From: Cohnella algarum
Lineage (GTDB): Bacteria > Bacillota > Bacilli > Paenibacillales > Paenibacillaceae
Reading direction: 5' to 3'
Length of the DNA stretch: 64,000 nucleotides
NCBI RefSeq assembly: GCF_016937515.1
Contig: NZ_JAFHKM010000002.1
Location: 4,893,001-4,957,000 of the forward strand
Shown: one piece after another, positions 1 to 64,000 of the stretch
Numbering within the stretch: position 1 is the stretch's first letter
How the letters are laid out: every line of letters begins with the position of its first letter
Translations under genes and position numbers: made by a program
The notes under the pieces: generated by a model
Databases searched by the model: none
Seen by the model: only the letters and a program-made list of their open reading frames with translations
What the model was told of the DNA's origin: nothing

Positions 1-540
1 GAGCGTGCCTTTTTCCTTCGGGTTCTGGTGCGAATCCAGATAAGTGTAGGTGCTACGCCGCGAAACTTTCGGAGACAGCAGAAAATAGCAGGAGCCGAAC
101 CTCGAAGCCGGTCCGTCCGGTCGCAGCGTCAAATCGAGCGCCCCGTATTTCGGCCGCTCCCCGTCCGCCCGTTCCTGCGAATGGTAGGCGCCTTCGAACA
201 AGTCGTTCTCCCACCGGTCCCGTTCGCCGCCCGGGAAAGCCGTCAGGCTGCCGTTCGATAGTTTCGTCTCGAATTGGCTCTTGTACTTCCCCTCCGCCAG
301 CAGGCTTTCGGCAACGGTCATCATCCTGCTGTCCAGCCTGTCCGGGTGAAAATGCAGCGCGATCCTCGCATGCTTTCGGAGCTTGGCGAGAGCGGTTTCG
401 TACGCGCTTCGAGGAATGTCGCTCATATAAAGGATTTCCTCGATCGTCTGCAAAGCATCCCGTTTCCGGGCTTCGGCGCATGCCGCAATATGCTTCAATG
501 CCGACGATTGCGACTTCGTGAGCGGATTGCGACCGGACAT
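1..540 (-). CDS. DUF3626 family protein, 5' part only (runs off the left edge)
   Basis: Only the first 180 codons lie in the window; the frame stays open to base 1. It starts at the ATG ending at 540, seven bases after a GGAGG; an in-frame ATG six bases upstream sits too close to that ribosome binding site. The protein begins MSGRNPLTKSQ. It contains the block HPDRLDSRMMTVAESLL, then a second conserved region with YGALDL, PRFGSCYF and the run DSHQNPKEKGT near the edge. These match what I remember of DUF3626 proteins, which have no assigned function. A longer open frame covering part of the same bases is a shadow. Confidence 0.75.
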   Translation of the reverse strand, partial: MSGRNPLTKSQSSALKHIAACAEARKRDALQTIEEILYMSDIPRSAYETALAKLRKHARIALHFHPDRLDSRMMTVAESLLAEGKYKSQFETKLSNGSLTAFPGGERDRWENDLFEGAYHSQERADGERPKYGALDLTLRPDGPASRFGSCYFLLSPKVSRRSTYTYLDSHQNPKEKGTL

Positions 541-612
541 GCTCATCCCTCCGACTTGCGCGATCAGATTGAAAAGGGAGCGCCGCCGCTCCCCCGATGC
601 CCATCGATTTCA

Positions 613-2181
613 TTACCCGGTTTGATAATAGTTCCGAAGCGCTTCGATCACGCCAAGGGGATTTTTGATCAAATCCTTGGCGCTGAAGAAAAGATCCCCC
701 GAAACCTCCGGCACGTTTTCGTTGTACTTCAGTTGGTTCACGATTTCCTGCGCCGTTTGCCAGCCCGTCTCCGCCGTGCCCAGCTTGTACGGTGCGTGGC
801 CGATATACAGCTCGACGCCGGTGCCCTTCACCTCGTTTGCCCACCAGTCGGTCAACATATCGTACCGCGCGGCGGAAAACGAGAGACTCCAGTAAATTTG
901 CGGAGCGACGTAATCGATCCATTCCTCGCGAATCCACGTTCTTACGTCGGCATACATGTCATCGTAGGCGGATACGCCCGCCCTCGTGTCGGAACCGGTC
1001 GGGTCCGCGCTTTTGTTGCGCCAAACGCCGAACGGGCTGATGCCGAACTTGACCTGCGGCTTCGCCTGTTCGATCGCTTCGCCCAGATCGCGCACGAACC
1101 GGTTGATATTGTCGCGCCGCCAGTCGCCTTTGTCGGCGAAGCCGCCGCTGTTATAGGCGGCGAACGCCGCGTCGTCGGCAAACGCCGTCCCCGACGGATA
1201 GAAATAATCGTCGAGGTGCACGCCGTCGATATCGTAGCCGTTCACGACTTCCAGAATTGCATCGATAATATGCTGCCGCGCTTCGGGAATGCCGGGGTTG
1301 ATATAATCTTTGCCTCCGGCGCGAACGATCCACTCCGGATTCGAAAGGACGACATGGTTCGATGCCAGCGCCGCCGCATTGCCGTCAACCGTCGCCCGGA
1401 ACGGATTGAACCAAGCTTCGAACTTCATGCCGCGAAGATGCGTCTGCTCGACCATATACGCCAAAGGATCGTAGCCCGGATCGAGCCCTTGAAAGCCGGT
1501 GAGCGATTTGGACCAGGGCGCGAGCGCCGAAGGATACATCGCGTCCCCCGCCGACCGCACCTGAACGAATACGGTGTTGATTCCCATCCCTTGCAGCGAG
1601 TCGAGCAATGCTGTAAACTCATCCATTTGTCGAGTCGGGTTCCCGTAAGACGAAGCCGACGGCCAATCCAAATTGTAAACCGTCGAAATCCAGGCGCCGA
1701 CCACGCCTTCCGGCGGTCCTCCCGTTCCCGCGCCCGAAAACAGCGAAATGCTGCGGGTCGCCGAATCCCAGTTCACCGTAAGCCCGAGCTGTTCTCCGAC
1801 GAAACGCAGCGGCACCATCGTCCGGCCCTGTTTCGCCTGAACGGTCGTATCCAGCGCGATTTTCCCGCCGTTGACCGTCGCGTGGTTTTGTCCCATTTGC
1901 ATCGCGATCGTCGTTTGTCCAAGCCGGATCGCGACCGTTCGGGTTCCCGCGTTCCATTCGACGGCCGCGCCGAGCTCTTCGCTGACGACCCGCAGCGGCA
2001 CGAGCGTCACGTTCTCTTTCGGGACAATGTACGGCGCGACGTCGCTCGACAGCTTTTTCCCGTTCATGAAAATCGCGATCGAATTCGACGCCCGGGCCGA
2101 GGTCGCCAGCAAGCCGGAACCCAGCAAACCTAAAACGAGCAATAAAACCGAACCTTTGTAAAACCGCCTGCGAACGTTCAT
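613..2181 (-). CDS. secreted GHL10-family glycosidase with copper-amine-oxidase-like stalk domain
   Basis: A 522-residue secreted protein. A signal peptide (basic MNVRRRFYK, hydrophobic core, ATSARA cleavage region) is followed by a copper-amine-oxidase-like stalk domain at about 35-140 (two copies of the VPLR motif with W-N/D repeats). The C-terminal two thirds are a glycosyl-hydrolase-like TIM barrel (GHL10, formerly DUF187), with NTVFVQVR, FEAWFNPFR, DGVHLDDYFYP and DYVAPQIYW. The family is thought to act on cell-wall or extracellular polysaccharide; the substrate is not known. The start was taken at the ATG ending at 2181, after a GGAGGATCGGGAG site, because a longer frame would disrupt the signal peptide. 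Confidence 0.85.
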   Translation of the reverse strand: MNVRRRFYKGSVLLLVLGLLGSGLLATSARASNSIAIFMNGKKLSSDVAPYIVPKENVTLVPLRVVSEELGAAVEWNAGTRTVAIRLGQTTIAMQMGQNHATVNGGKIALDTTVQAKQGRTMVPLRFVGEQLGLTVNWDSATRSISLFSGAGTGGPPEGVVGAWISTVYNLDWPSASSYGNPTRQMDEFTALLDSLQGMGINTVFVQVRSAGDAMYPSALAPWSKSLTGFQGLDPGYDPLAYMVEQTHLRGMKFEAWFNPFRATVDGNAAALASNHVVLSNPEWIVRAGGKDYINPGIPEARQHIIDAILEVVNGYDIDGVHLDDYFYPSGTAFADDAAFAAYNSGGFADKGDWRRDNINRFVRDLGEAIEQAKPQVKFGISPFGVWRNKSADPTGSDTRAGVSAYDDMYADVRTWIREEWIDYVAPQIYWSLSFSAARYDMLTDWWANEVKGTGVELYIGHAPYKLGTAETGWQTAQEIVNQLKYNENVPEVSGDLFFSAKDLIKNPLGVIEALRNYYQTG

Positions 2182-2300
2182 CACTCCCGATCCTCCATTT
2201 TTCGGCAACAAAATCAAGCATCGTTCCGACGCCTCGACTATTAGACGTCGCGTCGCGGCGAATGTTACGAGATTCGGCTCGATTTAGCAAAACTTAATTT

Positions 2301-2343
2301 GCCGGCGGCCGCGCCGCTCCGTCGCGCGCGCTCCGCCGCCGGC
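2301..2343 (-). terminator. probable terminator downstream of the thiamine-binding gene
   Basis: Perfect 9-bp inverted repeat (GCCGGCGGC / GCCGCCGGC) with a GC-rich loop, just past the stop of the minus-strand gene ending at 2349. On the minus strand it is followed by AAATTAAGTTTT, a weak U-rich tail. Confidence 0.4.
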
Positions 2344-2348
2344 GCTTC

Positions 2349-2666
2349 TTACTTCCGTTCCGCCCGCAGCTTTTGCTCGACCGACGTCATCTTCTGTTCG
2401 ATCGAGCCGGCTTTATCCCTTCGGTCGTCGATCGTCAGCGTCGTCGAAACGCGCAAAGCGCCATGCTCGAACGGCACCTCGTGCATCCGCCGGACGACGG
2501 AAAGAAGCTCGTCGAGCTCCCCCTCGATAATCGTGCTCATCGCCGTCATCTGGTAGCGTACGCGGCTGCCCGCTTCCTCCAGCACTCGCTGCACCGCCGC
2601 GACATATTCGCTTACGCTCGTGCTCCCGGTGCCGAGAGGAACGATCGTCACTTGAACGATGGCCAT
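2349..2666 (-). CDS. MTH1187/YqgV family thiamine-binding protein
   Basis: A 105-residue ferredoxin-like protein of the UPF0045 / MTH1187 / YqgV family, members of which bind thiamine-type pyrimidines. Recognised from the start MAIVQVTIVPLGTGSTSVSEYV, the central YQMTAMSTIIEGEL and the VVRRMHEVPF-H helix. The start is the ATG ending at 2666, after an AAGGAGGGAG site; the frame is open further upstream but no family similarity extends there. A TATAAT -10 box lies at 2703-2708 on the minus strand. I looked for a thiamine pyrophosphate riboswitch in the leader and saw none. Confidence 0.85.
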   Translation of the reverse strand: MAIVQVTIVPLGTGSTSVSEYVAAVQRVLEEAGSRVRYQMTAMSTIIEGELDELLSVVRRMHEVPFEHGALRVSTTLTIDDRRDKAGSIEQKMTSVEQKLRAERK

Positions 2667-2863
2667 CCCCGCTCCCTCCTTTCGTTCCGTTCGGTTACCT
2701 TCATTATAGGAGCCTCTGCCGGGACGCGCCAGCTTCCTCCTACACCGCCCGAAGGGGATGCCGCATCCGTTTCCGTCAAGGAACGGAAGCTCTTGAGAAT
2801 TCCAGATCATTTATACTATTAATTTTTTAAGGCATTAAATTAAGGCCCGATCCGCTTCTCCCA

Positions 2864-2872
2864 TGATATACT
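2864..2872 (+). promoter_or_regulatory. extended -10 promoter element for xerS
   Basis: TGATATACT fits an extended -10 (TGn then TATACT). Transcription from here would start near 2879, so the dif-like site at 2919-2946 would lie in the xerS leader. No good -35 is visible. Confidence 0.4.
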
Positions 2873-2918
2873 AGTCTTGATAACTGTCATCTGAAAAACC
2901 GGCACGATGCTCCACTTT

Positions 2919-2946
2919 AAACTACATAACAATAATTATGTAAACT
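2919..2946. other. candidate dif/XerS recombination site
   Basis: A 28-bp element with the 11-6-11 layout of dif: left arm AAACTACATAA, spacer CAATAA, right arm TTATGTAAACT. The inner seven bases of each arm form a perfect inverted repeat (TACATAA / TTATGTA), and the right arm equals the right arm of Bacillus subtilis dif as I remember it. It lies 36 bp upstream of the xerS start, the same arrangement as difSL beside xerS in streptococci and lactococci. The site is seen directly; that it is functional is inference. Confidence 0.65.
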
Positions 2947-2982
2947 AATCAATTTTGCGCTGCAAGCGCTATGGGAGAGCCT

Positions 2983-4068
2983 ATGAATCTGCAGAAAAAG
3001 AAAGACCGCGAAGAGTTGGACCGGCGCATTCCTTCGATGCCGTGGTACGTCGAGAAGTTCGTCAACTACAAGCTGCCCGACCTGTCCCCCTCCTCCCTGC
3101 TCGAGTATGTGCGGGATTACGAAACGTTTTTTTCGTGGCTGATGGCGGAGGGCTTGACGAGCGCCGGGAAAATGTCCGACATCCCGCTGCTCGACCTGGA
3201 GAAGCTGCATATGGACAGCATCGACAACTACCGCATGTTTCTCGCCGCGCGGAAGGAGCACGCGAACAGCCGGACGACGATCTCCCGCAAGCTTTCGTCG
3301 CTGCGCTCCTTGTTCCATTATTTGAGCCAGATCGCGGAGGACGAGAATTTCTACCCGCTGCTGAAGCGCAACGTGATGGCCAAGGTGTCGATCAAGCGGG
3401 CGCACAAGCCGAAGGACACGGCCGCCAAGCTGGAAGGCAAGCTGCTTCAGGAAGAAGAAATCGCGGAATTTATCCATTATATTAAGCATGACTATGCGGC
3501 CGACGTGGCCGGCAACAAACAGGCGCTGTACGCGCATGAGCTGAACGCCGCGAGAGATGCGTGCATCGTCAGCCTTATTCTCAATTCGGGGCTGCGGGTG
3601 TCCGAAGTCGTCAATCTGAATATCGACGATTTGGATATGAAAAAGAAGCTGACCCACGTCTTTCGCAAAGGCAAAAACGACGACACGTTCAAAACGCCGG
3701 TCTATTTCCGGCAAGAAGCCGTGGCCGACCTGGAAGCCTATTTGCAGCAGCGGGAGACGCGGTACAAAGCGCCCAAACGGGAAAAAGCCCTTTTTCTCGC
3801 CGTGGCGAACGGCAAAAAAGAAGGCTCGCGCATGACCAAGCGCGCCATTCAGGAAATGGTCATCAAATACGCCAAACGGTTCGGCAAGCCGTACTTGTCC
3901 GTCCACAAGCTGCGGCACTCGTTCGCGACGGATTATTACTTGCGCAACGATCTGTACAAAACCCAGGAGCAGCTCGGCCACGCTTCGCCCGAAACGACGC
4001 AAATTTACGCGCACCTGACGGACAAAACGATGGAAGAAGCGATCGACCGGCAGCGTTCGGCGGAATAG
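2983..4068 (+). CDS. xerS: tyrosine recombinase XerS
   Basis: A 361-residue tyrosine recombinase of the XerS type, the single-protein system that resolves chromosome dimers at dif in streptococci. The N-terminal SAM-like domain (MPWYVEKFVNYKL, FFSWL) is typical of XerS rather than XerC/XerD. Catalytic residues are visible: R205 (SGLRVSEV), H308 and R311 (HKLRHSFAT), H333 (LGHASPETT) and the nucleophile Y342 (IYAHLT). The start is the second in-frame ATG, a few bases after GGGAGAG; the first ATG at 2971 precedes that site. The gene stands alone, with its dif-like site in the leader. Paenibacillaceae usually also have XerC/XerD, so its role may be accessory. Confidence 0.9.
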   Translation: MNLQKKKDREELDRRIPSMPWYVEKFVNYKLPDLSPSSLLEYVRDYETFFSWLMAEGLTSAGKMSDIPLLDLEKLHMDSIDNYRMFLAARKEHANSRTTISRKLSSLRSLFHYLSQIAEDENFYPLLKRNVMAKVSIKRAHKPKDTAAKLEGKLLQEEEIAEFIHYIKHDYAADVAGNKQALYAHELNAARDACIVSLILNSGLRVSEVVNLNIDDLDMKKKLTHVFRKGKNDDTFKTPVYFRQEAVADLEAYLQQRETRYKAPKREKALFLAVANGKKEGSRMTKRAIQEMVIKYAKRFGKPYLSVHKLRHSFATDYYLRNDLYKTQEQLGHASPETTQIYAHLTDKTMEEAIDRQRSAE

Positions 4069-4125
4069 CGGAGAATGCCGGCCCGACTTGCGGCCTCGCA
4101 TCGTTACGCCGATTTTGCCCGCACC

Positions 4126-4148
4126 AGGCGCCGCCCTTGCGGCGCCTT
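4126..4148. terminator. hairpin between convergent genes
   Basis: Perfect 9-bp stem AGGCGCCGC / GCGGCGCCT with a CCTT loop between the convergent xerS and phosphotransferase genes. There is no real T-run, so it is a possible shared terminator only. Confidence 0.35.
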
Positions 4149-4165
4149 CCGTGGGCCGTGCGAAC

Positions 4166-5179
4166 TCACGCGCCGTTCGCGACGAGCCGGCGGCAGCACG
4201 CGATCACTTGTCCGGCGCGGCGTTGGAGCGAATTCAATCCGTTCGCGGCGGAATCGATCTGCTGCCGGAGCGTCTCCTCCCCGTCCACGCCGTCCAGCCG
4301 CCGCCCGAGAAAATGCACGAACACATCGAGCTTGCGCAGCTCGACCAACGGCAAAATCGCCTCCGCCTCCTCGGGCAGCAGCCGGACGCGCCGGCGAAAG
4401 CCGTCCGCAAACGCCGTCATGGCGTCCGCCGCGCCTTCCGTATCCAGCAGTCCCGACAGAACGACGGCAGGCTCCATCGCGCGAACGTCCCGCGTGCAAA
4501 ATTCGAAGTCGAGCACGGCCGCGATCCGGTCGGGACGTCCGGTCTCCGCCAGCAAATTCGAGTCGTTCACGTCGCCGTGGACGAGCTGATGCGGAAGCCC
4601 CCGCAGCTTGGGCGCGACCGCGCGGAATTGCCGCAGCCGCTCCGCGAGCAGCATGAGCTCGGCCCGCTGCCCGTGAAACGCGGGCGGCGGCGCGGCGCAA
4701 AACGCCGCGATCCGCTCCTGCGGGCAGGACGGATGCGCCGCATCCATCTCGTAATACGGGGGGTATTGGGGCGGCAAATCGATGCGAACGGCCGCCAGAT
4801 TCAGGCTCAGTTCGCCGACCGTCTCGCCGACCGCTTCCGCCGTCCGGCCGTTCGCGCTGTCCGGCCGCTCGCCTTCGAGATAGCGGAACAGGCAGCCGAA
4901 GCGGCCGCTGCCGTCCTCCAGCTTCGCGAACGTCGCGCCGGACGGATGCGCAAGCGGAACCGGCACGCGGAACGCCGTGTCCATTTTGGCCAATTCCGCC
5001 AGCAAGGCGTGCTCGAACGCGATTTTTCCCGTGTCCCGGTGCGTTTCGTAAATCCGCAGCACCAGGCGCTGCCCGCCGACGGTTACGTAACGCGTCGTAT
5101 TGTTCCAGCCCGCGAGCCCCGCTTCCGCCTTCCAGCCGCCGCCCGGAAAATACGTCGCCAGCAAGGCGTCGACAGGCAT
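4166..5179 (-). CDS. phosphotransferase (APH/homoserine-kinase-like fold)
   Basis: A 337-residue small-molecule kinase of the aminoglycoside-phosphotransferase superfamily (APH; close to ThrB-II and CotS-like members). The catalytic loop is clear (LVHGDVNDSNLL, with Asp and Asn), followed by the metal-binding LDFEF; an N-lobe beta-hairpin (YVTVGGQRLVLRIYETHRD) precedes them. The substrate cannot be read from the sequence; homoserine, choline or a sugar alcohol are all possible. It starts 4 bases after the stop of the GH18 gene and is probably co-transcribed and translationally coupled with it, although no joint function is obvious. Confidence 0.8.
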   Translation of the reverse strand: MPVDALLATYFPGGGWKAEAGLAGWNNTTRYVTVGGQRLVLRIYETHRDTGKIAFEHALLAELAKMDTAFRVPVPLAHPSGATFAKLEDGSGRFGCLFRYLEGERPDSANGRTAEAVGETVGELSLNLAAVRIDLPPQYPPYYEMDAAHPSCPQERIAAFCAAPPPAFHGQRAELMLLAERLRQFRAVAPKLRGLPHQLVHGDVNDSNLLAETGRPDRIAAVLDFEFCTRDVRAMEPAVVLSGLLDTEGAADAMTAFADGFRRRVRLLPEEAEAILPLVELRKLDVFVHFLGRRLDGVDGEETLRQQIDSAANGLNSLQRRAGQVIACCRRLVANGA

Positions 5180-5183
5180 GCCG

Positions 5184-6464
5184 TCAATCCCCTTCCCGAA
5201 CGACGATCCGGTCGATCGCAGCCATCTCGGCTTCCGACATCAGCCCGAGCCTCCAGAACGACACGCCCTTCAAGCCGTAGCGCTTCGCCAGGCCGACGAT
5301 CGGCACGAGCGTGTTCTCGTTTTCGTTGAAGACGTTGACGCCGAGCAGCAGCTTGCTTTCGGGCACGCCCGCGGCCGTCGTCAGGCGAATCGCCTCGTCG
5401 ATTTTCGCGATCGGGTCCGGATTTCCCTTGGCGCCGTAATCGTAGGCCATCAATACGAGATGATCCGCGTACTTCGCCAGCGTTCCGTAATCGTAGCCCT
5501 TATAGGAGCCGTTCGGCGGCGGGACCGCCAGGGCGATCTTGAGGCCGTCCGCCTTGACGCGCTCCGACAGCAGCTTGACGTAATCGTTAAGCTGCTTGCG
5601 CACCGTCTCGGGATCGTCGGTCAGCGCAAGTCCCTCGTAATCGAGCATGATGCCGCCGAAGCCGGCTTCCTTCGCGAGGGCGGCCAGCTTTTCGATCGAT
5701 TGCGCCCGCAGCGTTTCGTCCGTCAGCGCCTTCGTCAATTCGCGCTGTCCGTCCACCGCGAAAGCCATCAGGTAGGCGTCCGAAGACTGGCCGTTTACGC
5801 GGCTCACGATCGATTCGGGCGTCACGTCGCCGTCGGCTTCCGGCCAATAGAAGTCGGCGCCGTCCGTCACCAGCTCGCCGTCGGCGTTGATCCGGGTCCA
5901 GCCGAACGCCGCCGAGTCGAGCGTATCCAGCCGATCGATCTGATCGTAGGAGCGAATCGCGTAAAAAGCCTGCACGTGCATTTCCCGCCGAGGGGACTCG
6001 ATCGAGATGACGCGCGTGCCCGAATTCCAGTCGACCGCGGCGCCGAACTGGCGGCTGAAAAACGCGAGCGGGATCAGCACTCTCCCCTGCTCCACGGCCG
6101 GCGCGGCCCCGAGCGCGACCTCCGCTCCGTTTACCTGCGCCGTCTTCTTCCCGACGCGAAGGACCACCTTCGCGTCGGCGCCGTCCGCTCCGATGCCGGT
6201 CGCCAGCACCGTTTTCGCCGCGGCGTCCCAAGCGACGTCGATGCCTAGCGCTTCGGCAATCGCGCGGAAAGGCACCAGCGTCGTCCCCTGAACGAATTTC
6301 GGCGCGGCATCGAACGGCAGCGCATAGCCGTCCAGCCGGATTTCGACGGCGGAAGCGGCGCTCCCCGCCGCTTCCGCGGCAGGTGCCCCGAGCCCCGGCG
6401 AGGTGCCGAACAAGGCCGCTCCCAGCGCGGCCGCCAGCGCCCTTTTCCCCAAAAGCTTCACCAT
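5184..6464 (-). CDS. secreted GH18-type hydrolase with stalk domain
   Basis: A 426-residue exported protein. A signal peptide (MVKLLGKRALAAALGAALFG, ending near AEAAG) is followed by a copper-amine-oxidase-like stalk domain (about 35-150; FVQGTTLVPFRAIAEALG, VEQGRVLIPLAFF). The C-terminal glycoside hydrolase family 18 barrel has GGIMLDYEG, whose Glu matches the GH18 catalytic acid, and DHLVLMAYDYG. YaaH/YdhD-type spore and cell-wall glucosaminidases are the nearest relatives I know. Start is the ATG ending at 6464, nine bases after GGGGAGA; the longer frame lacks a binding site. Confidence 0.85.
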   Translation of the reverse strand: MVKLLGKRALAAALGAALFGTSPGLGAPAAEAAGSAASAVEIRLDGYALPFDAAPKFVQGTTLVPFRAIAEALGIDVAWDAAAKTVLATGIGADGADAKVVLRVGKKTAQVNGAEVALGAAPAVEQGRVLIPLAFFSRQFGAAVDWNSGTRVISIESPRREMHVQAFYAIRSYDQIDRLDTLDSAAFGWTRINADGELVTDGADFYWPEADGDVTPESIVSRVNGQSSDAYLMAFAVDGQRELTKALTDETLRAQSIEKLAALAKEAGFGGIMLDYEGLALTDDPETVRKQLNDYVKLLSERVKADGLKIALAVPPPNGSYKGYDYGTLAKYADHLVLMAYDYGAKGNPDPIAKIDEAIRLTTAAGVPESKLLLGVNVFNENENTLVPIVGLAKRYGLKGVSFWRLGLMSEAEMAAIDRIVVREGD

Positions 6465-6606
6465 TTTCAAGTCTCTCCCCGATTGCTCCCGAAGGTTCGA
6501 TAGATTCGCAAAACATAGATTCATAGAAAAGCCGGTTCTTCAAAAGCTCCCCCGCGCCGTTGAAGCGTCCAAGGAGCTTGGCAAAAACGTCAGGCCGACC
6601 GCGCCG

Positions 6607-7188
6607 TCAAACCAGGTCGCACGCCTCGACGGGCATCCAGTGCTCGTCCTGGCCGTCCCACTTCACGTTGCAGCCGATCGGATTCGTCAAAGGCACGGAT
6701 ACGGGTTTGCCTTGCACGAATTCGGCGAGCGCGTTGTCCAGATCGTTCACGGTCATCTTGCTCGTGTCGCGCGGCTGGTCGACGCCCCGGCCGGTGTAGA
6801 TCAGCTTGCGGTCCTCGTCGAACACGTAAAAATGCGGCGTCCGAAGCGCGCCGTAAGCTTTCGCGACCGCCTGGCTCTCATCGTGCAAATAAATCCAAGG
6901 AAACGCTTCTTCCTTCATCAGCTCCACCATGTGAGCGAACGAGTCGTCCGGCTTCGTGTTGACGCTGTTCGAATTGATGCCGACGAACCGGATGCCGTGC
7001 GGAGCGTACTTCTCTGCCGTGGCACGCGTCACTTCTTTCGACCCCATCACGAACGGACAGTGGTTGCAGGTGAAAAACACGACTAGCCCTTTCGCATCGG
7101 CGAAATCCTGAAGGGAGTACGTGCGTCCGTCGGTTGCCGGGAGCCGGAAGTCGACGGCGGAATCACCGATCGCAAGCGTAAAAGCCAT
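6607..7188 (-). CDS. thioredoxin-like (AhpC/TSA-type) redoxin
   Basis: A 193-residue peroxiredoxin/TlpA-like protein. The N-terminus ([23 protein letters not shown]) is the AhpC/TSA redoxin signature. The redox site is FTCNHCPF, a CxxC with Asn-His between the cysteines, typical of one thioredoxin-family group common in soil bacteria. The C-terminal [17 protein letters not shown] strand also fits. It is likely a cytoplasmic thiol-disulfide reductase; the partner is unknown. An AAGGAGGAG site lies eight bases before the ATG ending at 7188. Confidence 0.85.
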
Positions 7189-7273
7189 GGATATTCTCCT
7201 CCTTGGAATAAATGCTAGATTCGATTCCAATTACAAGAATAACAGAGTCGGGAATACGTTTACAAATAAAGGG

Positions 7274-7825
7274 TCAGTCCGCCCAGGCGACCCGTTCCGA
7301 CCGGAGCAGGCCCATCAGGATGACATCCGCGTACCGCCCGTCCTTGAACTGGCGCTGCCGAAGCCGCCCCTCTTCCTTGAAGCCGCAAGAAGCGTAGCAG
7401 CGGCGGGCGCGCTCGTTGAAGTCGTACACTTCCAGCTCCAGCCGGTTCAAATTCAGCTCGTCGAAAGCAAAGTCGATCAGCAGCCGCATCGCCTCGGTTC
7501 CGAAGCCCTGGCCGCAATGCTCGGGGGAGCCGATGACGATGCCGATTTTCGCGTAACGGTTTTTCCAATCGATGCCGTCCAGATTGATTTGCCCGATGAA
7601 CAGCTCGGTCGCCGCGTCGGCGATGACGAAGCCGCGGTTGTCGTCCCGGTTCTGCTCCATCTTGGCGCGCAAATAAGCTTCGGTGTCTTCGAGCGTATGC
7701 GGGAACAAAAAAATGTCCGACAAATACCGAACCACGTCCGGATTGTTCACCCAGCGGCGAATCGGCACGAGATCCTCCAGACGGTACTCCCTCAGCCTGA
7801 TCTTCCGCCCGATCAAATGCGGCAT
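7274..7825 (-). CDS. GNAT acetyltransferase (RimJ/RimL type)
   Basis: A 183-residue GNAT N-acetyltransferase of the RimJ/RimL group. It starts IGRKIRLREYRLEDL and has the acetyl-CoA loop region around GSPEHCGQGFGTEAMRLLI, then NLNRLELEVYDFNERARRCYASCGFKEEG, the typical motif with Asn and Tyr near the C-terminus. It starts one base after the stop of the HD-domain gene, so the two are coupled. Substrate (ribosomal protein terminus or small molecule) is not determined. Confidence 0.85.
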   Translation of the reverse strand: MPHLIGRKIRLREYRLEDLVPIRRWVNNPDVVRYLSDIFLFPHTLEDTEAYLRAKMEQNRDDNRGFVIADAATELFIGQINLDGIDWKNRYAKIGIVIGSPEHCGQGFGTEAMRLLIDFAFDELNLNRLELEVYDFNERARRCYASCGFKEEGRLRQRQFKDGRYADVILMGLLRSERVAWAD

Positions 7826-7826
7826 G

Positions 7827-8456
7827 CTATTCCCCCTCCGTCTCCGGATCGCCTTTCAGATACCCTTTGTCGACCGCCCGCCGGACCAGCTCGTTCATGA
7901 ACGCCCACAGCGTTGCGGACGCCTCCCGGACCGGCTCCAGCCGTTTCAGCACCTGGGACCGGTTAACCCCGTATTTCTGCCAGCTGTGGCCTTCGGTAAA
8001 ATAGTTGTGAATGACCGGCTGCATCCGGTCGAGCGCGGCCGCATACTTCGCCTCCGGCGTCGCGCCGTCCTCGAATTCGCGCCACAGTCCGCGAAACGTC
8101 TCGGCCTGGTCGCCGGGCAGCAAGCCGAAGATGCGGTCGGCGGCGCGCTGTTCTTTGGCCGCTTTATCGTTCAAGCCTTGAAAATCGTAAGCAAACGTAT
8201 CGCCGGCATCGATCTCGACGAGATCGTGCACGAGCAGCATCGTCATCACCCGCGGCAAGTCCGGCTTCGGCTCATCCGCATGCTCCATAAGCACGGCCGC
8301 CATCAGCGCGATATGCCACGAATGTTCGGCGTCGTTTTCCCGTCTGCTTCCGTCCAGCAGCAGCGTTCGGCGCAGCACCGTCTTGATTTTATCGATTTCC
8401 GTCAAAAACGCGAGCTGCCGCGTAAGCCGCGAATGATTCCAATCTTCCATGTTCAA
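7827..8456 (-). CDS. HD-domain hydrolase (YfbR/HDDC2-like)
   Basis: A 209-residue metal-dependent HD phosphohydrolase. Metal ligands are in NDAEHSWHIALM, LLVHDLVEIDAGD and the later KYAAALDRMQPVIHNY. The pattern matches the YfbR/HDDC2 group, which hydrolyses deoxynucleoside 5'-monophosphates; that activity is inferred from the family. The start may be the TTG ending at 8456 (nine bases after AAGGGG) or the ATG ending at 8450. It sits 24 bases after gluQRS and one base before the GNAT gene, indicating one transcript. Confidence 0.8.
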   Translation of the reverse strand: MNMEDWNHSRLTRQLAFLTEIDKIKTVLRRTLLLDGSRRENDAEHSWHIALMAAVLMEHADEPKPDLPRVMTMLLVHDLVEIDAGDTFAYDFQGLNDKAAKEQRAADRIFGLLPGDQAETFRGLWREFEDGATPEAKYAAALDRMQPVIHNYFTEGHSWQKYGVNRSQVLKRLEPVREASATLWAFMNELVRRAVDKGYLKGDPETEGE

Positions 8457-8480
8457 ACGCCGATTCCCCTTCGAAGTCCT

Positions 8481-9461
8481 TTAGGACGATATCCATTTTT
8501 CCTGCCAGCGTTCCGGCAGCGCAACCGCTTCCCGCGGGATTCGCCCCAGCGCGAAAGCGTCCGTCAGCTCGCAAGGCCGAACCGGTTCGGGCCGGTCGAT
8601 GACGCCGGCGAGCCAGGCCAGAAAACCGGTTACTTTCTCCGGCGCCGCGCCCTGCTCCCGCAGCGAAGCGAGCGTAACCGAGCCGTGCCGCTTCGACAGC
8701 CGGCTGCCGTCGGGCCCGAGCAAAAGCGGACCGTGCGCGAACCGCGGGGGATTGGCGCCCAGCGCCTCGTACAGCGCGAGCTGGCGCGGGGTCGAATCGA
8801 GCAAATCCCATCCGCGCAGCACGTCGGTGACGCCCATCGCGATGTCGTCGACGACGACCGCAAGCTGATAGCCGACGATGCCGTCCGCGCGCTTAACGAC
8901 GAAATCGCCTCCCGCGCCGGGCGGAAACGCCCTCAAGCCGGCGATGCCGTCCGCGAAGCGGAGTTCCCGGTCCGGCATCGCAAAGCGCAGCGAGGGCGTT
9001 TTCCGGCGGGCCCGTTCCTGCCGTTCTTCGGGCCCGAGTCTCCGGCACGTTCCCGGATACGCGCCTCCCTCGGCCGCGACGCCGTGCGGCGCGCTGGCCG
9101 CCGACAGCAGATCGGCACGGCTGCAATAACACGGGTACAGCCAGCCGTCCGCTTGCAGCCGCTCGAGCGCAAGCTCGTATAGCTCCCCTCGCTCGCTCTG
9201 GCTGTAGGGCGCGTCAGGCCCTCCCTTGTCCGGCCCCTCGTCCCAGTCGAGCCCGAGCCACTTCAAATCGTCGATCAGGGCCTCTGCGTACTCCGGCTTG
9301 CAGCGGGGCTTGTCGAGATCCTCCACCCGCAAAATAAACGTGCCGCGCTCGGACCGGATTTGCAGCCAGGCCAGCAGCGCGCTGGCCGCGTTGCCCAGGT
9401 GCAAATAGCCGGAGGGCGTCGGAGCGAATCGCCCGCGCGGCGATTGTCGTTGTCCGATCAA
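8481..9461 (-). CDS. gluQ: glutamyl-Q tRNA(Asp) synthetase
   Basis: A 326-residue GluQRS, a truncated glutamyl-tRNA synthetase that attaches glutamate to the queuosine base of tRNA(Asp). It has the N-terminal [16 protein letters not shown] (HIGH-like), the zinc-binding cysteines PCYCSR and YPGTCR, and the SRLSKRHGS (KMSKS-like) loop; the anticodon-binding domain is absent, as usual. The TTG ending at 9461 is chosen because AAGGGAG lies 11 bases upstream and the two upstream ATGs fall in or beside the -10 box (TGTTATAAT, 9490-9498) at or before the expected transcript start. First gene of a group with HD and GNAT genes. Confidence 0.9.
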
Positions 9462-9489
9462 GACGCCTCGAACTCCCTTCATCCCTTCC

Positions 9490-9498
9490 ATTATAACA
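9490..9498 (-). promoter_or_regulatory. extended -10 promoter for gluQ
   Basis: On the minus strand TGTTATAAT gives TGn plus a consensus TATAAT. No -35 consensus at the right distance, which is tolerated with an extended -10. The position makes the gluQ leader very short and decides its start codon. Confidence 0.6.
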
Positions 9499-9561
9499 CA
9501 AGTCCGAATGGCGCCGCGGTTGACGCCGGAAGGGTGGAGCTTCCGGGGAGGCAGCCCAACG

Positions 9562-9605
9562 AAAAAAGGCGCTCCGCCGCACGGGCCGTTGCGGCAAAGA
9601 CGCCT
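9562..9605 (-). terminator. terminator of the LuxR-type regulator gene
   Basis: Minus-strand hairpin with outer arms AGGCG / CGCCT and inner arms GCCGC / GCGGC, followed by six T residues. It lies about 90 bases past the stop of the regulator gene. Confidence 0.7.
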
Positions 9606-9691
9606 CATAAGGCATTTGATCCGATCCGAAACATCGACGAAGCTTCGCGGGGCGCCGCCGTAACCCGATGCCGGAAGCATGGGGTTGACGC

Positions 9692-10111
9692 TCAGCCGCT
9701 CGTGATCAGCGCCTGCATCGCAAAATTGAAAAACTTCGCCTGCAGCTCCCGGGACGAAGAAGTGCGCGTTTTTTTCATCATGCAGGCCAGGTGGTTTTTC
9801 AACGTTTTGGGCGAAATATGTAAAAGCGCTGCAATATCGTCGTTCCGCAGGCCTTCGGTAACGAGCACTTTCATGACCTGCGTTTCGCGGGGCGTCAGCT
9901 TGTTATTGCGCGCGAACGATAAAAAAATCGGATTCAGCAGCGTGGTCGTCTTGTGATTGCCGTCCGTCACGATGCTGCTTGCGAACGAGCTTGGGTAATT
10001 GCTGGCATAGGTGCTGGTTAGCATCTGGATGTCCCCATTTCTTAACGATGTTTTGGTTTTGCCCGTTGAAACGTTCGTTGCGGATTTCAAGTCACATCGT
10101 TCTCCATCCAT
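9692..10111 (-). CDS. short LuxR/GerE-type DNA-binding regulator
   Basis: A 139-residue protein whose only recognisable domain is a C-terminal LuxR/GerE helix-turn-helix: [41 protein letters not shown]. No receiver or ligand-binding domain precedes it; the first 60 residues are low-complexity and Ser/Thr-rich. The start is uncertain: the ATG ending at 10111 has GGGAG 12 bases upstream, and an ATG ending at 10024 has GGGGA eight bases upstream. It is divergent from the hybrid kinase gene at 10271, so the 160 bases between them hold both promoters, and it could be the kinase's output or repressor. Confidence 0.75.
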
Positions 10112-10270
10112 TCGGTAGATCGGCTCCCATCAAATTCCTTTGTCGAAGGTCTTGTCGATATGTGTCGCAAAGCTTATGCTTTTCTATCATAATGCCAAAG
10201 CATTAAATGAATTGCCGAAATGTTGTTTGACAAGTATTAGTTTCTCTCATACTTCCGATGGAGGATTTGC

Positions 10271-12809
10271 ATGATGCGGTCGATTCGCATTACAATGGTG
10301 GCGGTTCTCGTTCCGGCTTCCTCCCTGTTTTTGCTGGTCGTCGGATGGGGCGCGGGACGTTTGTTGTTTGCGATATTCGGTTGGCCGGGATATGCCGTCG
10401 TTATTGTCGCGGCGCTCGCCGCCCAACTCGGTTTTATTTTTTTTCTCCGCCGATTCCTGAAAAAAAGAATGGACCCGCTTGAAAGCGCGGTTCGTTATTG
10501 GCAGGCGATTCGGGCGAAAATGGCAAGCTATGCGGATTCTCCGCATCAATTGATCGCCGCGTTTCGCGACGACGGATCGATTTTATTCGTGAACGAAGCC
10601 GGCAGAAACATGCTGGGAATTGCAGGCCATCGCCCTCATTCCTTGCAGCGGCTTATGTCCGAAGAGCAATACGAAACGCTGCTGCATGGAATGCGGCTAG
10701 CCCGCTTGAACGGGTTTTGGACGGGCAGACTTGAAGTGCGAAACGGCGACGGCAATCACGCGATCCTCGTCATGACGCTCGTCGACCAGCTTTGCATCCA
10801 TGACGGTTCGAATTATTTCGCGGCGATCGCGGCCGACTTAGCCGAAATGCTGGACGCCGCGAAATCCGGCCTTTCCGCCGGAGCGAACGCGGAGACGATT
10901 CACGATATGGGCATTTTGCTGGCGAGAGTCGGCCACGAGCTGCGAACGCCGTTGCAAGCGATTATAGGCTTGACGGATTTGTTCGAACGTTCGGAGCTTT
11001 CCGAATTGCATCGGGAATACATGGATCAAATCGACGCTTCCTCCCGGCATGCGGACGCTGAACGATCTGCTCGATTTCTCCAAGCTGGAAGCGGGCAAGG
11101 TGGCCATCGAAAGCCTGCCGTTCAACGTCGACGATTTCGTTCATCGCATCAACCGCACGACGCGCGTGCTGCTCGGTGAAAAACCGGTGGATCTGCTCGT
11201 AACCGTCGATCCGGCCATTCCGGACACGATCGTGGGAGATGCCGGGCGGATCGAGCAGGTTCTGCTTAATTTGCTGGGCAACTCCATCAAATTTACCGAA
11301 CGCGGCGAAATCGAATTTTCCATCGAACTGGAGGAAAATAAAGAAACCGAAATCGAGCTCAGCTTCAAAGTTCGAGACACGGGCATCGGCATGACCGAGC
11401 AGACAATGGCGAAAATTTTCGAACCTTTCGAGCAATCCGACAAATCGATCAGCCGCAAGTACGGAGGCACGGGCCTGGGTCTTGTCATCGCCAAATCGGT
11501 CGTGGAGCTGATGGGCGGCCGACTGGAAGCGAAAAGCGAACCCGGGGCGGGCACCGAGTTTTGCTTCCGATTGCGCCTTGCGACCGAGAGGATCTCGCCC
11601 GTTCCGCTTCCCGAGCTGCCTTGCAGGGTGCTCATCGTTGAGGATCATGCGGCGGCAAGAGAGCGATTTCTCGCGGATTTGGCCCGATTTTGCAGCGCGG
11701 ACGGCGTCGCCTCGCTGGAGGGTGCGATTGCCGCCGTTCGAAATTCGGCGTACGACTTGCTCATTCTGGATATGGAAATGAACCAAATGCGCGGGTTTGC
11801 GGCCTGGACCGCAATCCGCAGGCTGTGCCGCGAGCGGGGCATCTTCATCGTATCGTATACGACGCTGTATGGGCGCCAGGCGCTGTTAAAGCTCGAAGAG
11901 GGGTTCAAGCCCGACGCCGTCTTGGTTAAGCCTGCGGACAGGCATCTGCTTTACCGGACGATTCGGCAGCTCGTTTTGCCCGAGTCCACGCCCGAAACGG
12001 CAGCGGAAATCCCCTTGCTCCCCCCTTCTTCTCCGGGTTCGCGGCAAGGCGTGCTGCTCGTGGACGATCACGATATCAGCCAATTGATCGCCTCGAAAAT
12101 GCTTGAAAAGCTGAACTGTCCGGTCGTTGCCGCGGCAAGCGGAATGGAAGCGCTGCGGCTGCTGCAAAACTGCCGGTTCGATTTGATCCTCATGGATCTG
12201 CATATGCCGGAAATGGACGGCTTGACGACGGTTCGCCGCATTCGCGCCGACGAACGGCTGAACGGGACGCCGATCGTCATCCTGACCGCGGACACTTCGA
12301 TGGAACAGCACGAAGAGTGCCTGGCGGCGGGCGTTCAGGAGGTGCTGACAAAGCCGCTTGACCTCAACCGGATGCAAGCCGTCCTGAACCGGTGGTTCGG
12401 ATGGAGCGGGCCGGAGCGAAGCGGCGCCGTTCCCGCCGGCCCTCCGGTTTCCTTGCCCGCGCTGGACGGACTTCATGTCGCCGCCGCGCTTGCGAGACTC
12501 GACGGAAGGCAAGAAGTTTATTTGCATTTGCTGCGGAAATTCAGGGAAAGATATGCCAATATTGCGGACCTTTTGGCAGCCGATATCGAAACGGGAAACT
12601 ATTTGAAAGCCGCTCAAAAGCTTCATACGCTGCGCGGATCGTCGAGTCATCTTGCGGCCGACGACGTCTATGACGCAGCCACGCGGCTGGAAGCGACGTT
12701 GCGCCGAACAGACGGCCCCGAAACGTTCGAAGCGGACATTCGGGAGCTGGAGGAGCGCTTGCAGGCGGTTTTTCGCTCCATATCAAAGTTTGAGAAAAGT
12801 ATTAGCTAA
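10271..12809 (+). pseudogene. hybrid sensor histidine kinase (TM-PAS-HisKA-HATPase-REC-REC-Hpt), frameshifted
   Basis: Read as one protein of about 840 residues: two N-terminal membrane segments, a PAS-like domain (LIAAFRDDGSILFVNEAGRNMLG), HisKA (ARVGHELRTPLQAIIG, phospho-His), HATPase (LLNLLGNSIKF, DTGIGM, GTGLGL), a first receiver (VLIVEDH, LILDMEM), a second receiver (LLVDDHD, LILMDLHMP, LTKPLD) and a C-terminal Hpt domain (KLHTLRGSSSHL). The first frame (10271-11179) loses homology after IDASSRH, and the rest continues in another frame from about 11049. The shift needs loss of two bases or gain of one at about 11045-11051; CATG may derive from CATATG. The first ATG has GGAGG six bases upstream, and the downstream frame has no binding site. 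It could be a real mutation or an assembly error. Confidence 0.85.
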
Positions 12810-12839
12810 TCTAACAATTCGTATGGGTGGAGATTTCCG

Positions 12840-13523
12840 TTGACGAAGATTTTGGTCGTTGAAGATGACCCGATCATCGGAGAGATGTTGACGCTGTATT
12901 TGTCCGAAGAACAATTCGAAGTGGAACGCGTGGAAAGCGCGGGCGAAGGCTTTGCCGCCCTCTCCCGGTTCGAGCCGGACGTGCTGATTCTCGATCTTAT
13001 GCTTCCCGACGCCGAAGGAACGCATCTTTGCTCGGCTTTCCGCGAACGTTCCAAGCTTCCGATCATCGTAACGTCGATGCGAACCGCGGTCACCGACCGC
13101 ATTCAGGCGATCAGCGCCGGAGCGGACGATTACTTGTGCAAGCCTTACAGCATGCAGGAGTTGAAGGTGCGGATCCAGGCGGTGCTGCGCCGCATGTCTC
13201 CCTTTTACCGGGACGCGGGAAAACCGGAGACGCACAAGGAGCGAATCTCGCTGGATTTCAACCGCAGAACGATCGTGTTGGACGGCAAGCCGATCGAGAC
13301 GACTTTTTCCGAGTACGAAATGATGAAGCTGTTCACCCAGCACCCGGGACGAGTATTCAGCCGGGAGGAATTGCTCAACGCCGTCCGGGGGATCGATTCT
13401 TTCGTCAATGAACGGGCGATGGACGTCCATATTACGAATTTAAGAAAAAAGCTGGAACTCAATCCGAAAGAACCGCAGCATATCAAAACGGTTTGGGGAG
13501 TCGGATACAAGTTCGAAAACTGA
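12840..13523 (+). CDS. OmpR/PhoB-family response regulator
   Basis: A 227-residue winged-helix response regulator. The receiver has the acidic pair EDD, the phospho-acceptor in LILDLMLPD, a Thr/Ser position in VTSMRT and the switch Lys in LCKPYS. The C-terminal DNA-binding domain ends ERAMDVHITNLRKKLE and IKTVWGVGYKFEN. The start is a TTG after GGTGGAG. It begins 30 bases after the broken hybrid kinase and was probably co-transcribed; the kinase's Hpt domain would be the natural phosphodonor. Confidence 0.9.
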   Translation: MTKILVVEDDPIIGEMLTLYLSEEQFEVERVESAGEGFAALSRFEPDVLILDLMLPDAEGTHLCSAFRERSKLPIIVTSMRTAVTDRIQAISAGADDYLCKPYSMQELKVRIQAVLRRMSPFYRDAGKPETHKERISLDFNRRTIVLDGKPIETTFSEYEMMKLFTQHPGRVFSREELLNAVRGIDSFVNERAMDVHITNLRKKLELNPKEPQHIKTVWGVGYKFEN

Positions 13524-13584
13524 CGGCAAGGAGACCGGCCGAAGGAAGCTTCTCAACCTTCGCCTCGGTCTCTTTGCCGTTTTA
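13523..13584 (+). terminator. terminator of the hybrid kinase/regulator operon
   Basis: Starts at the stop codon of the regulator. Arms ACGGCAA and GAGACCG pair with CGGTCTC and TTGCCGT, with an inner GAAGG / CCTTC pair; a TTTTA tail follows. Confidence 0.8.
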
Positions 13585-13622
13585 AAGCCACGCGCCGGCT
13601 TTTCCCGCGAAAACCGGACAGC

Positions 13623-13696
13623 GCAAAGAAGCCGCCCTTTTCAGGCTGCCCGGATGAACCGCGGCAGCTTCCATGTCAAGGGAACGGCTTCTTTGC
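13623..13696. repeat. large nested inverted repeat downstream of glpX
   Basis: Perfect 12-bp arms GCAAAGAAGCCG (13623-13634) and CGGCTTCTTTGC (13685-13696) enclose a second pair CCCTT / AAGGG and a third GGCTGCC / GGCAGC. A further short inverted repeat (13594-13616) lies beside it. It may end glpX transcription (no T-run directly after the outer arm) or be an unrelated cruciform element. Confidence 0.7.
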
Positions 13697-13735
13697 GATC
13701 GGCGATTCGAAGGCAAGCGTTGCGGAGTCCTTTGC

Positions 13736-14707
13736 TTATCGTATGGCCGCCAACAGCGACTTGTTCGGCAAATAATGGAGAGAGCGGACGAAACGGATCG
13801 TTCGCGTCTTCGCGCGCATGACGATCGAATGCGTTTCGGCCCTTTCGCCCGAAATGTAGCGCACGCCGCCGAGAAACTCGCCCGGCGTGACGCCGGTCGC
13901 CGCGAAGATCACGTCTTCGCTGCCGACCATATCCTCCATCGTCAAAATCCGGTACGGATTTTCGATGCCCATTTGAACGCAGCGCTCGTATTCGTTTCCG
14001 TCGGCGGGCATCAGCCTTCCCTGCAGCTCGCCTCCCAAACATTTCAGCGCCGCGGCGGCGAGCACGCCCTCCGGCGCGCCTCCAGACCCGACGTACAAGT
14101 CGATGCCGGCTTCGGGAAACGCCGGGGCCATCGCTCCGGCCACGTCCCCGTCCGACAGAAACTTGATCCGCAAGCCGACTTTGCGCAGCGCCTTCACGAG
14201 CGACTCGTGGCGCGGCCGGTCGAGAAGCATGACCGTTAGCTCCGACACCTTCTTGTCCAAGGCGGCGGCCGCCTTGTGCAGCGTCGTTTCGATCGGGTCG
14301 CTCAGGCTGAGCTTGCCCACCAGTTCCGGGCCTACGGCCAGCTTTTCCATATACATGTCCGGGGCGTGCAGCAATTGCCCCTTGTTGGCGACGGCGATGA
14401 CCGACATCGCGTTGTTGAGGCCCTTCGCGACGATTTCGGTGCCTTCGAGCGGGTCCACCGCCACGTCGACCTCGGGACCGTTCATGCTGCCGACTTCCTC
14501 GCCGATATAGAGCATCGGCGCTTCGTCCATCTCGCCTTCGCCGATGACGACCGTGCCGCGGACGGACACCGTGTCGAACATCGCCCGCATCGCGGCGGTC
14601 GCCGCGCCGTCCGCCCCGTTTTTATCGCCTCGCCCCATCCAGGGAGCGGAGGCAAGCGCAGCCAGCTCCGTGACGCGCACGATTTCCAATGCCAGTTCTC
14701 GTTCCAT
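13736..14707 (-). CDS. glpX: class II fructose-1,6-bisphosphatase
   Basis: A 323-residue GlpX, which removes the 1-phosphate from fructose 1,6-bisphosphate in gluconeogenesis. Family signatures include GRGDKNGADGAATAAMR, VVIGEGEMDEAPMLYIGEEVG (metal-binding acidic residues), DVAVDPLEGTEIVAKG and LYVGSGGAPEGVLAAAALKCLGG. Length is standard. It begins three bases after the stop of yqfL, at an ATG preceded by GGGGGG. Last gene of the ccpN-yqfL-glpX operon, so it is probably transcribed with its own metabolic regulators. Confidence 0.95.
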   Translation of the reverse strand: MERELALEIVRVTELAALASAPWMGRGDKNGADGAATAAMRAMFDTVSVRGTVVIGEGEMDEAPMLYIGEEVGSMNGPEVDVAVDPLEGTEIVAKGLNNAMSVIAVANKGQLLHAPDMYMEKLAVGPELVGKLSLSDPIETTLHKAAAALDKKVSELTVMLLDRPRHESLVKALRKVGLRIKFLSDGDVAGAMAPAFPEAGIDLYVGSGGAPEGVLAAAALKCLGGELQGRLMPADGNEYERCVQMGIENPYRILTMEDMVGSEDVIFAATGVTPGEFLGGVRYISGERAETHSIVMRAKTRTIRFVRSLHYLPNKSLLAAIR

Positions 14708-14710
14708 CGT

Positions 14711-15535
14711 TTACCCCCCGTATCCGTTATCCGATAATCGTTCCATAATAAGGCCGGCCGTCTCTTCGATCGCCTTTTCGGTCACGTCGATGACCGGACA
14801 GCCGAGACGCTCCATCAAGGCCGCGGCGAACGCCAGCTCCCGTTCGATTCGATCCAGCGAAGCGTAATGGGCGTGCACCGGCAGGCCGAGCGCCCGCAGC
14901 CGTTCCGTCCTGATTTTCAGCAGCCGTTCGGGATTCATCGTAAGGCCGACGATCAGCCGGTCGCCGGGCGCGAACAATTCGTCCGGAGGCTTCACTTCCG
15001 GCGTGATCGGATAGTTTGCGGTTCGGATGCCCTTATGCGCAAGAAAGATGCTAAGCGGCGTCTTGGAGGTGCGGGAAACGCCGACCAGCACGACCTGCGC
15101 CTGCTGCAGTCCCCGCACGTCCTTCCCGTCGTCGTAGCGGACCGCAAACTCGATCGCTTCGATTTTGCGATAATAATGATCGTCCATTTCATGAAGCAAG
15201 CCGGGCTGATATTTGGGGGAATCGTTAAACGTATCGATAAAAGCCTGCATCATCGGCCCCATCACGTCGATCGCTTTGACGCCCGCCCGGATCGCTTCCT
15301 CCCTCATCGTCTCGCGCAATTCGGGCTGCACGAGCGTATAGGCGATAAAGCCGCCGGTTCGAGCCGCCTCGCGAATGATGCCCTTCACTTCGTCCTCATG
15401 CTTGATGCCGCCGTAGCGCTTGATTTTCACGCTTTCGGTGGCGAATTGGCGAACGGTCGCCTTGGCGACCGCTTCCGCCGTTTCCCCCAGCGCATCCGAG
15501 CAGGCGTAAATCATTTTTTGGCTGTCCAGCGCCAA
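14711..15535 (-). CDS. yqfL: pyruvate,phosphate dikinase regulatory protein (DUF299)
   Basis: A 274-residue PDRP/PSRP-family bifunctional kinase/pyrophosphorylase that inactivates and reactivates PPDK (or PEP synthase) by ADP-dependent phosphorylation. It starts IYACSDALGETAEAVAKA and has the P-loop GVSRTSKTPLSIFLA. The B. subtilis homologue YqfL follows ccpN and modulates CcpN-dependent expression. The start codon is TTG, seven bases after GGGGGAG; 20 bases separate it from ccpN. Confidence 0.9.
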   Translation of the reverse strand: MALDSQKMIYACSDALGETAEAVAKATVRQFATESVKIKRYGGIKHEDEVKGIIREAARTGGFIAYTLVQPELRETMREEAIRAGVKAIDVMGPMMQAFIDTFNDSPKYQPGLLHEMDDHYYRKIEAIEFAVRYDDGKDVRGLQQAQVVLVGVSRTSKTPLSIFLAHKGIRTANYPITPEVKPPDELFAPGDRLIVGLTMNPERLLKIRTERLRALGLPVHAHYASLDRIERELAFAAALMERLGCPVIDVTEKAIEETAGLIMERLSDNGYGG

Positions 15536-15555
15536 CCGCTTCTCCCCCTACCCGA

Positions 15556-16191
15556 TTAAAGATCCGAGGCCATTTCGACCATCGCCTGCGTAATATTCGT
15601 TTTCGTAATCCGGCCGATCACTTCCAGCCCGCCGCCTTCGCTTTCGCCGTCCTTCGCCCGCACGACGGGCAAGCAATTGACCTGGCGGTCGATCATTTTT
15701 CGGGCGGCTTCGAGCACCGTCTCTTCGGGAGAGACCGTCACGAGCTGCGCGAATTTCGTCATCACCATCCGGATCGGAATCGTCGGGGCATTGGCGTTGC
15801 CGATCGCGAACTTGAGCAGATCTTTGGGCGACACCATGCCGACGAGCGTATCTTGCTCGTCGATCACCATCAGGCTCCCGACATTTTCCACGAACAAGCT
15901 GATGACGGCGTCGTTGACCGTCGTGTTGTCGCGGATGACGACCGGCCGGCTCATCCGGTCCTTTACTTTCCATTTTAAGAACGAGGCTTGGGCTCCCCGC
16001 TCCCGCTTCGCCGCCGTGCCCAAAAAATAGCCGACCTTCGGCTTGGCGTCGACGAGACCGAGCATGACCAGAACGGACAGATCGGAACGAATCGTCGGTC
16101 GGCTGACGCCGAGCAGCTCCGCAATTTGCTCTCCCGTGATCGGAGCGTGCCGGGTGACCAGTTCGACGATCTCCAGCTGTCTTGACGTCAA
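15556..16191 (-). CDS. ccpN: CcpN, repressor of gluconeogenic genes
   Basis: A 211-residue regulator: N-terminal helix-turn-helix (ITGEQIAELLGVSRPTIRSDLSVLVMLGLV) followed by two CBS domains (MSRPVVIRDNTTVNDAVISLF and MTKFAQLVTVSPEETVLEAARKMI) that sense nucleotides. CcpN represses gapB and pckA in glucose-grown B. subtilis. The start is set at TTG ending at 16191, nine bases after GGAGAGGGAG; this gives the same length as the B. subtilis protein, whereas the ATG at 16266 would add 25 unrelated residues. First gene of the operon with yqfL and glpX. Confidence 0.92.
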   Translation of the reverse strand: MTSRQLEIVELVTRHAPITGEQIAELLGVSRPTIRSDLSVLVMLGLVDAKPKVGYFLGTAAKRERGAQASFLKWKVKDRMSRPVVIRDNTTVNDAVISLFVENVGSLMVIDEQDTLVGMVSPKDLLKFAIGNANAPTIPIRMVMTKFAQLVTVSPEETVLEAARKMIDRQVNCLPVVRAKDGESEGGGLEVIGRITKTNITQAMVEMASDL

Positions 16192-16237
16192 TTCGATTTG
16201 CTCCCTCTCCTTCCCCGGGACGGTTATTCTCTTATAT

Positions 16238-16291
16238 GATATAACATATTTCGATTTATGACACAATATATAATTTTATTAGTGTAACATA
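16238..16291 (-). promoter_or_regulatory. three CcpN-box-like sequences upstream of ccpN
   Basis: Against the CcpN consensus as I remember it (TRTGHYATAYW), three minus-strand matches with one mismatch each are seen: TATGTTATATC (16238-16248), TGTGTCATAAA (16255-16265) and TATGTTACACT (16281-16291). The AT-rich stretch around them probably holds the ccpN promoter. Autoregulation is inference. Confidence 0.35.
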
Positions 16292-16346
16292 TATAGCTGA
16301 AATCCGTTCCGGCAACGTTTGCTTCGGCAGCTAACCGAGGGATTGA

Positions 16347-16390
16347 TTGTGCGGGGTTGTGCGGGGTTGTGCGGGGTTGTGCGGCGTTGT
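16347..16390 (+). repeat. 10-bp tandem repeat
   Basis: About four and a half copies of TTGTGCGGGG, the last with one change, followed by decayed copies to about 16420. It is in the non-coding region between ccpN and the amidase gene. Short open frames across it are periodic and show no coding character. Confidence 0.9.
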
Positions 16391-16430
16391 TCGGATCGAG
16401 AGGGGTTGTGCCGGGTTTGGCGGAGCTTGG

Positions 16431-16610
16431 TTGGAATTTGTCCAATCAAAACCGGCTTTTTCACGAAATACGTCATCTTCGTTGGATTTTGTCCAATCTG
16501 GCGAGACCTTATCGGCGTTTTCACCTGAATTCCAAGCTTTTCGTTGGATAAAATCCACTCTGGATAACGGTTACCCCGTTTTCCGCTCCCTTAATTGGAC
16601 AAATTCCAAC
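16431..16610. repeat. array of four short palindromes (TTGGA-n6/7-TCCAA type)
   Basis: Four copies of a short inverted repeat: TTGGAATTTGTCCAATC (16431-16447), TTGGATTTTGTCCAATC (16482-16498), TTGGATAAAATCCACTC (16544-16560) and TTGGACAAATTCCAAC (16595-16610). The last, reversed, matches the first over 17 bases. Spacings are 51, 62 and 51 bases. Copies 2 and 3 also share flanks (CGGCnTTTTCAC upstream, CTGG downstream). The 657 bases between ccpN and the amidase contain no gene; this array, the 10-bp repeat and the regulatory sites are all I see. Confidence 0.8.
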
Positions 16611-16786
16611 ATAGGCTCCCTCCGCTTGAGCGCCCCCTCCTCTACCCCAATTTTCCCCAAAACTTTTTCGCAAGGCGAAGCACGTAAACGTTCCGATTTG
16701 CTCCAGAAGCCCGCTTGCCTCTAATCTTTCAATTATTTTCAGGATAAAAACAGGAGTTTAGGAGGTAACGAGACATGGCGCTCCTC

Positions 16787-16795
16787 TGGTATACT
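16787..16795 (+). promoter_or_regulatory. extended -10 promoter for the amidase gene
   Basis: TGGTATACT (TGn plus TATACT) lies 54 bases before the amidase start. No convincing -35 is seen. Confidence 0.45.
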
Positions 16796-16848
16796 CTATG
16801 TATCTGGCACTTCGAATCTACTATATTTTACCGACCAAGGAGATGCTG

Positions 16849-17973
16849 ATGCGAAAAACATATTGGGGAATCGCCATTTTCTGCCTCCTGCTGATGCTCC
16901 CCGCCTTCCGAACGGCAGAAGCGAACGTTGCGGGCGAATATATCGTGTTTGCCGACAACCTGAACATTCGCGGCGAAGCGGACAAGGACGCCGAAATCGT
17001 CGGCATCGCCAATCGGGGCGATCGGGTCGAGGTGACGGAAGAAGCGTACGGATGGTACCGGATCGAGACCGGCAAGATCGAGGGCTGGGCTGCGGGATAT
17101 TTTTTGAAAAAGGCGGACGGAGCCGCCGCGGAAGGAAAGACGTCGCAAGCCTCCTCCTCCGAAGGCACGGAAGGCAAGGCGCGGCAAGGGACGGTAACGG
17201 CCGACTCGCTGCGGGTTCGCGAAGGGCCGGGAACGTCCTATCCCGTCATTGCCGGGCTGACGTTAGGAGACGCCGTGACCGTTCTTGCGGCCGAGGACGG
17301 CTGGCTGAACATCCGGCTGTCCGGACAAGCTTCCGGCTGGGTATCGCAGGATTACGTCGAGCTCGGAGACGGATCGTCGCCGAAGGCCGCCCCGACAACC
17401 GTTTCGGCCGGCGGCGGAGGCAAGCTCGGCGGCAAGCTGATCGTCGTCGATCCCGGCCATGGCGGCGGCGATCCCGGAATGATCGGCACGACGCTTGAAA
17501 CGGTGGAGAAAGAGCTTAACTTGACGACGGCCAAGCTGCTTCGGGACGAGCTTGCCGCCCGCGGGGCGAAGGTGTTGATGACGCGGACGTCGAACGACAG
17601 CAATCCGAAGCTGTCGGAGCGAGTCGCGGTTAGCGAATCGAACAAGGCGGATGCTTTTGTCAGCATTCACTATAATTCATCGCAAAAAAAGACGTCGGGA
17701 ACTCTCGCTTTTTATTATGCGGACAAGGACGAGCGTCTCGCCCGCTCGATCGCCGACCGCCTCGGGAACGGCATCGGCTTGAAAAACAACGGCGTTTCGT
17801 TCGGCAATTACCACGTGCTGCGCGAGAACGACCGCCCCGCCGCCCTGCTGGAGCTTGGGTTTCTCTCCAACCCGAACGACGAGGAAATCGTGCGCACGGA
17901 CAGCTACCAGCGAAACGCCGTCAAAGCGATCGCCGACGGACTGGCGGATTATTTCGCCGAACGCGCCCTCTGA
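16849..17973 (+). CDS. secreted N-acetylmuramoyl-L-alanine amidase with two SH3 domains
   Basis: A 374-residue cell-wall hydrolase. A signal peptide (MRKTYWGIAIFCLLLMLPAF, cleavage near AEA) is followed by two bacterial SH3 domains (NLNIRGEADKDAEIVG and SLRVREGPGTSYPVIAG) that bind the wall, then an Amidase_3 catalytic domain (IVVDPGHGGGDPG, E in VEKELNLTTAKLL, SIHYNSS, LLELGFLSNPNDE), a zinc amidase that cleaves the bond between MurNAc and the stem peptide. Start is the ATG at 16849, six bases after AAGGAG; an ATG at 16843 overlaps that site. Confidence 0.92.
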   Translation: MRKTYWGIAIFCLLLMLPAFRTAEANVAGEYIVFADNLNIRGEADKDAEIVGIANRGDRVEVTEEAYGWYRIETGKIEGWAAGYFLKKADGAAAEGKTSQASSSEGTEGKARQGTVTADSLRVREGPGTSYPVIAGLTLGDAVTVLAAEDGWLNIRLSGQASGWVSQDYVELGDGSSPKAAPTTVSAGGGGKLGGKLIVVDPGHGGGDPGMIGTTLETVEKELNLTTAKLLRDELAARGAKVLMTRTSNDSNPKLSERVAVSESNKADAFVSIHYNSSQKKTSGTLAFYYADKDERLARSIADRLGNGIGLKNNGVSFGNYHVLRENDRPAALLELGFLSNPNDEEIVRTDSYQRNAVKAIADGLADYFAERAL

Positions 17974-17997
17974 AACGGTTGGCGTTCCGGTCAATAG

Positions 17998-18052
17998 AAG
18001 AGGGGGTTGTCACGGGTCGCTTCGGCGACTCGGGAGACAACCCCTTCTTTTC
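17998..18052 (+). terminator. terminator of the amidase gene
   Basis: Strong hairpin: AAGAGGGGGTTGTC pairs with GACAACCCCTTCTT and an inner CGGGTCGC / GCGACTCG pair closes on TTCG; TTTT follows. It may also serve the convergent sugar-kinase gene. Confidence 0.85.
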
Positions 18053-18107
18053 GTTAACGGGAAGCCCGATCCAAAACGGCGAGTCTCGGCGGGGCGAACG
18101 GCAATCG

Positions 18108-19664
18108 TCACGCCCGCGGCGCTTGCAGAGCCGTATACCGCTCATAGGCCGCGTTCCATTGCTCGGCGCGTTGCGGATCGTAAACCCGCACCGGGAACGA
18201 GCGGGCCGAAAGCCTCCGCGCTTCCCGCAAATTCGCGCATTTGCCCGTCGCGATGAATTGCAGCAGCATGTTGCCGATCGCGCTCGCTTCGACCGGGCCG
18301 GCCCAAACCGGCCGCCCGAGAGCGTCCGCGGCGAACTGGCACAGAAGCTCGTTCTGGATGCCGCCGCCGACCATGTGCAGGCCGGCATACGATTCGCCGG
18401 TCAAGCTCTCCGCCTGTTCCAGCACCTGTCTGTAGCGCATGGCCAGGCTTTCCAGAATGCAGCGCGCCGTCTCCCCGGGCGTTCGCGGAACCGGCTGTCC
18501 GGTCGTCCGGCAAAAATCGCGAACGGCCTCGTTCATATCGGGAGGCGCGTAGAAGACGGCGTCGTCCGGATCGATCAGGCTGCGAAACGGTTCGGCATTT
18601 CGGGCCGCTTCGACCAGCTCCGGATACGTCGTCCGGCTCCCTTCCTCTTCCCATTCGCGCTTGCATTCCTGCAAAATCCACAAGCCCATAATGTTTTTGA
18701 GCAGCTGGTACGTGCCGCCCGCTCCGCCTTCGTTGGAAAACTCCAGCTCCATCGTCCGGGCGGAGAGCAGCGGCTCGGCCAGCTCCGTGCCGAGCAGCGA
18801 CCACGTTCCGCACACGATATAGGCGAACGGCCCGTCTCCTGCCGGAACGGCGGCAACCGCCGATTCCGTATCGTGCGTGCCGACGGCGATCGCCTCGATC
18901 GCGGGAACGCCGAGCTCCTCGCTCACCGCGGGGGTCAGCCGTCCCGCCCGCGTGCCCGGCGGCACCGGCGCAAGGAAAATGCGCTCCGGAATGCCGAGCC
19001 GGCGCATGAGCTCGACGTTCCAGCGCTGCTCCCGCGGGAGGAACAGCTGCGTCGTCGTCGCCATCGTAAATTCGCAGATCCGGACGCCCGTCAGCCAGTA
19101 GAGCAGCAAATCCGGCGTGAGCAGCAGCGTTTCGGCCGCTTCGAGCTTGGGCGAACGGGCTTTGCTCATCGCGTAAAGCTGGTATACGGTGTTGAACGGC
19201 ATGAATTGCAGCCCGCCCTGGCGGAACAATTCCTCCTTGCCGATCAGCGAGACGGCTTCCTCGATCAGGCCCTGCGTCTGCGGGTCGCGGTAATGATACG
19301 GATTTCCGAGCAGCTCGCCGTTCGCGTCGAGCAGCCCGAAGTCGACGCCCCACGTATCGATGCCCAGCGTCTCCGGCCGAAAGCCGTCCCGGAACGCCAA
19401 CCGGATGCCCGTCTTGATCTCCTGAAAAAGCCTTAGAATATCCCAGTACAGGTGCTCGCCGATGCGAATCGCTTCGTTCGGAAAACGGTGAATTTCCGTC
19501 ACCCGGAGCGCCTCCGCCCCGTCTTCCCCGGCTTCGAGCGTTCCGACCAAAGCCCTTCCGCTGCCCGCGCCGAGGTCGAAGGCGAGCGCGGTCGCTTTCG
19601 GCCCCGGCCGTCCGGACGCCGCGCCGTCCTCCGGCAGCCCCGCCTTCTCAAAATCTGCTGTCAT
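18108..19664 (-). CDS. FGGY sugar kinase, RhaB type, probably acting as L-fuculokinase
   Basis: A 518-residue FGGY carbohydrate kinase. By sequence it is of the rhamnulokinase family: FDLGAGSGRALVG, LGIDTWGVDFGLLDANGELLGNPYHYRD, VGTHDTESAVAAVPA, IVCGTWSLLGTEL and MVGGGIQNELLCQFAADALGRPVWAGPVEASAIGN. It is third in an operon with an L-fucose isomerase and a class II aldolase, so the expected substrate is L-fuculose. About 25 residues precede the first kinase strand, longer than usual. The ATG ending at 19664 (GGGAG eight bases upstream) is preferred over the one ending at 19670. Confidence 0.85.
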   Translation of the reverse strand: MTADFEKAGLPEDGAASGRPGPKATALAFDLGAGSGRALVGTLEAGEDGAEALRVTEIHRFPNEAIRIGEHLYWDILRLFQEIKTGIRLAFRDGFRPETLGIDTWGVDFGLLDANGELLGNPYHYRDPQTQGLIEEAVSLIGKEELFRQGGLQFMPFNTVYQLYAMSKARSPKLEAAETLLLTPDLLLYWLTGVRICEFTMATTTQLFLPREQRWNVELMRRLGIPERIFLAPVPPGTRAGRLTPAVSEELGVPAIEAIAVGTHDTESAVAAVPAGDGPFAYIVCGTWSLLGTELAEPLLSARTMELEFSNEGGAGGTYQLLKNIMGLWILQECKREWEEEGSRTTYPELVEAARNAEPFRSLIDPDDAVFYAPPDMNEAVRDFCRTTGQPVPRTPGETARCILESLAMRYRQVLEQAESLTGESYAGLHMVGGGIQNELLCQFAADALGRPVWAGPVEASAIGNMLLQFIATGKCANLREARRLSARSFPVRVYDPQRAEQWNAAYERYTALQAPRA

Positions 19665-19701
19665 GTCCATCTCTCCCGTCAGGATATGCCGCAGTCGGCC
19701 G

Positions 19702-20361
19702 TCATTTCATTTTCTGCAGCAATTCGATCCGGTACGCTTCGCTTTCGAGCGACGCGATTTCCTTGTACTCCTCATCCGTCAATGCCTTCGGCTCGCGGAT
19801 GGCGCTTGAAATCAGATAGATTTTGGCGCTTTCCTCGACGACCTCCGTCCGGTAGTACGCTTCGCGCAAATTCCGTCCGGTCGTCACCAGCCCGTGGTTG
19901 CCGAGCAGAATCGTGCTGTAGTCGTCGACCTTGGCGACGACCGCGTCGGCCAGCTTATCCGTCGTCGGCAGCACGTAAGGCACGTAGGCGGTCGTTCCGA
20001 CCAAGGCGGCCTGGTCGGGAAACATGACCGGCAGCTCCCGCTCCACCAGCGTGAACGCGATGCAATAAGGCGGGTGCGTATGCACGATGGCGCCGATTTG
20101 GGGATTTTGCCGGTACGCGTACAGGTGCATCAGCACTTCGGACGACGGCCTGAGGCCGATGTCCGCGATGTCGCCCGTCGCGATGTCCACCTCTACCCAC
20201 TGCTCCGGCGCGATTTCGTCCAGCGCGAAGCCGCTCGGAGACAAATACATCTTACCTTCGAAGCGCGCGCTGATATTGCCGCCGGGGCCGACGACCAGCT
20301 TGTTCGCGACCGTTTTGCGCGCGTATTTGCACAGTTCGTTGCGAATGTCCGTGACGCTCAT
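19702..20361 (-). CDS. fucA: class II aldolase, probable L-fuculose-1-phosphate aldolase
   Basis: A 219-residue zinc aldolase/epimerase of the AraD/FucA family, splitting L-fuculose 1-phosphate into dihydroxyacetone phosphate and L-lactaldehyde. Visible signatures are GPGGNISARF, SPSGF, RPSSEVLMHLYAYR (catalytic Glu), the zinc motif VHTHPPY and LGNHGLVTTG. The ATG has GGAGG five bases upstream. Context (17 bases after fucI, 37 before the kinase) favours fuculose over ribulose or rhamnulose. Confidence 0.88.
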   Translation of the reverse strand: MSVTDIRNELCKYARKTVANKLVVGPGGNISARFEGKMYLSPSGFALDEIAPEQWVEVDIATGDIADIGLRPSSEVLMHLYAYRQNPQIGAIVHTHPPYCIAFTLVERELPVMFPDQAALVGTTAYVPYVLPTTDKLADAVVAKVDDYSTILLGNHGLVTTGRNLREAYYRTEVVEESAKIYLISSAIREPKALTDEEYKEIASLESEAYRIELLQKMK

Positions 20362-20378
20362 AAGTTCCTCCGATGCGT

Positions 20379-22169
20379 TTATTTATACAGCGGACCGAAA
20401 TTGGAGCAGGCGCGGTAGTCGGCGCCTTCCGAATCCGCCGTGCCGAACAGGCCCCAGGCCCGCGGGCGGAAGATGCGCTCCTCGGCGACGTTGTGCATGC
20501 TGACCGGGATCCGCAGCATGGAGGCGAGCGTGATCAGGTCCGCGCCGATATGGCCGAAGCTGACCGAACCGTGATTGGCGCCCCAGTTGTTCATCACTTC
20601 GTACACGCTGCGGAACGCGCCCGCCCCGGTCAGAATCGGAGCGAACCAGGTCGACGGCCACGTCGGATCCGTCCGCTTGTCGAGCGTGTCGTGCACGTGC
20701 TGCGGAAGGTCGACCGAGTAGCCCTCGGCGATTTGCAGCACCGGTCCGATGCCTTTGACGATGTTGAGGCGCGACATCGTCATCGGCATGCCGCCGCGCG
20801 TCAGAAAGTCGGAGGAATAACCGCCCCCGCGGAAATATTCGACCGACGCCGGGCGCCACGAGGTCGCCTTCAGGCAATTCGCGGCTTCTTCCTCGGAAAT
20901 TTCCCAGAACGGCTTCATCGCCGGCTTGCCGTCCTTCGACTGCTCTCCCGTGCCGTCAAGCGCGGCCGACCCGGAATTGATCAGGTGCAAAATGCCGCCC
21001 GCCGCCGCGCCTTCAAGCCGATAGCCGGTCACCCGTTCGACCGATTCCGGGCTCCAGTACGTCCGCACGTCGGAGAAAATCTGCGCCGTATTCGTCAGCA
21101 AATGGCCGAACAGCATGACGACGCCGTTCAGGCTGTCGTTTTCGGTCGCGACGATGAACGGCGCGCGGATGCCGTTCCAGTCGAAGGAAGAGTTCAGCAT
21201 CGCTTCGAGAAAATCGCCGTTCGGGAAGTGATCGGTCCACTGACGCTGCCCCTGGAAGCCCGACACGATCGCGTTGTGGCCTTGCGCCTCCTCGGCAAAG
21301 CCGAGCTCGGCCAGCCGCGGATTGCCGATCATCAGGTCGCGGGCGATTTGGGTCATCTTGACGACCGTCTCCCAATCCTTGTCCTTCTTCTCGCGGGATT
21401 GCTGAAGATGGGACGGATTGTTGTCGGGACCTTCGACGCAGTTCTCCTTCACCCACGCAAGCGCTTTCTCGTATTCCGCGGGATCGATAATATTTTCGTT
21501 CATGCGGCGGACGAACTCCGACATGTCGATATATTCGTTTCGCATGCCGAGATATTCCTGAAAGAACGCATCGTTCACGATCGAGCCCGCGATTCCCATC
21601 GACACGGAGCCCATCGACAAATACGATTTGCCCCGCATATAGGCGACGGCAAGTCCCGCTTTGGCGAATGCGAGCAGTTTGCCTCTGACGTCATCCGGCA
21701 CGGACGTATCTCCGGCATCCTGTACCTGCTCGCCGTAAATGCCGAAGGCCGGCAGCCCTTTCTGCGCATGGGCGGACAAAACGGCGGCCAAGTAAACGGC
21801 GCCGGGACGCTCCGTTCCGTTGAAGCCCCAAACGGCTTTCGGAATGGCCGGATCCGTGTCCATCGTTTCCGTGCCGTAACACCAGCACGGCGTTACGGTG
21901 ATCGATACGCCGACGCCTTCGCGGGCGAATTTCTCCGCGCACTGCGCCGCTTCCGCCACGCCGCCGATCGTCGCGTCCGCGATGACGCATTCCACCGGCT
22001 GGCCGTTCGGGTAGCGCAAATGTTCGGACAGCAGGGTTGCAACCGCTTTCGCCATATTCATCGTTTGATCTTCGAGCGACTCGCGCACGCCTCTGCGCCT
22101 TCCGTCGATCGTCGGGCGAATGCCGATTTTCGGAAAGCCGCTTTTCCAGCGAAAACTGAAATCCGTCAT
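20379..22169 (-). CDS. fucI: L-fucose isomerase
   Basis: A 596-residue FucI, converting L-fucose to L-fuculose with Mn2+. Length matches the family. Recognised from [30 protein letters not shown] at the N-terminus, [50 protein letters not shown] and the C-terminal [31 protein letters not shown]. The start is the ATG ending at 22169, nine bases after GGGGAGG. First gene of the fucose operon. Confidence 0.95.
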
Positions 22170-22199
22170 GTAAAATGCCTCCCCAAAACATGAATTTAT

Positions 22200-22211
22200 G
22201 TTATCGATAAC
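22200..22211. promoter_or_regulatory. LacI-type operator
   Basis: GTTATCGATAAC is a perfect 12-bp palindrome with the central CG typical of LacI/PurR-family operators. It overlaps the predicted transcription start of fucI, four bases past the -10 box, an ideal repression site. The divergent LacI-family regulator at 22393 is the obvious ligand. Confidence 0.7.
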
Positions 22212-22214
22212 TCT

Positions 22215-22243
22215 AAAGTAACAACGGATTGTCTTGCTGTCAA
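22215..22243 (-). promoter_or_regulatory. fucI promoter
   Basis: On the minus strand TTGACA (22238-22243), a 17-base spacer and TACTTT (22215-22220). A consensus -35 with a weaker -10 fits a regulated vegetative promoter. No convincing catabolite-responsive (cre) element was seen nearby. Confidence 0.7.
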
Positions 22244-22392
22244 TGCTCCTTTTTTGTAAGATGAAAATAAAGTTGAAGACCGATCTATGCATTTGGACGC
22301 AACCGGGCTTTTCCGGATAAGCCTTTCGCCCCGCCGCGTGGCGGACGTCAGGCCGATTCCTGTGTCCGTTTGTCCGTGAAGGAGCAGTTCCG

Positions 22393-23421
22393 ATGGTTAC
22401 GATTTATGACATTGCGGAAAAAGCGAACGTCTCGGCGATGACGGTTTCGAGAGTTATCAATAACACCGGCCGAATCAGCGACAAAACGCGGGCCAAAGTA
22501 AAGCGCGTCATGGACGAGCTCGGGTACGTCCCGAACCAGATGGCGCGCAGTCTCGTGCTGCAGCAAACGAACATGCTTTTTCTGCTGATTACCGATATTA
22601 CGAACCCGTTCTACACGACGCTTGCGCGCGGCGCCGAGGACGTCGCCCAAAAGCACGGCTTTCGGCTGCTGTTCGGCAACAGCGACGAGAAATTGAGCAA
22701 GGAACGGGATTACATCGAAACGATCCTGAAGCTGCGAGCGGACGGCGTACTCGTCGCGCCCGCGGGAGACGCCTCCCTCCCCCACCTGGAGGCGCTCCGC
22801 AAGCATCGCGTTCCGTTCGTGCTGCTCGACCGCGAGGTTCCCGGCGTCGAAAGCGACATCGTGCTCGGGGACAGCAAGGAAGGCGCGCGGACCCTCGTCA
22901 GGCATTTGGCCGACATGGGGCACCGGCGGATCGCCATGATCAACGGTTCGCTCGCCGCTTCGACGGCCAGGCAGCGCCTTGAAGGCTACCGGGAAGCGTT
23001 GAAACTGCACGATTTGGAATACGAGGAGGAAGACGTGCTGGAGACGAGCTTCGAGCCGCACAGCGACTTGACGGAAATCGAGGAGTGGCTGGGGCGGCTG
23101 CGGCCGGACGTTACGGCGATCATCGCCGGCAACAACGTGCTCGCCGTCGAGGTCATTCGCGCCCTCTCCGCCCGCGGCCGCAAGCTGCCCGACGACATGT
23201 CGGTCGTTTCGTTCGACGAATGGGCCGCCTATGCGGAAATCGATCCGTTTCTGACCGTCATCTCGCAGCAAGCCTACCAGTTCGGCTATCTCGGCATGCA
23301 GCTGCTGATCGACCGGATCAAAGAAGGCGAATCGGCCGGACCGTGGAAAAAAATCGTTCTTCCGTCCCAGCTGCTCGTCCGCCGCTCCGTCAGCCGGCTT
23401 GCCGGTCCCGAACGCGGCTGA
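22393..23421 (+). CDS. LacI-family transcriptional regulator of the fuc operon
   Basis: A 342-residue LacI/GalR repressor: helix-turn-helix and hinge ([27 protein letters not shown], then [11 protein letters not shown]), followed by a periplasmic-binding-protein-like effector domain ([48 protein letters not shown]). It is transcribed away from fucI, and a palindromic operator overlaps the fucI promoter, so it is most simply the fucose-operon repressor. The effector (fucose or fuculose 1-phosphate) is inference. Confidence 0.9.
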
Positions 23422-23445
23422 GCGCCGCAACTATCCTCTTCGACG

Positions 23446-23487
23446 CGAAAAGCGGCGCCGGAAATTTCGTTTCCGCGCCGCTTTTCG
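23446..23487 (+). terminator. terminator of the lacI-family gene
   Basis: Perfect 13-bp arms CGAAAAGCGGCGC and GCGCCGCTTTTCG with an inner GGAAA / TTTCC pair; a loose T-rich stretch follows. Confidence 0.75.
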
Positions 23488-23575
23488 GTATCATTTTCGA
23501 TATTATTCGACAATTCTTCCCTCCACATGGTAAAATATAGGCGGCGTTACATTTGACGGTCAAGGGGGATGAATC

Positions 23576-24592
23576 GTGAATCACTTGCTAGGCCAAGTCC
23601 TCACCCAGGATGTCGTGAACGCGTACGGCGTTACGATCGTTCCCGCGAATACAACGATTAACCTCGAAGTTGTAGAGCTGCTGATCAACCACAAAATCGA
23701 TCTGCTGTCCGTGTACACATCGGCTGTCGCGCCGGCCAAACCGCCCCAAAAAAGCTGCGCCCAACTGGTAAGCGATTCCGTATCCGCTTCCAAGCTGCTG
23801 TTCGAAGAGGTTCGCATGAGCGGGGACGTTCCGCTCGCGGAATTTCGCAAGCAGGTTCTCCCGATCGTACAGGAAGCCGCCGAAACGGGCAACGTATTCG
23901 AATTGTTCGAAACGATCAAAGCCAAGGACGATTATACATACCAGCACAATATCGGGGTGGGCATCCTTTCCGCCCTGATCGGCAAATGGCTCGGCATCGA
24001 AGGGCCCGAACTGACGATGCTGACGATGGCGGGAACGCTGCACGACATCGGCAAAGTCCGGATTTCATCCGAAATTTTGAACAAGCCCGGCAAGTTGACC
24101 AAGGAAGAGTACGAAGAAGTCAAAAAACATACGATTTACGGGTACGATCTGCTCAAGGACCGTAAAGGGCTGAATCCCCGCATCGCCCTCGCCGCCCTGC
24201 AACACCACGAACGCGAAGACGGCAAAGGGTACCCGCTCGGCCTTACGAAAGGAAAAGTCGATTATTTCAGCTCCATCGTCGCGGTCGCGGATATTTTCCA
24301 CGCCATGTCCTCCAAGCGTCCATACCACGAACCGGTGCCGTTTTACGACATTATCGCCCAGATGAAAAACGGCCAGTTCGGCGAACTGAATCCGAATATC
24401 GTCTCGGTATTCATTCAGAACATTACGAATAAAATCGTCGGCCAGCAGGTCGTCTTGACCGATGACAGCGTAGGCGTCGTCGTCTACCGCAACCCGCACG
24501 ACGAAGAGCATCCGCTCGTCCAGGTAGACGGCCGGTTTATCGATTTGACCCGGGAACGGGACATTCAAATCAAACAGATTATTATTACTTGA
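23576..24592 (+). CDS. HD-GYP domain cyclic-di-nucleotide phosphodiesterase
   Basis: A 338-residue protein with a C-terminal HD-GYP domain: H124, HDIGK at 156-160, the helix KLTKEEYEEVKKH, QHHERED, and the GYP motif at 218-220. Such domains hydrolyse cyclic di-GMP. The N-terminal 110 residues resemble the DUF3391-like region seen in many HD-GYP proteins and have no receiver. The start is a GTG at 23576 preceded by AGGGGG; a nearby ATG is out of frame. The last eight bases overlap the end of the convergent phosphoesterase gene. Confidence 0.88.
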   Translation: MNHLLGQVLTQDVVNAYGVTIVPANTTINLEVVELLINHKIDLLSVYTSAVAPAKPPQKSCAQLVSDSVSASKLLFEEVRMSGDVPLAEFRKQVLPIVQEAAETGNVFELFETIKAKDDYTYQHNIGVGILSALIGKWLGIEGPELTMLTMAGTLHDIGKVRISSEILNKPGKLTKEEYEEVKKHTIYGYDLLKDRKGLNPRIALAALQHHEREDGKGYPLGLTKGKVDYFSSIVAVADIFHAMSSKRPYHEPVPFYDIIAQMKNGQFGELNPNIVSVFIQNITNKIVGQQVVLTDDSVGVVVYRNPHDEEHPLVQVDGRFIDLTRERDIQIKQIIIT

Positions 24593-25742
24593 CGGCCGTA
24601 AAGCGGATTCGCAGCTCGACGATTTCGGATCGGCTGGCAAGCCGAATCGGCGGCCCCCACGTGCCGAAGCCGGATGAGACGACCGCGTGCATCCTGCCTT
24701 TTCGCATATACCCCCAGTCCAATTCGAACAACCGGCGCGTCACGAAGTGATTCGGAGCGAATTGCCCCCGGTGCGTATGTCCCGATACGAGCACGTCGAC
24801 GCCGGCCGCGGCGGCTTGTTCGTATTGGTACGGCTGGTGATCCATGACGAGGATCGGCCTTCCCGCGTCGAGCCCTTCCGTCAACCGGGCGATGGGCAGC
24901 CGTCCGCCCCCGGCTTCCGCGGTTTTGTCCTTCCGGCCGACGATTTGAATGCCTCCGCCGACCGTCACCGTCTCGTCGCGCAGAACGGGGATGCCGATTT
25001 CGCCCATTCTCCGCGCGTATTCCTCGATATGTCCGCCGTAGTACTCGTGATTGCCGAGCACCGCGTACGTCCCGAGCGGCGCCTTGAGCCTGCTTAGCCT
25101 TTTGTCCATTTCGTTGCGGACGAACGGCTCGATGTCTTCGTCGATGACGTCGCCCGGCAGCAGGATGAGATCCGGCTTGATCTCCTCCATCTTCCGCAGC
25201 AGCCGGTCCAGATGCCGGTTGCCGACGATGTTGCCCAAGTGCAGGTCGGAGGCGACGGCGACCGTCACGCTTTCGTATTCGCCCGCGTCTTTGTCCACTT
25301 CCATCGCATACGTTCGAACGATCGGATTCCAGGCGTTCCATGACCCTCTGGCCATCAGCGCCGCGAGCGCGGCGAAGACCGCCGTGCCGGCGTACGCCGC
25401 GTACGCCGGATCGTACCGGTCCGCCAGAAGCAAAACCGCCGCCCCGAGATCGGCGATCGGCAGCAGCAGGAGCGAAAATTCCATCACGGCGAAGTAGTAG
25501 GAGCCGACGACTTTGAGCCCGCGGCCGACGAAGCGCGGGCGAATCGGCAGCCGCGCGCCCAGATAGGACAAGGCGACCGCGTAAAAGACGGCCCAATACG
25601 CGGCCGTCGCCCATCCGGACGCCTCGCCGAACGCCGGCCAAAGCGCCGCGATCCAGAGCGATAAATGCCACCCGATGTAAAAATTGACGAGAGCGACGGC
25701 AGCCAGCATTCCGCCGGCAAAGAGCAGCATTCTCCAATTCAT
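24585..25742 (-). CDS. membrane-anchored metallophosphoesterase
   Basis: A 385-residue calcineurin-like phosphoesterase of the YkuE group. About four hydrophobic segments in the first 130 residues (LLFAGGMLAAVALVNF and onward) anchor it. The catalytic domain has all metal motifs: SDLHLGN, GDVIDED, GNHEYYGG, MDHQPY and SGHTHRGQF. The substrate is unknown; YkuE-type enzymes have been linked to lipid or wall-precursor headgroups. The gene ends inside the end of the convergent HD-GYP gene. Confidence 0.87.
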   Translation of the reverse strand: MNWRMLLFAGGMLAAVALVNFYIGWHLSLWIAALWPAFGEASGWATAAYWAVFYAVALSYLGARLPIRPRFVGRGLKVVGSYYFAVMEFSLLLLPIADLGAAVLLLADRYDPAYAAYAGTAVFAALAALMARGSWNAWNPIVRTYAMEVDKDAGEYESVTVAVASDLHLGNIVGNRHLDRLLRKMEEIKPDLILLPGDVIDEDIEPFVRNEMDKRLSRLKAPLGTYAVLGNHEYYGGHIEEYARRMGEIGIPVLRDETVTVGGGIQIVGRKDKTAEAGGGRLPIARLTEGLDAGRPILVMDHQPYQYEQAAAAGVDVLVSGHTHRGQFAPNHFVTRRLFELDWGYMRKGRMHAVVSSGFGTWGPPIRLASRSEIVELRIRFTAVK

Positions 25743-25799
25743 CGTTACTAGGCCCCTTTGATCGATATCATCCGCGAGAAGATTATAGCAAATCGCGGG

Positions 25800-26448
25800 C
25801 TATTCCTCACCCGGCCCGATCAGCGGAGTCAGCCTGCCGCGGTAAAGCAGCTTGAGCCGGATTATTTTTTTCCGTACGAATAATGGCGTCCTGTTCCTGC
25901 TGGATCGTCGATACGATATCCCGCAGCCGGTTGTCCTTGCTTTCTCCTAGCCGATGCAGCAAAAACTCGTCCGTCACTCCGCCCAAGTCCCGGCCTTCGG
26001 CATAGCTGTCGACGACTCGCTGCAGTTCGCCTTCGCGAATAAGCAAATTCCGTTTCAACGAAACCGTTCCGCCGATCGTTCCTTCGGGCGACTCGTATTG
26101 AACCGCGGAATCGCCGCCGGCGAACGAATAGAACAGACTGGAAACCGGCGCCCGCCAATCGATGACGAGCGGCTGCTGCGTCTTTTCGTCGCTGACGCCG
26201 AATTTGCCGATGTAGATCGGCAACGGGCCGTCCTTTCCTTCCTCGCGAAAATCGAGCCGCCCGAAGTAAGGTTCCCGATCGCTGACGGTCAGCCGCGCCT
26301 TGCGTTCCTGTCGGTGCGCGTCCAGCACCTGCTCGGTGTAGTCGTTGCCCGTATATTTCGGACCGATGGCGTTAAGCTGTTCCCTGATTTGGCCGCGGAC
26401 TTCCCGAAGCCGTTTCTCTTCTTCCATGAATCTCGATTCCGACGACAT
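25800..26448 (-). pseudogene. helD: helD relic: N-terminus fused out of frame to the C-terminal tail
   Basis: The ATG ending at 26448 (GGGAGGG upstream) begins about 195 residues of HelD, the UvrD-like helicase that binds and recycles RNA polymerase: an N-terminal coiled coil (SRFMEEEKRLREVRGQIREQL), YIGKFG, LVIDWRAPVSSLFY and DIVSTIQQEQDAIIRTEKN. In full HelD the Walker A motif follows here; instead the frame runs 18 codons to a stop at 25807. In another frame the same bases read RLKLLYRGRLTPLIGPGEE and stop at 25800, which resembles the extreme C-terminus of HelD. An internal deletion of several hundred codons with its junction at about 25857-25866 explains both. Confidence 0.8.
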
Positions 26449-26650
26449 GTTCGACCCTCCCTGCGACTTTGAACACGGATCAATTATTTTATCTTACCAA
26501 TCGCAGGAAATCAACCGAATATTCGAAGAAAGTTGTGCGAATTTTTTGAGAAATGGAGGCGGGTCCTCCCGTTTTGCGTTTCGTTTTCATTTTAAGTGGT
26601 TTAATATAGAGGCAGGCCATAAAATCCAATCCAGCGACGAGGTGTTTGCG

Positions 26651-27079
26651 ATGGGCTACACTCACATTTTAGCCGCATTCGACGGGTCGAATCTTTCCCG
26701 CAAAGCGTTGGAGCATGCCATCGAATTGGCAAAAGCCGCAAGCTCCAAATTGTCGGTCGTACACGTCTACAGGCTTCCGATCATGAATTCCGGAGACATG
26801 CTCATCACCGCTCCGCCAACCTGGGCCGAGCAATACGAAGAGGAGTCGTACCGGCGGCTCGAAGCGGCGAAAGAAATCGCGGGCGACGCCGTTTCCGCCG
26901 AATATCACCTGCTGCAAGGCGATCCCTCGCGCACCCTTCTCGATTTCGCCGAGCAAAACGGGGTCGATCTGATCGTAACCGGCAGCCGCGGACTCGGCGC
27001 CATTCGCGAATTCGTGCTGGGGAGCGTCAGCCATAACGTCGTCCAACACGCGAAAATTCCGGTCCTGGTCGTCAAATAA
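26651..27079 (+). CDS. universal stress protein, UspA family
   Basis: A 142-residue single-domain UspA protein with the standard pattern: an N-terminal ILAAFDGSNLSRKALEHAI strand and helix, LSVVHVY, and the ATP-binding loop VTGSRGLGAIREFVLGSVSHNVVQHAKIPVLVVK. It has GAGGTG seven bases before the ATG at 26651; the frame is open well upstream but that part overlaps the divergent helD relic and has no family match. Likely ATP-binding and general-stress related. Confidence 0.9.
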   Translation: MGYTHILAAFDGSNLSRKALEHAIELAKAASSKLSVVHVYRLPIMNSGDMLITAPPTWAEQYEEESYRRLEAAKEIAGDAVSAEYHLLQGDPSRTLLDFAEQNGVDLIVTGSRGLGAIREFVLGSVSHNVVQHAKIPVLVVK

Positions 27080-27094
27080 TCGAAGCTTTTGTCG

Positions 27095-27149
27095 CCGGCC
27101 GCAGTTCGGGCTCCGTTACGGAGCGCGGACTGCGGCCGGTTTCGTTTAT
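27095..27149 (+). terminator. terminator of the uspA-like gene
   Basis: Arms CCGGCCGCAGT and ACTGCGGCCGG with an inner GCTCCG / CGGAGC pair, then TTTCGTTTAT. Confidence 0.8.
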
Positions 27150-27154
27150 AGCCG

Positions 27155-27418
27155 TTAAGCCATGGCATCCTGGGCCGCCGCCACGAGCCGCTCGAACAAC
27201 TCGTCGTTGCGGTCGATTTCGTCCTCCACCGCCACGATTTCGTCCTCGTCCCCCGACTCGTTCAAAAACAGCAGCGAATAACTCCACTCGCTTCCCTTGT
27301 CGCTCTGCAGCGTCATTTCGTACGGCTGCTTGTGCCCTTTTACGGAAAAGCGGACCTGCCCCACGTACCCCTGCACTTCATCGTGCTTCAATTCCGCGCC
27401 GATGATTTCGACTTCCAT
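27155..27418 (-). CDS. small acidic conserved hypothetical protein
   Basis: An 87-residue protein, not recognised. It has a predicted beta-rich N-terminal half (MEVEIIGAELKHDEVQGYVGQVRFSVKGH, YEMTLQSD) and a very acidic second half (ESGDEDEIVAVEDEIDRNDELFERL). AAGGGGG lies eight bases before the ATG, and the codon pattern looks like its neighbours. A cytoplasmic protein, perhaps Paenibacillaceae-specific; no function can be given. Confidence 0.7.
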   Translation of the reverse strand: MEVEIIGAELKHDEVQGYVGQVRFSVKGHKQPYEMTLQSDKGSEWSYSLLFLNESGDEDEIVAVEDEIDRNDELFERLVAAAQDAMA

Positions 27419-27599
27419 AGGATCGCCCCCTTTCTTTTTTATTTTCAGGCAAAAATGAAAATTTTCTTATGTTTTTCTCATGAACCGAGTTTCATCCAGT
27501 CCTGCCAAGCTTCGAATCTCTTAGAGGGAAATGGTGGTTGAGAAATACGTGATATAGTGGAGCATGTCCAAAACAACAACGACTCAGGAGGTTCCCTCT

Positions 27600-28085
27600 A
27601 TGATGACGAATAAAGCGATTTTCAAAACGATTGCCGCTACCGGCATCGCCCTTTCGGTGATGTTCACCGGAGCGCTCGAAGCGGCGCCCGCCAAAGCCAG
27701 CGCGGCGACGGTATCGTCCACGAGCAAGGCAAGCAAGATTATTTCCAAAGGCAAGCAATATCTCGGCGTCAAGTACAAGTTCGGCGCCAAAGTCGGAAAT
27801 ACGAGTTCCTTCGACTGCTCGTCGTTCACCAAGTACTTGTACGGCCTGCAAGGAATCACGCTGCCGCGCACGTCCAACGCGCAGTCCAAGGTCGGCAAAT
27901 ATGTCTCCCGCAGCAACTTGAAGCCCGGCGACCTCGTCTTCTTCTATTCGCCGGTTCACCACGTCGCCATCTATATCGGCAACGGCAAAATTATGCACAC
28001 GTACGGCTCGCCCGGCGTGACGATTTCGAACCTGAATTCCGGCTGGTGGGACGACCACTACACGACGGCAAGACGCGTCCTGTAA
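27600..28085 (+). CDS. secreted NlpC/P60 (C40) cell-wall endopeptidase
   Basis: A 161-residue secreted peptidase. A signal peptide (MMTNKAIFKTIAATGIALSVMFTGALEAAPAKASA) leads directly to a single NlpC/P60 domain with catalytic Cys73 (FDCSSFTKYLYG), His121 (HHVAIYIGNG) and a third polar residue, His133. These enzymes cut peptidoglycan stem peptides (D-Glu to meso-diaminopimelate). No SH3 or LysM domain is present. AGGAGG lies eight bases before the ATG at 27600. Confidence 0.92.
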   Translation: MMTNKAIFKTIAATGIALSVMFTGALEAAPAKASAATVSSTSKASKIISKGKQYLGVKYKFGAKVGNTSSFDCSSFTKYLYGLQGITLPRTSNAQSKVGKYVSRSNLKPGDLVFFYSPVHHVAIYIGNGKIMHTYGSPGVTISNLNSGWWDDHYTTARRVL

Positions 28086-28114
28086 CCGAACGCCGAGCCG
28101 CCGACGCTAACCAT

Positions 28115-29176
28115 TTATGCGCCCGAGGATTCGACCAAACGGCGAAGCTCCCGTTCGAGCTCCCGTTTCGGAATATCCTCGCCGATGAAGACGGCCACGT
28201 CGTGGACCGTCTTTTGCGGCGTGATCCGCATAAAATCAAGCTCGCGGTACGCATACTGAAATAAAAACCGGCTGGCGGTGTCGCGAAACGTGACGATTCC
28301 CTTGGCGCGGTAAATGTTGTCGGGCAACGCCCGAAGCCAGCTTTCGAAGGCATGGCTGTCCAGCGGTCCGTCCAAATAACAGGTTGCCGCTCCGATATGA
28401 TGGTGAACGTGCGCATGATCGCGGTCGTGCTTGTGCTCGTGGTCATGTTCGTGCGTGAGGTCATGCTCGCTGTCCTGCTCGCGTTGGCCGGGTTCCCGTT
28501 CGGGCTCGTCCCGATCGGCGCCCCCGCCTTTGCCGGGATTCGGCCCTTGCGCCCGCCCGCCTTCCCCGAGTCCTTTTTCGATAAACGAAAACCCGAGATC
28601 GCAGCGGACGGCCGGCACGATTTCCGCATCCGCGTTCCAGCCCCGAAGCCAATCGATCAGTTCGAGCCGCTCCGCTTCGCCGATCAGATCCGTCTTGTTC
28701 AGCACGAGCAGCGTCGAGGCGCGAATTTGCTCGATCATCAGCTTCAGCGTTTTGCCGCCGCCGATGCGAACCCGGTCCAGCAAATGACGCGCATCCGCGA
28801 CCGTCGCGACAGCGGCAAGCTCGATTTTCTCGTACATGGAGGCGTCCGATACGGCATCCATAATTTCCAGCGGATGCGCGATGCCGGTCGATTCGATCCA
28901 GACGATATCCGGGCGGTGCGTCTTCGCGAGCTGCATCAGCTCCACGCCGACATCGGCGCGTATCGTGCAGCATATGCAGCCGCCGAGCATTTCCGCCATC
29001 GGGACGGAGGCGTCCACGGCCAGCCCGTCCAAATTGACGTCCCCCGCCTCGTTCATCAGTACGGCCGATCTCAGCCCCTTAGCTTCGGCCTCGTCGACCA
29101 GGCGTTTCAGGAGCGTCGTTTTCCCGCTGCCCAAAAAGCCGGACAACAAAACGACCTTTACGGTCTTGTCCAACAT
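28115..29176 (-). CDS. COG0523/CobW-family GTPase (putative metal chaperone)
   Basis: A 353-residue G3E GTPase. Walker A is GFLGSGKTT (13-21), the metal-binding CxCC motif is GGCICC (67-70), then ESTGIAHP and the base-recognition NKTD. A Gly/Glu/Asp-rich linker and a His-rich stretch (HEHDHEHKHDRDHAHVHHH) separate the GTPase from the CobW C-terminal domain (AKGIVTFRDTASRFLFQYAYREL). Relatives such as ZagA/YciC insert zinc when it is scarce; zinc is therefore the likely metal. No Zur box was identified. Confidence 0.9.
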   Translation of the reverse strand: MLDKTVKVVLLSGFLGSGKTTLLKRLVDEAEAKGLRSAVLMNEAGDVNLDGLAVDASVPMAEMLGGCICCTIRADVGVELMQLAKTHRPDIVWIESTGIAHPLEIMDAVSDASMYEKIELAAVATVADARHLLDRVRIGGGKTLKLMIEQIRASTLLVLNKTDLIGEAERLELIDWLRGWNADAEIVPAVRCDLGFSFIEKGLGEGGRAQGPNPGKGGGADRDEPEREPGQREQDSEHDLTHEHDHEHKHDRDHAHVHHHIGAATCYLDGPLDSHAFESWLRALPDNIYRAKGIVTFRDTASRFLFQYAYRELDFMRITPQKTVHDVAVFIGEDIPKRELERELRRLVESSGA

Positions 29177-29194
29177 TCTCTCCCCTTCGCCAAT

Positions 29195-29232
29195 GAAGAG
29201 CCCCCGCGCGGACGATCGTTGCGGGGCTCTTC
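29195..29232 (-). terminator. terminator of the SRAP gene
   Basis: Minus-strand stem GAAGAGCCCCGC / GCGGGGGCTCTTC just past the SRAP stop codon and before the GTPase start; only a short T-rich tail. Confidence 0.65.
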
Positions 29233-29237
29233 GTCAT

Positions 29238-29912
29238 TCATCTGCGCAATGCCGCGAACGCCGCCTGGATCGGCTCCGCGCAGGCCGGCGATTCGTTCGC
29301 CGCATCGTTCACGAAAGCGCCTACGGGATACATGTCCAAGTCCCGTTCGGACAATTCCCGCACCGCCGAAAACACCTTGCGGTACTCGACGTTCCCTTCG
29401 CTCAGCCATGCGTCGACGCCGTCTTCGTCCAGCAATGCGGGCATCCGGTCGGCATAGCCCTGCACGATGCCGCTCGCCGCCGTCGTCACCATCGTGCAGG
29501 CGCGGATTTCGGCTTCGTAAACGCGCGGCCACACCTCGTAAAATCCCGGAACCGCGAACGTTCGCCGATCGCGAAACACGAACCGGACCGGCTGGCGCAC
29601 TTTTCCGCTTGTCATCCAGCCGTAGAAGCCGCTGCACGGGATGACGCACCGCTGTTTGTTGACGATGCGCTTGAAAATCGACCGGTCGCCGACGGACCGG
29701 CCGTCCGCGTTGACGGCGTCTTTGGACCAGTAGGGAATGAAGCCCCACCTGGCGTCGAACAGCACGCGCTCGCTGCCGTCCTCGACGATAATCGGGATCG
29801 TCTGGGTCGGCGAAATATTGTAACGCGGACGATATTCGCTCTCCACCCTGCCGATGCCGAATTTCGCGCTCAGCTCCGGCAATTCGGCCGTTAAGGAAAA
29901 CCGTTGACACAT
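29238..29912 (-). CDS. SRAP (HMCES/YedK-like) family protein with altered active site
   Basis: A 224-residue SOS-response-associated peptidase family protein. The family forms a covalent crosslink to abasic sites in single-stranded DNA through Cys2; here Cys2 is kept (MCQRF). Asn68 (VNAD) and the NISPTQ and ARWGFIPYW motifs are also kept. However, the catalytic Glu of GFYEW is Gly98 (GFYGW), and the His before DRMP is Ala154 (YADRMP). The protein may therefore form crosslinks but process or reverse them differently, or be inactive. It is followed by its own terminator. Confidence 0.88.
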   Translation of the reverse strand: MCQRFSLTAELPELSAKFGIGRVESEYRPRYNISPTQTIPIIVEDGSERVLFDARWGFIPYWSKDAVNADGRSVGDRSIFKRIVNKQRCVIPCSGFYGWMTSGKVRQPVRFVFRDRRTFAVPGFYEVWPRVYEAEIRACTMVTTAASGIVQGYADRMPALLDEDGVDAWLSEGNVEYRKVFSAVRELSERDLDMYPVGAFVNDAANESPACAEPIQAAFAALRR

Positions 29913-30032
29913 GGGACAAGCACCCGCCTTTTTCGCTAAGTCTTGTCCCAGTATTTGCTTGCGCTGCGAAATTAATGCGCGGGCTGCGGCCGTTCCCGGC
30001 CTCCGTTCGCCTTCGCCCCGACCTGTTCCGTC

Positions 30033-30347
30033 TTATTCCACCAGCACGGCGGTTCCGCTGACCGTCACCATCAGCATGCCGTCGCGGATCACCTCGTAAT
30101 CGAGATCGACGCCGACGATCGCGTTCGCGCCCATCCGCTGGGCGTCCGCCACCATTTCGGAAATCGCCGTGTCGCGGGCTTCCTTCAATTTATTTTCGTA
30201 TGTACCCGAACGGCCCCCGATCACATCGGTGATCGAAGCCAAAAAGTCGCGGACGATGTTGGCGCCCAAAATCGCCTCGCCCGTAACAAGACCGTAATAA
30301 CTCGTAATGCGGTGACCTTCCACGCTATTCGTCGTCGAAACCAGCAC
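30033..30347 (-). CDS. YbjQ/UPF0145 family protein
   Basis: A 104-residue UPF0145 (YbjQ) protein, a family annotated as heavy-metal-binding on weak grounds. Sequence signatures: [31 protein letters not shown], the [45 protein letters not shown] core, and VSGTAV at the end. Probably forms pentamers as in solved structures of the family. GTG start, seven bases after GAGGAGGA. Confidence 0.9.
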
Positions 30348-30428
30348 GAGAGTTCCTCCTCAAATTGAGATCGAATCCGCTTTATTTTATCATACTTCCG
30401 GCCGGTGGAACACAAACGGTTAGAAACG

Positions 30429-30457
30429 AAAAAAAGCCGCCGGAACTTTCGGCAGCT
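30429..30457 (-). terminator. terminator of the hypothetical gene at 30473
   Basis: Minus strand AGCTGCCG / CGGCGGCT stem followed by seven T residues, 15 bases past the stop. Confidence 0.75.
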
Positions 30458-30472
30458 TCCTGGATACCCGCT

Positions 30473-30997
30473 TTATTTGAAAGTTCCGTCGGGACTCGGA
30501 ACGTCTTCCTCGAGCGCGAATTCAAAGTCGTCGATATCGTAAAGCAACACCGGAATGCTGTTCTGGATGACTTTGTCCTGAAACTCGATCTGATCCGATA
30601 AAATCGGGCATTGCAAGCGCAACGAAGTTAGGACGAGCTCGGTTTCGATCGGGTCCAGCATTTCTCCGTATTGCATGTTTTCCACCGCGTTGACGACAAT
30701 GAGCGTGACGTGCTCGTTGATCGGCAGGGGCGGACTTTCCCGCCACGGCGCGACCAGCGCTCGCTCGAGCTTTTTCCGGTTGAACGGATCTTCGAAATAG
30801 CTTATCATTTCTTCGATTCTGGCCTTGACGTACTCGTCGTCTCCCGGCTCCGGCATGATCGGCTCCGGGCTGTCCTTCATATCGTACAGCTCCATAACCG
30901 TTGAATATGGAATCCTGTATTCGACAGGACGTTTCGGCAGAAGCAGTTGGCCGTACGTGGCCAGCATGACCGCCTCGATGACAAAACGCCGAATCAT
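30473..30997 (-). CDS. conserved hypothetical protein (Paenibacillaceae type)
   Basis: A 174-residue cytoplasmic protein. I recall close relatives in Paenibacillus, often labelled ADP-heptose synthase without visible support; no cytidylyltransferase motif (HxGH) or kinase motif is present here. Conserved-looking stretches are MIRRFVIEAVMLATYGQLL, PYSTVMELYDMKDSPEPIMP, YFEDPFNRKKLERAL and YDIDDFEFALEED. It starts at the ATG ending at 30997, nine bases after GGGAGGG. Function unknown. Confidence 0.8.
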   Translation of the reverse strand: MIRRFVIEAVMLATYGQLLLPKRPVEYRIPYSTVMELYDMKDSPEPIMPEPGDDEYVKARIEEMISYFEDPFNRKKLERALVAPWRESPPLPINEHVTLIVVNAVENMQYGEMLDPIETELVLTSLRLQCPILSDQIEFQDKVIQNSIPVLLYDIDDFEFALEEDVPSPDGTFK

Positions 30998-31178
30998 CAG
31001 TTGTTCCCTCCCGCAGTGCTGCAGATGCAAGCGTACATTGTCTCTCATTATAGCATAAAAAGACGGACGTGATGCCAACGATAAGCTATTATTAAAAAAG
31101 AATGTACGTTTAACCGCAAGCCGACAGGACGCCCGGCGTCTTTTCGCGCTTTAATCCTGTAATCAAGGTGGGGGATGA

Positions 31179-32116
31179 ATGGGCAACATGTATTCGCTGC
31201 GCCCGACGGCGCTGGACGAGCTGGACTACCGGATCCGCCAAGTCAAAATCGATGCCTGTCTCGTGCTGCGGAATCGGCGTCTCGTTTACCGGCATTACCG
31301 CAAACCCGAATTCGAGCGGGAGCCGCATAAAGTCAATTCCGTCACCAAAAGCGTGCTGTCCCTGCTGATCGGCATCGCGCTAAAGCGGGGCGAGCTTCCT
31401 TCGTTGGGCGCCCTACTCTCCGACTTCGTCGACGGCGTCCCGCCCGATAAAAGGGCGATTACGCTCGAGCATTTGCTGTCCATGTCGCCGGGCATGGAGT
31501 GGAAGGAAGCCGGAGCGTGGGGAAGCCTTCCGCCGCCGGGGGAGCATGAGGCGGACTGGATCCGCTTCGTTCTCGACGCGAAAATGACGGACCCTCCCGG
31601 AAAAAAAATGATTTACAATTCGGGATGCTCCCATCTGCTGAGCGCCGTCCTCCAGAAAGCGACGGGCATGACGGCGTCCGCCTATGCCGGCCGGCATTTG
31701 TTCGCTCCGCTCGGCATCGACGACTGGGATTGGCCGTCCGATCGCCAAGGCATTTCGATCGGCGGGTTCGGCCTTAAGCTCCGTCCGGCGGACTTGCTGA
31801 AAATCGGACAATTGCTGCTTGCCGGCGGATGCTGGCAAGGGACTTCGTCGTTTCAAGGGAGTGGATCGAGACGTCCACCCTTCCCCGCCTGCCCGCCACG
31901 GGCCGGCACGGTTTGTACGGGTATCATTGGTGGATCGACGCCGACGGCGCCAAGCAAGAGACCCGTCCGCGCGTCGTGTTCGCGCAAGGCTTCGCGGGAC
32001 AATTTCTGATCCTGGTCCCCGAGGCCGACATCGCCGCCGTGTTCGCGGGCGACTTGGGAACGAAAACATTAACCCCGTTAACTATTTTTCGCGACACGAT
32101 CATGAATGGCCTTTGA
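31179..32116 (+). pseudogene. serine hydrolase (beta-lactamase/penicillin-binding family), frameshifted
   Basis: A class C beta-lactamase-fold serine hydrolase. The first frame has SVTKSVLSLLIG (SxxK nucleophile), LEHLLSMSPGMEW, IYNSGCSHLLSAVL (YxN-like) and LFAPLGIDDWDWP, and loses homology after LLLAGGCWQG. The rest continues in the next frame: DFVVSREWIETSTLPRL, YGYHWWIDADG, FAQGFAGQFLILVPEADIAAVF. Adding one G to the GGG run at 31839-31841 restores a single protein of about 312 residues. Either a one-base deletion in a homopolymer or a sequencing error. An AAGGTGGGGG site precedes the start. Confidence 0.85.
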
Positions 32117-32132
32117 CCCGTTCGTTCCCGGG

Positions 32133-32152
32133 CGCCCTGGATATCCAGGGCG
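32133..32152. repeat. 20-bp perfect palindrome between convergent genes
   Basis: CGCCCTGGATATCCAGGGCG is self-complementary over its whole length, with no unpaired loop. It lies between the end of the serine hydrolase relic and the end of the gene at 32179. There is no T-run, so a classical terminator is doubtful. Confidence 0.8.
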
Positions 32153-32178
32153 TCCGCATTATGTTTTCGGCGGCCGTC

Positions 32179-32511
32179 CTATTCGGCGACAAGTTCGTCA
32201 TTCCGCATATACACGCTTCTTCCCTTGCGGGCAAGCAGCAGCGCATCGGCAAGCTTCGTTTGCTCCTCCCGCAGCTCGACGGGCTGCCAACGGCCGATTT
32301 CCTGCACCAATTCCCACTCGGCCGCATGCCTTCCCTTGCTCGCGTTATTCTCCGGCAGCAGGGCGATTTTCCCCGAACGTTCCAGTCCTTCCAGCTTCTC
32401 GTCTTCATTCGGCAAAACGCTCCACAGCATCAATCGCGCGGTTTCTTCCCCGCCCGGACGCACATGCGACAACAATTCTCCGTTAACGCGATTCCGCAGC
32501 ACGTATGGCAT
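32179..32511 (-). CDS. hypothetical protein
   Basis: A 110-residue protein I do not recognise. It begins MPYVLRNRVNGELLSHV, has a central LMLWSVLPNEDEKLEGLERSGKIALLPEN and ends with a charged helix and YMRNDELVAE. A good GGAGG lies nine bases before the ATG, supporting that it is a real gene. No signal peptide or membrane segment. Neighbours give no clue. Confidence 0.65.
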   Translation of the reverse strand: MPYVLRNRVNGELLSHVRPGGEETARLMLWSVLPNEDEKLEGLERSGKIALLPENNASKGRHAAEWELVQEIGRWQPVELREEQTKLADALLLARKGRSVYMRNDELVAE

Positions 32512-32669
32512 TTGTCAGCGCCTCCTTTTAGCCGCTCCTTATTCAACTTATTAAATCTTTATGGTCCGCATCGCATCTTTTTGCTTGCCCGGCTTCTGTC
32601 GGAACCCGAAAGGGAGCGCTTTATTTTTTGGCGTAACGCCGCGTTCATCTTCCTTAACCTATACCGGAC

Positions 32670-32678
32670 TGTTATAAT
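32670..32678 (+). promoter_or_regulatory. extended -10 promoter for the MFS gene
   Basis: TGTTATAAT (TGn plus TATAAT) 33 bases before the MFS start; -35 weak. Confidence 0.55.
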
Positions 32679-32711
32679 AGCTACATTTGATAGTTTGCCG
32701 CAAGGAGTGGA

Positions 32712-34070
32712 ATGGAAATGTCGACCAGCTCGGCGACCGTCCGGCCCGCCAGCCGCACGGCCGCCATGACCAGCGTAGTCATCGCCATGCTCGTTTCCTC
32801 GATGGATTCGACGATTACGAATACGACGATGCCGACCATTGCCGACGAGCTTGGCGGAATGAGCTTTTATGCCTGGTCCTTTACTTCTTACATGATTTTC
32901 TGCACCGTGTTGACGCCGATTGCCGGCCGCATCTCGGATATGTTCGGCCGCAAGACGGTCTATAGCGTAGGCTTGTTCGTCTTTTTGGCCGGTTCGCTGC
33001 TTTGCGGCTTCGCCGACAGCATGCTGTCGCTCGTGTTGTACCGGGCGGTGCAAGGAATCGGTGCCGGACTGATTACGCCGATTCCGATGATTATCGCCGG
33101 CGATTTGTACCCGGTCGAGAAACGCGGCAAAGTTCAGGCTTTGTTTACGGGCATGTGGGGATTGTCTGCGGTGCTCGCGCCGCTCGTCGGCAGCCTGTTC
33201 GTGGAAACCGTCGGATGGAGATGGATTTTTTGGATCAACATTCCGCTTTGCCTGATCGCATGGGCGCTGCTGTTCGCCTACAAGGAAGGCTACGTGCCGA
33301 AACGCGCGTCCGTCGACGTCTATGGCGCGGCGTTGTTTACGCTCGGAGTCAGCCTGCTGCTGTCGGTTACGGTCGTCGAGCCGGCAAGCCTCGCGCTCGT
33401 TTTCGCCGTTTGCGGCCTCGGGTTTCTGGCCTGGTTTTTCTTCTTCGAGCGCAAGCACCCGTCTCCGGTCGTTCCGCTGTCCTTGTTCAAAATCAGGCCT
33501 ATCCGGTGGATGGCCTTCAACCTTCTGCTCGCCTGCGCGGCTCTGTTCGGCACGTCCAGCTTCGTCCCGCTGTTTCTGCAGGACGAAGGCTATTCGATCT
33601 TTGTCAGCGGACTGTCGCTGCTCGGAATGTCCGCCGGCTGGATGCTGACCGCGGTCCCCGCCGGGAAATGGGTGCTGAAGTACGGCTACAGCCGCCTGAT
33701 CGTGATCGGCAACGCGATTCTGGTCTTCTCCGGCGTCATGCTGCTGTTTCTTCGCGAAGGCGCCGGCTTCGCCTACGTGACGACCGCGATGACCGTGCAG
33801 GGGATCGCTTACGGACTGCTGTTCACGGTCACGACGATCGGGGCGCAGCAGTTCGTCGGCCCTCACGACAAAGGGATATCCACGTCGCTGCAAATGTTCG
33901 TCCGCAACATCGGCACGTCCGTCGGGGTGACAATTATGGGCGGTTTGCTGAGCCGCGCGGGCGACGACGTGCCGGGCGGCATCGCCAACCTGTTCCTGTA
34001 CGGCGCCTTGATGAGCGCCCTGGCGCTTCTGAGCGCGTTCGGCATGCGGGACCCGAAGCCGGAAGCTTGA
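32712..34070 (+). CDS. MFS multidrug exporter (DHA2, EmrB/QacA-like)
   Basis: A 452-residue proton-driven exporter of the major facilitator superfamily. Motif A is RISDMFGRKTVY; motif C region and the D-x-T pattern (VSSMDSTITNTTMPTIADELGG) at helix 1 are typical of the DHA2 drug/H+ antiporters. About 13-14 hydrophobic segments are visible. The start is the ATG at 32712 (AAGGAG four bases upstream) or the one at 32718 (ten bases). Substrate unknown. A leftward shadow frame of over 500 codons across this gene is not real. Confidence 0.9.
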   Translation: MEMSTSSATVRPASRTAAMTSVVIAMLVSSMDSTITNTTMPTIADELGGMSFYAWSFTSYMIFCTVLTPIAGRISDMFGRKTVYSVGLFVFLAGSLLCGFADSMLSLVLYRAVQGIGAGLITPIPMIIAGDLYPVEKRGKVQALFTGMWGLSAVLAPLVGSLFVETVGWRWIFWINIPLCLIAWALLFAYKEGYVPKRASVDVYGAALFTLGVSLLLSVTVVEPASLALVFAVCGLGFLAWFFFFERKHPSPVVPLSLFKIRPIRWMAFNLLLACAALFGTSSFVPLFLQDEGYSIFVSGLSLLGMSAGWMLTAVPAGKWVLKYGYSRLIVIGNAILVFSGVMLLFLREGAGFAYVTTAMTVQGIAYGLLFTVTTIGAQQFVGPHDKGISTSLQMFVRNIGTSVGVTIMGGLLSRAGDDVPGGIANLFLYGALMSALALLSAFGMRDPKPEA

Positions 34071-34203
34071 GGCCGGCGGCTTGCTCAAAGCTGAGAGCCG
34101 GGGATGCGGCATTCTCTTTAAGCAATTCGACCGGCTGAGGACCTCTTAGCCGAGCCAAAAAGCCCCGCCCGCAGAGGACGGCAAGACCGGTTATTATTCC
34201 TGA

Positions 34204-34947
34204 TTATCGTCGCAAAAATCCCTTCTCTTCCAGGAACGGTTTCATATGCATCCGGGTCGGCTTCGCTAGCCGGTCCGCCATCTGCTTGGACCAGGGCGTA
34301 TCCTGCCGGCCTCCCGTCCGCTCCCGCAAATAAGCCGACATCGTTTCGTCATAGCGTTCCACTTGCCCGGCCGTTTTGCCCGCGTCATACCGGTTGCGGT
34401 GCAGGACGGCCTCGAGCGGCAAACGCGGCCGGAGCATCGGCTCTTGGGCGGGAACGCCCACGCACATGCCGAATGCCGGGTATACCCGATCGGGAAGCCC
34501 GAGCAGCTCGGACACTTCCGCTATCCGATTGCGGATGCCGCCTATATAGACGATGCCGAGCCCGAGCGATTCGGCAGCCACCGCCGCGTTTTGCGCCGCC
34601 AGCGCGGCGTCGATCGTCGCGACCAGCAGGTTCTCGGCCGAATCCTCGAACGTCGCCTCGCCCGGAGCGTGAAGCTCGGCGCAATAATGAAGCCGGTGCA
34701 AATCGGCGCACCAGACGAGAAACGCCGGACACTGCTCGACGTACGCCTGATTGCCGGCAAGCTCCGCCAGGCGGCGCTTCAGCCCGGGCTCGGTGACGGC
34801 AATGACGCTGTATGCCTGAACGTTGCTCGAGCTGGAAGCCATCTGGCCGGCCGCGACGATGGCATGGAGCTTGTCCTCGCCGATCGGATCGCTTGCAAAC
34901 TGGCGTATCGAACGGTGGTTCATCAGCAGGGATAACGTTTCGTTCAA
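34204..34947 (-). CDS. NADPH-dependent nitroreductase/flavin reductase (NfsA/NfrA type)
   Basis: A 247-residue FMN nitroreductase. The N-terminus MNETLSLLMNHRSIRQFASDPIGEDKLHAIVAAGQMASSSSNVQAYSVI is the FMN-binding signature of the NfsA/FRP group, followed by LAAQNAAVAAESLGLGIVYIGGIRN and the family C-terminal arginine-rich region. It reduces nitro compounds, quinones or flavins with NADPH. TTG start, eight to nine bases after GGAGGA. Last gene of the MOSC-SDR-nitroreductase operon; all three have redox roles. Confidence 0.88.
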   Translation of the reverse strand: MNETLSLLMNHRSIRQFASDPIGEDKLHAIVAAGQMASSSSNVQAYSVIAVTEPGLKRRLAELAGNQAYVEQCPAFLVWCADLHRLHYCAELHAPGEATFEDSAENLLVATIDAALAAQNAAVAAESLGLGIVYIGGIRNRIAEVSELLGLPDRVYPAFGMCVGVPAQEPMLRPRLPLEAVLHRNRYDAGKTAGQVERYDETMSAYLRERTGGRQDTPWSKQMADRLAKPTRMHMKPFLEEKGFLRR

Positions 34948-35013
34948 CTTCGGGTTCCTCCTTCTTGCGCGCCGCTGCCTGCTTTCCGCGCAACTCGCTC
35001 GCGTTTCGCCTTT

Positions 35014-35760
35014 TTACGGCTCGTAAATCATTTTCCGCGTCATCCCGCCGTCGACGGTCAAATTGATGCCGGTCACGAAGTCGTTGGCCGGATCGGTCAA
35101 ATAAAAGCAAGCCCGGACGATGTCGTCCGGCGTTCCGACCCGCCCGGCCGGATGCTGCTCATGATCCCGTTCGCGCAGAGCCGCGTAATCGCCGGTTTCG
35201 ATCCAGCCCGGGCTGACGGCGTTGACGCGAATCCGGTCGGGTCCCAGCGAAACGGCCAGCGCATGGGTCAGCGACGCGATCCCCCCTTTGGAGGCGGCGT
35301 AAGCTTCCGAATTCGCTTCGGACATCGCATGGCGCGTGGAGCAAATGTTGACGATGGAGCCGCCCCTTCCGCCTTCCTTCATTCGCTTTGCCGCTTCGCG
35401 GGAGCACAAAAACGTTCCGCGCAAATTAATCTGCAGCACGCGGTCCCACTCTTCGAGCTCCAATTCCAAAGGCGATTTCCATATGCCGATTCCGGCGTTG
35501 TTGATCAAAATATCGATCCGCCCGAACGCCGCGATCGCGGCGTCCATCCATTCCGCCGCCGTCTCCGGACGGGTCAAATCCCCGGCGACGAACGCCGCGC
35601 TGCCGCCGGAAGCCCCAATGTCGCGCGCCAGCTCGGCTCCGCCGCTGTCCTCCGTATCGCCCAACACGACGTTTGCCCCGCGCTCCGCGTAGGCCCGGGA
35701 CAGATGGCGGCCGATGCCGCCGGCCGCGCCGGTAACGACGACCGTACACTCCCGAAACAT
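35014..35760 (-). CDS. short-chain dehydrogenase/reductase (SDR)
   Basis: A 248-residue classical SDR. Nucleotide-binding TGAAGGIG, NNAG, the active site Ser-Tyr-Lys in ICSTRHAMSEANSEAYAASKGG, and VNAVSPGWIETGDY. The acidic residue after beta-2 (LGDTED) suggests NAD(H) rather than NADP(H). Substrate unknown. One base separates it from the MOSC gene upstream, and 66 from the nitroreductase downstream. GGAGG precedes the ATG. Confidence 0.9.
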   Translation of the reverse strand: MFRECTVVVTGAAGGIGRHLSRAYAERGANVVLGDTEDSGGAELARDIGASGGSAAFVAGDLTRPETAAEWMDAAIAAFGRIDILINNAGIGIWKSPLELELEEWDRVLQINLRGTFLCSREAAKRMKEGGRGGSIVNICSTRHAMSEANSEAYAASKGGIASLTHALAVSLGPDRIRVNAVSPGWIETGDYAALRERDHEQHPAGRVGTPDDIVRACFYLTDPANDFVTGINLTVDGGMTRKMIYEP

Positions 35761-35761
35761 A

Positions 35762-36430
35762 TCATCCCTCCCCGCTCAGCTTGCCCAGCCGGGCGCTCAA
35801 TTTATCCTTCCAGCCCTGGGACAGCGCATCCGCCTGAAGCACCCGGCGAATGCCTTCGGCATTCCCTTTGTCGAAAAACATGATCCGGTTCACTTCGGAG
35901 ACCGTCACGGCGCGCTCCGGACGATCGAGCAACACGAGCTCGCCGGCGTCGACCGCCCCCGTCTCCAGCACGCGAAAATAAAACCCCGTCGCTCCGGATT
36001 CCAGCACGAGCGCGGGAAGCTCGTCCAGCCCCCATTTCATCGCCAGCTTCCAGCACGGTTGGCGGGGCTGGCTGATCTGCAGCTTGACGGCCCCGAGCGC
36101 GTATACGTCCCCGATGCAAACGTCGGCTTCCGTCACGCGATCCAGCGTGAAATTTTCCCCGAACGCCCCGTAGTCGAGCTTGCGGCGAAGCACCTTTTCC
36201 CAATGTCCGTAATGGGCGCGGCTATACGCGCAAATCGCCCGGTCGGGTCCTCCGTGGTTGACCAGATCGGCCTGTTCGTCGCCCTGAAGTCCCGTCAGGC
36301 CAAGCCGCGTCGGTCCTTTCACCGCCTTTTTGAAAATGCCGGATTTCGTTTCCTTATTTTTGTATACCCCGGTTTCCGCCAGCGAAACATTGACCGAAAG
36401 CAGCGGAAAACGGACGGTTGCCGTCGACAT
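35762..36430 (-). CDS. MOSC domain protein (YiiM-like)
   Basis: A 222-residue MOSC-domain protein of the YiiM type, a sulfur-carrier domain related to the molybdenum-cofactor sulfurase C-terminus. Markers: GLTGLQGDEQADLVNHGGPDRAICAYSRAHY, YGAFGENFTLDRVTEADVCIGDVYALG, the conserved Cys in ISQPRQPCWKLA and the C-terminal dimer helix. YiiM reduces N-hydroxylated compounds using the molybdenum cofactor. The start is the ATG ending at 36430 after GGAGGGA; the frame is open upstream without homology. First gene of the operon. Confidence 0.9.
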   Translation of the reverse strand: MSTATVRFPLLSVNVSLAETGVYKNKETKSGIFKKAVKGPTRLGLTGLQGDEQADLVNHGGPDRAICAYSRAHYGHWEKVLRRKLDYGAFGENFTLDRVTEADVCIGDVYALGAVKLQISQPRQPCWKLAMKWGLDELPALVLESGATGFYFRVLETGAVDAGELVLLDRPERAVTVSEVNRIMFFDKGNAEGIRRVLQADALSQGWKDKLSARLGKLSGEG

Positions 36431-36532
36431 ATCGTTTCGTTCCCTCCATCCAATTCCGCTTGAAGTATAAGCGGCCGTCCCGCGTGCCACGATAGGTACG
36501 CAAGCGAACACGACGACCGGGAGGTGGTACGG

Positions 36533-36685
36533 TTGACTTCGTCCAAACGAAGAAAAGAGAGCGCCTGGAAAAGCCGCAAGCAAGCTCAGCATCCGCACGG
36601 GCCGATAACGTCGCTGCACGACCTGGCCCGGCAGGACGACGCGGGCAACGCTTCCGGGCAAGAGACGCCGCCGTCCGCCGAATAA
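36533..36685 (+). CDS. 50-residue basic protein, DUF6254-like
   Basis: A very short gene with a TTG start after GGGAGGTGG and its own strong terminator immediately downstream. It encodes a 50-residue, strongly basic protein whose N-terminus SSKRRKESAWKSRKQAQHPHGPITSLHDLA resembles a family of tiny Bacillales proteins that I recall as DUF6254 (pattern SK-x-x-KE..W..RK..Q.PHG). The function of that family is not known. It is divergent from the MOSC gene. Confidence 0.65.
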   Translation: MTSSKRRKESAWKSRKQAQHPHGPITSLHDLARQDDAGNASGQETPPSAE

Positions 36686-36695
36686 GGCGAATCGC

Positions 36696-36754
36696 GACGC
36701 GCGCATGTCCGGAAGGGCGCCATCGCCATTGCGGAGGCGCGCGTCCGTTTTTTT
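36696..36754 (+). terminator. terminator of the 50-residue-protein gene
   Basis: Perfect 9-bp arms GACGCGCGC (36696-36704) and GCGCGCGTC (36737-36745), an inner TCCG / CGGA pair, then seven T residues. From here to 36965 I see no gene. Confidence 0.8.
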
Positions 36755-36965
36755 CATCGAACGTCATCGTCATTTCATGCGTGCGTCGCCCTGCGGCAGC
36801 CGAAGACGCCGGTTTCCGCAAAGCAAAGTCCGTCTTGATGAAACCGTTCCCATCGACACCGGTACGCCTCCGCGCCGCCGCCGTTTCCGGAGGGAAGCGC
36901 TCCGCCTCCAGCCGAATCGCGAGGCCCATCTCCTCTTGCGAACGAGAGCGGGCGAATTTCCGGCG

Positions 36966-37694
<729 letters not shown>

Positions 37695-37851
37695 TGCCGC
37701 CATGACTCCTTCTGCCGCGAGTGGTGCTTCGCTTTTTTCTATAAATCTAGTTTATTTCATTACGGAACGCCTTTCCATACGAACAAATGTTTGCTATAAT
37801 AAAAACAAGAACATCCGTTCTGTATCCTTTTGGGCAAAGGTGGAATGATGG

Positions 37852-38082
37852 ATGGTAACCTGCGAACATTTCCGGTATTTGGAGCCTTCGAGGGGAACCC
37901 GCCCGTCACGAGATCTGACCTTCAAATTTTACTCCGACGGGAAGTTGATTATTGTCGACAACGATAACGGGCACATGGTAAACCCCCGCGAGCTGAGCGG
38001 GGGCAGTTACGATTTTTATGTGCGCCAGCGACTGGCCTTCATCCGGAGAGACCTTCAGGACAAAATCCGCAAATACGCTTGA
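37852..38082 (+). CDS. small conserved hypothetical protein
   Basis: A 76-residue protein, not recognised. It begins MVTCEHFRYLEPSRGTRPSRDLTFKFYSDGKLIIVDNDNGHMVNP and ends with a basic helix RQRLAFIRRDLQDKIRKYA. GGTGG is eight bases upstream of the ATG at 37852; two ATGs just before it are out of frame. Predicted cytoplasmic. Confidence 0.6.
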   Translation: MVTCEHFRYLEPSRGTRPSRDLTFKFYSDGKLIIVDNDNGHMVNPRELSGGSYDFYVRQRLAFIRRDLQDKIRKYA

Positions 38083-38089
38083 CGCCGCT

Positions 38090-38230
38090 CTACGAATTTT
38101 CGTTCTTGTCGATTTGGTTCAGGTTCGGAGGAAGCCGCGACATTTTGTTCAATTTCGGCGTAACGGCTTCCTCCTTCCGATTCGCTAGATTTTGCCTGTC
38201 GTCTGCTTTCGTGCTGCGATTTTTGGGCAT
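38090..38230 (-). CDS. 46-residue charged protein
   Basis: A small gene with an excellent AGGAGG eight bases before the ATG ending at 38230, encoding a 46-residue Lys/Asn/Arg-rich protein starting MPKNRSTKADDRQNLANRKEE. The frame is open upstream to 38305, but the ribosome binding site argues for the short version. Composition suggests a disordered or nucleic-acid-associated protein such as a small acid-soluble-spore-type peptide; that is inference only. It is convergent with the gene ending at 38082. Confidence 0.55.
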   Translation of the reverse strand: MPKNRSTKADDRQNLANRKEEAVTPKLNKMSRLPPNLNQIDKNENS

Positions 38231-38430
38231 CGTATTCGCCTCCTGTTTCCCCTTCTTTGGCATGATTTCACCATGCACCAACGTAGTGTGCCTCCTCCCC
38301 TTCATTTACAAACGCCCGATTCAAGGCGATAATGAATACATCCCGGTCGACCCGCCGACACTTTCCGTCAGGCGGATCGATATGCTGAATTAGCCAGACA
38401 TCCGACGTTTGGTTTGAAGGAGTCGAAAAT

Positions 38431-39177
38431 ATGAAGCAAAACATTTTGTTCGATCTGGACGATACGCTGATTTATTGCAACAAATATTTTCACGAAGTGT
38501 TGAAGCAATTCGCCGATGCGATGCTCGAATGGTTTTCGCCGTTCGGGGCGACGAGGGAAAGCATTGTCGAGAAGCATACGGAAATCGATATCGCCGGAGT
38601 CAAAGTACTCGGCTTCCAAAGCGAGCACTTTCCGCAATCGTTTGTCGATACGTACCGATTTTATGCCGGCCGGCATGGCGTGGACGTCGACGCCAAGCGC
38701 GAACAATGGCTGTGGCAGCTCGGAATCAGCGTTTACGACCACGAAGTCGAGCCTTATCCGCATATGGAGGAAACGCTGGAGACTTTGATTGCGGAGGGAC
38801 ATCGCCTTCATTTGTATACCGGGGGCGAGCCCGCGATTCAACGCCGGAAAATCGAACGAATGAGGCTCGAACGCTTTTTTCAGGACCGCATTTACGTTCG
38901 CCAGCACAAGAACACGACCGCTTTGCGCGCGATCCTCAAAAGCGGAAGATTCGATTTGGATCGCACCTGGATGATCGGCAATTCGCTGCGAACGGATGTC
39001 ATGCCGGCGCTCGAATGCGGCATTCACTCGATTTATTTGAAGCGGGAAGAAGAGTGGGCCTATAACGTCATCCCGATCGAAGCTTCGCCGCAAGGCGCGT
39101 TTATTACATTATCTTCGCTCAACGAAGTGCCTCCCGCCATCGGAAATTACTTGGTCAAAATGAAGGAACCGGGCTGA
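38431..39177 (+). CDS. HAD-family hydrolase
   Basis: A 248-residue haloacid-dehalogenase phosphatase. Motif I FDLDDTLIY (nucleophile Asp and acid Asp), motif II LYTGGE, the Lys-containing region RRKIERMRL, and motif IV MIGNSLRTDVMPALECG. A helical cap lies between motifs I and II. Substrate unknown. AAGGAG lies nine bases before the ATG. The terminator that follows begins inside its last codons. Confidence 0.87.
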   Translation: MKQNILFDLDDTLIYCNKYFHEVLKQFADAMLEWFSPFGATRESIVEKHTEIDIAGVKVLGFQSEHFPQSFVDTYRFYAGRHGVDVDAKREQWLWQLGISVYDHEVEPYPHMEETLETLIAEGHRLHLYTGGEPAIQRRKIERMRLERFFQDRIYVRQHKNTTALRAILKSGRFDLDRTWMIGNSLRTDVMPALECGIHSIYLKREEEWAYNVIPIEASPQGAFITLSSLNEVPPAIGNYLVKMKEPG

Positions 39178-39197
39178 AGTCGCTCCGGTTCCTTTTT
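39164..39197 (+). terminator. terminator of the HAD gene
   Basis: Stem AGGAACCGG / CCGGTTCCT followed by TTTTA. The upstream arm is part of the final codons of the HAD gene. Confidence 0.8.
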
Positions 39198-40293
39198 ATA
39201 ATTCCGATAATTTTTCAAAAATTTGCCGAACGCCGTCCGACCACTTCGGATCTTCGGCGTACGTACGGTTGAACCAGGCAAAAGGTTCGGCCCCCTCCGG
39301 CCTGCTCTTGCCCAGCTTGGCGATCAGCTTGGCGGCGATCGCGGAAGAATCCGCGATGTCGGTGTTGTAGTCCTGCCAGCTGTGAAACACGTTAAACGGA
39401 TTATTGGCGATTCGCTCCGCCCTTTCGTGCGATTTCGGCACAAAGCCCTGCTCCTGTCCGGTAATCGCAAACAGCAGCAGCGGATGCACGTCGTAGCGGC
39501 GGGCGCCCTCCACGATCGCTCCGAAATAAGGCTCGTCCGCCAGCATCGAATCGCGGCCGCGCAAATATTGCTTGACCGCTTCGGCATCGAACTCTTCGTA
39601 GGTCAGCCAGTCGGGCATGCCAGCATCTTCTTCGATCGGCGTTTGGACGGCCGCCGTCGCGGCCGGAGCCGGAACCGGCACGTTTGCCCGTTCCGCCCCC
39701 TGCCGGCTTTCGACCGAAATCATCGTGCCCGCCGCAAGCCCTCCCGCCAGCGCGAGCAGCGACAGAACGCCGATCGCCTGCCGACGCGGCGGAAAGAGCC
39801 TCCTCCCGACAGCCGCCGGTTCCGACTCTTCGGGCGCCAGGCTTCCCGCAAAACCGATCGTAGAAGCCGCGCGCCGATCGTCCGGCAGCGCCGCGGGCCG
39901 CTCCATCGCCGCCGCGGGAGAAGCCGTCCCGCCGCCGCTTATTCTCGCGGCGATTTCCCCGGCGCTCCAGCGCCCCGGAGAGCGCTCGTTCGCCCATCGC
40001 AACAGCGGCCCGACCAGATCGACTCCGAGCGGCCGCATCTCGGCGCAAGCGTCCAGCACGTCCTCCAGGCCGACCTCGCGCCGCTCTTTCACCAGGCAGC
40101 GCCGGATCAGCTCGTCGGCGAGCCGTTTGCGAACCGCTTCGGGCAAATCGGGCAGCCGTCGATACAAGGCGTTTCTAACCGCGTCCGCTACGATCTCCGC
40201 CTTGCGGCTGCCGGGCAAAGGCTCGTATTTGGTTTGGACATAACGGCGGATAACGCGAACATCCGTCGGCGACAGCAGCGCTGAGCTTTCCAT
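39196..40293 (-). CDS. single-pass membrane protein with glucosaminidase/lysozyme-like C-terminal domain
   Basis: A 365-residue protein. The N-terminal 130 residues are a cytoplasmic helical region I do not recognise (VRNALYRRLPDLPEAVRKRLADELI, LVGPLLRWANER), followed by a Pro/Ala-rich linker and one membrane segment (AIGVLSLLALAGGLAAGTMISV). The external C-terminus (YDVHPLLLFAITGQEQGFVP, ANNPFNVFHSWQDYNTDIADSSAIAAKLIAKL, FAWFNRTYAEDPKW) resembles lysozyme-like glucosaminidases, with a Glu in GQEQG as candidate acid. Probably acts on peptidoglycan. Start at the ATG ending at 40293 after GAAGGA. Confidence 0.7.
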   Translation of the reverse strand: MESSALLSPTDVRVIRRYVQTKYEPLPGSRKAEIVADAVRNALYRRLPDLPEAVRKRLADELIRRCLVKERREVGLEDVLDACAEMRPLGVDLVGPLLRWANERSPGRWSAGEIAARISGGGTASPAAAMERPAALPDDRRAASTIGFAGSLAPEESEPAAVGRRLFPPRRQAIGVLSLLALAGGLAAGTMISVESRQGAERANVPVPAPAATAAVQTPIEEDAGMPDWLTYEEFDAEAVKQYLRGRDSMLADEPYFGAIVEGARRYDVHPLLLFAITGQEQGFVPKSHERAERIANNPFNVFHSWQDYNTDIADSSAIAAKLIAKLGKSRPEGAEPFAWFNRTYAEDPKWSDGVRQIFEKLSEL

Positions 40294-40381
40294 CTTCGTC
40301 CTTCCCCCATCTTCCGTTCGGCTCTCCTTGTCCAAGTGTACCACAAAGGAAAGTTTTGGGGGAAGCGGGTCCCGGCCGCCT

Positions 40382-40699
40382 TCAGCCCGATACCGCGTTT
40401 GCGATCGCCGACTGCACCGGCCCGCTTCGCACGAAAGCTTCGATCTGTTCTTTTTCAAAAACCGTGAACTGGTACTCGCAATCGATGCCTTCGTCCTGCG
40501 GAACGATTTGGATCGGATCGCCTCCGTGCGTGCAAATGACGAGCGCCGTAAGATCGATCAAATCGTCCGGAACGGCGCTCCCCTCGGCCAGCTTGAACCG
40601 AAGCTCGACATCCACCCACATCGCGTCCCTGCGCTCGACTCGCGGCTCGAAGGATGCGAAACGCAATTCATGGAATCTTTCGTCTCCGTAACGGATCAT
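40382..40699 (-). CDS. hypothetical protein
   Basis: A 105-residue protein, not recognised: MIRYGDERFHELRFASFEPRVERRDAMWVDVELRFKLAEG and a C-terminal QFTVFEKEQIEAFV helix. Mixed alpha/beta, cytoplasmic. GAAGGGAGA lies nine bases before the ATG ending at 40699; a TTG upstream overlaps that site. No functional context. Confidence 0.65.
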   Translation of the reverse strand: MIRYGDERFHELRFASFEPRVERRDAMWVDVELRFKLAEGSAVPDDLIDLTALVICTHGGDPIQIVPQDEGIDCEYQFTVFEKEQIEAFVRSGPVQSAIANAVSG

Positions 40700-40759
40700 G
40701 CCGATTTCTCCCTTCAAACGGTACGGTCAATTTAGGACCTTGGAAGGCCTCTCTTTCGC

Positions 40760-40809
40760 AAAAATAAAGAGGCTGCTCCGGCGAGCGGCCGAAGCGCTCC
40801 GGAACAACC
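40760..40809 (-). terminator. terminator of gltD
   Basis: Minus-strand hairpin GGTTGTTCCGGAGCG paired with CGCTCGCCGGAGCAGCC (mismatched near the base), then TCTTTATTTTTG. About 30 bases past the gltD stop. Confidence 0.65.
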
Positions 40810-40839
40810 CCCGTCAATCCGTTTATGATTCCCGTCTTC

Positions 40840-42330
40840 TTACGGAAGCATCGTCGATCCCATCAAATACTTGTCGACTTCGCGAGCGGCTTCGCGGCCT
40901 TCGTTGATCGCCCACACGATGAGGCTTTGTCCTCGGCGCATGTCGCCGGCGGCGAACACTTTGTCGACGTTCGTCTTGTATTTGCCGTACGAAGCCTTCA
41001 CGTTGGAGCGGCGGTCCGTTTCAAGCTCAAGCTCGTCGATGATCGTCCGTTCCGGACCTTCGAAGCCGACGGCGACAAGCACGAGATCGGCCGGCCATAC
41101 TTTTTCGGTGCCCGGGATTTCCTCGTAAATTTTGCGGCCTTGCTCGTCCACGTAGCGGCGGATTTGCACGGTGTGAAGCTCCTTCACGTTGCCGTTCTCG
41201 TCGCCGACGAACTTCTTCGTAAGCACCGAGAACGCCCGCGGATCTTCGCCGTACAAAGCTTTCGCTTCTTCGTGCGCGTAGTCCAGCGTGTACACGTTCG
41301 GGAATTGCGGCCAAGGGTTGTTCACTTGATCGCGCGTCAGCGGCGCCTTCGCATGGGTGCCGAATTGGGTGACGCTTTCGCAGCCGTGACGAAGCGCGGT
41401 GGCCACGCAGTCGGTGCCCGTGTCGCCGCCGCCGATGACGATGACGTGCTTGCCTTTGCCGGAAATGTACGTGCCTTCGGCAAGGCCGGTATCGAGATAG
41501 CTCTTGATCGTCGAGTTCAGGTAATCCATTGCGGGGTAGATGCCCTTCAGATCCGCACCCTCGATGTTCCCCAGACCGCGAGCCCGGGTCGCCCCGCCGC
41601 ACAGCACGACGGAATCGAACTCCTCCAGCAGCTGCTTCGAGGAAATGTCTTTGCCGATTTCCGTGTTCGTCACGAACGTGATGCCTTCCGCGGCAAGCAA
41701 ATCCACGCGGCGCTGCACGATATCCTTCTCCAGCTTCATCGTCGGGATGCCGTAGGTGAGCAATCCGCCGAGGCGGTCCGCCCGTTCGTAGACGGTTACG
41801 GTGTGGCCGGCTTTGTTCAGTTGCGCCGCGGCGGCAAGGCCGGCCGGGCCGGAGCCGACGACGGCAACCTTCTTGCCCGTGCGCGTCTTCGGCGGCTGCG
41901 GAACGACCCAGCCTTCCTCGAACGCACGGTCGATAATGGCTTGTTCGATCGTCTTGATCGTGACCGGATCGCCGATCAGGCCGACCGTGCAGGAGCCTTC
42001 GCACGGAGCCGGGCAGACGCGTCCCGTAAACTCCGGAAAGTTGTTCGTCTTGGCAAGGCGTTCGTAAGCTTCCTTCCACAATCCCCGATACACGAGGTTG
42101 TTCCATTCCGGAATGAGGTTGTTGACCGGACAGCCCGAAGCGTTGCCCGCAAGCTCGATGCCGGTATGACAGTACGGGGTTCCGCAGTCCATGCAGCGGG
42201 CCCCTTGGGTGCGAAGCTGATCTTCGGAGAACATCCGGTGGAACTCGTTCCAGTCCTTAATGCGCTCTAGCGGATCGCGATCGCCCGGAAGCTCTCTTTT
42301 ATATTCCATAAAACCCGTAGGCGTCGACAT
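40840..42330 (-). CDS. gltD: glutamate synthase small (beta) subunit
   Basis: A 496-residue GltD, the FAD- and iron-sulfur-containing subunit that passes electrons from NADPH to the glutamine amidotransferase subunit GltB. The N-terminal cysteines for the 4Fe-4S clusters are visible ([42 protein letters not shown]), then FAD-binding [19 protein letters not shown] and NADPH-binding [18 protein letters not shown] lies eight bases before the ATG. GltB is not adjacent, so it is either elsewhere or this is a GltD-like subunit serving another partner. Confidence 0.93.
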
Positions 42331-42379
42331 CTTTTATTCCTCCATCTGTCGATTGTTCACAAGTTCATCTTTTTGCTTA

Positions 42380-42399
42380 TTGATAGAAAATGCTATCAA
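42380..42399. promoter_or_regulatory. inverted repeat upstream of gltD
   Basis: TTGATAG, six bases, CTATCAA: a perfect 7-bp inverted repeat 50 bases before the gltD start. It has the T-n11-A shape of LysR-type sites and some likeness to TnrA/GlnR boxes, but matches neither exactly. Confidence 0.4.
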
Positions 42400-42450
42400 A
42401 CATTCCGATGACTCAGAATGGATTATCCTCTCAATAGTTTGCACTATTCT

Positions 42451-42948
42451 TCAACGGCTTTCATCGGCGGCGCGAACGTATTCGCAAAACGCGAACGGCC
42501 AGGCGTTTTTCTCGTCGGCGGCGACCGGCGTTCGGGAGACGAGGCGCCATGCCGACTTGTCGAATTCGGGAAAAAACGCGTCCCCGTCCACCTCGGCTTC
42601 GACTTCGGTCAAAAGCAGTCGGTCGGCCCGATCCAGCGTCTGTCGGTACACTTCCTCTCCCCCGATGACCATCAACGGTTCGCCGGCGTAGCGCTTCAGC
42701 GCCTCCTCGATCGACCGGACGAGAACGCAGCCCTCCGGCGTTTCCGCCATCGATCGCGACAAAACGACGTTCGTCCGGCCTTTCAGCGGCCGTTTTAGCG
42801 AACGAAACGTGCGGCTGCCCATCAGCACGGGCTTGCCCATCGTCTGCGCCGTGAAAAAGGCCATGTCCGCGGGCAGGCGCCATGGCAAGCCGTTGTCCGC
42901 GCCAATAACCCCGTTGCGGGCCACGGCGGCAATCAACGTGACGGACAT
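42451..42948 (-). CDS. folA: dihydrofolate reductase
   Basis: A 165-residue DHFR (also called dfrA), reducing dihydrofolate with NADPH. Motifs: LIAAVARNGVIGADNGLPWRLPADMAFF (active-site acid Asp), GKPVLMGSRTF, PLKGRTNVVLSR, VIGGEEVYRQTL and LTEVEAEVDGDAFFP. The ATG ending at 42948 has AGGGGG eight bases upstream; the GTG six bases earlier is too close. It lies about 50 bases after thyA, the usual pairing, since thymidylate synthesis produces dihydrofolate. Confidence 0.93.
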   Translation of the reverse strand: MSVTLIAAVARNGVIGADNGLPWRLPADMAFFTAQTMGKPVLMGSRTFRSLKRPLKGRTNVVLSRSMAETPEGCVLVRSIEEALKRYAGEPLMVIGGEEVYRQTLDRADRLLLTEVEAEVDGDAFFPEFDKSAWRLVSRTPVAADEKNAWPFAFCEYVRAADESR

Positions 42949-42998
42949 CCGCACGACCCCCTTTGATCAGTCAATAGTCCTATCATACCATAAAGGTC

Positions 42999-43793
42999 CT
43001 AAACTGCGACAGGTGCTTTAATGGAAGGATGATGCTTGTAGCCGACGAATTCGAAATCCTCGAACGCATAGTCGAAAATGCTGTCGGGCTTGCGCTTGAT
43101 GACGAGCTTCGGCAGTTCGAACGGTTCCCGCTCGAGCTGAAGCTTCACCTGCTCCAGGTGATTGCTGTAGATATGCACGTCTCCGCCGGACCAGATGAAT
43201 TCGCCGGGCTCCAGATCGCATTGCTGGGCCACCATATGGGTGAGCAGCGCGTACGAAGCGATGTTGAACGGAAGGCCTAAAAACGTATCGACCGAGCGCA
43301 TCGTCAGCATGCACGACAGCTTGCCGCCCGCCACGTAAAATTGAAAGACGAAATGGCACGGCGGCAGCTTCATTTGCTCGATTTCCGCCACGTTCCACGC
43401 GCTGACGATATGCCGCCGGGAATCCGGATTGCGCTTGATCGCCTCGATCACGTTGGCGATCTGGTCGATTTTCCGGCCGTCGGGAGCTTCCCACGCCCGC
43501 CACTGCGAGCCGTATACCGGTCCGAGATCGCCGTTTTCGTCCGCCCATTCGTCCCAAATCGAGACCCCGTTCTCCTTCAGATAGCGAATGTTCGTTTCCC
43601 CTTTTAAAAACCAAAGCAGCTCGTGAACGATCGACTTCAGGTGAAGGCGCTTCGTCGTCACGAGCGGAAATCCTTCGGACAGATCGAAACGAAGCTGACG
43701 CCCGAACACGCTGATCGTCCCCGTCCCCGTCCGGTCTTCCTTCTTCGTTCCATTCTCGAGAATATCCTTCAGCAATTCCAAATAGTTGCGCAA
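42999..43793 (-). CDS. thyA: thymidylate synthase
   Basis: A 264-residue ThyA, methylating dUMP to dTMP with methylene-tetrahydrofolate. Standard length. Motifs: [18 protein letters not shown], the catalytic Cys in [38 protein letters not shown] and [16 protein letters not shown]. The start is a TTG ending at 43793 eight bases after AAAGGTG, giving [12 protein letters not shown] as in other ThyA proteins. The longer frame includes unrelated residues overlapping the thioesterase gene. Confidence 0.95.
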
Positions 43794-43831
43794 ACCGAAC
43801 ACACCTTTTTTGTGTTTTATATCTAATTGTA

Positions 43832-44335
43832 TCACTCTCTGCGGTCTTCTGTCGACGAATAACGCTGCTGCCTCCGTATTTTTCGGGCCGCGTAACGCTC
43901 CGGCGCGCTCTCGAAAAGCTTGCGCTGCGCTTCCGTTTCGGGAACGACCTCCGGCACCTCGGCCGGCTTCCCGTTCTCGTCCACCGCGACGAACGTGCTG
44001 AACGCGGTGACCGTCACTCTGCGTTCGCCGGTTTCCAAATTTTCCGCCCTCACGACGCAGTACAGCTCCATCGAGGTGCGATGCGTCCACGTAACGAACG
44101 CTTCCAGCTCGATCGCTTCGCCCATACGCACGGGCGACATGAAGTCGAGACTGTCCGTCGAGGCGGTGACGACTCTCCTTCCGCAATGGCGCATCGCCGC
44201 GATGACGCAAATTTCGTCGATGTCCTGCATGAGCGAGCCGCCGAACATCGTGCCGTGGTAATTCGTGTCGCCGGGAAAAACCAGCCTCGTTTTAATGGAA
44301 CGGGACGAACTCATCTTTTTGGCGGGCAAATGCAT
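43832..44335 (-). CDS. acyl-CoA thioesterase (hotdog fold, YkhA-like)
   Basis: A 167-residue hotdog-fold acyl-CoA hydrolase. Family motifs are [37 protein letters not shown] and [19 protein letters not shown], then the [23 protein letters not shown] tail. It releases CoA from acyl-CoA esters in the cytoplasm. Start at the ATG ending at 44335, eight bases after AAGGAGG. It lies 38 bases upstream of thyA and may be co-transcribed with it. Confidence 0.9.
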
Positions 44336-44359
44336 CGGAAATCCTCCTTGAGGTGCAGC

Positions 44360-44392
44360 AAAACCGCCCAACCGTAAAGATCGGGCGGTTTT
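44360..44392. terminator. terminator of the pdh operon
   Basis: Stem AAAACCGCCC / GGGCGGTTTT. The symmetrical sequence gives a T-tail on either strand. On the minus strand it is the first hairpin after pdhD. Confidence 0.85.
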
Positions 44393-44411
44393 GAACGAGT
44401 CAAAGGTTCAT

Positions 44412-45833
44412 TTATTTGCGGGGAGCGACCGTGTGGATCGGGTGTCCGAGCGCGAGCTCGGCCGCATCCATCGTAATTTCCCCGAGGGTCGGGTGCGCGT
44501 GAATCGTCAGCGCGATATCCTCGACCGTGGCGCCCATTTCGATCGCAAGGCCAAGCTCCGCGATGATGTTGGACGCCTCTACGCCGGCGATTTGCGCGCC
44601 GAGCACGAGACCCGTTTCGGCATCGGAAACGATCTTCATGAAGCCGTCCGCGCCGTCGAGGGTTACCGCGCGGCCGTTGCCGCCGAACGGGAACTTGCTC
44701 GTCTTGACGTTCAGGCCTTTTTCTTTCGCTTCTTTTTCCGTGTAGCCGACGCTTGCGCATTCCGGATCGGAGAACGCGACGGCCGGGATGCATTTGTAAT
44801 CGACTTTGGACGGAAGTCCCGCGATCGCTTCGGCGGCCACCTTCGCTTCGTAGGAAGCTTTGTGCGCGAGCGCCGCGCCCGGCACGATATCGCCGATCGC
44901 GTAAATGTGCGGGATGCTCGTGCGGCATTGGTCGTCGACTTCGATCAGGCCGCGGTCGGTCATTTTGATGTTGATCAGGTCAAGACCGAGCTCTCCGTCC
45001 GTGTTCGGACGACGGCCGACCGTTACGAGCAGGTAGTCGGCCGTAACTGACTTCGTCTCTCCGCCCACTTCGTACGTGACGGTAATGTCCTTGTCGGTTT
45101 GCTCGGCGCTCTTGGCAAGCGCTCCATTGACGATTTCGACGTTGTTTTTCTTCAGCTTCTTGACGACCAGCTGGCTCATGTCCTTGTCGAAGCCCGGCAG
45201 AATCGTGTCCGCTCCTTCGAGGATCGTCACTTGCGTGCCGAATTTGGCGTACATTTGGCCGAGCTCGATGCCGATGTAGCCGCCGCCGATGACGACGAGG
45301 CTCTTCGGCAGCTCTTGCAGCGACAGGGCTTCCGTCGAGGACAGGATGCGGCCGCCGAACGGGAACGCCTTCAGCTCGATCGGACGGGAGCCGGTCGCGA
45401 TGATGCAGTTTTTGAAACGGTAGCGCGGCGATTCCTGGTCGTTGAACAGCCGGGCTTCGTTTTCGTTGATGAACATCACTTCGCCGTTGAACATTTGAAC
45501 CTTGTTCGCTTTGAGCAGCATTTCGACGCCGCCCGTCATTTTGTTTACGACGGAGTTTTTATAGTCTTGCACTTTGCCGAAGTCGACCGCGACATGGCTT
45601 GCGGACAGGCCGTACTTGTCGGCGTGCAGCATTTCTTCGTAATGGTGCGCGGAATTGATCAGCGCCTTCGAAGGGATGCAGCCGACGTTCAAGCAAACGC
45701 CGCCCCATTTCGCCTTGTCGGCGATGATGACTTGCTGGCCGAGCTGCGCGGCGCGAATGGCGGCCACGTACCCGCCGGGTCCTGCGCCAATGACGAGAAG
45801 GTCGATATCGATAGAAGCGTCTCCTACTACCAT
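44412..45833 (-). CDS. pdhD: dihydrolipoyl dehydrogenase (E3)
   Basis: A 473-residue flavoprotein that re-oxidises lipoamide with NAD+. FAD-binding [19 protein letters not shown], redox disulfide Cys47/Cys52 ([13 protein letters not shown]), NAD-binding [15 protein letters not shown] and the C-terminal His-Glu pair in AHPTLGE. Starts two bases after the pdhC stop with GGAGG upstream. Last gene of the pdhABCD operon; probably shared with other 2-oxoacid dehydrogenases if no second copy exists. Confidence 0.95.
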
Positions 45834-45835
45834 GG

Positions 45836-47146
45836 TTATACCTCCATAACGAGCAGCTCGGGATCGGCGAGCAGCTGCTTGATGTAGTTCAAGAAATTTT
45901 GCGCGGTCGCGCCGTCGATAATCCGATGGTCGAAGCTAAGCGACAAAGCCATGACGGATGCCGGAACGATTTCGCCGTTTTTGATGACGGGCTTTTCGGA
46001 AATGCGCCCGACGCCGAGAATCGCCACTTCCGGGAAGTTGATGACCGGCGTGAAGAACATGCCGCCCGCGGAACCGATGTTCGTAATCGAAATGGTACCG
46101 CCCTTCATCTCGTTCGGAGCGAGCTTTCCTTCGCGTCCGCGCGTAGCCAGATCGCGGATTTCGTTGGCGATCGTCCAGATGTTCTTGCGGTCGGCGTCGA
46201 AGACGACCGGCACGAGCAAGCCGTTGTCCGTGTCGGTGGCGATGCCGATATTGTAGTACTTCTTGTAGACGATCTCGTTCGCGGCCTCGTCGATCATCGC
46301 GTTCAGCGCCGGGAACTCGCGGCAAGCGGCAACGAGCGCCTTGACGATGAACGGCAGATACGTCAGCTTGACGCCTTTCTTCTCGGCGACCGGCTTGGAA
46401 CGGCTGCGCAGCGCGACGAGCGCCGAAACGTCCACTTCGTCCATGAGCGTGACGTGCGGAGCGGTATAAACGGATTTGACCATGGCGTTGGCGATCGCTT
46501 TGCGAATGCCCTTGAACGGAACGCGCTCCTCGACGCCCGGGCCTGCCTGCACGGCGGCTTTCGCTGCCGGAGCGGAAGCCGGAGCTGCCGCCTCCGCGCC
46601 TTGCGCCGCGGCCGGAGCCGCGCCGGTAAAGCCGAGCACGTCCTCGCGGGTGATGCGGCCGTTTTTGCCGGTGCCGTTCACTTCGGCGATGTTGACGCCC
46701 TTCTCGCGGGCGAGCTTGCGCACGCTTGGCGTCGCCAGCACGAGCTTGTTCGGCTCGGCGGCGGGCGCTTGCGCGGCAGCCGCGGCCGGAGCGGCGGGTT
46801 CGGCTGCGGGAGCCTGAGCAGGCTGCCCTTGCGTGTCGGCGCCGCCCGTCGAGGCGTTGCCGCCGATGTGGTCGTCCGGAGCGGAAGCTTCCTCCGGCAG
46901 ATCGCCTTCGGCTTCGATGACGGCGACGACTTCGCCGACGTGCATCACTTGCCCGTCTTTGGCGAGCACTTCAAGCACCTTGCCGTTGACCGGACAGGGA
47001 ACCTCCACGATCGCCTTGTCGTTTTGGACTTCCATAATGATATCTTCATCCGTTACCGTCTGGCCGGGGGAGATGAGCATTTTGACGATTTCGCCTTCAT
47101 GCAGCCCTTCGCCGAGCTCCGGGAACTTGTATTCGAATCTTGCCAC
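45836..47146 (-). CDS. pdhC: pyruvate dehydrogenase E2 (dihydrolipoamide acetyltransferase)
   Basis: A 436-residue E2 with one lipoyl domain (lipoyl-lysine K44 in QNDKAIVEV), an Ala/Pro/Glu-rich linker, a peripheral-subunit-binding domain ([34 protein letters not shown]) and the acetyltransferase core ending in [10 protein letters not shown] (catalytic His). Forms the 60-subunit core of the complex. The start is a GTG after AGGAGG; the gap from pdhB is 21 bases. Confidence 0.95.
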
Positions 47147-47167
47147 GAAGCAAAACCTCCTGTCCGA

Positions 47168-48145
47168 TTAGAACTGCAGCACTTGATTGACGGTCTTGAC
47201 GATGCGGGCCGGGTTCGGCAGCCAAACGTCCTCGATTTGCGCGAACGGATACACCGTGTCCGGAGGCGCGCACCGAAGCACGGGCGCTTCCAGGTGCAGA
47301 ATCGCGTTTTCGTTGATTTGGGCGATGATCTCGGCGGCCGCGCCGGCCGACTTTTGCGCTTCTTGCACGACGATCGCGCGGTTCGTCTTTTTGATCGATT
47401 CGACGATCGTTTCGATATCGAGCGGCATGAGCGTCCGCAGGTCGATCACTTCCGCCTGCACGCCGTTTTTCTCCAGTTCTGCCGCTGCTTTGAGAGCGGT
47501 ATGGACCATCAGGCCGTACGCGATGATCGTGACATCCTTGCCTTCGCGGACGACTTTCGCCTTTCCGATCGGCACGGTGTACTCGCCTTCCGGCACTTCG
47601 TCGCGGAACGCGCGGTACAAGTTCAGGTGCTCCATGAAAAAGACCGGATCGTTTTCCCGGATGGCGGAGATCAGCAGGCCTTTCGCGTCGTACGGGTTGG
47701 AAGGAACGATAGTCTTGATGCCCGGCGTTTGCATGGCGAGCCCTTCAAGCGCGTCGGTATGCAGCTCCGCCGCCTTGACGCCGCCGCCGAACGGCGTGCG
47801 GAACACGATCGGCGCGTTGTAGCGTCCGCCGGAGCGATAGCGCAGACGGGCCGCTTGGACGAACATTTGATCCAATGCTTCAAAAATAAAGCCGACGAAT
47901 TGGATTTCCGCGATCGGGCGGAAACCTTGAACGGAAAGACCGACCGCAAGACCGCCGATGGCGGATTCCGCGAGCGGCGTGTCGAACACGCGATTTTCGC
48001 CGAATTCGGCTTGCAGGCCTTCCGTGGCGCGGAACACGCCGCCGACATGGCCGACGTCCTCGCCGAAAATGACGACGTTCGGGTCGCGCTTCAGCTCGAC
48101 CCGCATCGCGTCTTTAATCGCTTCAATCATAGTCATTTGAGCCAT
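47168..48145 (-). CDS. pdhB: pyruvate dehydrogenase E1 beta subunit
   Basis: A 325-residue E1 beta. It has the thiamine-diphosphate-domain residues typical of the subunit: [41 protein letters not shown], the activating Glu in this region, [17 protein letters not shown] and [16 protein letters not shown]. Works as an alpha2-beta2 heterotetramer with PdhA, decarboxylating pyruvate. GGGAGAG lies seven bases before the ATG; 29 bases follow pdhA. Confidence 0.95.
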
Positions 48146-48174
48146 GTTGCTAACTCTCCCATCTTAGTCACGAT

Positions 48175-49284
<1,110 letters not shown>

Positions 49285-49329
49285 TCACCTCGTCTTGAAT
49301 TGTGGAAGAGGGCTTTCTGTTATAGAATT

Positions 49330-49358
49330 ATTATAGCTCTGTTAGAGTCGATGGTCAA
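49330..49358 (-). promoter_or_regulatory. pdh operon promoter
   Basis: On the minus strand TTGACC (49353-49358), a 17-base spacer and a consensus TATAAT (49330-49335). Expected to be a strong vegetative promoter. Confidence 0.8.
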
Positions 49359-49789
49359 AGAAAAAAAGCCGTTTTTCCCCGATTTTACTTGTTTTTTATT
49401 CGTTTCATGTTTGTAGTACAGTTTGTTTTCATTACTATAACAAAATGATACAAACAAGCTTTAACCGTTGTGCTTACAGGAATAATCGACGGTTGCGAAA
49501 CGGCGGGAACGAAAAACCGCGATGACGAATTTTCATGAATCGCGAACGGTTCGTCCGGCAAGTAAAATCGACTTCGCCGTTCCTTCGGACGGAGAATGTC
49601 GTTTTATCGGAAAAAATTCAGACAAGGACAGGTACATCTCCTTTCTGAATCGCAAAAAAACCGGCGGCGCCGCCAACGCGCAAAAAAGGACGCTCCTCCC
49701 TATGGTGTTCCCATACGCCGTGACGGCCATACTCGCGCGAGCGGCGTCCGATCCCGGAGCTGCCTATTATGGAAAGGAAGGTTGCAGCA
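49359..49789. other. non-coding stretch between pdhA and the esterase
   Basis: About 430 bases without a convincing gene. The first part is AT-rich; an open frame on the plus strand from 49522 lacks a ribosome binding site and runs into the esterase out of frame. A 12-bp perfect palindrome GGCGGCGCCGCC (49663-49674) is seen. Confidence 0.5.
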
Positions 49790-50536
49790 ATGAACGACTC
49801 CCATTTATTCAAGCGAACGATCGTCAGACACGAAGTGCCCAGCCGGATTTTGCCCGAAGGAAGCCGGGATATCCGCATCTATTTGCCGCCGGGCTACCAG
49901 GAGCTGCTCAGCTACCCCGTCGTCTACTGCCAGGACGGTCAGGATTTCTTTCAATTCGGCCGAATCGCGACAATCGCGCAAAAGCTGATCCTGGACGACG
50001 GCTGGGAGCCGTTCGTCGTCGTCGGCGTGGATGTCGACAAAAAAATCCGCACCTCCGAATATATGGCGGGAGGCGAGCGCAACGACGCGTACGTCCGCTT
50101 TTTCGCCGAAGAAATGCTCCCCTTTGTCGAAAGCAACGTATCCGTGCGAAGGACGCCGGACGAGCGCGTGCTTGCCGGAGATTCGCTGGGCGGTGCCGTC
50201 AGCTTGTCGCTTGCGCTGCGTTACCCTCAATTGTTCGCCCGGGTCCTTTCGTTTTCCGGCGCTTATTATGCGGGATCCGTCGCGGAAATCGTCAATAACG
50301 ACAAGCTGGACGGCCTCGCCGTCTGGATGACGGTGGGCTTGCAGGAAACCGCGTTCGAATCCGACACGGGAACGTTCGATTTCGTCGCGCTGAATCGCGA
50401 AGCGAGCCGGCTGTTGCGGGACAGGGGCGCCTACGTCGATTACCGCGAGAAAGACGGCGAGCACAAATGGGGATTTTGGCAGGCGGAGCTGCCGGAAGCG
50501 CTGGCCGCTTTCGTCGGGCCGAACGCGCATATGTAG
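49790..50536 (+). CDS. alpha/beta-hydrolase esterase (esterase D / Fes family)
   Basis: A 248-residue putative esterase. The nucleophile elbow is GDSLGG; the fold's other markers are ILPEGSRDIRIYLPPGYQE, YPVVYCQDGQDFF and a C-terminal GEHKWGFW with the likely catalytic His. Similar to the family that includes enterochelin esterase and YbbA-type proteins; no siderophore genes are nearby. The start is the ATG at 49790, eight bases after AAGGAAGG; the ATG at 49769 lies before it. Confidence 0.85.
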   Translation: MNDSHLFKRTIVRHEVPSRILPEGSRDIRIYLPPGYQELLSYPVVYCQDGQDFFQFGRIATIAQKLILDDGWEPFVVVGVDVDKKIRTSEYMAGGERNDAYVRFFAEEMLPFVESNVSVRRTPDERVLAGDSLGGAVSLSLALRYPQLFARVLSFSGAYYAGSVAEIVNNDKLDGLAVWMTVGLQETAFESDTGTFDFVALNREASRLLRDRGAYVDYREKDGEHKWGFWQAELPEALAAFVGPNAHM

Positions 50537-50656
50537 GCTTTTTGCTGCCATTTTGTGGTTAATCAACAGGCCTGGATTTCATCCAACCAATCGCCGCTTT
50601 ACGAAAACGAAACACCGGAAACTAACCGATGGATCATACTTTCCCGGCTGCACACG

Positions 50657-50703
50657 AAAAAAACCGCCCTCCGCGCCGGCTATCCTGGCGCAAAGGGCGG
50701 TTT
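50657..50703 (-). terminator. terminator of the phosphatase operon
   Basis: Minus-strand stem AAACCGCCC / GGGCGGTTT with an inner GCGCC / GGCGC pair, then seven T residues. It lies about 110 bases past the phosphatase stop. Confidence 0.8.
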
Positions 50704-50737
50704 CCCTCCGGTCGGCCGGACCGTCTTCCTGCAACGT

Positions 50738-50814
50738 CCGGCGCATGGAGCCGCGCGAATCCTTACTCCTCATGAGGCGACCTTTGACCCCGGCGCATCG
50801 AGCCGCGCGAATCC
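50738..50814. repeat. 25-bp direct repeat, one mismatch
   Basis: CCGGCGCATGGAGCCGCGCG (plus AATCC) at 50738-50762 recurs at 50790-50814 with one base changed. The second copy abuts the phosphatase stop codon, so the first may be a local duplication. Confidence 0.75.
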
Positions 50815-51294
50815 CTATCCGTCCGCGAGCCGGTCTTTGACCCGCTCCAGCAGCCGCTCGCATCCGGCATCCACCATTTCGTATACCTCTTCGAAATTGC
50901 CGGTATAGTACGGATCGGGCACATCCGTTCCCCCCCGCTCCGGGAGCAGGGACATAAAGCGGATCACCTTGGCCGAAGCCGATCCCCCGACGATTTGCCG
51001 AATGTTCCTCTCATTGCTGGCGTCCATGGCGACGATCAAATCCCATTGACCGCCGTCTTCCGGCGCCAGCTGCCTGGCCCGCATGCCGTCGTATCCGATG
51101 CCGTGCCGGTCAAGCAGCCTTCTCGTTCCTTCGTGGGGAGGCTTTCCTACGTGCCAGTCCCCCGTCCCGGCCGAATCGATCTCGATGCGATCGTCCAGCC
51201 CCGCGGCCGCGACCCGGCTGCGAAACACCGCTTCCGCCATCGGCGAGCGGCAGATGTTGCCCAAGCAAACGAATAAAACGCGATATTTTTTCAT
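50815..51294 (-). CDS. low-molecular-weight protein-tyrosine phosphatase
   Basis: A 159-residue LMW-PTP. The P-loop is VCLGNICRSPMAEAVF (Cys10, Arg16) and the general acid is in DVPDPYYTGNFEEVYEMV. Relatives (YfkJ, YwlE) act on protein phospho-tyrosine or -arginine. Its start overlaps the stop of the upstream membrane-protein gene by four bases, so the two are translationally coupled. Confidence 0.92.
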   Translation of the reverse strand: MKKYRVLFVCLGNICRSPMAEAVFRSRVAAAGLDDRIEIDSAGTGDWHVGKPPHEGTRRLLDRHGIGYDGMRARQLAPEDGGQWDLIVAMDASNERNIRQIVGGSASAKVIRFMSLLPERGGTDVPDPYYTGNFEEVYEMVDAGCERLLERVKDRLADG

Positions 51295-51929
51295 GCTTCA
51301 TATCCTTTCGAATAGCCGTGAACGTCCCGAATGCTACGTCTCGGCAGCTTCCAGCGGTACTGCACGGACAGCATCCTGAGCAGCACGACCGCGAAAAAAA
51401 GCGCGAGCAATTCCCACGTGCCGCCAAGCTTCCCTACCTCGATGGCAAAGCCGGCCGCCAGCGCCCAAACCGCGTAAATCTCGTCGCGCAAAACGAGCGG
51501 CTTCCTCCCCGCCATCAAGTCGCGAAGCATGCCGCCCCCGATGCCCGTCAGCATCGCCGCGACCATGACCGCGCTAAGCGGCAAATTCGCATTTTCGGCA
51601 TAAAGCGCTCCCTGGATGGCAAAAGCGGCCAACCCGATCGCATCGAACAGAGCCTCGCTTTTGCGCCACCGCCGAATCCAGATTTCGGGAAGCATGAACG
51701 CGACGAGAATGGCGATCGCGGCCGTCCACAAAAACAACCCCTGGCTCCACAGTGTCGTGACCGGAATGCCGATAAGCAAATTGCGTATGACCCCGCCGCC
51801 GAACGCCGTCACGAGCCCGAGCACGAACACGCCGAGAATGTCGTACTCCTCCTCCATGGCGACGATCGCTCCGCTGACCGCAAAGGCGATCGTTCCGATG
51901 AAACTGAACAAAAAGAACATGTCTTCCAA
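51291..51929 (-). CDS. UPF0126/TRIC-type membrane protein (YicG-like)
   Basis: A 212-residue membrane protein with about seven hydrophobic segments in a tandem-repeat arrangement: FSFIGTIAFAVSGAIVAMEEEYDILGVFVLGLVTAFGGGVIRNLLIG and the second half FDAIGLAAFAIQGALYAE with GIGGGMLRDLMAG. The duplicated GGG-x-x-R-D/N motif defines the UPF0126 family, related to trimeric intracellular cation channels; YicG in E. coli has been linked to glycine transport. The TTG ending at 51929 has GGAGGG nine bases upstream; the ATG ending at 51920 is the alternative. Confidence 0.85.
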   Translation of the reverse strand: MEDMFFLFSFIGTIAFAVSGAIVAMEEEYDILGVFVLGLVTAFGGGVIRNLLIGIPVTTLWSQGLFLWTAAIAILVAFMLPEIWIRRWRKSEALFDAIGLAAFAIQGALYAENANLPLSAVMVAAMLTGIGGGMLRDLMAGRKPLVLRDEIYAVWALAAGFAIEVGKLGGTWELLALFFAVVLLRMLSVQYRWKLPRRSIRDVHGYSKGYEA

Positions 51930-52218
51930 GCGACGTTTCCCTCCGAGACATCCTCCAGCCGGATGCATAGTGAACGCTAAACGCACAATCCAAAGTCATA
52001 AATTGTCATTTCCAACCAAATACCCGTCGAAAAAACAAACATTCGAGCTAAAAAGGCGTGAAAATTATCGGATTTTCACAATCTCGACCTCTAGTATTGT
52101 ACCTTTAACTCTCCGCTCCGGCAATGACGGATTTTGGTTAGCGATCGAAGGGAAGACGCGCTATACTGAAGGATGAACGGCAGCAACATCGATAACGGCA
52201 GGAGAGGACTGCGGCTTC

Positions 52219-52884
52219 ATGACGAAACAAACGTTTGCCCGCGCGCTTATTTTCACGGGCGGCGCGCTTGACGATTCGGCGATTTCCGTCATCCGTCCGA
52301 ACGATTACTTGGTCGGCGCGGATCGCGGGGCGCTTTTTTTGGCGAAACGGGGGTATCCGCCCCATCTGGCGTTAGGCGACTTCGATTCGGTCGGCGCCGA
52401 GGAGCTGGAGCTGATCCGCGACGCAGCCGGGGAGACGCGCGAATTCGACGCCATCGACAAAGACTGGACCGATACGGAACTGGCGTTGCGCGAGACGATC
52501 AAAAGAGGCTTCCGCGACGTCGTCATTATCGGGGGGCTCGGCACCCGGTTCGATCACAGCCTGGCCAACGTTCATTTGTTGAATACGGCCGCGGCTTGCG
52601 GCTGCAATGCGAAATTGACCGACGCGAACAACGAAATTCGCTTGCTGGAAGCCGAGACAGGCGGCGTCGAACGGCTCGAAGCGGACGATCGCTACCCTTA
52701 TGTATCGCTGCTGCCGCTGACGCCTGTCGTAACCGGCATCACCCTCGACGGCTTCGCCTATCCGCTGGACAACGCTACGCTTGCGATCGGGATGTCGCTT
52801 GGCATCAGCAACAAGCTGGCCGAGGACAACGGCACGATCCGGATCGCAAGCGGCAAGCTGCTTATAATCCGCAGCCGGGACTAG
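52219..52884 (+). CDS. thiN: thiamine diphosphokinase
   Basis: A 221-residue thiamine pyrophosphokinase, transferring pyrophosphate from ATP to thiamine. Motifs: RALIFTGGALDD, NDYLVGADRGALFLAKRGYPPHLALGDFDSVG (catalytic Asp region), DKDWTDTELALRETIKRG, GGLGTRFDHSLANVHLL and the C-terminal strand with GITLDGFAYPLDNATLAIGMSLGISNKL. No riboswitch is visible in the upstream 290 bases. The last four bases overlap the convergent MBL gene. Confidence 0.92.
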   Translation: MTKQTFARALIFTGGALDDSAISVIRPNDYLVGADRGALFLAKRGYPPHLALGDFDSVGAEELELIRDAAGETREFDAIDKDWTDTELALRETIKRGFRDVVIIGGLGTRFDHSLANVHLLNTAAACGCNAKLTDANNEIRLLEAETGGVERLEADDRYPYVSLLPLTPVVTGITLDGFAYPLDNATLAIGMSLGISNKLAEDNGTIRIASGKLLIIRSRD

Positions 52885-53657
52885 CCGACCCGAACGGCCA
52901 AGCCCGCGAGGGCGAGCCGGACGTTAGCGGGCAGCCCGTAGTCCCGGCGGACATCGATATCGTGCGACAAATGGGTAAAGATCGCTTGCGCGGCCCCTAC
53001 TTCCCGCACCAGATCCAACCCTTCCTTCACATCGTAAAGCGAACGGGTTTCCGCGGGAAACGGCTCCTCGTAAAAGCTGGTGCCCAAGACGAGCAAGGAC
53101 AGACCGCGCAGCGGCTCCTTCTCGGCTGGCGAAAGATCGAACGAATCGGAGCAATACGCCCAGGCATAGCCGGTCTCGCGTTGATCGAACCGGTAGGCGT
53201 AGGCGAAGCCGTTTTTCCCGTGATTCACTTTCCACGGCGTGATGCGCCAGCTTCCGTACGTCATCCCCCCGTCGTTCGCGATCATGTCGAGCCGCCCCCC
53301 GAGCCACGGAAATCGCCGGACGATTTCATCCAGCACTTCGGCGGGCGCAAACAGCTTCGCCGTCTCTTCCCGCCACCGGCACATGTCGGACCAATCGACA
53401 AGACCGCCGATATGGTCGAAATGCGCATGCGTGATCAATCCCTGCGTAACCCGGCGAACGCCGAGCCGCTCCATTTGGGCGCGGAAATCGGGACCGCAAT
53501 CGAGCAAAAGAGGCGACTCGCCTTCGCATTCCAACCAGACGGCGGAACGAAAGCGAACGTTGTCCCCGGTTGTCCGGGCTTCGCCGCATACGTCGCAATC
53601 GCAATAGACGCGCGGCGTGCCCATCGAATCGCCGTTGCCCAAAAACGTAATGTTCAT
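52881..53657 (-). CDS. MBL-fold metallo-hydrolase, PhnP-like
   Basis: A 258-residue metallo-beta-lactamase-fold hydrolase. Zinc motif THAHFDHIGGL, further ligands in LLDCGPDFR, AYCSDS and IFTHLSHDID. An N-terminal cysteine cluster (YCDCDVC) matches the extra structural zinc of PhnP, a phosphodiesterase of the C-P lyase pathway. There are no phn genes nearby, so the substrate may be another cyclic phosphodiester. Confidence 0.85.
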   Translation of the reverse strand: MNITFLGNGDSMGTPRVYCDCDVCGEARTTGDNVRFRSAVWLECEGESPLLLDCGPDFRAQMERLGVRRVTQGLITHAHFDHIGGLVDWSDMCRWREETAKLFAPAEVLDEIVRRFPWLGGRLDMIANDGGMTYGSWRITPWKVNHGKNGFAYAYRFDQRETGYAWAYCSDSFDLSPAEKEPLRGLSLLVLGTSFYEEPFPAETRSLYDVKEGLDLVREVGAAQAIFTHLSHDIDVRRDYGLPANVRLALAGLAVRVG

Positions 53658-53669
53658 CCGCTTCTTCTC

Positions 53670-54350
53670 CTAAATCGGCAGCAGCCGGACGTGTTCCGTC
53701 CGCTCGAGCGAAGCGACCATATCCGTCCATTCCCGAGGCTTGTTCGGCAGCGCCGAATAGTACCAGCGAAGAAATCCGGCGACAAGCGATGACGGAACCG
53801 ACTCCGCGGAATCGTCGGCCGGCCGGAAGCAGAAATCGAGCCCGCGAACCGCTTTGCCTTCGTGATCCCAGGACGGGTGCACGTAGTCGAAATCCAGCTT
53901 GCGGAAGCCGATATGCGACAGCACCTCGCGCCGCACCGCCGGATGCATCGGCTGCACGCCTCCGAACGCAAGCTTCGCGGTCTCCGCTTCCGACGGGTTG
54001 TAAATTTCCGCGAACGTGCCGAGAGACTGCGTCCCGGATTCCCGCTGCAGCCGCGCCAGATCCTTCTCCCGCTCCGTGAGCAAAAACCGGCCGATGCCAT
54101 GGCCGGAACGCCCGATAATCGTAAAATCGACCATCGCCACGCGAAATTCCGGCCGGTAGCGGTATTCCGTCGCGCCGACGACCTCGCCGTCCAGCAGCGC
54201 GGCATAAACGTGAATCGAAGGATCCTGCAGCGGCTCTTTCCACAGCTCGAACGCCAGCACTTCCTCCGGGGGAAACACGTTGCCCATCAATTCGTGCATT
54301 TTGGCGAAAACCGGGTCTTCCGCCGATGTAATCCGATAGTAGGTAAGCAT
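53670..54350 (-). CDS. GNAT-family acetyltransferase
   Basis: A 226-residue GNAT-like protein: MLTYYRITSAEDPVFAKMHELMGNVFPPEEV, a central YRYRPEFRVAMVDFTIIGRSGHGIGRFLLTEREKDL acetyl-CoA loop and a longer-than-usual C-terminal half (AEIYNPSEAETAKLAF, GFRKLDFDYVHPSW). Substrate not recognised. Twelve bases separate its stop from the MBL gene, and 18 separate it from the GNAT gene upstream; the four minus-strand genes from 52881 to 55932 look like one transcript. Confidence 0.75.
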   Translation of the reverse strand: MLTYYRITSAEDPVFAKMHELMGNVFPPEEVLAFELWKEPLQDPSIHVYAALLDGEVVGATEYRYRPEFRVAMVDFTIIGRSGHGIGRFLLTEREKDLARLQRESGTQSLGTFAEIYNPSEAETAKLAFGGVQPMHPAVRREVLSHIGFRKLDFDYVHPSWDHEGKAVRGLDFCFRPADDSAESVPSSLVAGFLRWYYSALPNKPREWTDMVASLERTEHVRLLPI

Positions 54351-54368
54351 AGCGTTTTCATCCCTTCT

Positions 54369-55031
54369 TCATTCGTTCCAAAATGGGTTGCGCCATTCCA
54401 TAAGCGCCGCGCAATTGGCCGAATCCTCATCTTCCAGGTATTCATGCGCGACTCCGACGGGCACTCGACCGCAGCGCAGCAAAAAGGTCAGCACCGGATC
54501 CTTCAGGCGGCCCTGCGCGACCTGCTCCACGTACTGCTCCGGGGTCCATCGGTCCGCTACCGCGCGATACCCGGGCATGCGGCCGCCGCCCAGCAGCCTC
54601 CGGCATCCGAGAAACACGACCGTTTCATACATCGACTGCATGAGCCATTTGCCGAGCCCGAACTTGCGGTAAGCGGGGGCAACGCAAATATCGACGATGT
54701 AAAGCGTGTCGCCGTCCGGTTCGTGGTTGCGAATGTAGCCCTCGTCCGTGACGCTCGCCCAATCGTGGCGTTCTTCGTCCCGCAGCGTGCGCCTGAGCGC
54801 CGTCATCGACCCGACGATCCTTCCATCCATCTCCACGCACAATGCGCCTTCGGGAAACCGCGAGACGTGCTCGCTCAGCTGTTCCTCGTTCCACCATAAA
54901 TCCGCCGGAAAAGGAGGCGGAAAGCTGGCCGCCTGCACTTCGATCAACGCGTGAAAATCCGGTTTCGCATAATTGCGGATGAGCGCGGGCTTCATCGTTT
55001 CGCCGTCGGTCGCGATCCATTTTTTCCGCAT
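54369..55031 (-). CDS. GNAT-family acetyltransferase
   Basis: A 220-residue GNAT enzyme: IRNYAKPDFHALIEVQAASFPPPFP, then DTLYIVDICVAPAYRKFGLGKWLMQSMYETVVFLGCRRLLGGGRMPGYRAVA. The acetyl-CoA loop is RKFGLGK. The ATG ending at 55031 has AAGGGG nine bases upstream. It follows a carbon-nitrogen hydrolase by 43 bases. In B. subtilis YhcX a GNAT and a carbon-nitrogen hydrolase domain are fused, so the two proteins here may work together. Confidence 0.83.
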   Translation of the reverse strand: MRKKWIATDGETMKPALIRNYAKPDFHALIEVQAASFPPPFPADLWWNEEQLSEHVSRFPEGALCVEMDGRIVGSMTALRRTLRDEERHDWASVTDEGYIRNHEPDGDTLYIVDICVAPAYRKFGLGKWLMQSMYETVVFLGCRRLLGGGRMPGYRAVADRWTPEQYVEQVAQGRLKDPVLTFLLRCGRVPVGVAHEYLEDEDSANCAALMEWRNPFWNE

Positions 55032-55074
55032 GGAAATCAACCCCTTTCCGTTGAAAAACGCGGCGCCCGACCGG

Positions 55075-55932
55075 TCAGTTCCAATCGGCGTACAGATCCG
55101 TCCGGCGGTCCCGCCACGTCGTCACCGAACCGGCCTCGCGGACGCCGGCGAGCAGCGACAGATCGAGATCGCCCGTCACCAGCATATCCGCGTTGATTTC
55201 GCCTTCGGCGACGATGCCGCCCGGCGGAAACGGAATGTCGTTCGGGGCGATGATCGCCGCCTGTCCGTAATTGGCCCGCATAAAATCGACGCGTCTCAGC
55301 GACCCGACGGTTCCCGTCGTTACGATGTAGATTTGGTTTTCCACGGCGCGCGCGTGGCAGCAGTACCGAACGCGGTAAAAGCCGTGCCGGTCGTCCGTGC
55401 AGGAAGGGCAGAACACGACGTCGGCCCCCTTGGCCCGCACGATCCGGACGATTTCCGGAAATTCGATATCGTAGCAGGTGAGCAAGCCGATTTTGCCGAA
55501 CGGCGTATCGAACACCTGCACGCCTTCGCCGGGCGAAACGTTCCAGGCTTCCTTTTCGGTCGGCGTGATATGCAGTTTGTCCTGTTTGAACACGGTGCCG
55601 TCGGGAGCGAACAGAAAAGCGGTATTGCGGAGGCTTTCGCCCGCCTTCGTCACGTGCGTGCCGGCGATGATGTACATGCCGTATTCGCGGGCTAGCCCTT
55701 CGAACAGCCGCGTATAGGCGTCCGTATATTCCGTCAATCGTTCGATCGGCTGACCGTTTCCCGTCTCATCGCCGATCGCCAGCAGCGGCGTCGTCATAAA
55801 TTCCGGAAACAGGACGAATTCGGCGCCGTACTCCGACGCGTTGCGCACGTAATGCTTGACTTGCTCCTCGAATTCGCTCCAGTCCCGAACGTCCCGCAGC
55901 GCGAACTGCACGGCGGATACTCTCATTTTCAT
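55075..55932 (-). CDS. carbon-nitrogen hydrolase (nitrilase superfamily)
   Basis: A 285-residue nitrilase-superfamily amidase. The Glu-Lys-Cys triad is complete: Glu in VLFPEFM, Lys in FKQDKLHIT, Cys in GLLTCYDIEFPEIV; a Glu after the Cys is also present. Similar to the C-terminal half of YhcX. Substrate unknown; an omega-amidase or N-carbamoyl type hydrolase is possible. First gene of the GNAT-MBL group. Confidence 0.88.
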   Translation of the reverse strand: MKMRVSAVQFALRDVRDWSEFEEQVKHYVRNASEYGAEFVLFPEFMTTPLLAIGDETGNGQPIERLTEYTDAYTRLFEGLAREYGMYIIAGTHVTKAGESLRNTAFLFAPDGTVFKQDKLHITPTEKEAWNVSPGEGVQVFDTPFGKIGLLTCYDIEFPEIVRIVRAKGADVVFCPSCTDDRHGFYRVRYCCHARAVENQIYIVTTGTVGSLRRVDFMRANYGQAAIIAPNDIPFPPGGIVAEGEINADMLVTGDLDLSLLAGVREAGSVTTWRDRRTDLYADWN

Positions 55933-56002
55933 AAGGTCCCATCCTTTCCTGTACCTAATTATAGTTCAATTGCGGCGCCGAGCAACTTTTTCCTTTTGCC
56001 GC

Positions 56003-56050
56003 AAATAAAGAAAACGCCTCCCCGGCAACCGCCGCCGGGAATGACGTTTT
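56003..56050 (-). terminator. terminator of the two-component operon
   Basis: Minus-strand stem AACGTCATTCCCGGC with GCCGGGGAGGCGTT (two mismatches), then TTCTTTATTT. Starts at the kinase stop codon. Confidence 0.75.
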
Positions 56051-57399
56051 TACACGTGTCGCGGCAGCTTGATAACGATCGTCGTCCCGCTGCCGGATTT
56101 GCTGAATACCTCGATCGTCCCTTCGTGCAATTCGATGATGCGCTTCGCGATGGACAAGCCCAGCCCGCTGCCGCCCGTAGAGCGGTGACGCGCTTCGTCG
56201 ACGCGGTAAAACCGTTCGAACAAAAACGGGATTTCGCTTTCCGGAATGCCGATTCCGTAATCGGTCACTTCCAGCTTGACGGTATGCCGCTCATGGCGGA
56301 TGCGCACGTCGATCGGTTCTTTGCTGTACTTCATCGCGTTGTCGATGATGATCTGCAAAATTTGCCGGATTTTCTCCTTGTCGCCGACCATTTGCACGGA
56401 CGACGCCGAAGCGTGGACGCGAATGTCGCGGTGAAACGCGGTGCCGAGGACGCCCGCCAGATCGCTGACGACGCCGACAAGCTCAAAGCGTTCCTTGTTC
56501 AGCCACTCGCCCTGATCGGCTTCCGCCAGCGCGAGCATCGACCTTGTCAGCCGTTTCAGCCGCTCGGTCTCCGCGGCGATCGCCTCGATGGCCTCGTCCC
56601 GGACTTCCGCGTTGTCGCGCCCCCACCGTTTCAGCATGTCGGCATAGCTGCCGATGACGGTGAGCGGCGTTTTCAGTTCGTGGGAAGCGTCCGCCACGAA
56701 TTGCTTCTGCCGCTCGATCGTCCGGTCCAGCCGATCGATCATCTGATTGAACGCGCGAATAAGCTGCTGGAGCTCGAGCGATTCCTCGCGCCCCATCTGG
56801 ACTTTGTGCAGCTTGCCGCTTCGGTCGATTTCCCGCATCGTCTGCACCATCTGACCGATCGGGCCGGTCAGGCGCGAGGTGAACCAGTACGTTCCGAAAA
56901 TCGCGAACACGATGGCGCCGACGCTCGTTACGCTAAGCGTGCCGAGCAAAATTTGCAAATAGCTGTCCAGCGAGGTCAGCCGCCGCGCCCCTTCGACGAC
57001 GCCGACGAAATCGCCCTGCTCGTACAGCGGCACGGACACGTAAAGCACCCGCTGCCCGTTCAGGCGAATCGTTTCCGAGCGCATGACATTGCTTACGTTC
57101 TGGGATATCGTCAGCAGCTCGGGGTCCCCGATTCGGTTGACGACCTCCAGCTCCTTCGTCACGATGCGAATCATTTCGTTGGAGTTGTACATGTCGCCGA
57201 GTACTTTCGGGTCCTCCAGGTCGGCCATGTCGTTTTTCCGGAGCGTTTCCGCCACGAGGTCGGTTTTGTTCGCGATGACCTGCAGCTCCCCGCGGGTCGC
57301 CACGCGAATGACCAGAAAATAAACGAAAATATTGTACAATAGCAAAATAAAAATAAACCAGAATACGGTAAAAAGCGTAAACCGCGAACGAAGCGTCAT
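56050..57399 (-). CDS. HAMP-type sensor histidine kinase
   Basis: A 449-residue sensor kinase. Two membrane helices (FTLFTVFWFIFILLLYNIFVYFLVI and ILLGTLSVTSVGAIVFAIFGTYWF) bracket an extracellular domain of about 110 residues; then HAMP (SRLTGPIGQMVQTMREID), HisKA (FVADASHELKTPLTVIGSYADML, phospho-His) and HATPase (IIIDNAMKYS, DYGIGIP, GGSGLGLSIAK). The start overlaps the regulator's stop by four bases. Resembles ArlS/CssS-type kinases; the signal is unknown. Confidence 0.93.
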   Translation of the reverse strand: MTLRSRFTLFTVFWFIFILLLYNIFVYFLVIRVATRGELQVIANKTDLVAETLRKNDMADLEDPKVLGDMYNSNEMIRIVTKELEVVNRIGDPELLTISQNVSNVMRSETIRLNGQRVLYVSVPLYEQGDFVGVVEGARRLTSLDSYLQILLGTLSVTSVGAIVFAIFGTYWFTSRLTGPIGQMVQTMREIDRSGKLHKVQMGREESLELQQLIRAFNQMIDRLDRTIERQKQFVADASHELKTPLTVIGSYADMLKRWGRDNAEVRDEAIEAIAAETERLKRLTRSMLALAEADQGEWLNKERFELVGVVSDLAGVLGTAFHRDIRVHASASSVQMVGDKEKIRQILQIIIDNAMKYSKEPIDVRIRHERHTVKLEVTDYGIGIPESEIPFLFERFYRVDEARHRSTGGSGLGLSIAKRIIELHEGTIEVFSKSGSGTTIVIKLPRHV

Positions 57400-58091
57400 G
57401 CGTCCGGCTCCTTCAGCATATAGCCGACTCCCCGAACGGTGTGGAGCAGCTTATGCCGGTATCCTTTGTCCATTTTTTGCCGCAAGTAACGGATGTAGAC
57501 GTCGACGACGTTCGTATCCCCGATGTACTCGTAACCCCAAACGTCGGACAAAATTTCTTCCCGCGTTTTCTCCTCGTTTTTGAAGCGGGCCAGGTAGAGC
57601 AGCAGTTCGAACTCGCGCGGGGTCAAATCGATCGCATGATCCTTGCGCGTGACTTTGCGGGTAATCAGTTCGATCGTCAAGTCGCACACCTTGATGACGT
57701 CTTCGCTTTCGCCTTCGCGGGACGCCTTGAAAATCCGCAGCAGGTTCCGCACCCGGGCAAGCAATTCCTCCATCGCGAACGGCTTCGTCACGTAATCGTT
57801 CGCTCCGTGTTCGAAGCCGCTCACTTTGTCCGGAACGGTATCCCGGGCCGTCAGCAAAATGACCGGAACGGCATGATCGTTTTGTCTCAAGCGCCGCAGC
57901 ACCTCGATGCCGTTGAGGCCGGGGAGCATGACATCGAGAAGCACGAGATCCCAGCCGCCCTCGATCGCCATTTCCAGGCCTTTTCTTCCGTCGTTGGCGC
58001 GGCTCACTTCATAGCCTTCATGCTTGAGTTCAAGCTCCAGGATGCGCGCGATGCTGTCTTCGTCTTCGATAATCAAAATGTTCTCGCTCAT
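57396..58091 (-). CDS. OmpR/PhoB-family response regulator
   Basis: A 231-residue winged-helix regulator: acidic pocket IEDED, phospho-acceptor LVLLDVMLPG, Thr in LLTARD, Lys in VTKPFAMEEL, then the DNA-binding domain with DLTPREFELLLYLARFKNEEKTREEILSDVWGY and NVVDVYIRYLRQKMD. Cognate of the kinase that overlaps its 3' end. ATG preceded by GAGGTG. Confidence 0.95.
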   Translation of the reverse strand: MSENILIIEDEDSIARILELELKHEGYEVSRANDGRKGLEMAIEGGWDLVLLDVMLPGLNGIEVLRRLRQNDHAVPVILLTARDTVPDKVSGFEHGANDYVTKPFAMEELLARVRNLLRIFKASREGESEDVIKVCDLTIELITRKVTRKDHAIDLTPREFELLLYLARFKNEEKTREEILSDVWGYEYIGDTNVVDVYIRYLRQKMDKGYRHKLLHTVRGVGYMLKEPDA

Positions 58092-58174
58092 CGTTTCACC
58101 TCGCAGCCAAGTGGGATATATTTATCGCTTGTTTCTGCATATTTACATTCATGCCAAAATGGCCGGCATTCTTT

Positions 58175-58183
58175 ATTGTAACA
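58175..58183 (-). promoter_or_regulatory. extended -10 promoter for the two-component operon
   Basis: TGTTACAAT on the minus strand, about 84 bases before the regulator start. A short inverted repeat ATGCC / GGCAT lies just downstream and could be an operator. Confidence 0.45.
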
Positions 58184-58239
58184 CGCCGGGCTCCATCCTT
58201 CGACGGCTGACGGCGAATTGGCCGAAAATGGAAGGCCGG

Positions 58240-59820
58240 TCAGCGGGATTTCGCGGCTCGCTCCGGGGCAAACAGCCTGGCGATCAGGTCGTCCCATTCG
58301 CTGTCCTCCCGCCTTCCGGACAAGCGCGGTTCGCCGTCCCAAATCGCACGGACGACCGATTCCGCCTGGAGCTGCGGCAGGAAAACGGACGGCCGCTTCG
58401 GAAACAGGCCGAGCCACTCCTTCCGCGCGGGAAACGAATGGTCCCGATTGGCGATCCAGGCGGCAAAGACGCCCCGCTCCGAAGCCGCCGCCTGAAGGTT
58501 CGCGCATGCCTGCTGACGGCGTTCGCTCCATTTGGCGGGCATGCAGTCGGCCACCAGCAGAATGGAATCGGCGGTCCGAACCAGCCAATCGGAGGCGCCG
58601 GCGAAGTCCCAGCGGCTGGACACGTCCACAAGGACGATCGGAGTCCCCAGCTTTCGAAGCCAGTGGGCGAAAGCCTCCTCCGGCCGAGCTTCGGACGTTT
58701 GCCGCGGATGCAGAGGAAAATAATGCGCCGTTCCCTCCCTCCAGGCGGGACGTACCGGCCGCTCGCCGGCGGGATCCGCGAACGCCGCCCGCCCCGGCAT
58801 TCTCCTGCCGCCGTCCAGTCGCGGAAACAGCTCCGGATCGCCGCCGGGACATTCGACAAGAGCATGGGAGGCGCCCAGCTCCGACAACCGGGCGGACAAA
58901 TCCAGCGCCGCGGTCGTCGCCCCCGCTCCCGGATAGGCGGACACGATGGCGCATACGGCGACGCCGTCCCGGGCCCGAGCCGAAAGGTTGCCCGTTTCCG
59001 CATCGAGGGCAAACGACTTCAATTCCTTCAGCACCTGCGCCGCGCTTTCGGGGCGTTCCCGCGGATCGTCGGCCAGCAGGCGCTCCAGCCATTCCGCGAA
59101 CAAGGGCGGAACCGCCGCGCGCAGCAGCCTCATCCGGTCGGCCGGCAACCGGCGGATGGCGTAATCCCCGCCGGTCAGCATATGGTAGGCCAGCGCTCCG
59201 AGACCGTAAAGATCCGTCCGGAAATCGGACTGGCCGCCCCGCAGCTGTTCGGGCGCGGCGAACCAGGGCGTCCCCAAGCGAAGCGTATCCGACGCGGCTT
59301 CGGGACGGTAATGCCTGGCGATGCCGAAATCGACGAGAACCGCCCGCCCCCGTCCGTCCACGATAACGTTCGCCGGCTTCAAATCACGGAAAACGACGGG
59401 AGGCTCTTGCGCATGGAGGTAACGGAGCACCGAGCCAAGCTGCTCCATCCATCCGAGCACCGTCGGAAACGGCAGTCCCGAGCCGTGCCCGGCCAATATC
59501 GCCTCGAGCGTTTCTCCCGCGATATAATCCATGACGATGCAGGCTTCGCTGCCGGCGTCCGCCGGGAAATAATCGACGATGCGCGGCAAATTCGGATGCT
59601 CGAGCCTCGCCAGCATGCGAGCTTCGGCGATGAACCATTCCCTTTCCTCGGGCAGCGGGCGCGTAAATTTGAGCGCTCTCAGCTTTCCGTCCAGGCGCCG
59701 GTCCTCCGCCAAATAGACCGATCCCATCCCTCCGCGCCCGATTTGCGATACGATCCGGTAACGTTCGGCGAACAGGCGGTCCGGTTCGGTTGATTGCGGT
59801 TCGAAAGGTTCTGCCATCAT
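58240..59820 (-). CDS. Ser/Thr protein kinase fused to a degenerate ParA/MinD-like P-loop domain
   Basis: A 526-residue two-domain protein. Residues 20-270 are a Hanks-type kinase: glycine loop IGRGGMGSVYLAED, Lys51 (ALKF), FRDLKPAN with catalytic Asp146 (Phe instead of the usual His of HRD), DFG at 164-166 and AAPEQL. Residues 285-520 look like a MinD/ParA/CpaE-type NTPase, with SAYPGAGATTAALDLSARL at about 294-312 in place of Walker A; the P-loop Lys is missing (GAGATT rather than GxGKTT). VLVDVSSRWDF resembles Walker B. No membrane or PASTA segment. The C-terminal half may be a non-hydrolysing scaffold. Confidence 0.82.
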   Translation of the reverse strand: MMAEPFEPQSTEPDRLFAERYRIVSQIGRGGMGSVYLAEDRRLDGKLRALKFTRPLPEEREWFIAEARMLARLEHPNLPRIVDYFPADAGSEACIVMDYIAGETLEAILAGHGSGLPFPTVLGWMEQLGSVLRYLHAQEPPVVFRDLKPANVIVDGRGRAVLVDFGIARHYRPEAASDTLRLGTPWFAAPEQLRGGQSDFRTDLYGLGALAYHMLTGGDYAIRRLPADRMRLLRAAVPPLFAEWLERLLADDPRERPESAAQVLKELKSFALDAETGNLSARARDGVAVCAIVSAYPGAGATTAALDLSARLSELGASHALVECPGGDPELFPRLDGGRRMPGRAAFADPAGERPVRPAWREGTAHYFPLHPRQTSEARPEEAFAHWLRKLGTPIVLVDVSSRWDFAGASDWLVRTADSILLVADCMPAKWSERRQQACANLQAAASERGVFAAWIANRDHSFPARKEWLGLFPKRPSVFLPQLQAESVVRAIWDGEPRLSGRREDSEWDDLIARLFAPERAAKSR

Positions 59821-59912
59821 TTTCGACGCTCCCTATCGTTATAAGTTTCGAACGGGCCGGCAAATTTAAGTCCGCCGCCCTGACCGATTCGGCTCGCGTT
59901 CACCAAATCGAC

Positions 59913-59977
59913 AAAAAAAACCGCGCCCGAAGCTGGCGGCCGGCTTTCGTTCAAAAGCCGCCGAGCTTCTGGCGCGG
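59913..59977 (-). terminator. terminator of the methyltransferase operon
   Basis: Long minus-strand hairpin: CCGCGCC / GGCGCGG, GAAGCT / AGCTTC and CGGCTTT / AAAGCCG pairs, then eight T residues. Confidence 0.88.
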
Positions 59978-59999
59978 GATGCTTTCCCGGCATGAACCG

Positions 60000-61025
60000 T
60001 TATGCTCTGCGTTTTAACCACATTGTAACTTCTTCGCGATTGTGAAACAACTGTTTGATCCTTCGAATGTCGAACGTTTTCGCGTATTCTTCCGCAAGCT
60101 GCGAAATCGTCTGCAAAGGTTTGCGGTGCATCAGCTTCAACGTCACGATCGCCGACCCCCCCGGAACGAGCGCGGGCGCAAGGCCCGAAACGATGCGGCA
60201 CGTATGCCGGGGATCCCAGCTCATATCGCTTACGAGCAAATCGAACGCGCCGGGCGGAAACGACAGCTCGGCCGCATTGCGGCGCAAGTGCGCAAGGCCC
60301 GGATGGCCCGCCAGCGAATCCGCCATTTCGGCCGGATCGACCGCCGTGACGTGAAGCCCCCGCTCCAGCAATACCGACGTCCAGCCGCCGGGGGCGGCGC
60401 CCAGATCGAGCGCGCGGGAGAAACGTCCGAGCGGCAGCCCGAACGTCCGCTCCGCTTCCAGCAGCTTGAAGGCGGCGCGCGAGATCAGCCCCTCCTCCCG
60501 GCGGAACCGAACGGCGCCGCCCGGCCAGTCGGACAAATTATCCTCCGGAGCGGACAAGCCCATGTAAAGCGACTTTTTCGAGGCGTATACGGACAAGATC
60601 CAGCGAGTATCCCGCGCGGCGACTTCCGCTCCGGCCGCTTCGAGCGCCGGCCGCATCAAATCGCGGCCTTCGGCCGAGCCGAACGGAAACGGGCTGTCCT
60701 GCGATTTGCGGACCTGCACGGCGACGGTCGCGCCACGGACGCGATCGGCGCAGGAAGCCGCGAAGCCGATCATCGTTTCGGCGATCGAATCCGCGTCTTC
60801 GCCCAGCGCCGACTCCGCCTCGACCGGAAACAGATGCCGCAGAAAGATCGGCTCGTCCCGTCGGAGCTCCCTGAGCCACTCGTCCGGCGTCCGGCTCGGG
60901 CAGCCGATCCGGAACGTCTCGCCCGGCGCGATTCCCGAAACGGCAACCTCCGGATGCTTGCGCTTGAGCTCGTCCATCGCGTAAGGAGCGAAACCGGGAT
61001 TGGCCGTTCCGATAAAATCCATCAT
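60000..61025 (-). CDS. FtsJ/RlmM-like SAM-dependent methyltransferase
   Basis: A 341-residue RNA methyltransferase-like protein. The C-terminal half is an RrmJ/FtsJ-type domain: LDLGAAPGGWTSVLLERG (SAM motif I), VDPAEM, LLVSDMSWDP and VTLKLMHRKP, consistent with the K-D-K-E pattern of 2'-O-methyltransferases. The N-terminal half resembles the THUMP-like part of RlmM, which methylates C2498 of 23S rRNA; the equivalent activity is inference. Start at the ATG ending at 61025, eight bases after AAAGGA and one base after the ABC gene stop. Confidence 0.8.
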   Translation of the reverse strand: MMDFIGTANPGFAPYAMDELKRKHPEVAVSGIAPGETFRIGCPSRTPDEWLRELRRDEPIFLRHLFPVEAESALGEDADSIAETMIGFAASCADRVRGATVAVQVRKSQDSPFPFGSAEGRDLMRPALEAAGAEVAARDTRWILSVYASKKSLYMGLSAPEDNLSDWPGGAVRFRREEGLISRAAFKLLEAERTFGLPLGRFSRALDLGAAPGGWTSVLLERGLHVTAVDPAEMADSLAGHPGLAHLRRNAAELSFPPGAFDLLVSDMSWDPRHTCRIVSGLAPALVPGGSAIVTLKLMHRKPLQTISQLAEEYAKTFDIRRIKQLFHNREEVTMWLKRRA

Positions 61026-61026
61026 C

Positions 61027-61800
61027 CTAACGTTCCTTTCCAACCTGAATCCAGGGGCGTTCGTCTTGCCAATCGACTTTGACGTCGAGATCGTAGGCGA
61101 TGCGCAGCAGCTCGGTCGTCAGCACGTCCCGCTTCCGCCCAGAAGCGACGATGCGCCCTTCCGCCATTAACGCCACATGGGTGAACATCGGCGTAATCTC
61201 TTCGATATGATGCGTCACGTACAGCATCGACATGCTCCGGCGGGACAAGCGTTCCAGCGAGTCGAGGAATTTTTCCCGTTCGAACAGATCGAGGCCGGCG
61301 CAGGGCTCGTCCAAAATGAGCAGCCGCGGATCGGCCATCATCGTGCGGGCAAGCAGCGCTTTCCTGCGTTCTCCTTGCGACAGCGTCCCGAACGGCTGCT
61401 CGGACAGATGGGCGAGGCCGACCCGCTCCAGTTCTTCCCGCGCCCGCTCGCGCACGTCGTCCGACACCGCCTCGTAAACGCGCAAATAGGCGTTGGCCCC
61501 GCCTGCGACGATTTCCCACAGCGGATCGCGAAGCGTCAGCTTCTCGATGAGCGTCGTCCCGATATAGCCGATCTTTTTTCGCACTTCGCGAACGTCGACC
61601 TGACCGTATCGGTTGCCCAGCACGTCGACCGTCCCCGTCGTCGGAAACATGTAGCCGGTGATCATTTCCAGCATCGTCGTTTTGCCGCAGCCGTTGCGTC
61701 CGAGCAGCACCCACTGCTCGCCTTCCTTGACCGTCAAGTCGACTCCCCGCAGAATATCCCTCTGGCCGCGTCGAAGCGTCAGCTGCTTAAGTTCGATCAT
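61027..61800 (-). CDS. ABC ATPase (YlmA-like)
   Basis: A 257-residue ABC ATPase: Walker A GRNGCGKTT, signature TLSQGERRKALLARTM, Walker B LLILDEPCAGLD, switch His in YVTHHIEEI. The sequence resembles B. subtilis YlmA and the ModF group, which have no dedicated permease. It is coupled to the methyltransferase gene (one-base gap). Function unknown. Confidence 0.87.
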   Translation of the reverse strand: MIELKQLTLRRGQRDILRGVDLTVKEGEQWVLLGRNGCGKTTMLEMITGYMFPTTGTVDVLGNRYGQVDVREVRKKIGYIGTTLIEKLTLRDPLWEIVAGGANAYLRVYEAVSDDVRERAREELERVGLAHLSEQPFGTLSQGERRKALLARTMMADPRLLILDEPCAGLDLFEREKFLDSLERLSRRSMSMLYVTHHIEEITPMFTHVALMAEGRIVASGRKRDVLTTELLRIAYDLDVKVDWQDERPWIQVGKER

Positions 61801-61896
61801 CTATTTCCTTCCTCTCCCCAATTCCAGGTACGATTGCGTTGCGGTCCGAAGAAGCCTGCCCGCCCAAGGCTTGACCGGCGGAGCAGGCATTGCTTC

Positions 61897-62220
61897 TTAC
61901 AGCGCCTTGATCCGCAGCGGGCGGAGCAGCTCGACCAGCTCCTGAACCGAACCGAAGCGGTACGCGTTGCGTGCTTCCCCTTTGCGTTCCCATAGAAGCA
62001 GGCAAGGAACGCTCTGAATGCGGAACCGTTCGGCCAATTCCGGCATGACGTTCAAGTTCGCGGCGGCAATCGGCAATCCCGGAAGCACCTCGCAGGCCAC
62101 GCCCAGCATCCGGCGGGCAACCGAGCAGGTTCCGCAAAGAGGCGTATGCACGAAAAGCGCGAACGGAGCCTCCGCCGCTTCCAGTTCCTTCCTCCATGAC
62201 GCCGCGTCCCATTCCTTCAT
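61897..62220 (-). CDS. thioredoxin-family protein
   Basis: A 107-residue thioredoxin-like protein with redox motif CGTC (TPLCGTCSVARRML), the cis-proline region SVPCLLLW and the C-terminal helix. The CGTC pair is shifted relative to the classical WCGPC. Its ATG overlaps the TGA of the cREC-like gene by four bases; last gene of the DNA-repair operon. Confidence 0.87.
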   Translation of the reverse strand: MKEWDAASWRKELEAAEAPFALFVHTPLCGTCSVARRMLGVACEVLPGLPIAAANLNVMPELAERFRIQSVPCLLLWERKGEARNAYRFGSVQELVELLRPLRIKAL

Positions 62221-62570
62221 GCCCCGGCTCCGCCCTCGGCTTGCCGCGCGGCTGCCTCGAGCACGGACGCCGGCATCGGGCCGTCGTGCACGATGACGGC
62301 TGGCGGCTCGGCCTCGCGCAGCGCGCGGATCATTTGGGCCCTGCCCATCATGCTGGAGGAATGCACGTAGACCTCCTTCGGGTATATCGCGCGAGCGATC
62401 ATCGCCTGCACGACCGCAAGCCCGTTCGGTTCGCCGTAGCCGAGCTCAAAATCGAGCGAAAGCAAATTGACGTCCTCCTCGGCAAGGAGCAGCAAGCACT
62501 CGTCTGCCGAACGGGCGGCGACGAATCCTTTCGGACAAGGCCGGACGTCGTCCAAAAACACGTTGATCAT
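62217..62570 (-). CDS. cREC-type (cyclic-phosphate-processing receiver-like) protein
   Basis: A 117-residue receiver-like protein matching what I remember as the cREC (cyclic-phosphate processing receiver) domain: MINVFLDDVRPCPKGFVAARSADECLLLL, LLSLDFELGYGEPNG and VYVHSSSMMGRAQMI. It keeps acidic residues where receivers bind metal but lacks the usual phospho-switch Lys. Start and stop overlap nfo and the thioredoxin gene by four bases each. Proposed to act on cyclic phosphate ends; that role comes from the family, not from this gene. Confidence 0.78.
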   Translation of the reverse strand: MINVFLDDVRPCPKGFVAARSADECLLLLAEEDVNLLSLDFELGYGEPNGLAVVQAMIARAIYPKEVYVHSSSMMGRAQMIRALREAEPPAVIVHDGPMPASVLEAAARQAEGGAGA

Positions 62571-63409
62571 TCGGTATCCCCCACAATCGCCAGCTCTCGT
62601 ACCCGCTCAATTTGCCTGCGGTGCGTTCCGTCCTCGTCCGCCGGCGTCTCCAGCAGAAGCGGCACCCGGCGGATTTCGGGCGTCCGGAGCAGGTTGGCAA
62701 AGCCCTCCGCGCCGATTTCCCCTTCGCCGATCCGCGCGTGCCGATCCCGCCGCATGCCCGCCGGATATCGCGAATCGTTCAAATGGACCGCGGCAAGATG
62801 TTCCCAGAATCCGGCCTCACGGCCCCTGGCGACGAACTCGTCCCAATCCGGTCCGCGCCAGTGGCCGCTTGCGAACAAGTGGCACGTATCGAGGCAAAAT
62901 CCGATCGCTTCCGGCCGCTCGCACAGCTTGCGGACCGAAACGAGCTCTTCCGGGGTCGTCCCCATCTCCCCGTGGTCGCCGGCCAAATTTTCCAGCAGCA
63001 CCTTTGCCGTCCCGTTCCACTGCCCGAGAACCTTGTTTAACCATTGTATGATATGGGTGTAGCCGAGCAAAGGGTCTTTACCCTTATACATGCCGAAATG
63101 AACGACGACCCCGATCGAGCCGCAGGCCTCGGCGATCGCCAAATCGTTCAGCGTGCTGCGGGCCATCTGCTCCGCTGACTCCCCGTCCGCCGCCGGATTG
63201 ACCGGATAGGGGCCGTGCGCGACGGAAACGACCCCGTTATCGCGGCACCATAACGCGCAGCGCTGCGCTTCGGCGCGGTCAAACGCTTTGAGCTGCAGGC
63301 TGCGCGGGTTTTTCGGAAAATACTGAAAGGCGTTGCCGCCCATCGCCGCGGCCGTTCGCGCCGCTTCCCGGTATCCCCGCCTCGTGCTCACATGGCTGCC
63401 GACAAACAT
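62567..63409 (-). CDS. nfo: endonuclease IV (AP endonuclease)
   Basis: A 280-residue Nfo-type AP endonuclease that cuts the backbone 5' of abasic sites. Zinc-site motifs: GSHVSTRRGYREAARTAAAMGGNAFQYFPKNPRS, VVHFG, VLLENLAGDHGEMG, GFCLDTCHLFASGH, VHLNDSRYPAGMRRDRHARIGEGEIG and LLLETPADE. The gene starts three bases after the stop of the glycosylase gene and overlaps the cREC-like gene by four bases. Confidence 0.94.
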   Translation of the reverse strand: MFVGSHVSTRRGYREAARTAAAMGGNAFQYFPKNPRSLQLKAFDRAEAQRCALWCRDNGVVSVAHGPYPVNPAADGESAEQMARSTLNDLAIAEACGSIGVVVHFGMYKGKDPLLGYTHIIQWLNKVLGQWNGTAKVLLENLAGDHGEMGTTPEELVSVRKLCERPEAIGFCLDTCHLFASGHWRGPDWDEFVARGREAGFWEHLAAVHLNDSRYPAGMRRDRHARIGEGEIGAEGFANLLRTPEIRRVPLLLETPADEDGTHRRQIERVRELAIVGDTE

Positions 63410-63412
63410 GCG

Positions 63413-64000
63413 TCAATGCGTCCCCTGGCAGCTCGGACAGTAAAACATTTTGCGCGAGGAAATCGTCGCAAGCTGAATCGTGCCGCCGCAGCGGGGACAC
63501 GGCTCTCCCTCGCGGTCGTAAACCTTGCATTTATCGTCGTAGCCGCCGGTCAGCGTGTCGTTCGCGGTCAGCTTTTTGTCCATGTAGCCGCCCTCTTCGG
63601 CAGCCTCCGTCAGCACTTTTCGCATCGCATGATAAACGTTGCGTTTCGTATCGTCCGTCAAGGACGCAATGTCGGCGAACGGAACGACGCCGGCTTCGAA
63701 GCAAATTTCGTCGGAATAGCAATTGCCGATGCCGGCGAGCCATTTCTGGTCGACGAGAGCCGGCTTCAGCTTGCCGCGCTTCTTGGCCAGCTTCAGAACG
63801 AACGCCTCTTCCGTAAGCCGCGGATCGAACGGCTCCGGGCCGAGCTCGCGAAACTGCTCGATTGCCGCCTTGGCCGTTATCCGGTGAAGAAACCCCAGCC
63901 GAAGCCCGCCGAAAAACAACCGGTTGCCGTCTTCGAGCGCAAAGACGACCTGGAACCGGGAATCGTCCTTTTCCGCTTCCGTTCCGTAAACCAGATATCC
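63413..64000 (-). CDS. Fpg/Nei-family DNA glycosylase, 3' part (runs off the right edge)
   Basis: The C-terminal 195 codons are in the window; the frame is open to base 64000, and the start is outside. It has the helix-two-turn-helix region (KLKPALVDQKWLAGIGNCYSDEICFEAGVVP) and the C-terminal zinc finger with CPRCGG and YCPSCQG, including an Arg (SSRKMFYC). The family removes oxidised bases such as 8-oxoguanine or oxidised pyrimidines. Whether it is MutM or a Nei-like member cannot be told without the N-terminus. First visible gene of the repair operon. Confidence 0.88.
   Translation of the reverse strand, partial: GYLVYGTEAEKDDSRFQVVFALEDGNRLFFGGLRLGFLHRITAKAAIEQFRELGPEPFDPRLTEEAFVLKLAKKRGKLKPALVDQKWLAGIGNCYSDEICFEAGVVPFADIASLTDDTKRNVYHAMRKVLTEAAEEGGYMDKKLTANDTLTGGYDDKCKVYDREGEPCPRCGGTIQLATISSRKMFYCPSCQGTH

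Follow-up and report, generated by a model that had tools for sequence, protein, structure and literature searches.

A XerCD-class site upstream of xerS and a candidate dimer-resolution element at the GC-skew switch of the Cohnella algarum chromosome

Described dif systems and the site upstream of xerS

The dif site of Bacillus subtilis, printed as ACTTCCTAGAATATATATTATGTAAACT in PMC3025954, has an 11-6-11 layout and belongs to the recombinases CodV and RipX (XerC and XerD), of which RipX is described as preferring the right half-site. Sequence models of this XerCD class have been used to predict dif (PMC3025954). In streptococci and lactococci, XerS goes with difSL, which is 31 bp long with an 11-bp centre and whose half-sites are given in PMC5357621, and in the epsilon-proteobacteria XerH goes with difH, which has the core GAAAA-N6-TTTTC (Table 2 of PMC2731167). 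In Acinetobacter the main dif is accompanied by several other XerCD-type sites, in the form of dif-like sites and dif modules (PMC12907356). Among the matches listed, the open-licence PubMed Central literature yielded no published account of a Paenibacillus dif.

The site described here lies on the chromosome of Cohnella algarum (C2; 6,194,872 bp, with dnaA at 1,706,405), within a window of 64,000 nucleotides, by which we mean the whole stretch of DNA analysed. It occupies 28 bp of the plus strand (2919..2946; C2 4,895,919) and reads AAACTACATAA-CAATAA-TTATGTAAACT, with a weaker left arm (2919..2929), a 6-bp spacer (2930..2935) and a strong right arm (2936..2946). The initial annotation had called it a dif-like element of 11-6-11 layout, and its sequence, coordinates, layout and inner inverted repeat were all confirmed; the perfect repeat spans the innermost 7 bp of each arm. 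The right arm, which had been said to equal that of B. subtilis dif, is identical to it in the version printed in PMC3025954. The left arm, in contrast, is not the CodV arm, and across related sites only its inner ACATAA shows good conservation. Scanning the whole genome with the 28-mer gave a single match at up to 3 mismatches and none with the reversed control, and a B. subtilis-like dif pattern had no match in the whole genome with up to 3 mismatches allowed.

Downstream of the site lies xerS (2983..4068, plus strand), a reading frame that is open throughout, encodes the R, HxxR, H and Y residues of tyrosine recombinases (start and residues assigned by eye) and scores 395.8 bits against NCBIfam NF003462 (cut-off, 267). 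Its nearest relatives recovered were from Cohnella. The end of the site is separated by 36 bp from the likely start codon at 2983, itself placed by eye. A likely -10 sequence, TATACT (2867..2872, plus strand), was recognized by eye and was not called by a consensus promoter scan; because it lies upstream of the site, the site would be in the transcribed leader of xerS. The string CCATGNTATAMTA is also found, by eye, ahead of xerS in four Cohnella leaders that have no site of the window type (L023, L024, L027 and L039). A gene for an MTH1187-family thiamine-binding protein (2349..2705, minus strand) is divergent from xerS, and three other genomes (G017, G001 and G030) have a homologue at 2 to 9 kb from xerS.

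The expectation that orthologous xerS genes would be preceded by such a site was often borne out. Among 80 xerS loci, a matrix site was found within 1.5 kb upstream in 45, within 150 bp upstream in 35 and inside xerS in none, counts that are partly circular because the matrix derives from 44 sites in those same 80 loci. The upstream sequence of one locus (L045) is only 306 bp long. No sites were found in shuffled loci or with the reversed matrix. In many loci 12 to 48 bp separate the end of the site, near the ribosome-binding region, from the first xerS residue matched; in the remaining 35 of the 80 loci, no matrix site was present in the 1.5 kb upstream. The streptococcal arrangement that had been suggested for the locus holds as to adjacency to xerS but not as to the site itself, which has XerCD-class arms in place of the half-sites and long centre of difSL (PMC5357621). 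A further difference from XerS/difSL is that C. algarum also encodes XerD.

The switch of the chromosome arms and the element beside it

The window site had also been proposed as the chromosomal dif, marking the replication terminus. At 0.515 of the circle from dnaA it is indeed near the terminus. Cumulative GC skew, however, reaches its maximum over the 417 kb scanned at 4858510, outside the window and about 37 kb left of the site, and the DNA on both sides of the site already has negative skew. Octamers chosen from the far flanks only, with palindrome position not used as the divide, switch at about 4855050 with both the top 30 and the top 60 and at 4833743 with the top 12, and the interval 4858728-4895919 already has right-arm polarity (88 versus 226 oriented octamers, top 60). 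Since GC skew and octamers both switch left of 4895919, the window site lies 37 kb into the right arm, and its identification as the chromosomal dif was rejected. A better site, of the kind that the initial annotation had named as refuting its proposal, was found at the skew extremum, 37.4 kb left of the window site.

That site is a 28-bp element, TATGTAYAAAA-TACGGG-TTTTGTGAAAA (C2:4858531-4858558), located outside the 64-kb window, 34.5 kb to the left of its first base. It was found by comparing the skew-peak region of C. algarum with that of a second Cohnella genome, G017, and lies 35 and 39 bp, respectively, from the two peaks. A palindrome of the window-site class at C2:4858700, 204 bp from the peak, was considered as dif and set aside because the element common to C. 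algarum and G017 is closer. The element occurs once in each of 14 of 14 terminus stretches with an interior skew maximum, with 0 to 2 mismatches of 28, the next-best match in these stretches having at least 8. Its distances from the maximum are 35, 39, 5931, 273, 47, 1722, 49, 90, 9, 31, 146, 36, 22 and 169 bp, that is, at most 300 bp in 12 of the 14 and at most 100 bp in 9, with outliers at 1722 and 5931 bp; the product of 2d/length over 12 genomes, the two discovery genomes being excluded, is 10^-32. The consensus is ACA TATGTacAAAA TACGgG TTTTGTGaa.a aGt (capitals, 14 of 14). Among the 16 genomes scanned, the element was absent from the stretches of G002 and G005, which miss the skew maximum, and it was likewise absent from a 40-kb piece each of G108 and G078, neither of which contains an interior skew maximum. 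In the 417 kb read from C. algarum it is intergenic and present as a single copy at the skew switch.

With its AAAA-N6-TTTT inner arms, and specifically CAAAA-N6-TTTTG, the element is by sequence of the single-recombinase class represented by difH and difSL, and unlike the CATAA-N6-TTATG class. The difH core is close to it, and location near the skew peak is a further likeness, although the recombinase is another one. With XerS/difSL it has in common the occurrence of XerS, AAAA and TTTT at the inner ends of the arms, and a right arm resembling TTTTCTTGAAA; it differs in its 11-6-11 layout and in its distance from xerS, which is 37 kb here and from 11 kb to 833 kb in the 14 genomes.

We put at roughly seven in ten the probability that XerS resolves chromosome dimers at the C2:4858531 element, with the window site serving as an accessory site of the XerD class in the leader of xerS. 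The occurrence of XerS above the cut-off in 43 of 43 genomes supports XerS as the recombinase at the element, as does a core like that of the difH and difSL half-sites; contrary to it, the element lies away from xerS, whereas difSL, and difH in most cases, adjoins the gene of its recombinase. The frequent conservation of the window site ahead of xerS makes a direct role of XerS at the window site conceivable. The element looks like a dimer-resolution site in related bacteria as well and is a directly testable candidate for Paenibacillus and Cohnella. In Paenibacillaceae, models of the XerCD class would probably choose the multi-copy palindromes described below, like the initial annotation, and overlook the site at the arm switch.

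Multi-copy palindromes and the Xer recombinases

The window site has the 28 bp, 11-6-11 layout, CATAA-N6-TTATG core and conserved XerD arm of XerCD sites. It is not the only one of its chromosome, as XerCD dif would be, but one of three related sites in the terminus, at 4858700 (spacer TTATTA), 4882976 (CTTATA) and 4895919 (CAATAA). A matrix scan of the 157 kb around it gave three sites, at 31.8, 33.6 and 35.2 bits, against at most 4.7 in three letter shuffles. Forty-three related genomes, 38 of them consisting of one or two contigs and five represented by loci on long contigs, were scanned with GTTWACATAA-N6-TTATGT, allowing 1 mismatch; the palindrome class, TACATAA-N6-TTATGTA, was found in 39, with 182 strand matches in all versus 15 for a backward control. 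Among the matches listed, 105 of 108 palindromes, from 31 genomes, lie at 0.40 to 0.60 of the circle from dnaA, a survey in which most genome sizes are rounded to 0.1 Mb and which takes in 31 of the 32 listed genomes, the one place in G105 being omitted. When 126 distinct sites were oriented by their stronger arm, TTATGT and a C at position 27 were invariant or nearly so, and the opposite arm retained mainly ACATAA. Classed in this way, from their letters, the palindromes are XerCD-class sites whose XerD arm is conserved. They do not mark the switch, since in 10 of 14 genomes even the closest one is over 5 kb away from the skew maximum. Copies mostly have different spacers, but not more often than expected. 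Two pairs of XerD-class sites with identical spacers were noticed, one in G062 (C1:2075200 and 2075271, 71 bp apart) and one upstream of xerS in Cohnella luojiensis (L032; 1.5 kb apart).

A XerC/D-type protein is encoded in 118 of 118 genomes of the family at E <= 1e-60, with exactly one in 110; its typing as XerC or XerD refers to the C. algarum genome only. There it is XerD (TIGR02225; 341.2 bits, cut-off 329.6), and its gene adjoins a deoB-like gene (named by eye from sequence). No second XerC/D-type protein was found in the C. algarum genome at E <= 1e-60, and the next matches of the XerC/D family reach at most 159 bits against a cut-off of 279. C. algarum therefore differs from B. subtilis, with its CodV and RipX, and the XerC/XerD pair beside which the initial annotation had envisaged XerS as a second system is not what we found; XerD and XerS are present, and at this threshold no XerC. 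The window site departs from B. subtilis dif also in having several related copies per genome and in lying off the skew switch. A third tyrosine recombinase of about 300 to 320 amino acids is encoded in 36 of the 43 genomes (for example, L160:3586-4491); at the threshold used it is absent from C. algarum, from G017 and G030 of the same genus, from Cohnella cholangitidis (G001), and from G003, G062 and G105. Four examples scored best as XerC, far under the cut-off (189 to 200 bits; cut-off, 335).

Taken as one of three accessory XerCD-class sites in the terminus, the window site, in which a strong XerD-type arm is paired with a weak left one, would most likely be bound by XerD, the only canonical XerC/D-type recombinase here. 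Its occupancy in the transcribed leader could modulate xerS expression; alternatively, sister-site recombination might take place between identical copies of it. Chromosome dimers would be resolved elsewhere, at C2:4858531-4858558, most likely through the action of XerS. Extended to the whole of the Paenibacillaceae, the model would be that XerC/XerD-dif has been replaced by XerS at one nearly invariant, gene-unlinked dif, which is also on some large plasmids, and that XerD has been kept, often with the divergent XerC-like third recombinase, for separate multi-copy terminus sites, one of them in the xerS leader, giving two parallel Xer systems; we consider the chances of this wider model to be evenly balanced. 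Were dimers resolved at another site, and probably by another recombinase, the remaining function of XerD and of the multi-copy sites would come into question.

It is also conceivable, although we are inclined to doubt it, that the window site serves as an operator through which a dimeric regulator, possibly XerD or XerS, controls xerS without recombination. Its place behind the likely -10 sequence and the closeness of the sites to the xerS coding sequence in many loci would suit such a role, and in G053 the palindrome of at least one site is perfect and extends through the spacer, so that recombination there would be non-directional. Many palindromes, however, are not before xerS: among the matches listed, 19 of 31 genomes have none within 2.5 kb of the gene, and in 13 of the 26 genomes that have both, a copy lies 35 to 212 bp from the third recombinase, in 13 of 13 cases on its 3' side, where an operator role is not expected. 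Clustering at the terminus is likewise untypical of operators.

An unlikely reading is that the window site is the chromosome's XerS site, in a xerS/dif module of the streptococcal type. This would account for a site some 36 bp before xerS, in a position shared by the 35 loci with a site no more than 150 bp upstream, and for the lack of sites inside the gene. Yet the 35 loci without an upstream site speak against it, and relocation of xerS leaves the palindromes behind, close to the terminus or to the third recombinase (as in G002, G016, G027, G040, G048, G115 and G122); in G040, xerS is 787 kb distant and the palindromes remain beside the third recombinase. Moreover, CATAA-N6-TTATG is the XerCD class, difSL having other half-sites and an 11-bp centre, and the skew switch is not at the window site.

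Plasmids and mobile elements

We return to the preferred reading, with XerS at the skew-switch element and the window site as an accessory XerD-class site, and to the occurrence of the element and of xerS on plasmids. A 36-mer containing the element matched 7 of 72,556 PLSDB plasmid records, all from Paenibacillus and 128 to 375 kb in size; four of the seven matches cover at least 80% of the query, and no gene is listed under any of them in the PLSDB gene table, which is incomplete. In the five of these plasmids that were read (L301-L305), the 28-mer has 2, 4, 6, 4 and 4 mismatches. The P. urinalis plasmid has a palindrome 12 bp from the element (25.4 bits), and no palindrome was found near the element in the stretches read from the other four. 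Relatives of XerS are encoded on 519 plasmid records, 383 of them from Enterococcus. Sixteen plasmid xerS leaders were read; a site of the AAAA-N6-TTTT class was found in seven and nothing clear of that class in the other nine. Five of the 16 have an AAA-N6-TTT inverted repeat with a shuffle p of at most 0.025, the repeat pairs numbering 11 of 11 in Alkalihalophilus, 9 in Peribacillus, and 8 in Salimicrobium, B. badius and Metabacillus. The leaders from Halobacillus and P. polymyxa YT9 plasmids carry the arms of the element with 4 mismatches of 22 (shuffles, 6 to 8). Among the three plasmid XerS proteins nearest to that of C. algarum (65 to 70% identical), such a site accompanies only one, and the 400-bp leaders of the 80 chromosomal xerS genes contain no AAA-class repeat of at least 9 pairs. 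The Peribacillus plasmid has, besides its leader repeat, a perfect inverted repeat, TATTCGTAAAA TCTTGA TTTTACGAATA (L325:21-48), about 1.1 kb upstream of xerS.

The plasmids bear on another improbable reading, that the recombinase of the skew-switch element is XerD, by itself or jointly with a second one, and that XerS has some other role. XerD could act there because the right arm TTTTGTGAAAA agrees with the right arm of E. coli dif, the XerD arm, at 8 of 11 positions (by eye; sequence from PMC3025954), and proteins of the XerC/D type occur in every one of the family genomes. Against this, AAAA-N6-TTTT is the class of single recombinases, and the xerS of the Halobacillus plasmid carries the half-sites TTTTGTGAATA, as in G040, G120 and G030. 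It is more improbable still that the extra palindromes are scars of dif-using mobile elements, like the dif modules of Acinetobacter, since, although extra chromosomal dif-like sites are on record there (PMC12907356) and same-spacer pairs occur 71 bp apart in G062 and 1.5 kb apart in L032, the palindromes here, unlike the Acinetobacter sites, are clustered at the terminus and often beside recombinase genes, four sites keep similar distances from xerS in G018, G053 and G094 (about -16, -2.4 to -3.5, -0.8 and +10 kb), four of the five sites mapped in G053 are between predicted ORFs (one overlaps a 101-aa ORF), identical spacers are not commoner within genomes (2 of 65 pairs) than between them (30 of 1111), and a scan of viral contigs gave one palindrome match, and the 4.2 kb read there contained no integrase.

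The element itself had no match in viral contigs; a search of phages gave two weak matches. Several mobile-element-like genes were noticed near the sites. Left of the window and between two XerD-class sites, C2:4883501-4891323 contains a Tn3-family-like transposase gene with an adjacent tyrosine recombinase gene and an IS110-like gene (by eye; L126:3501-7441 and 10052-11323). Transposon-like genes also occupy C2:4853134-4858526, and the sequence CCTTCGACA stops about 10 bp before the C. algarum element and is also found at a likely transposon end in G017 (by eye). In G017, a Tn7-like set (L174:3414-9741; G017:C1:1647414-1653741) encodes a TnsA-like protein (PF08722), a 662-aa protein without a Pfam match, TniB, TniQ below the cut-off and, as its last gene, a XerS-like protein (143 bits) that stops about 160 bp before the element; the likely right end of the set is about 45 bp before the element (by eye). 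The XerS-like protein of this type is rare, being found in 2 of 394 genomes, one copy of which is partial with a stop. A second XerS-like gene (L174:2062-3093; 258 bits, cut-off 267) lies beside the set. The G017 set is a candidate transposon homing to dif by way of a Xer-derived selector, for which TnsF, described in PMC10293859 as a Tn7 target selector derived from a tyrosine recombinase, provides a precedent.
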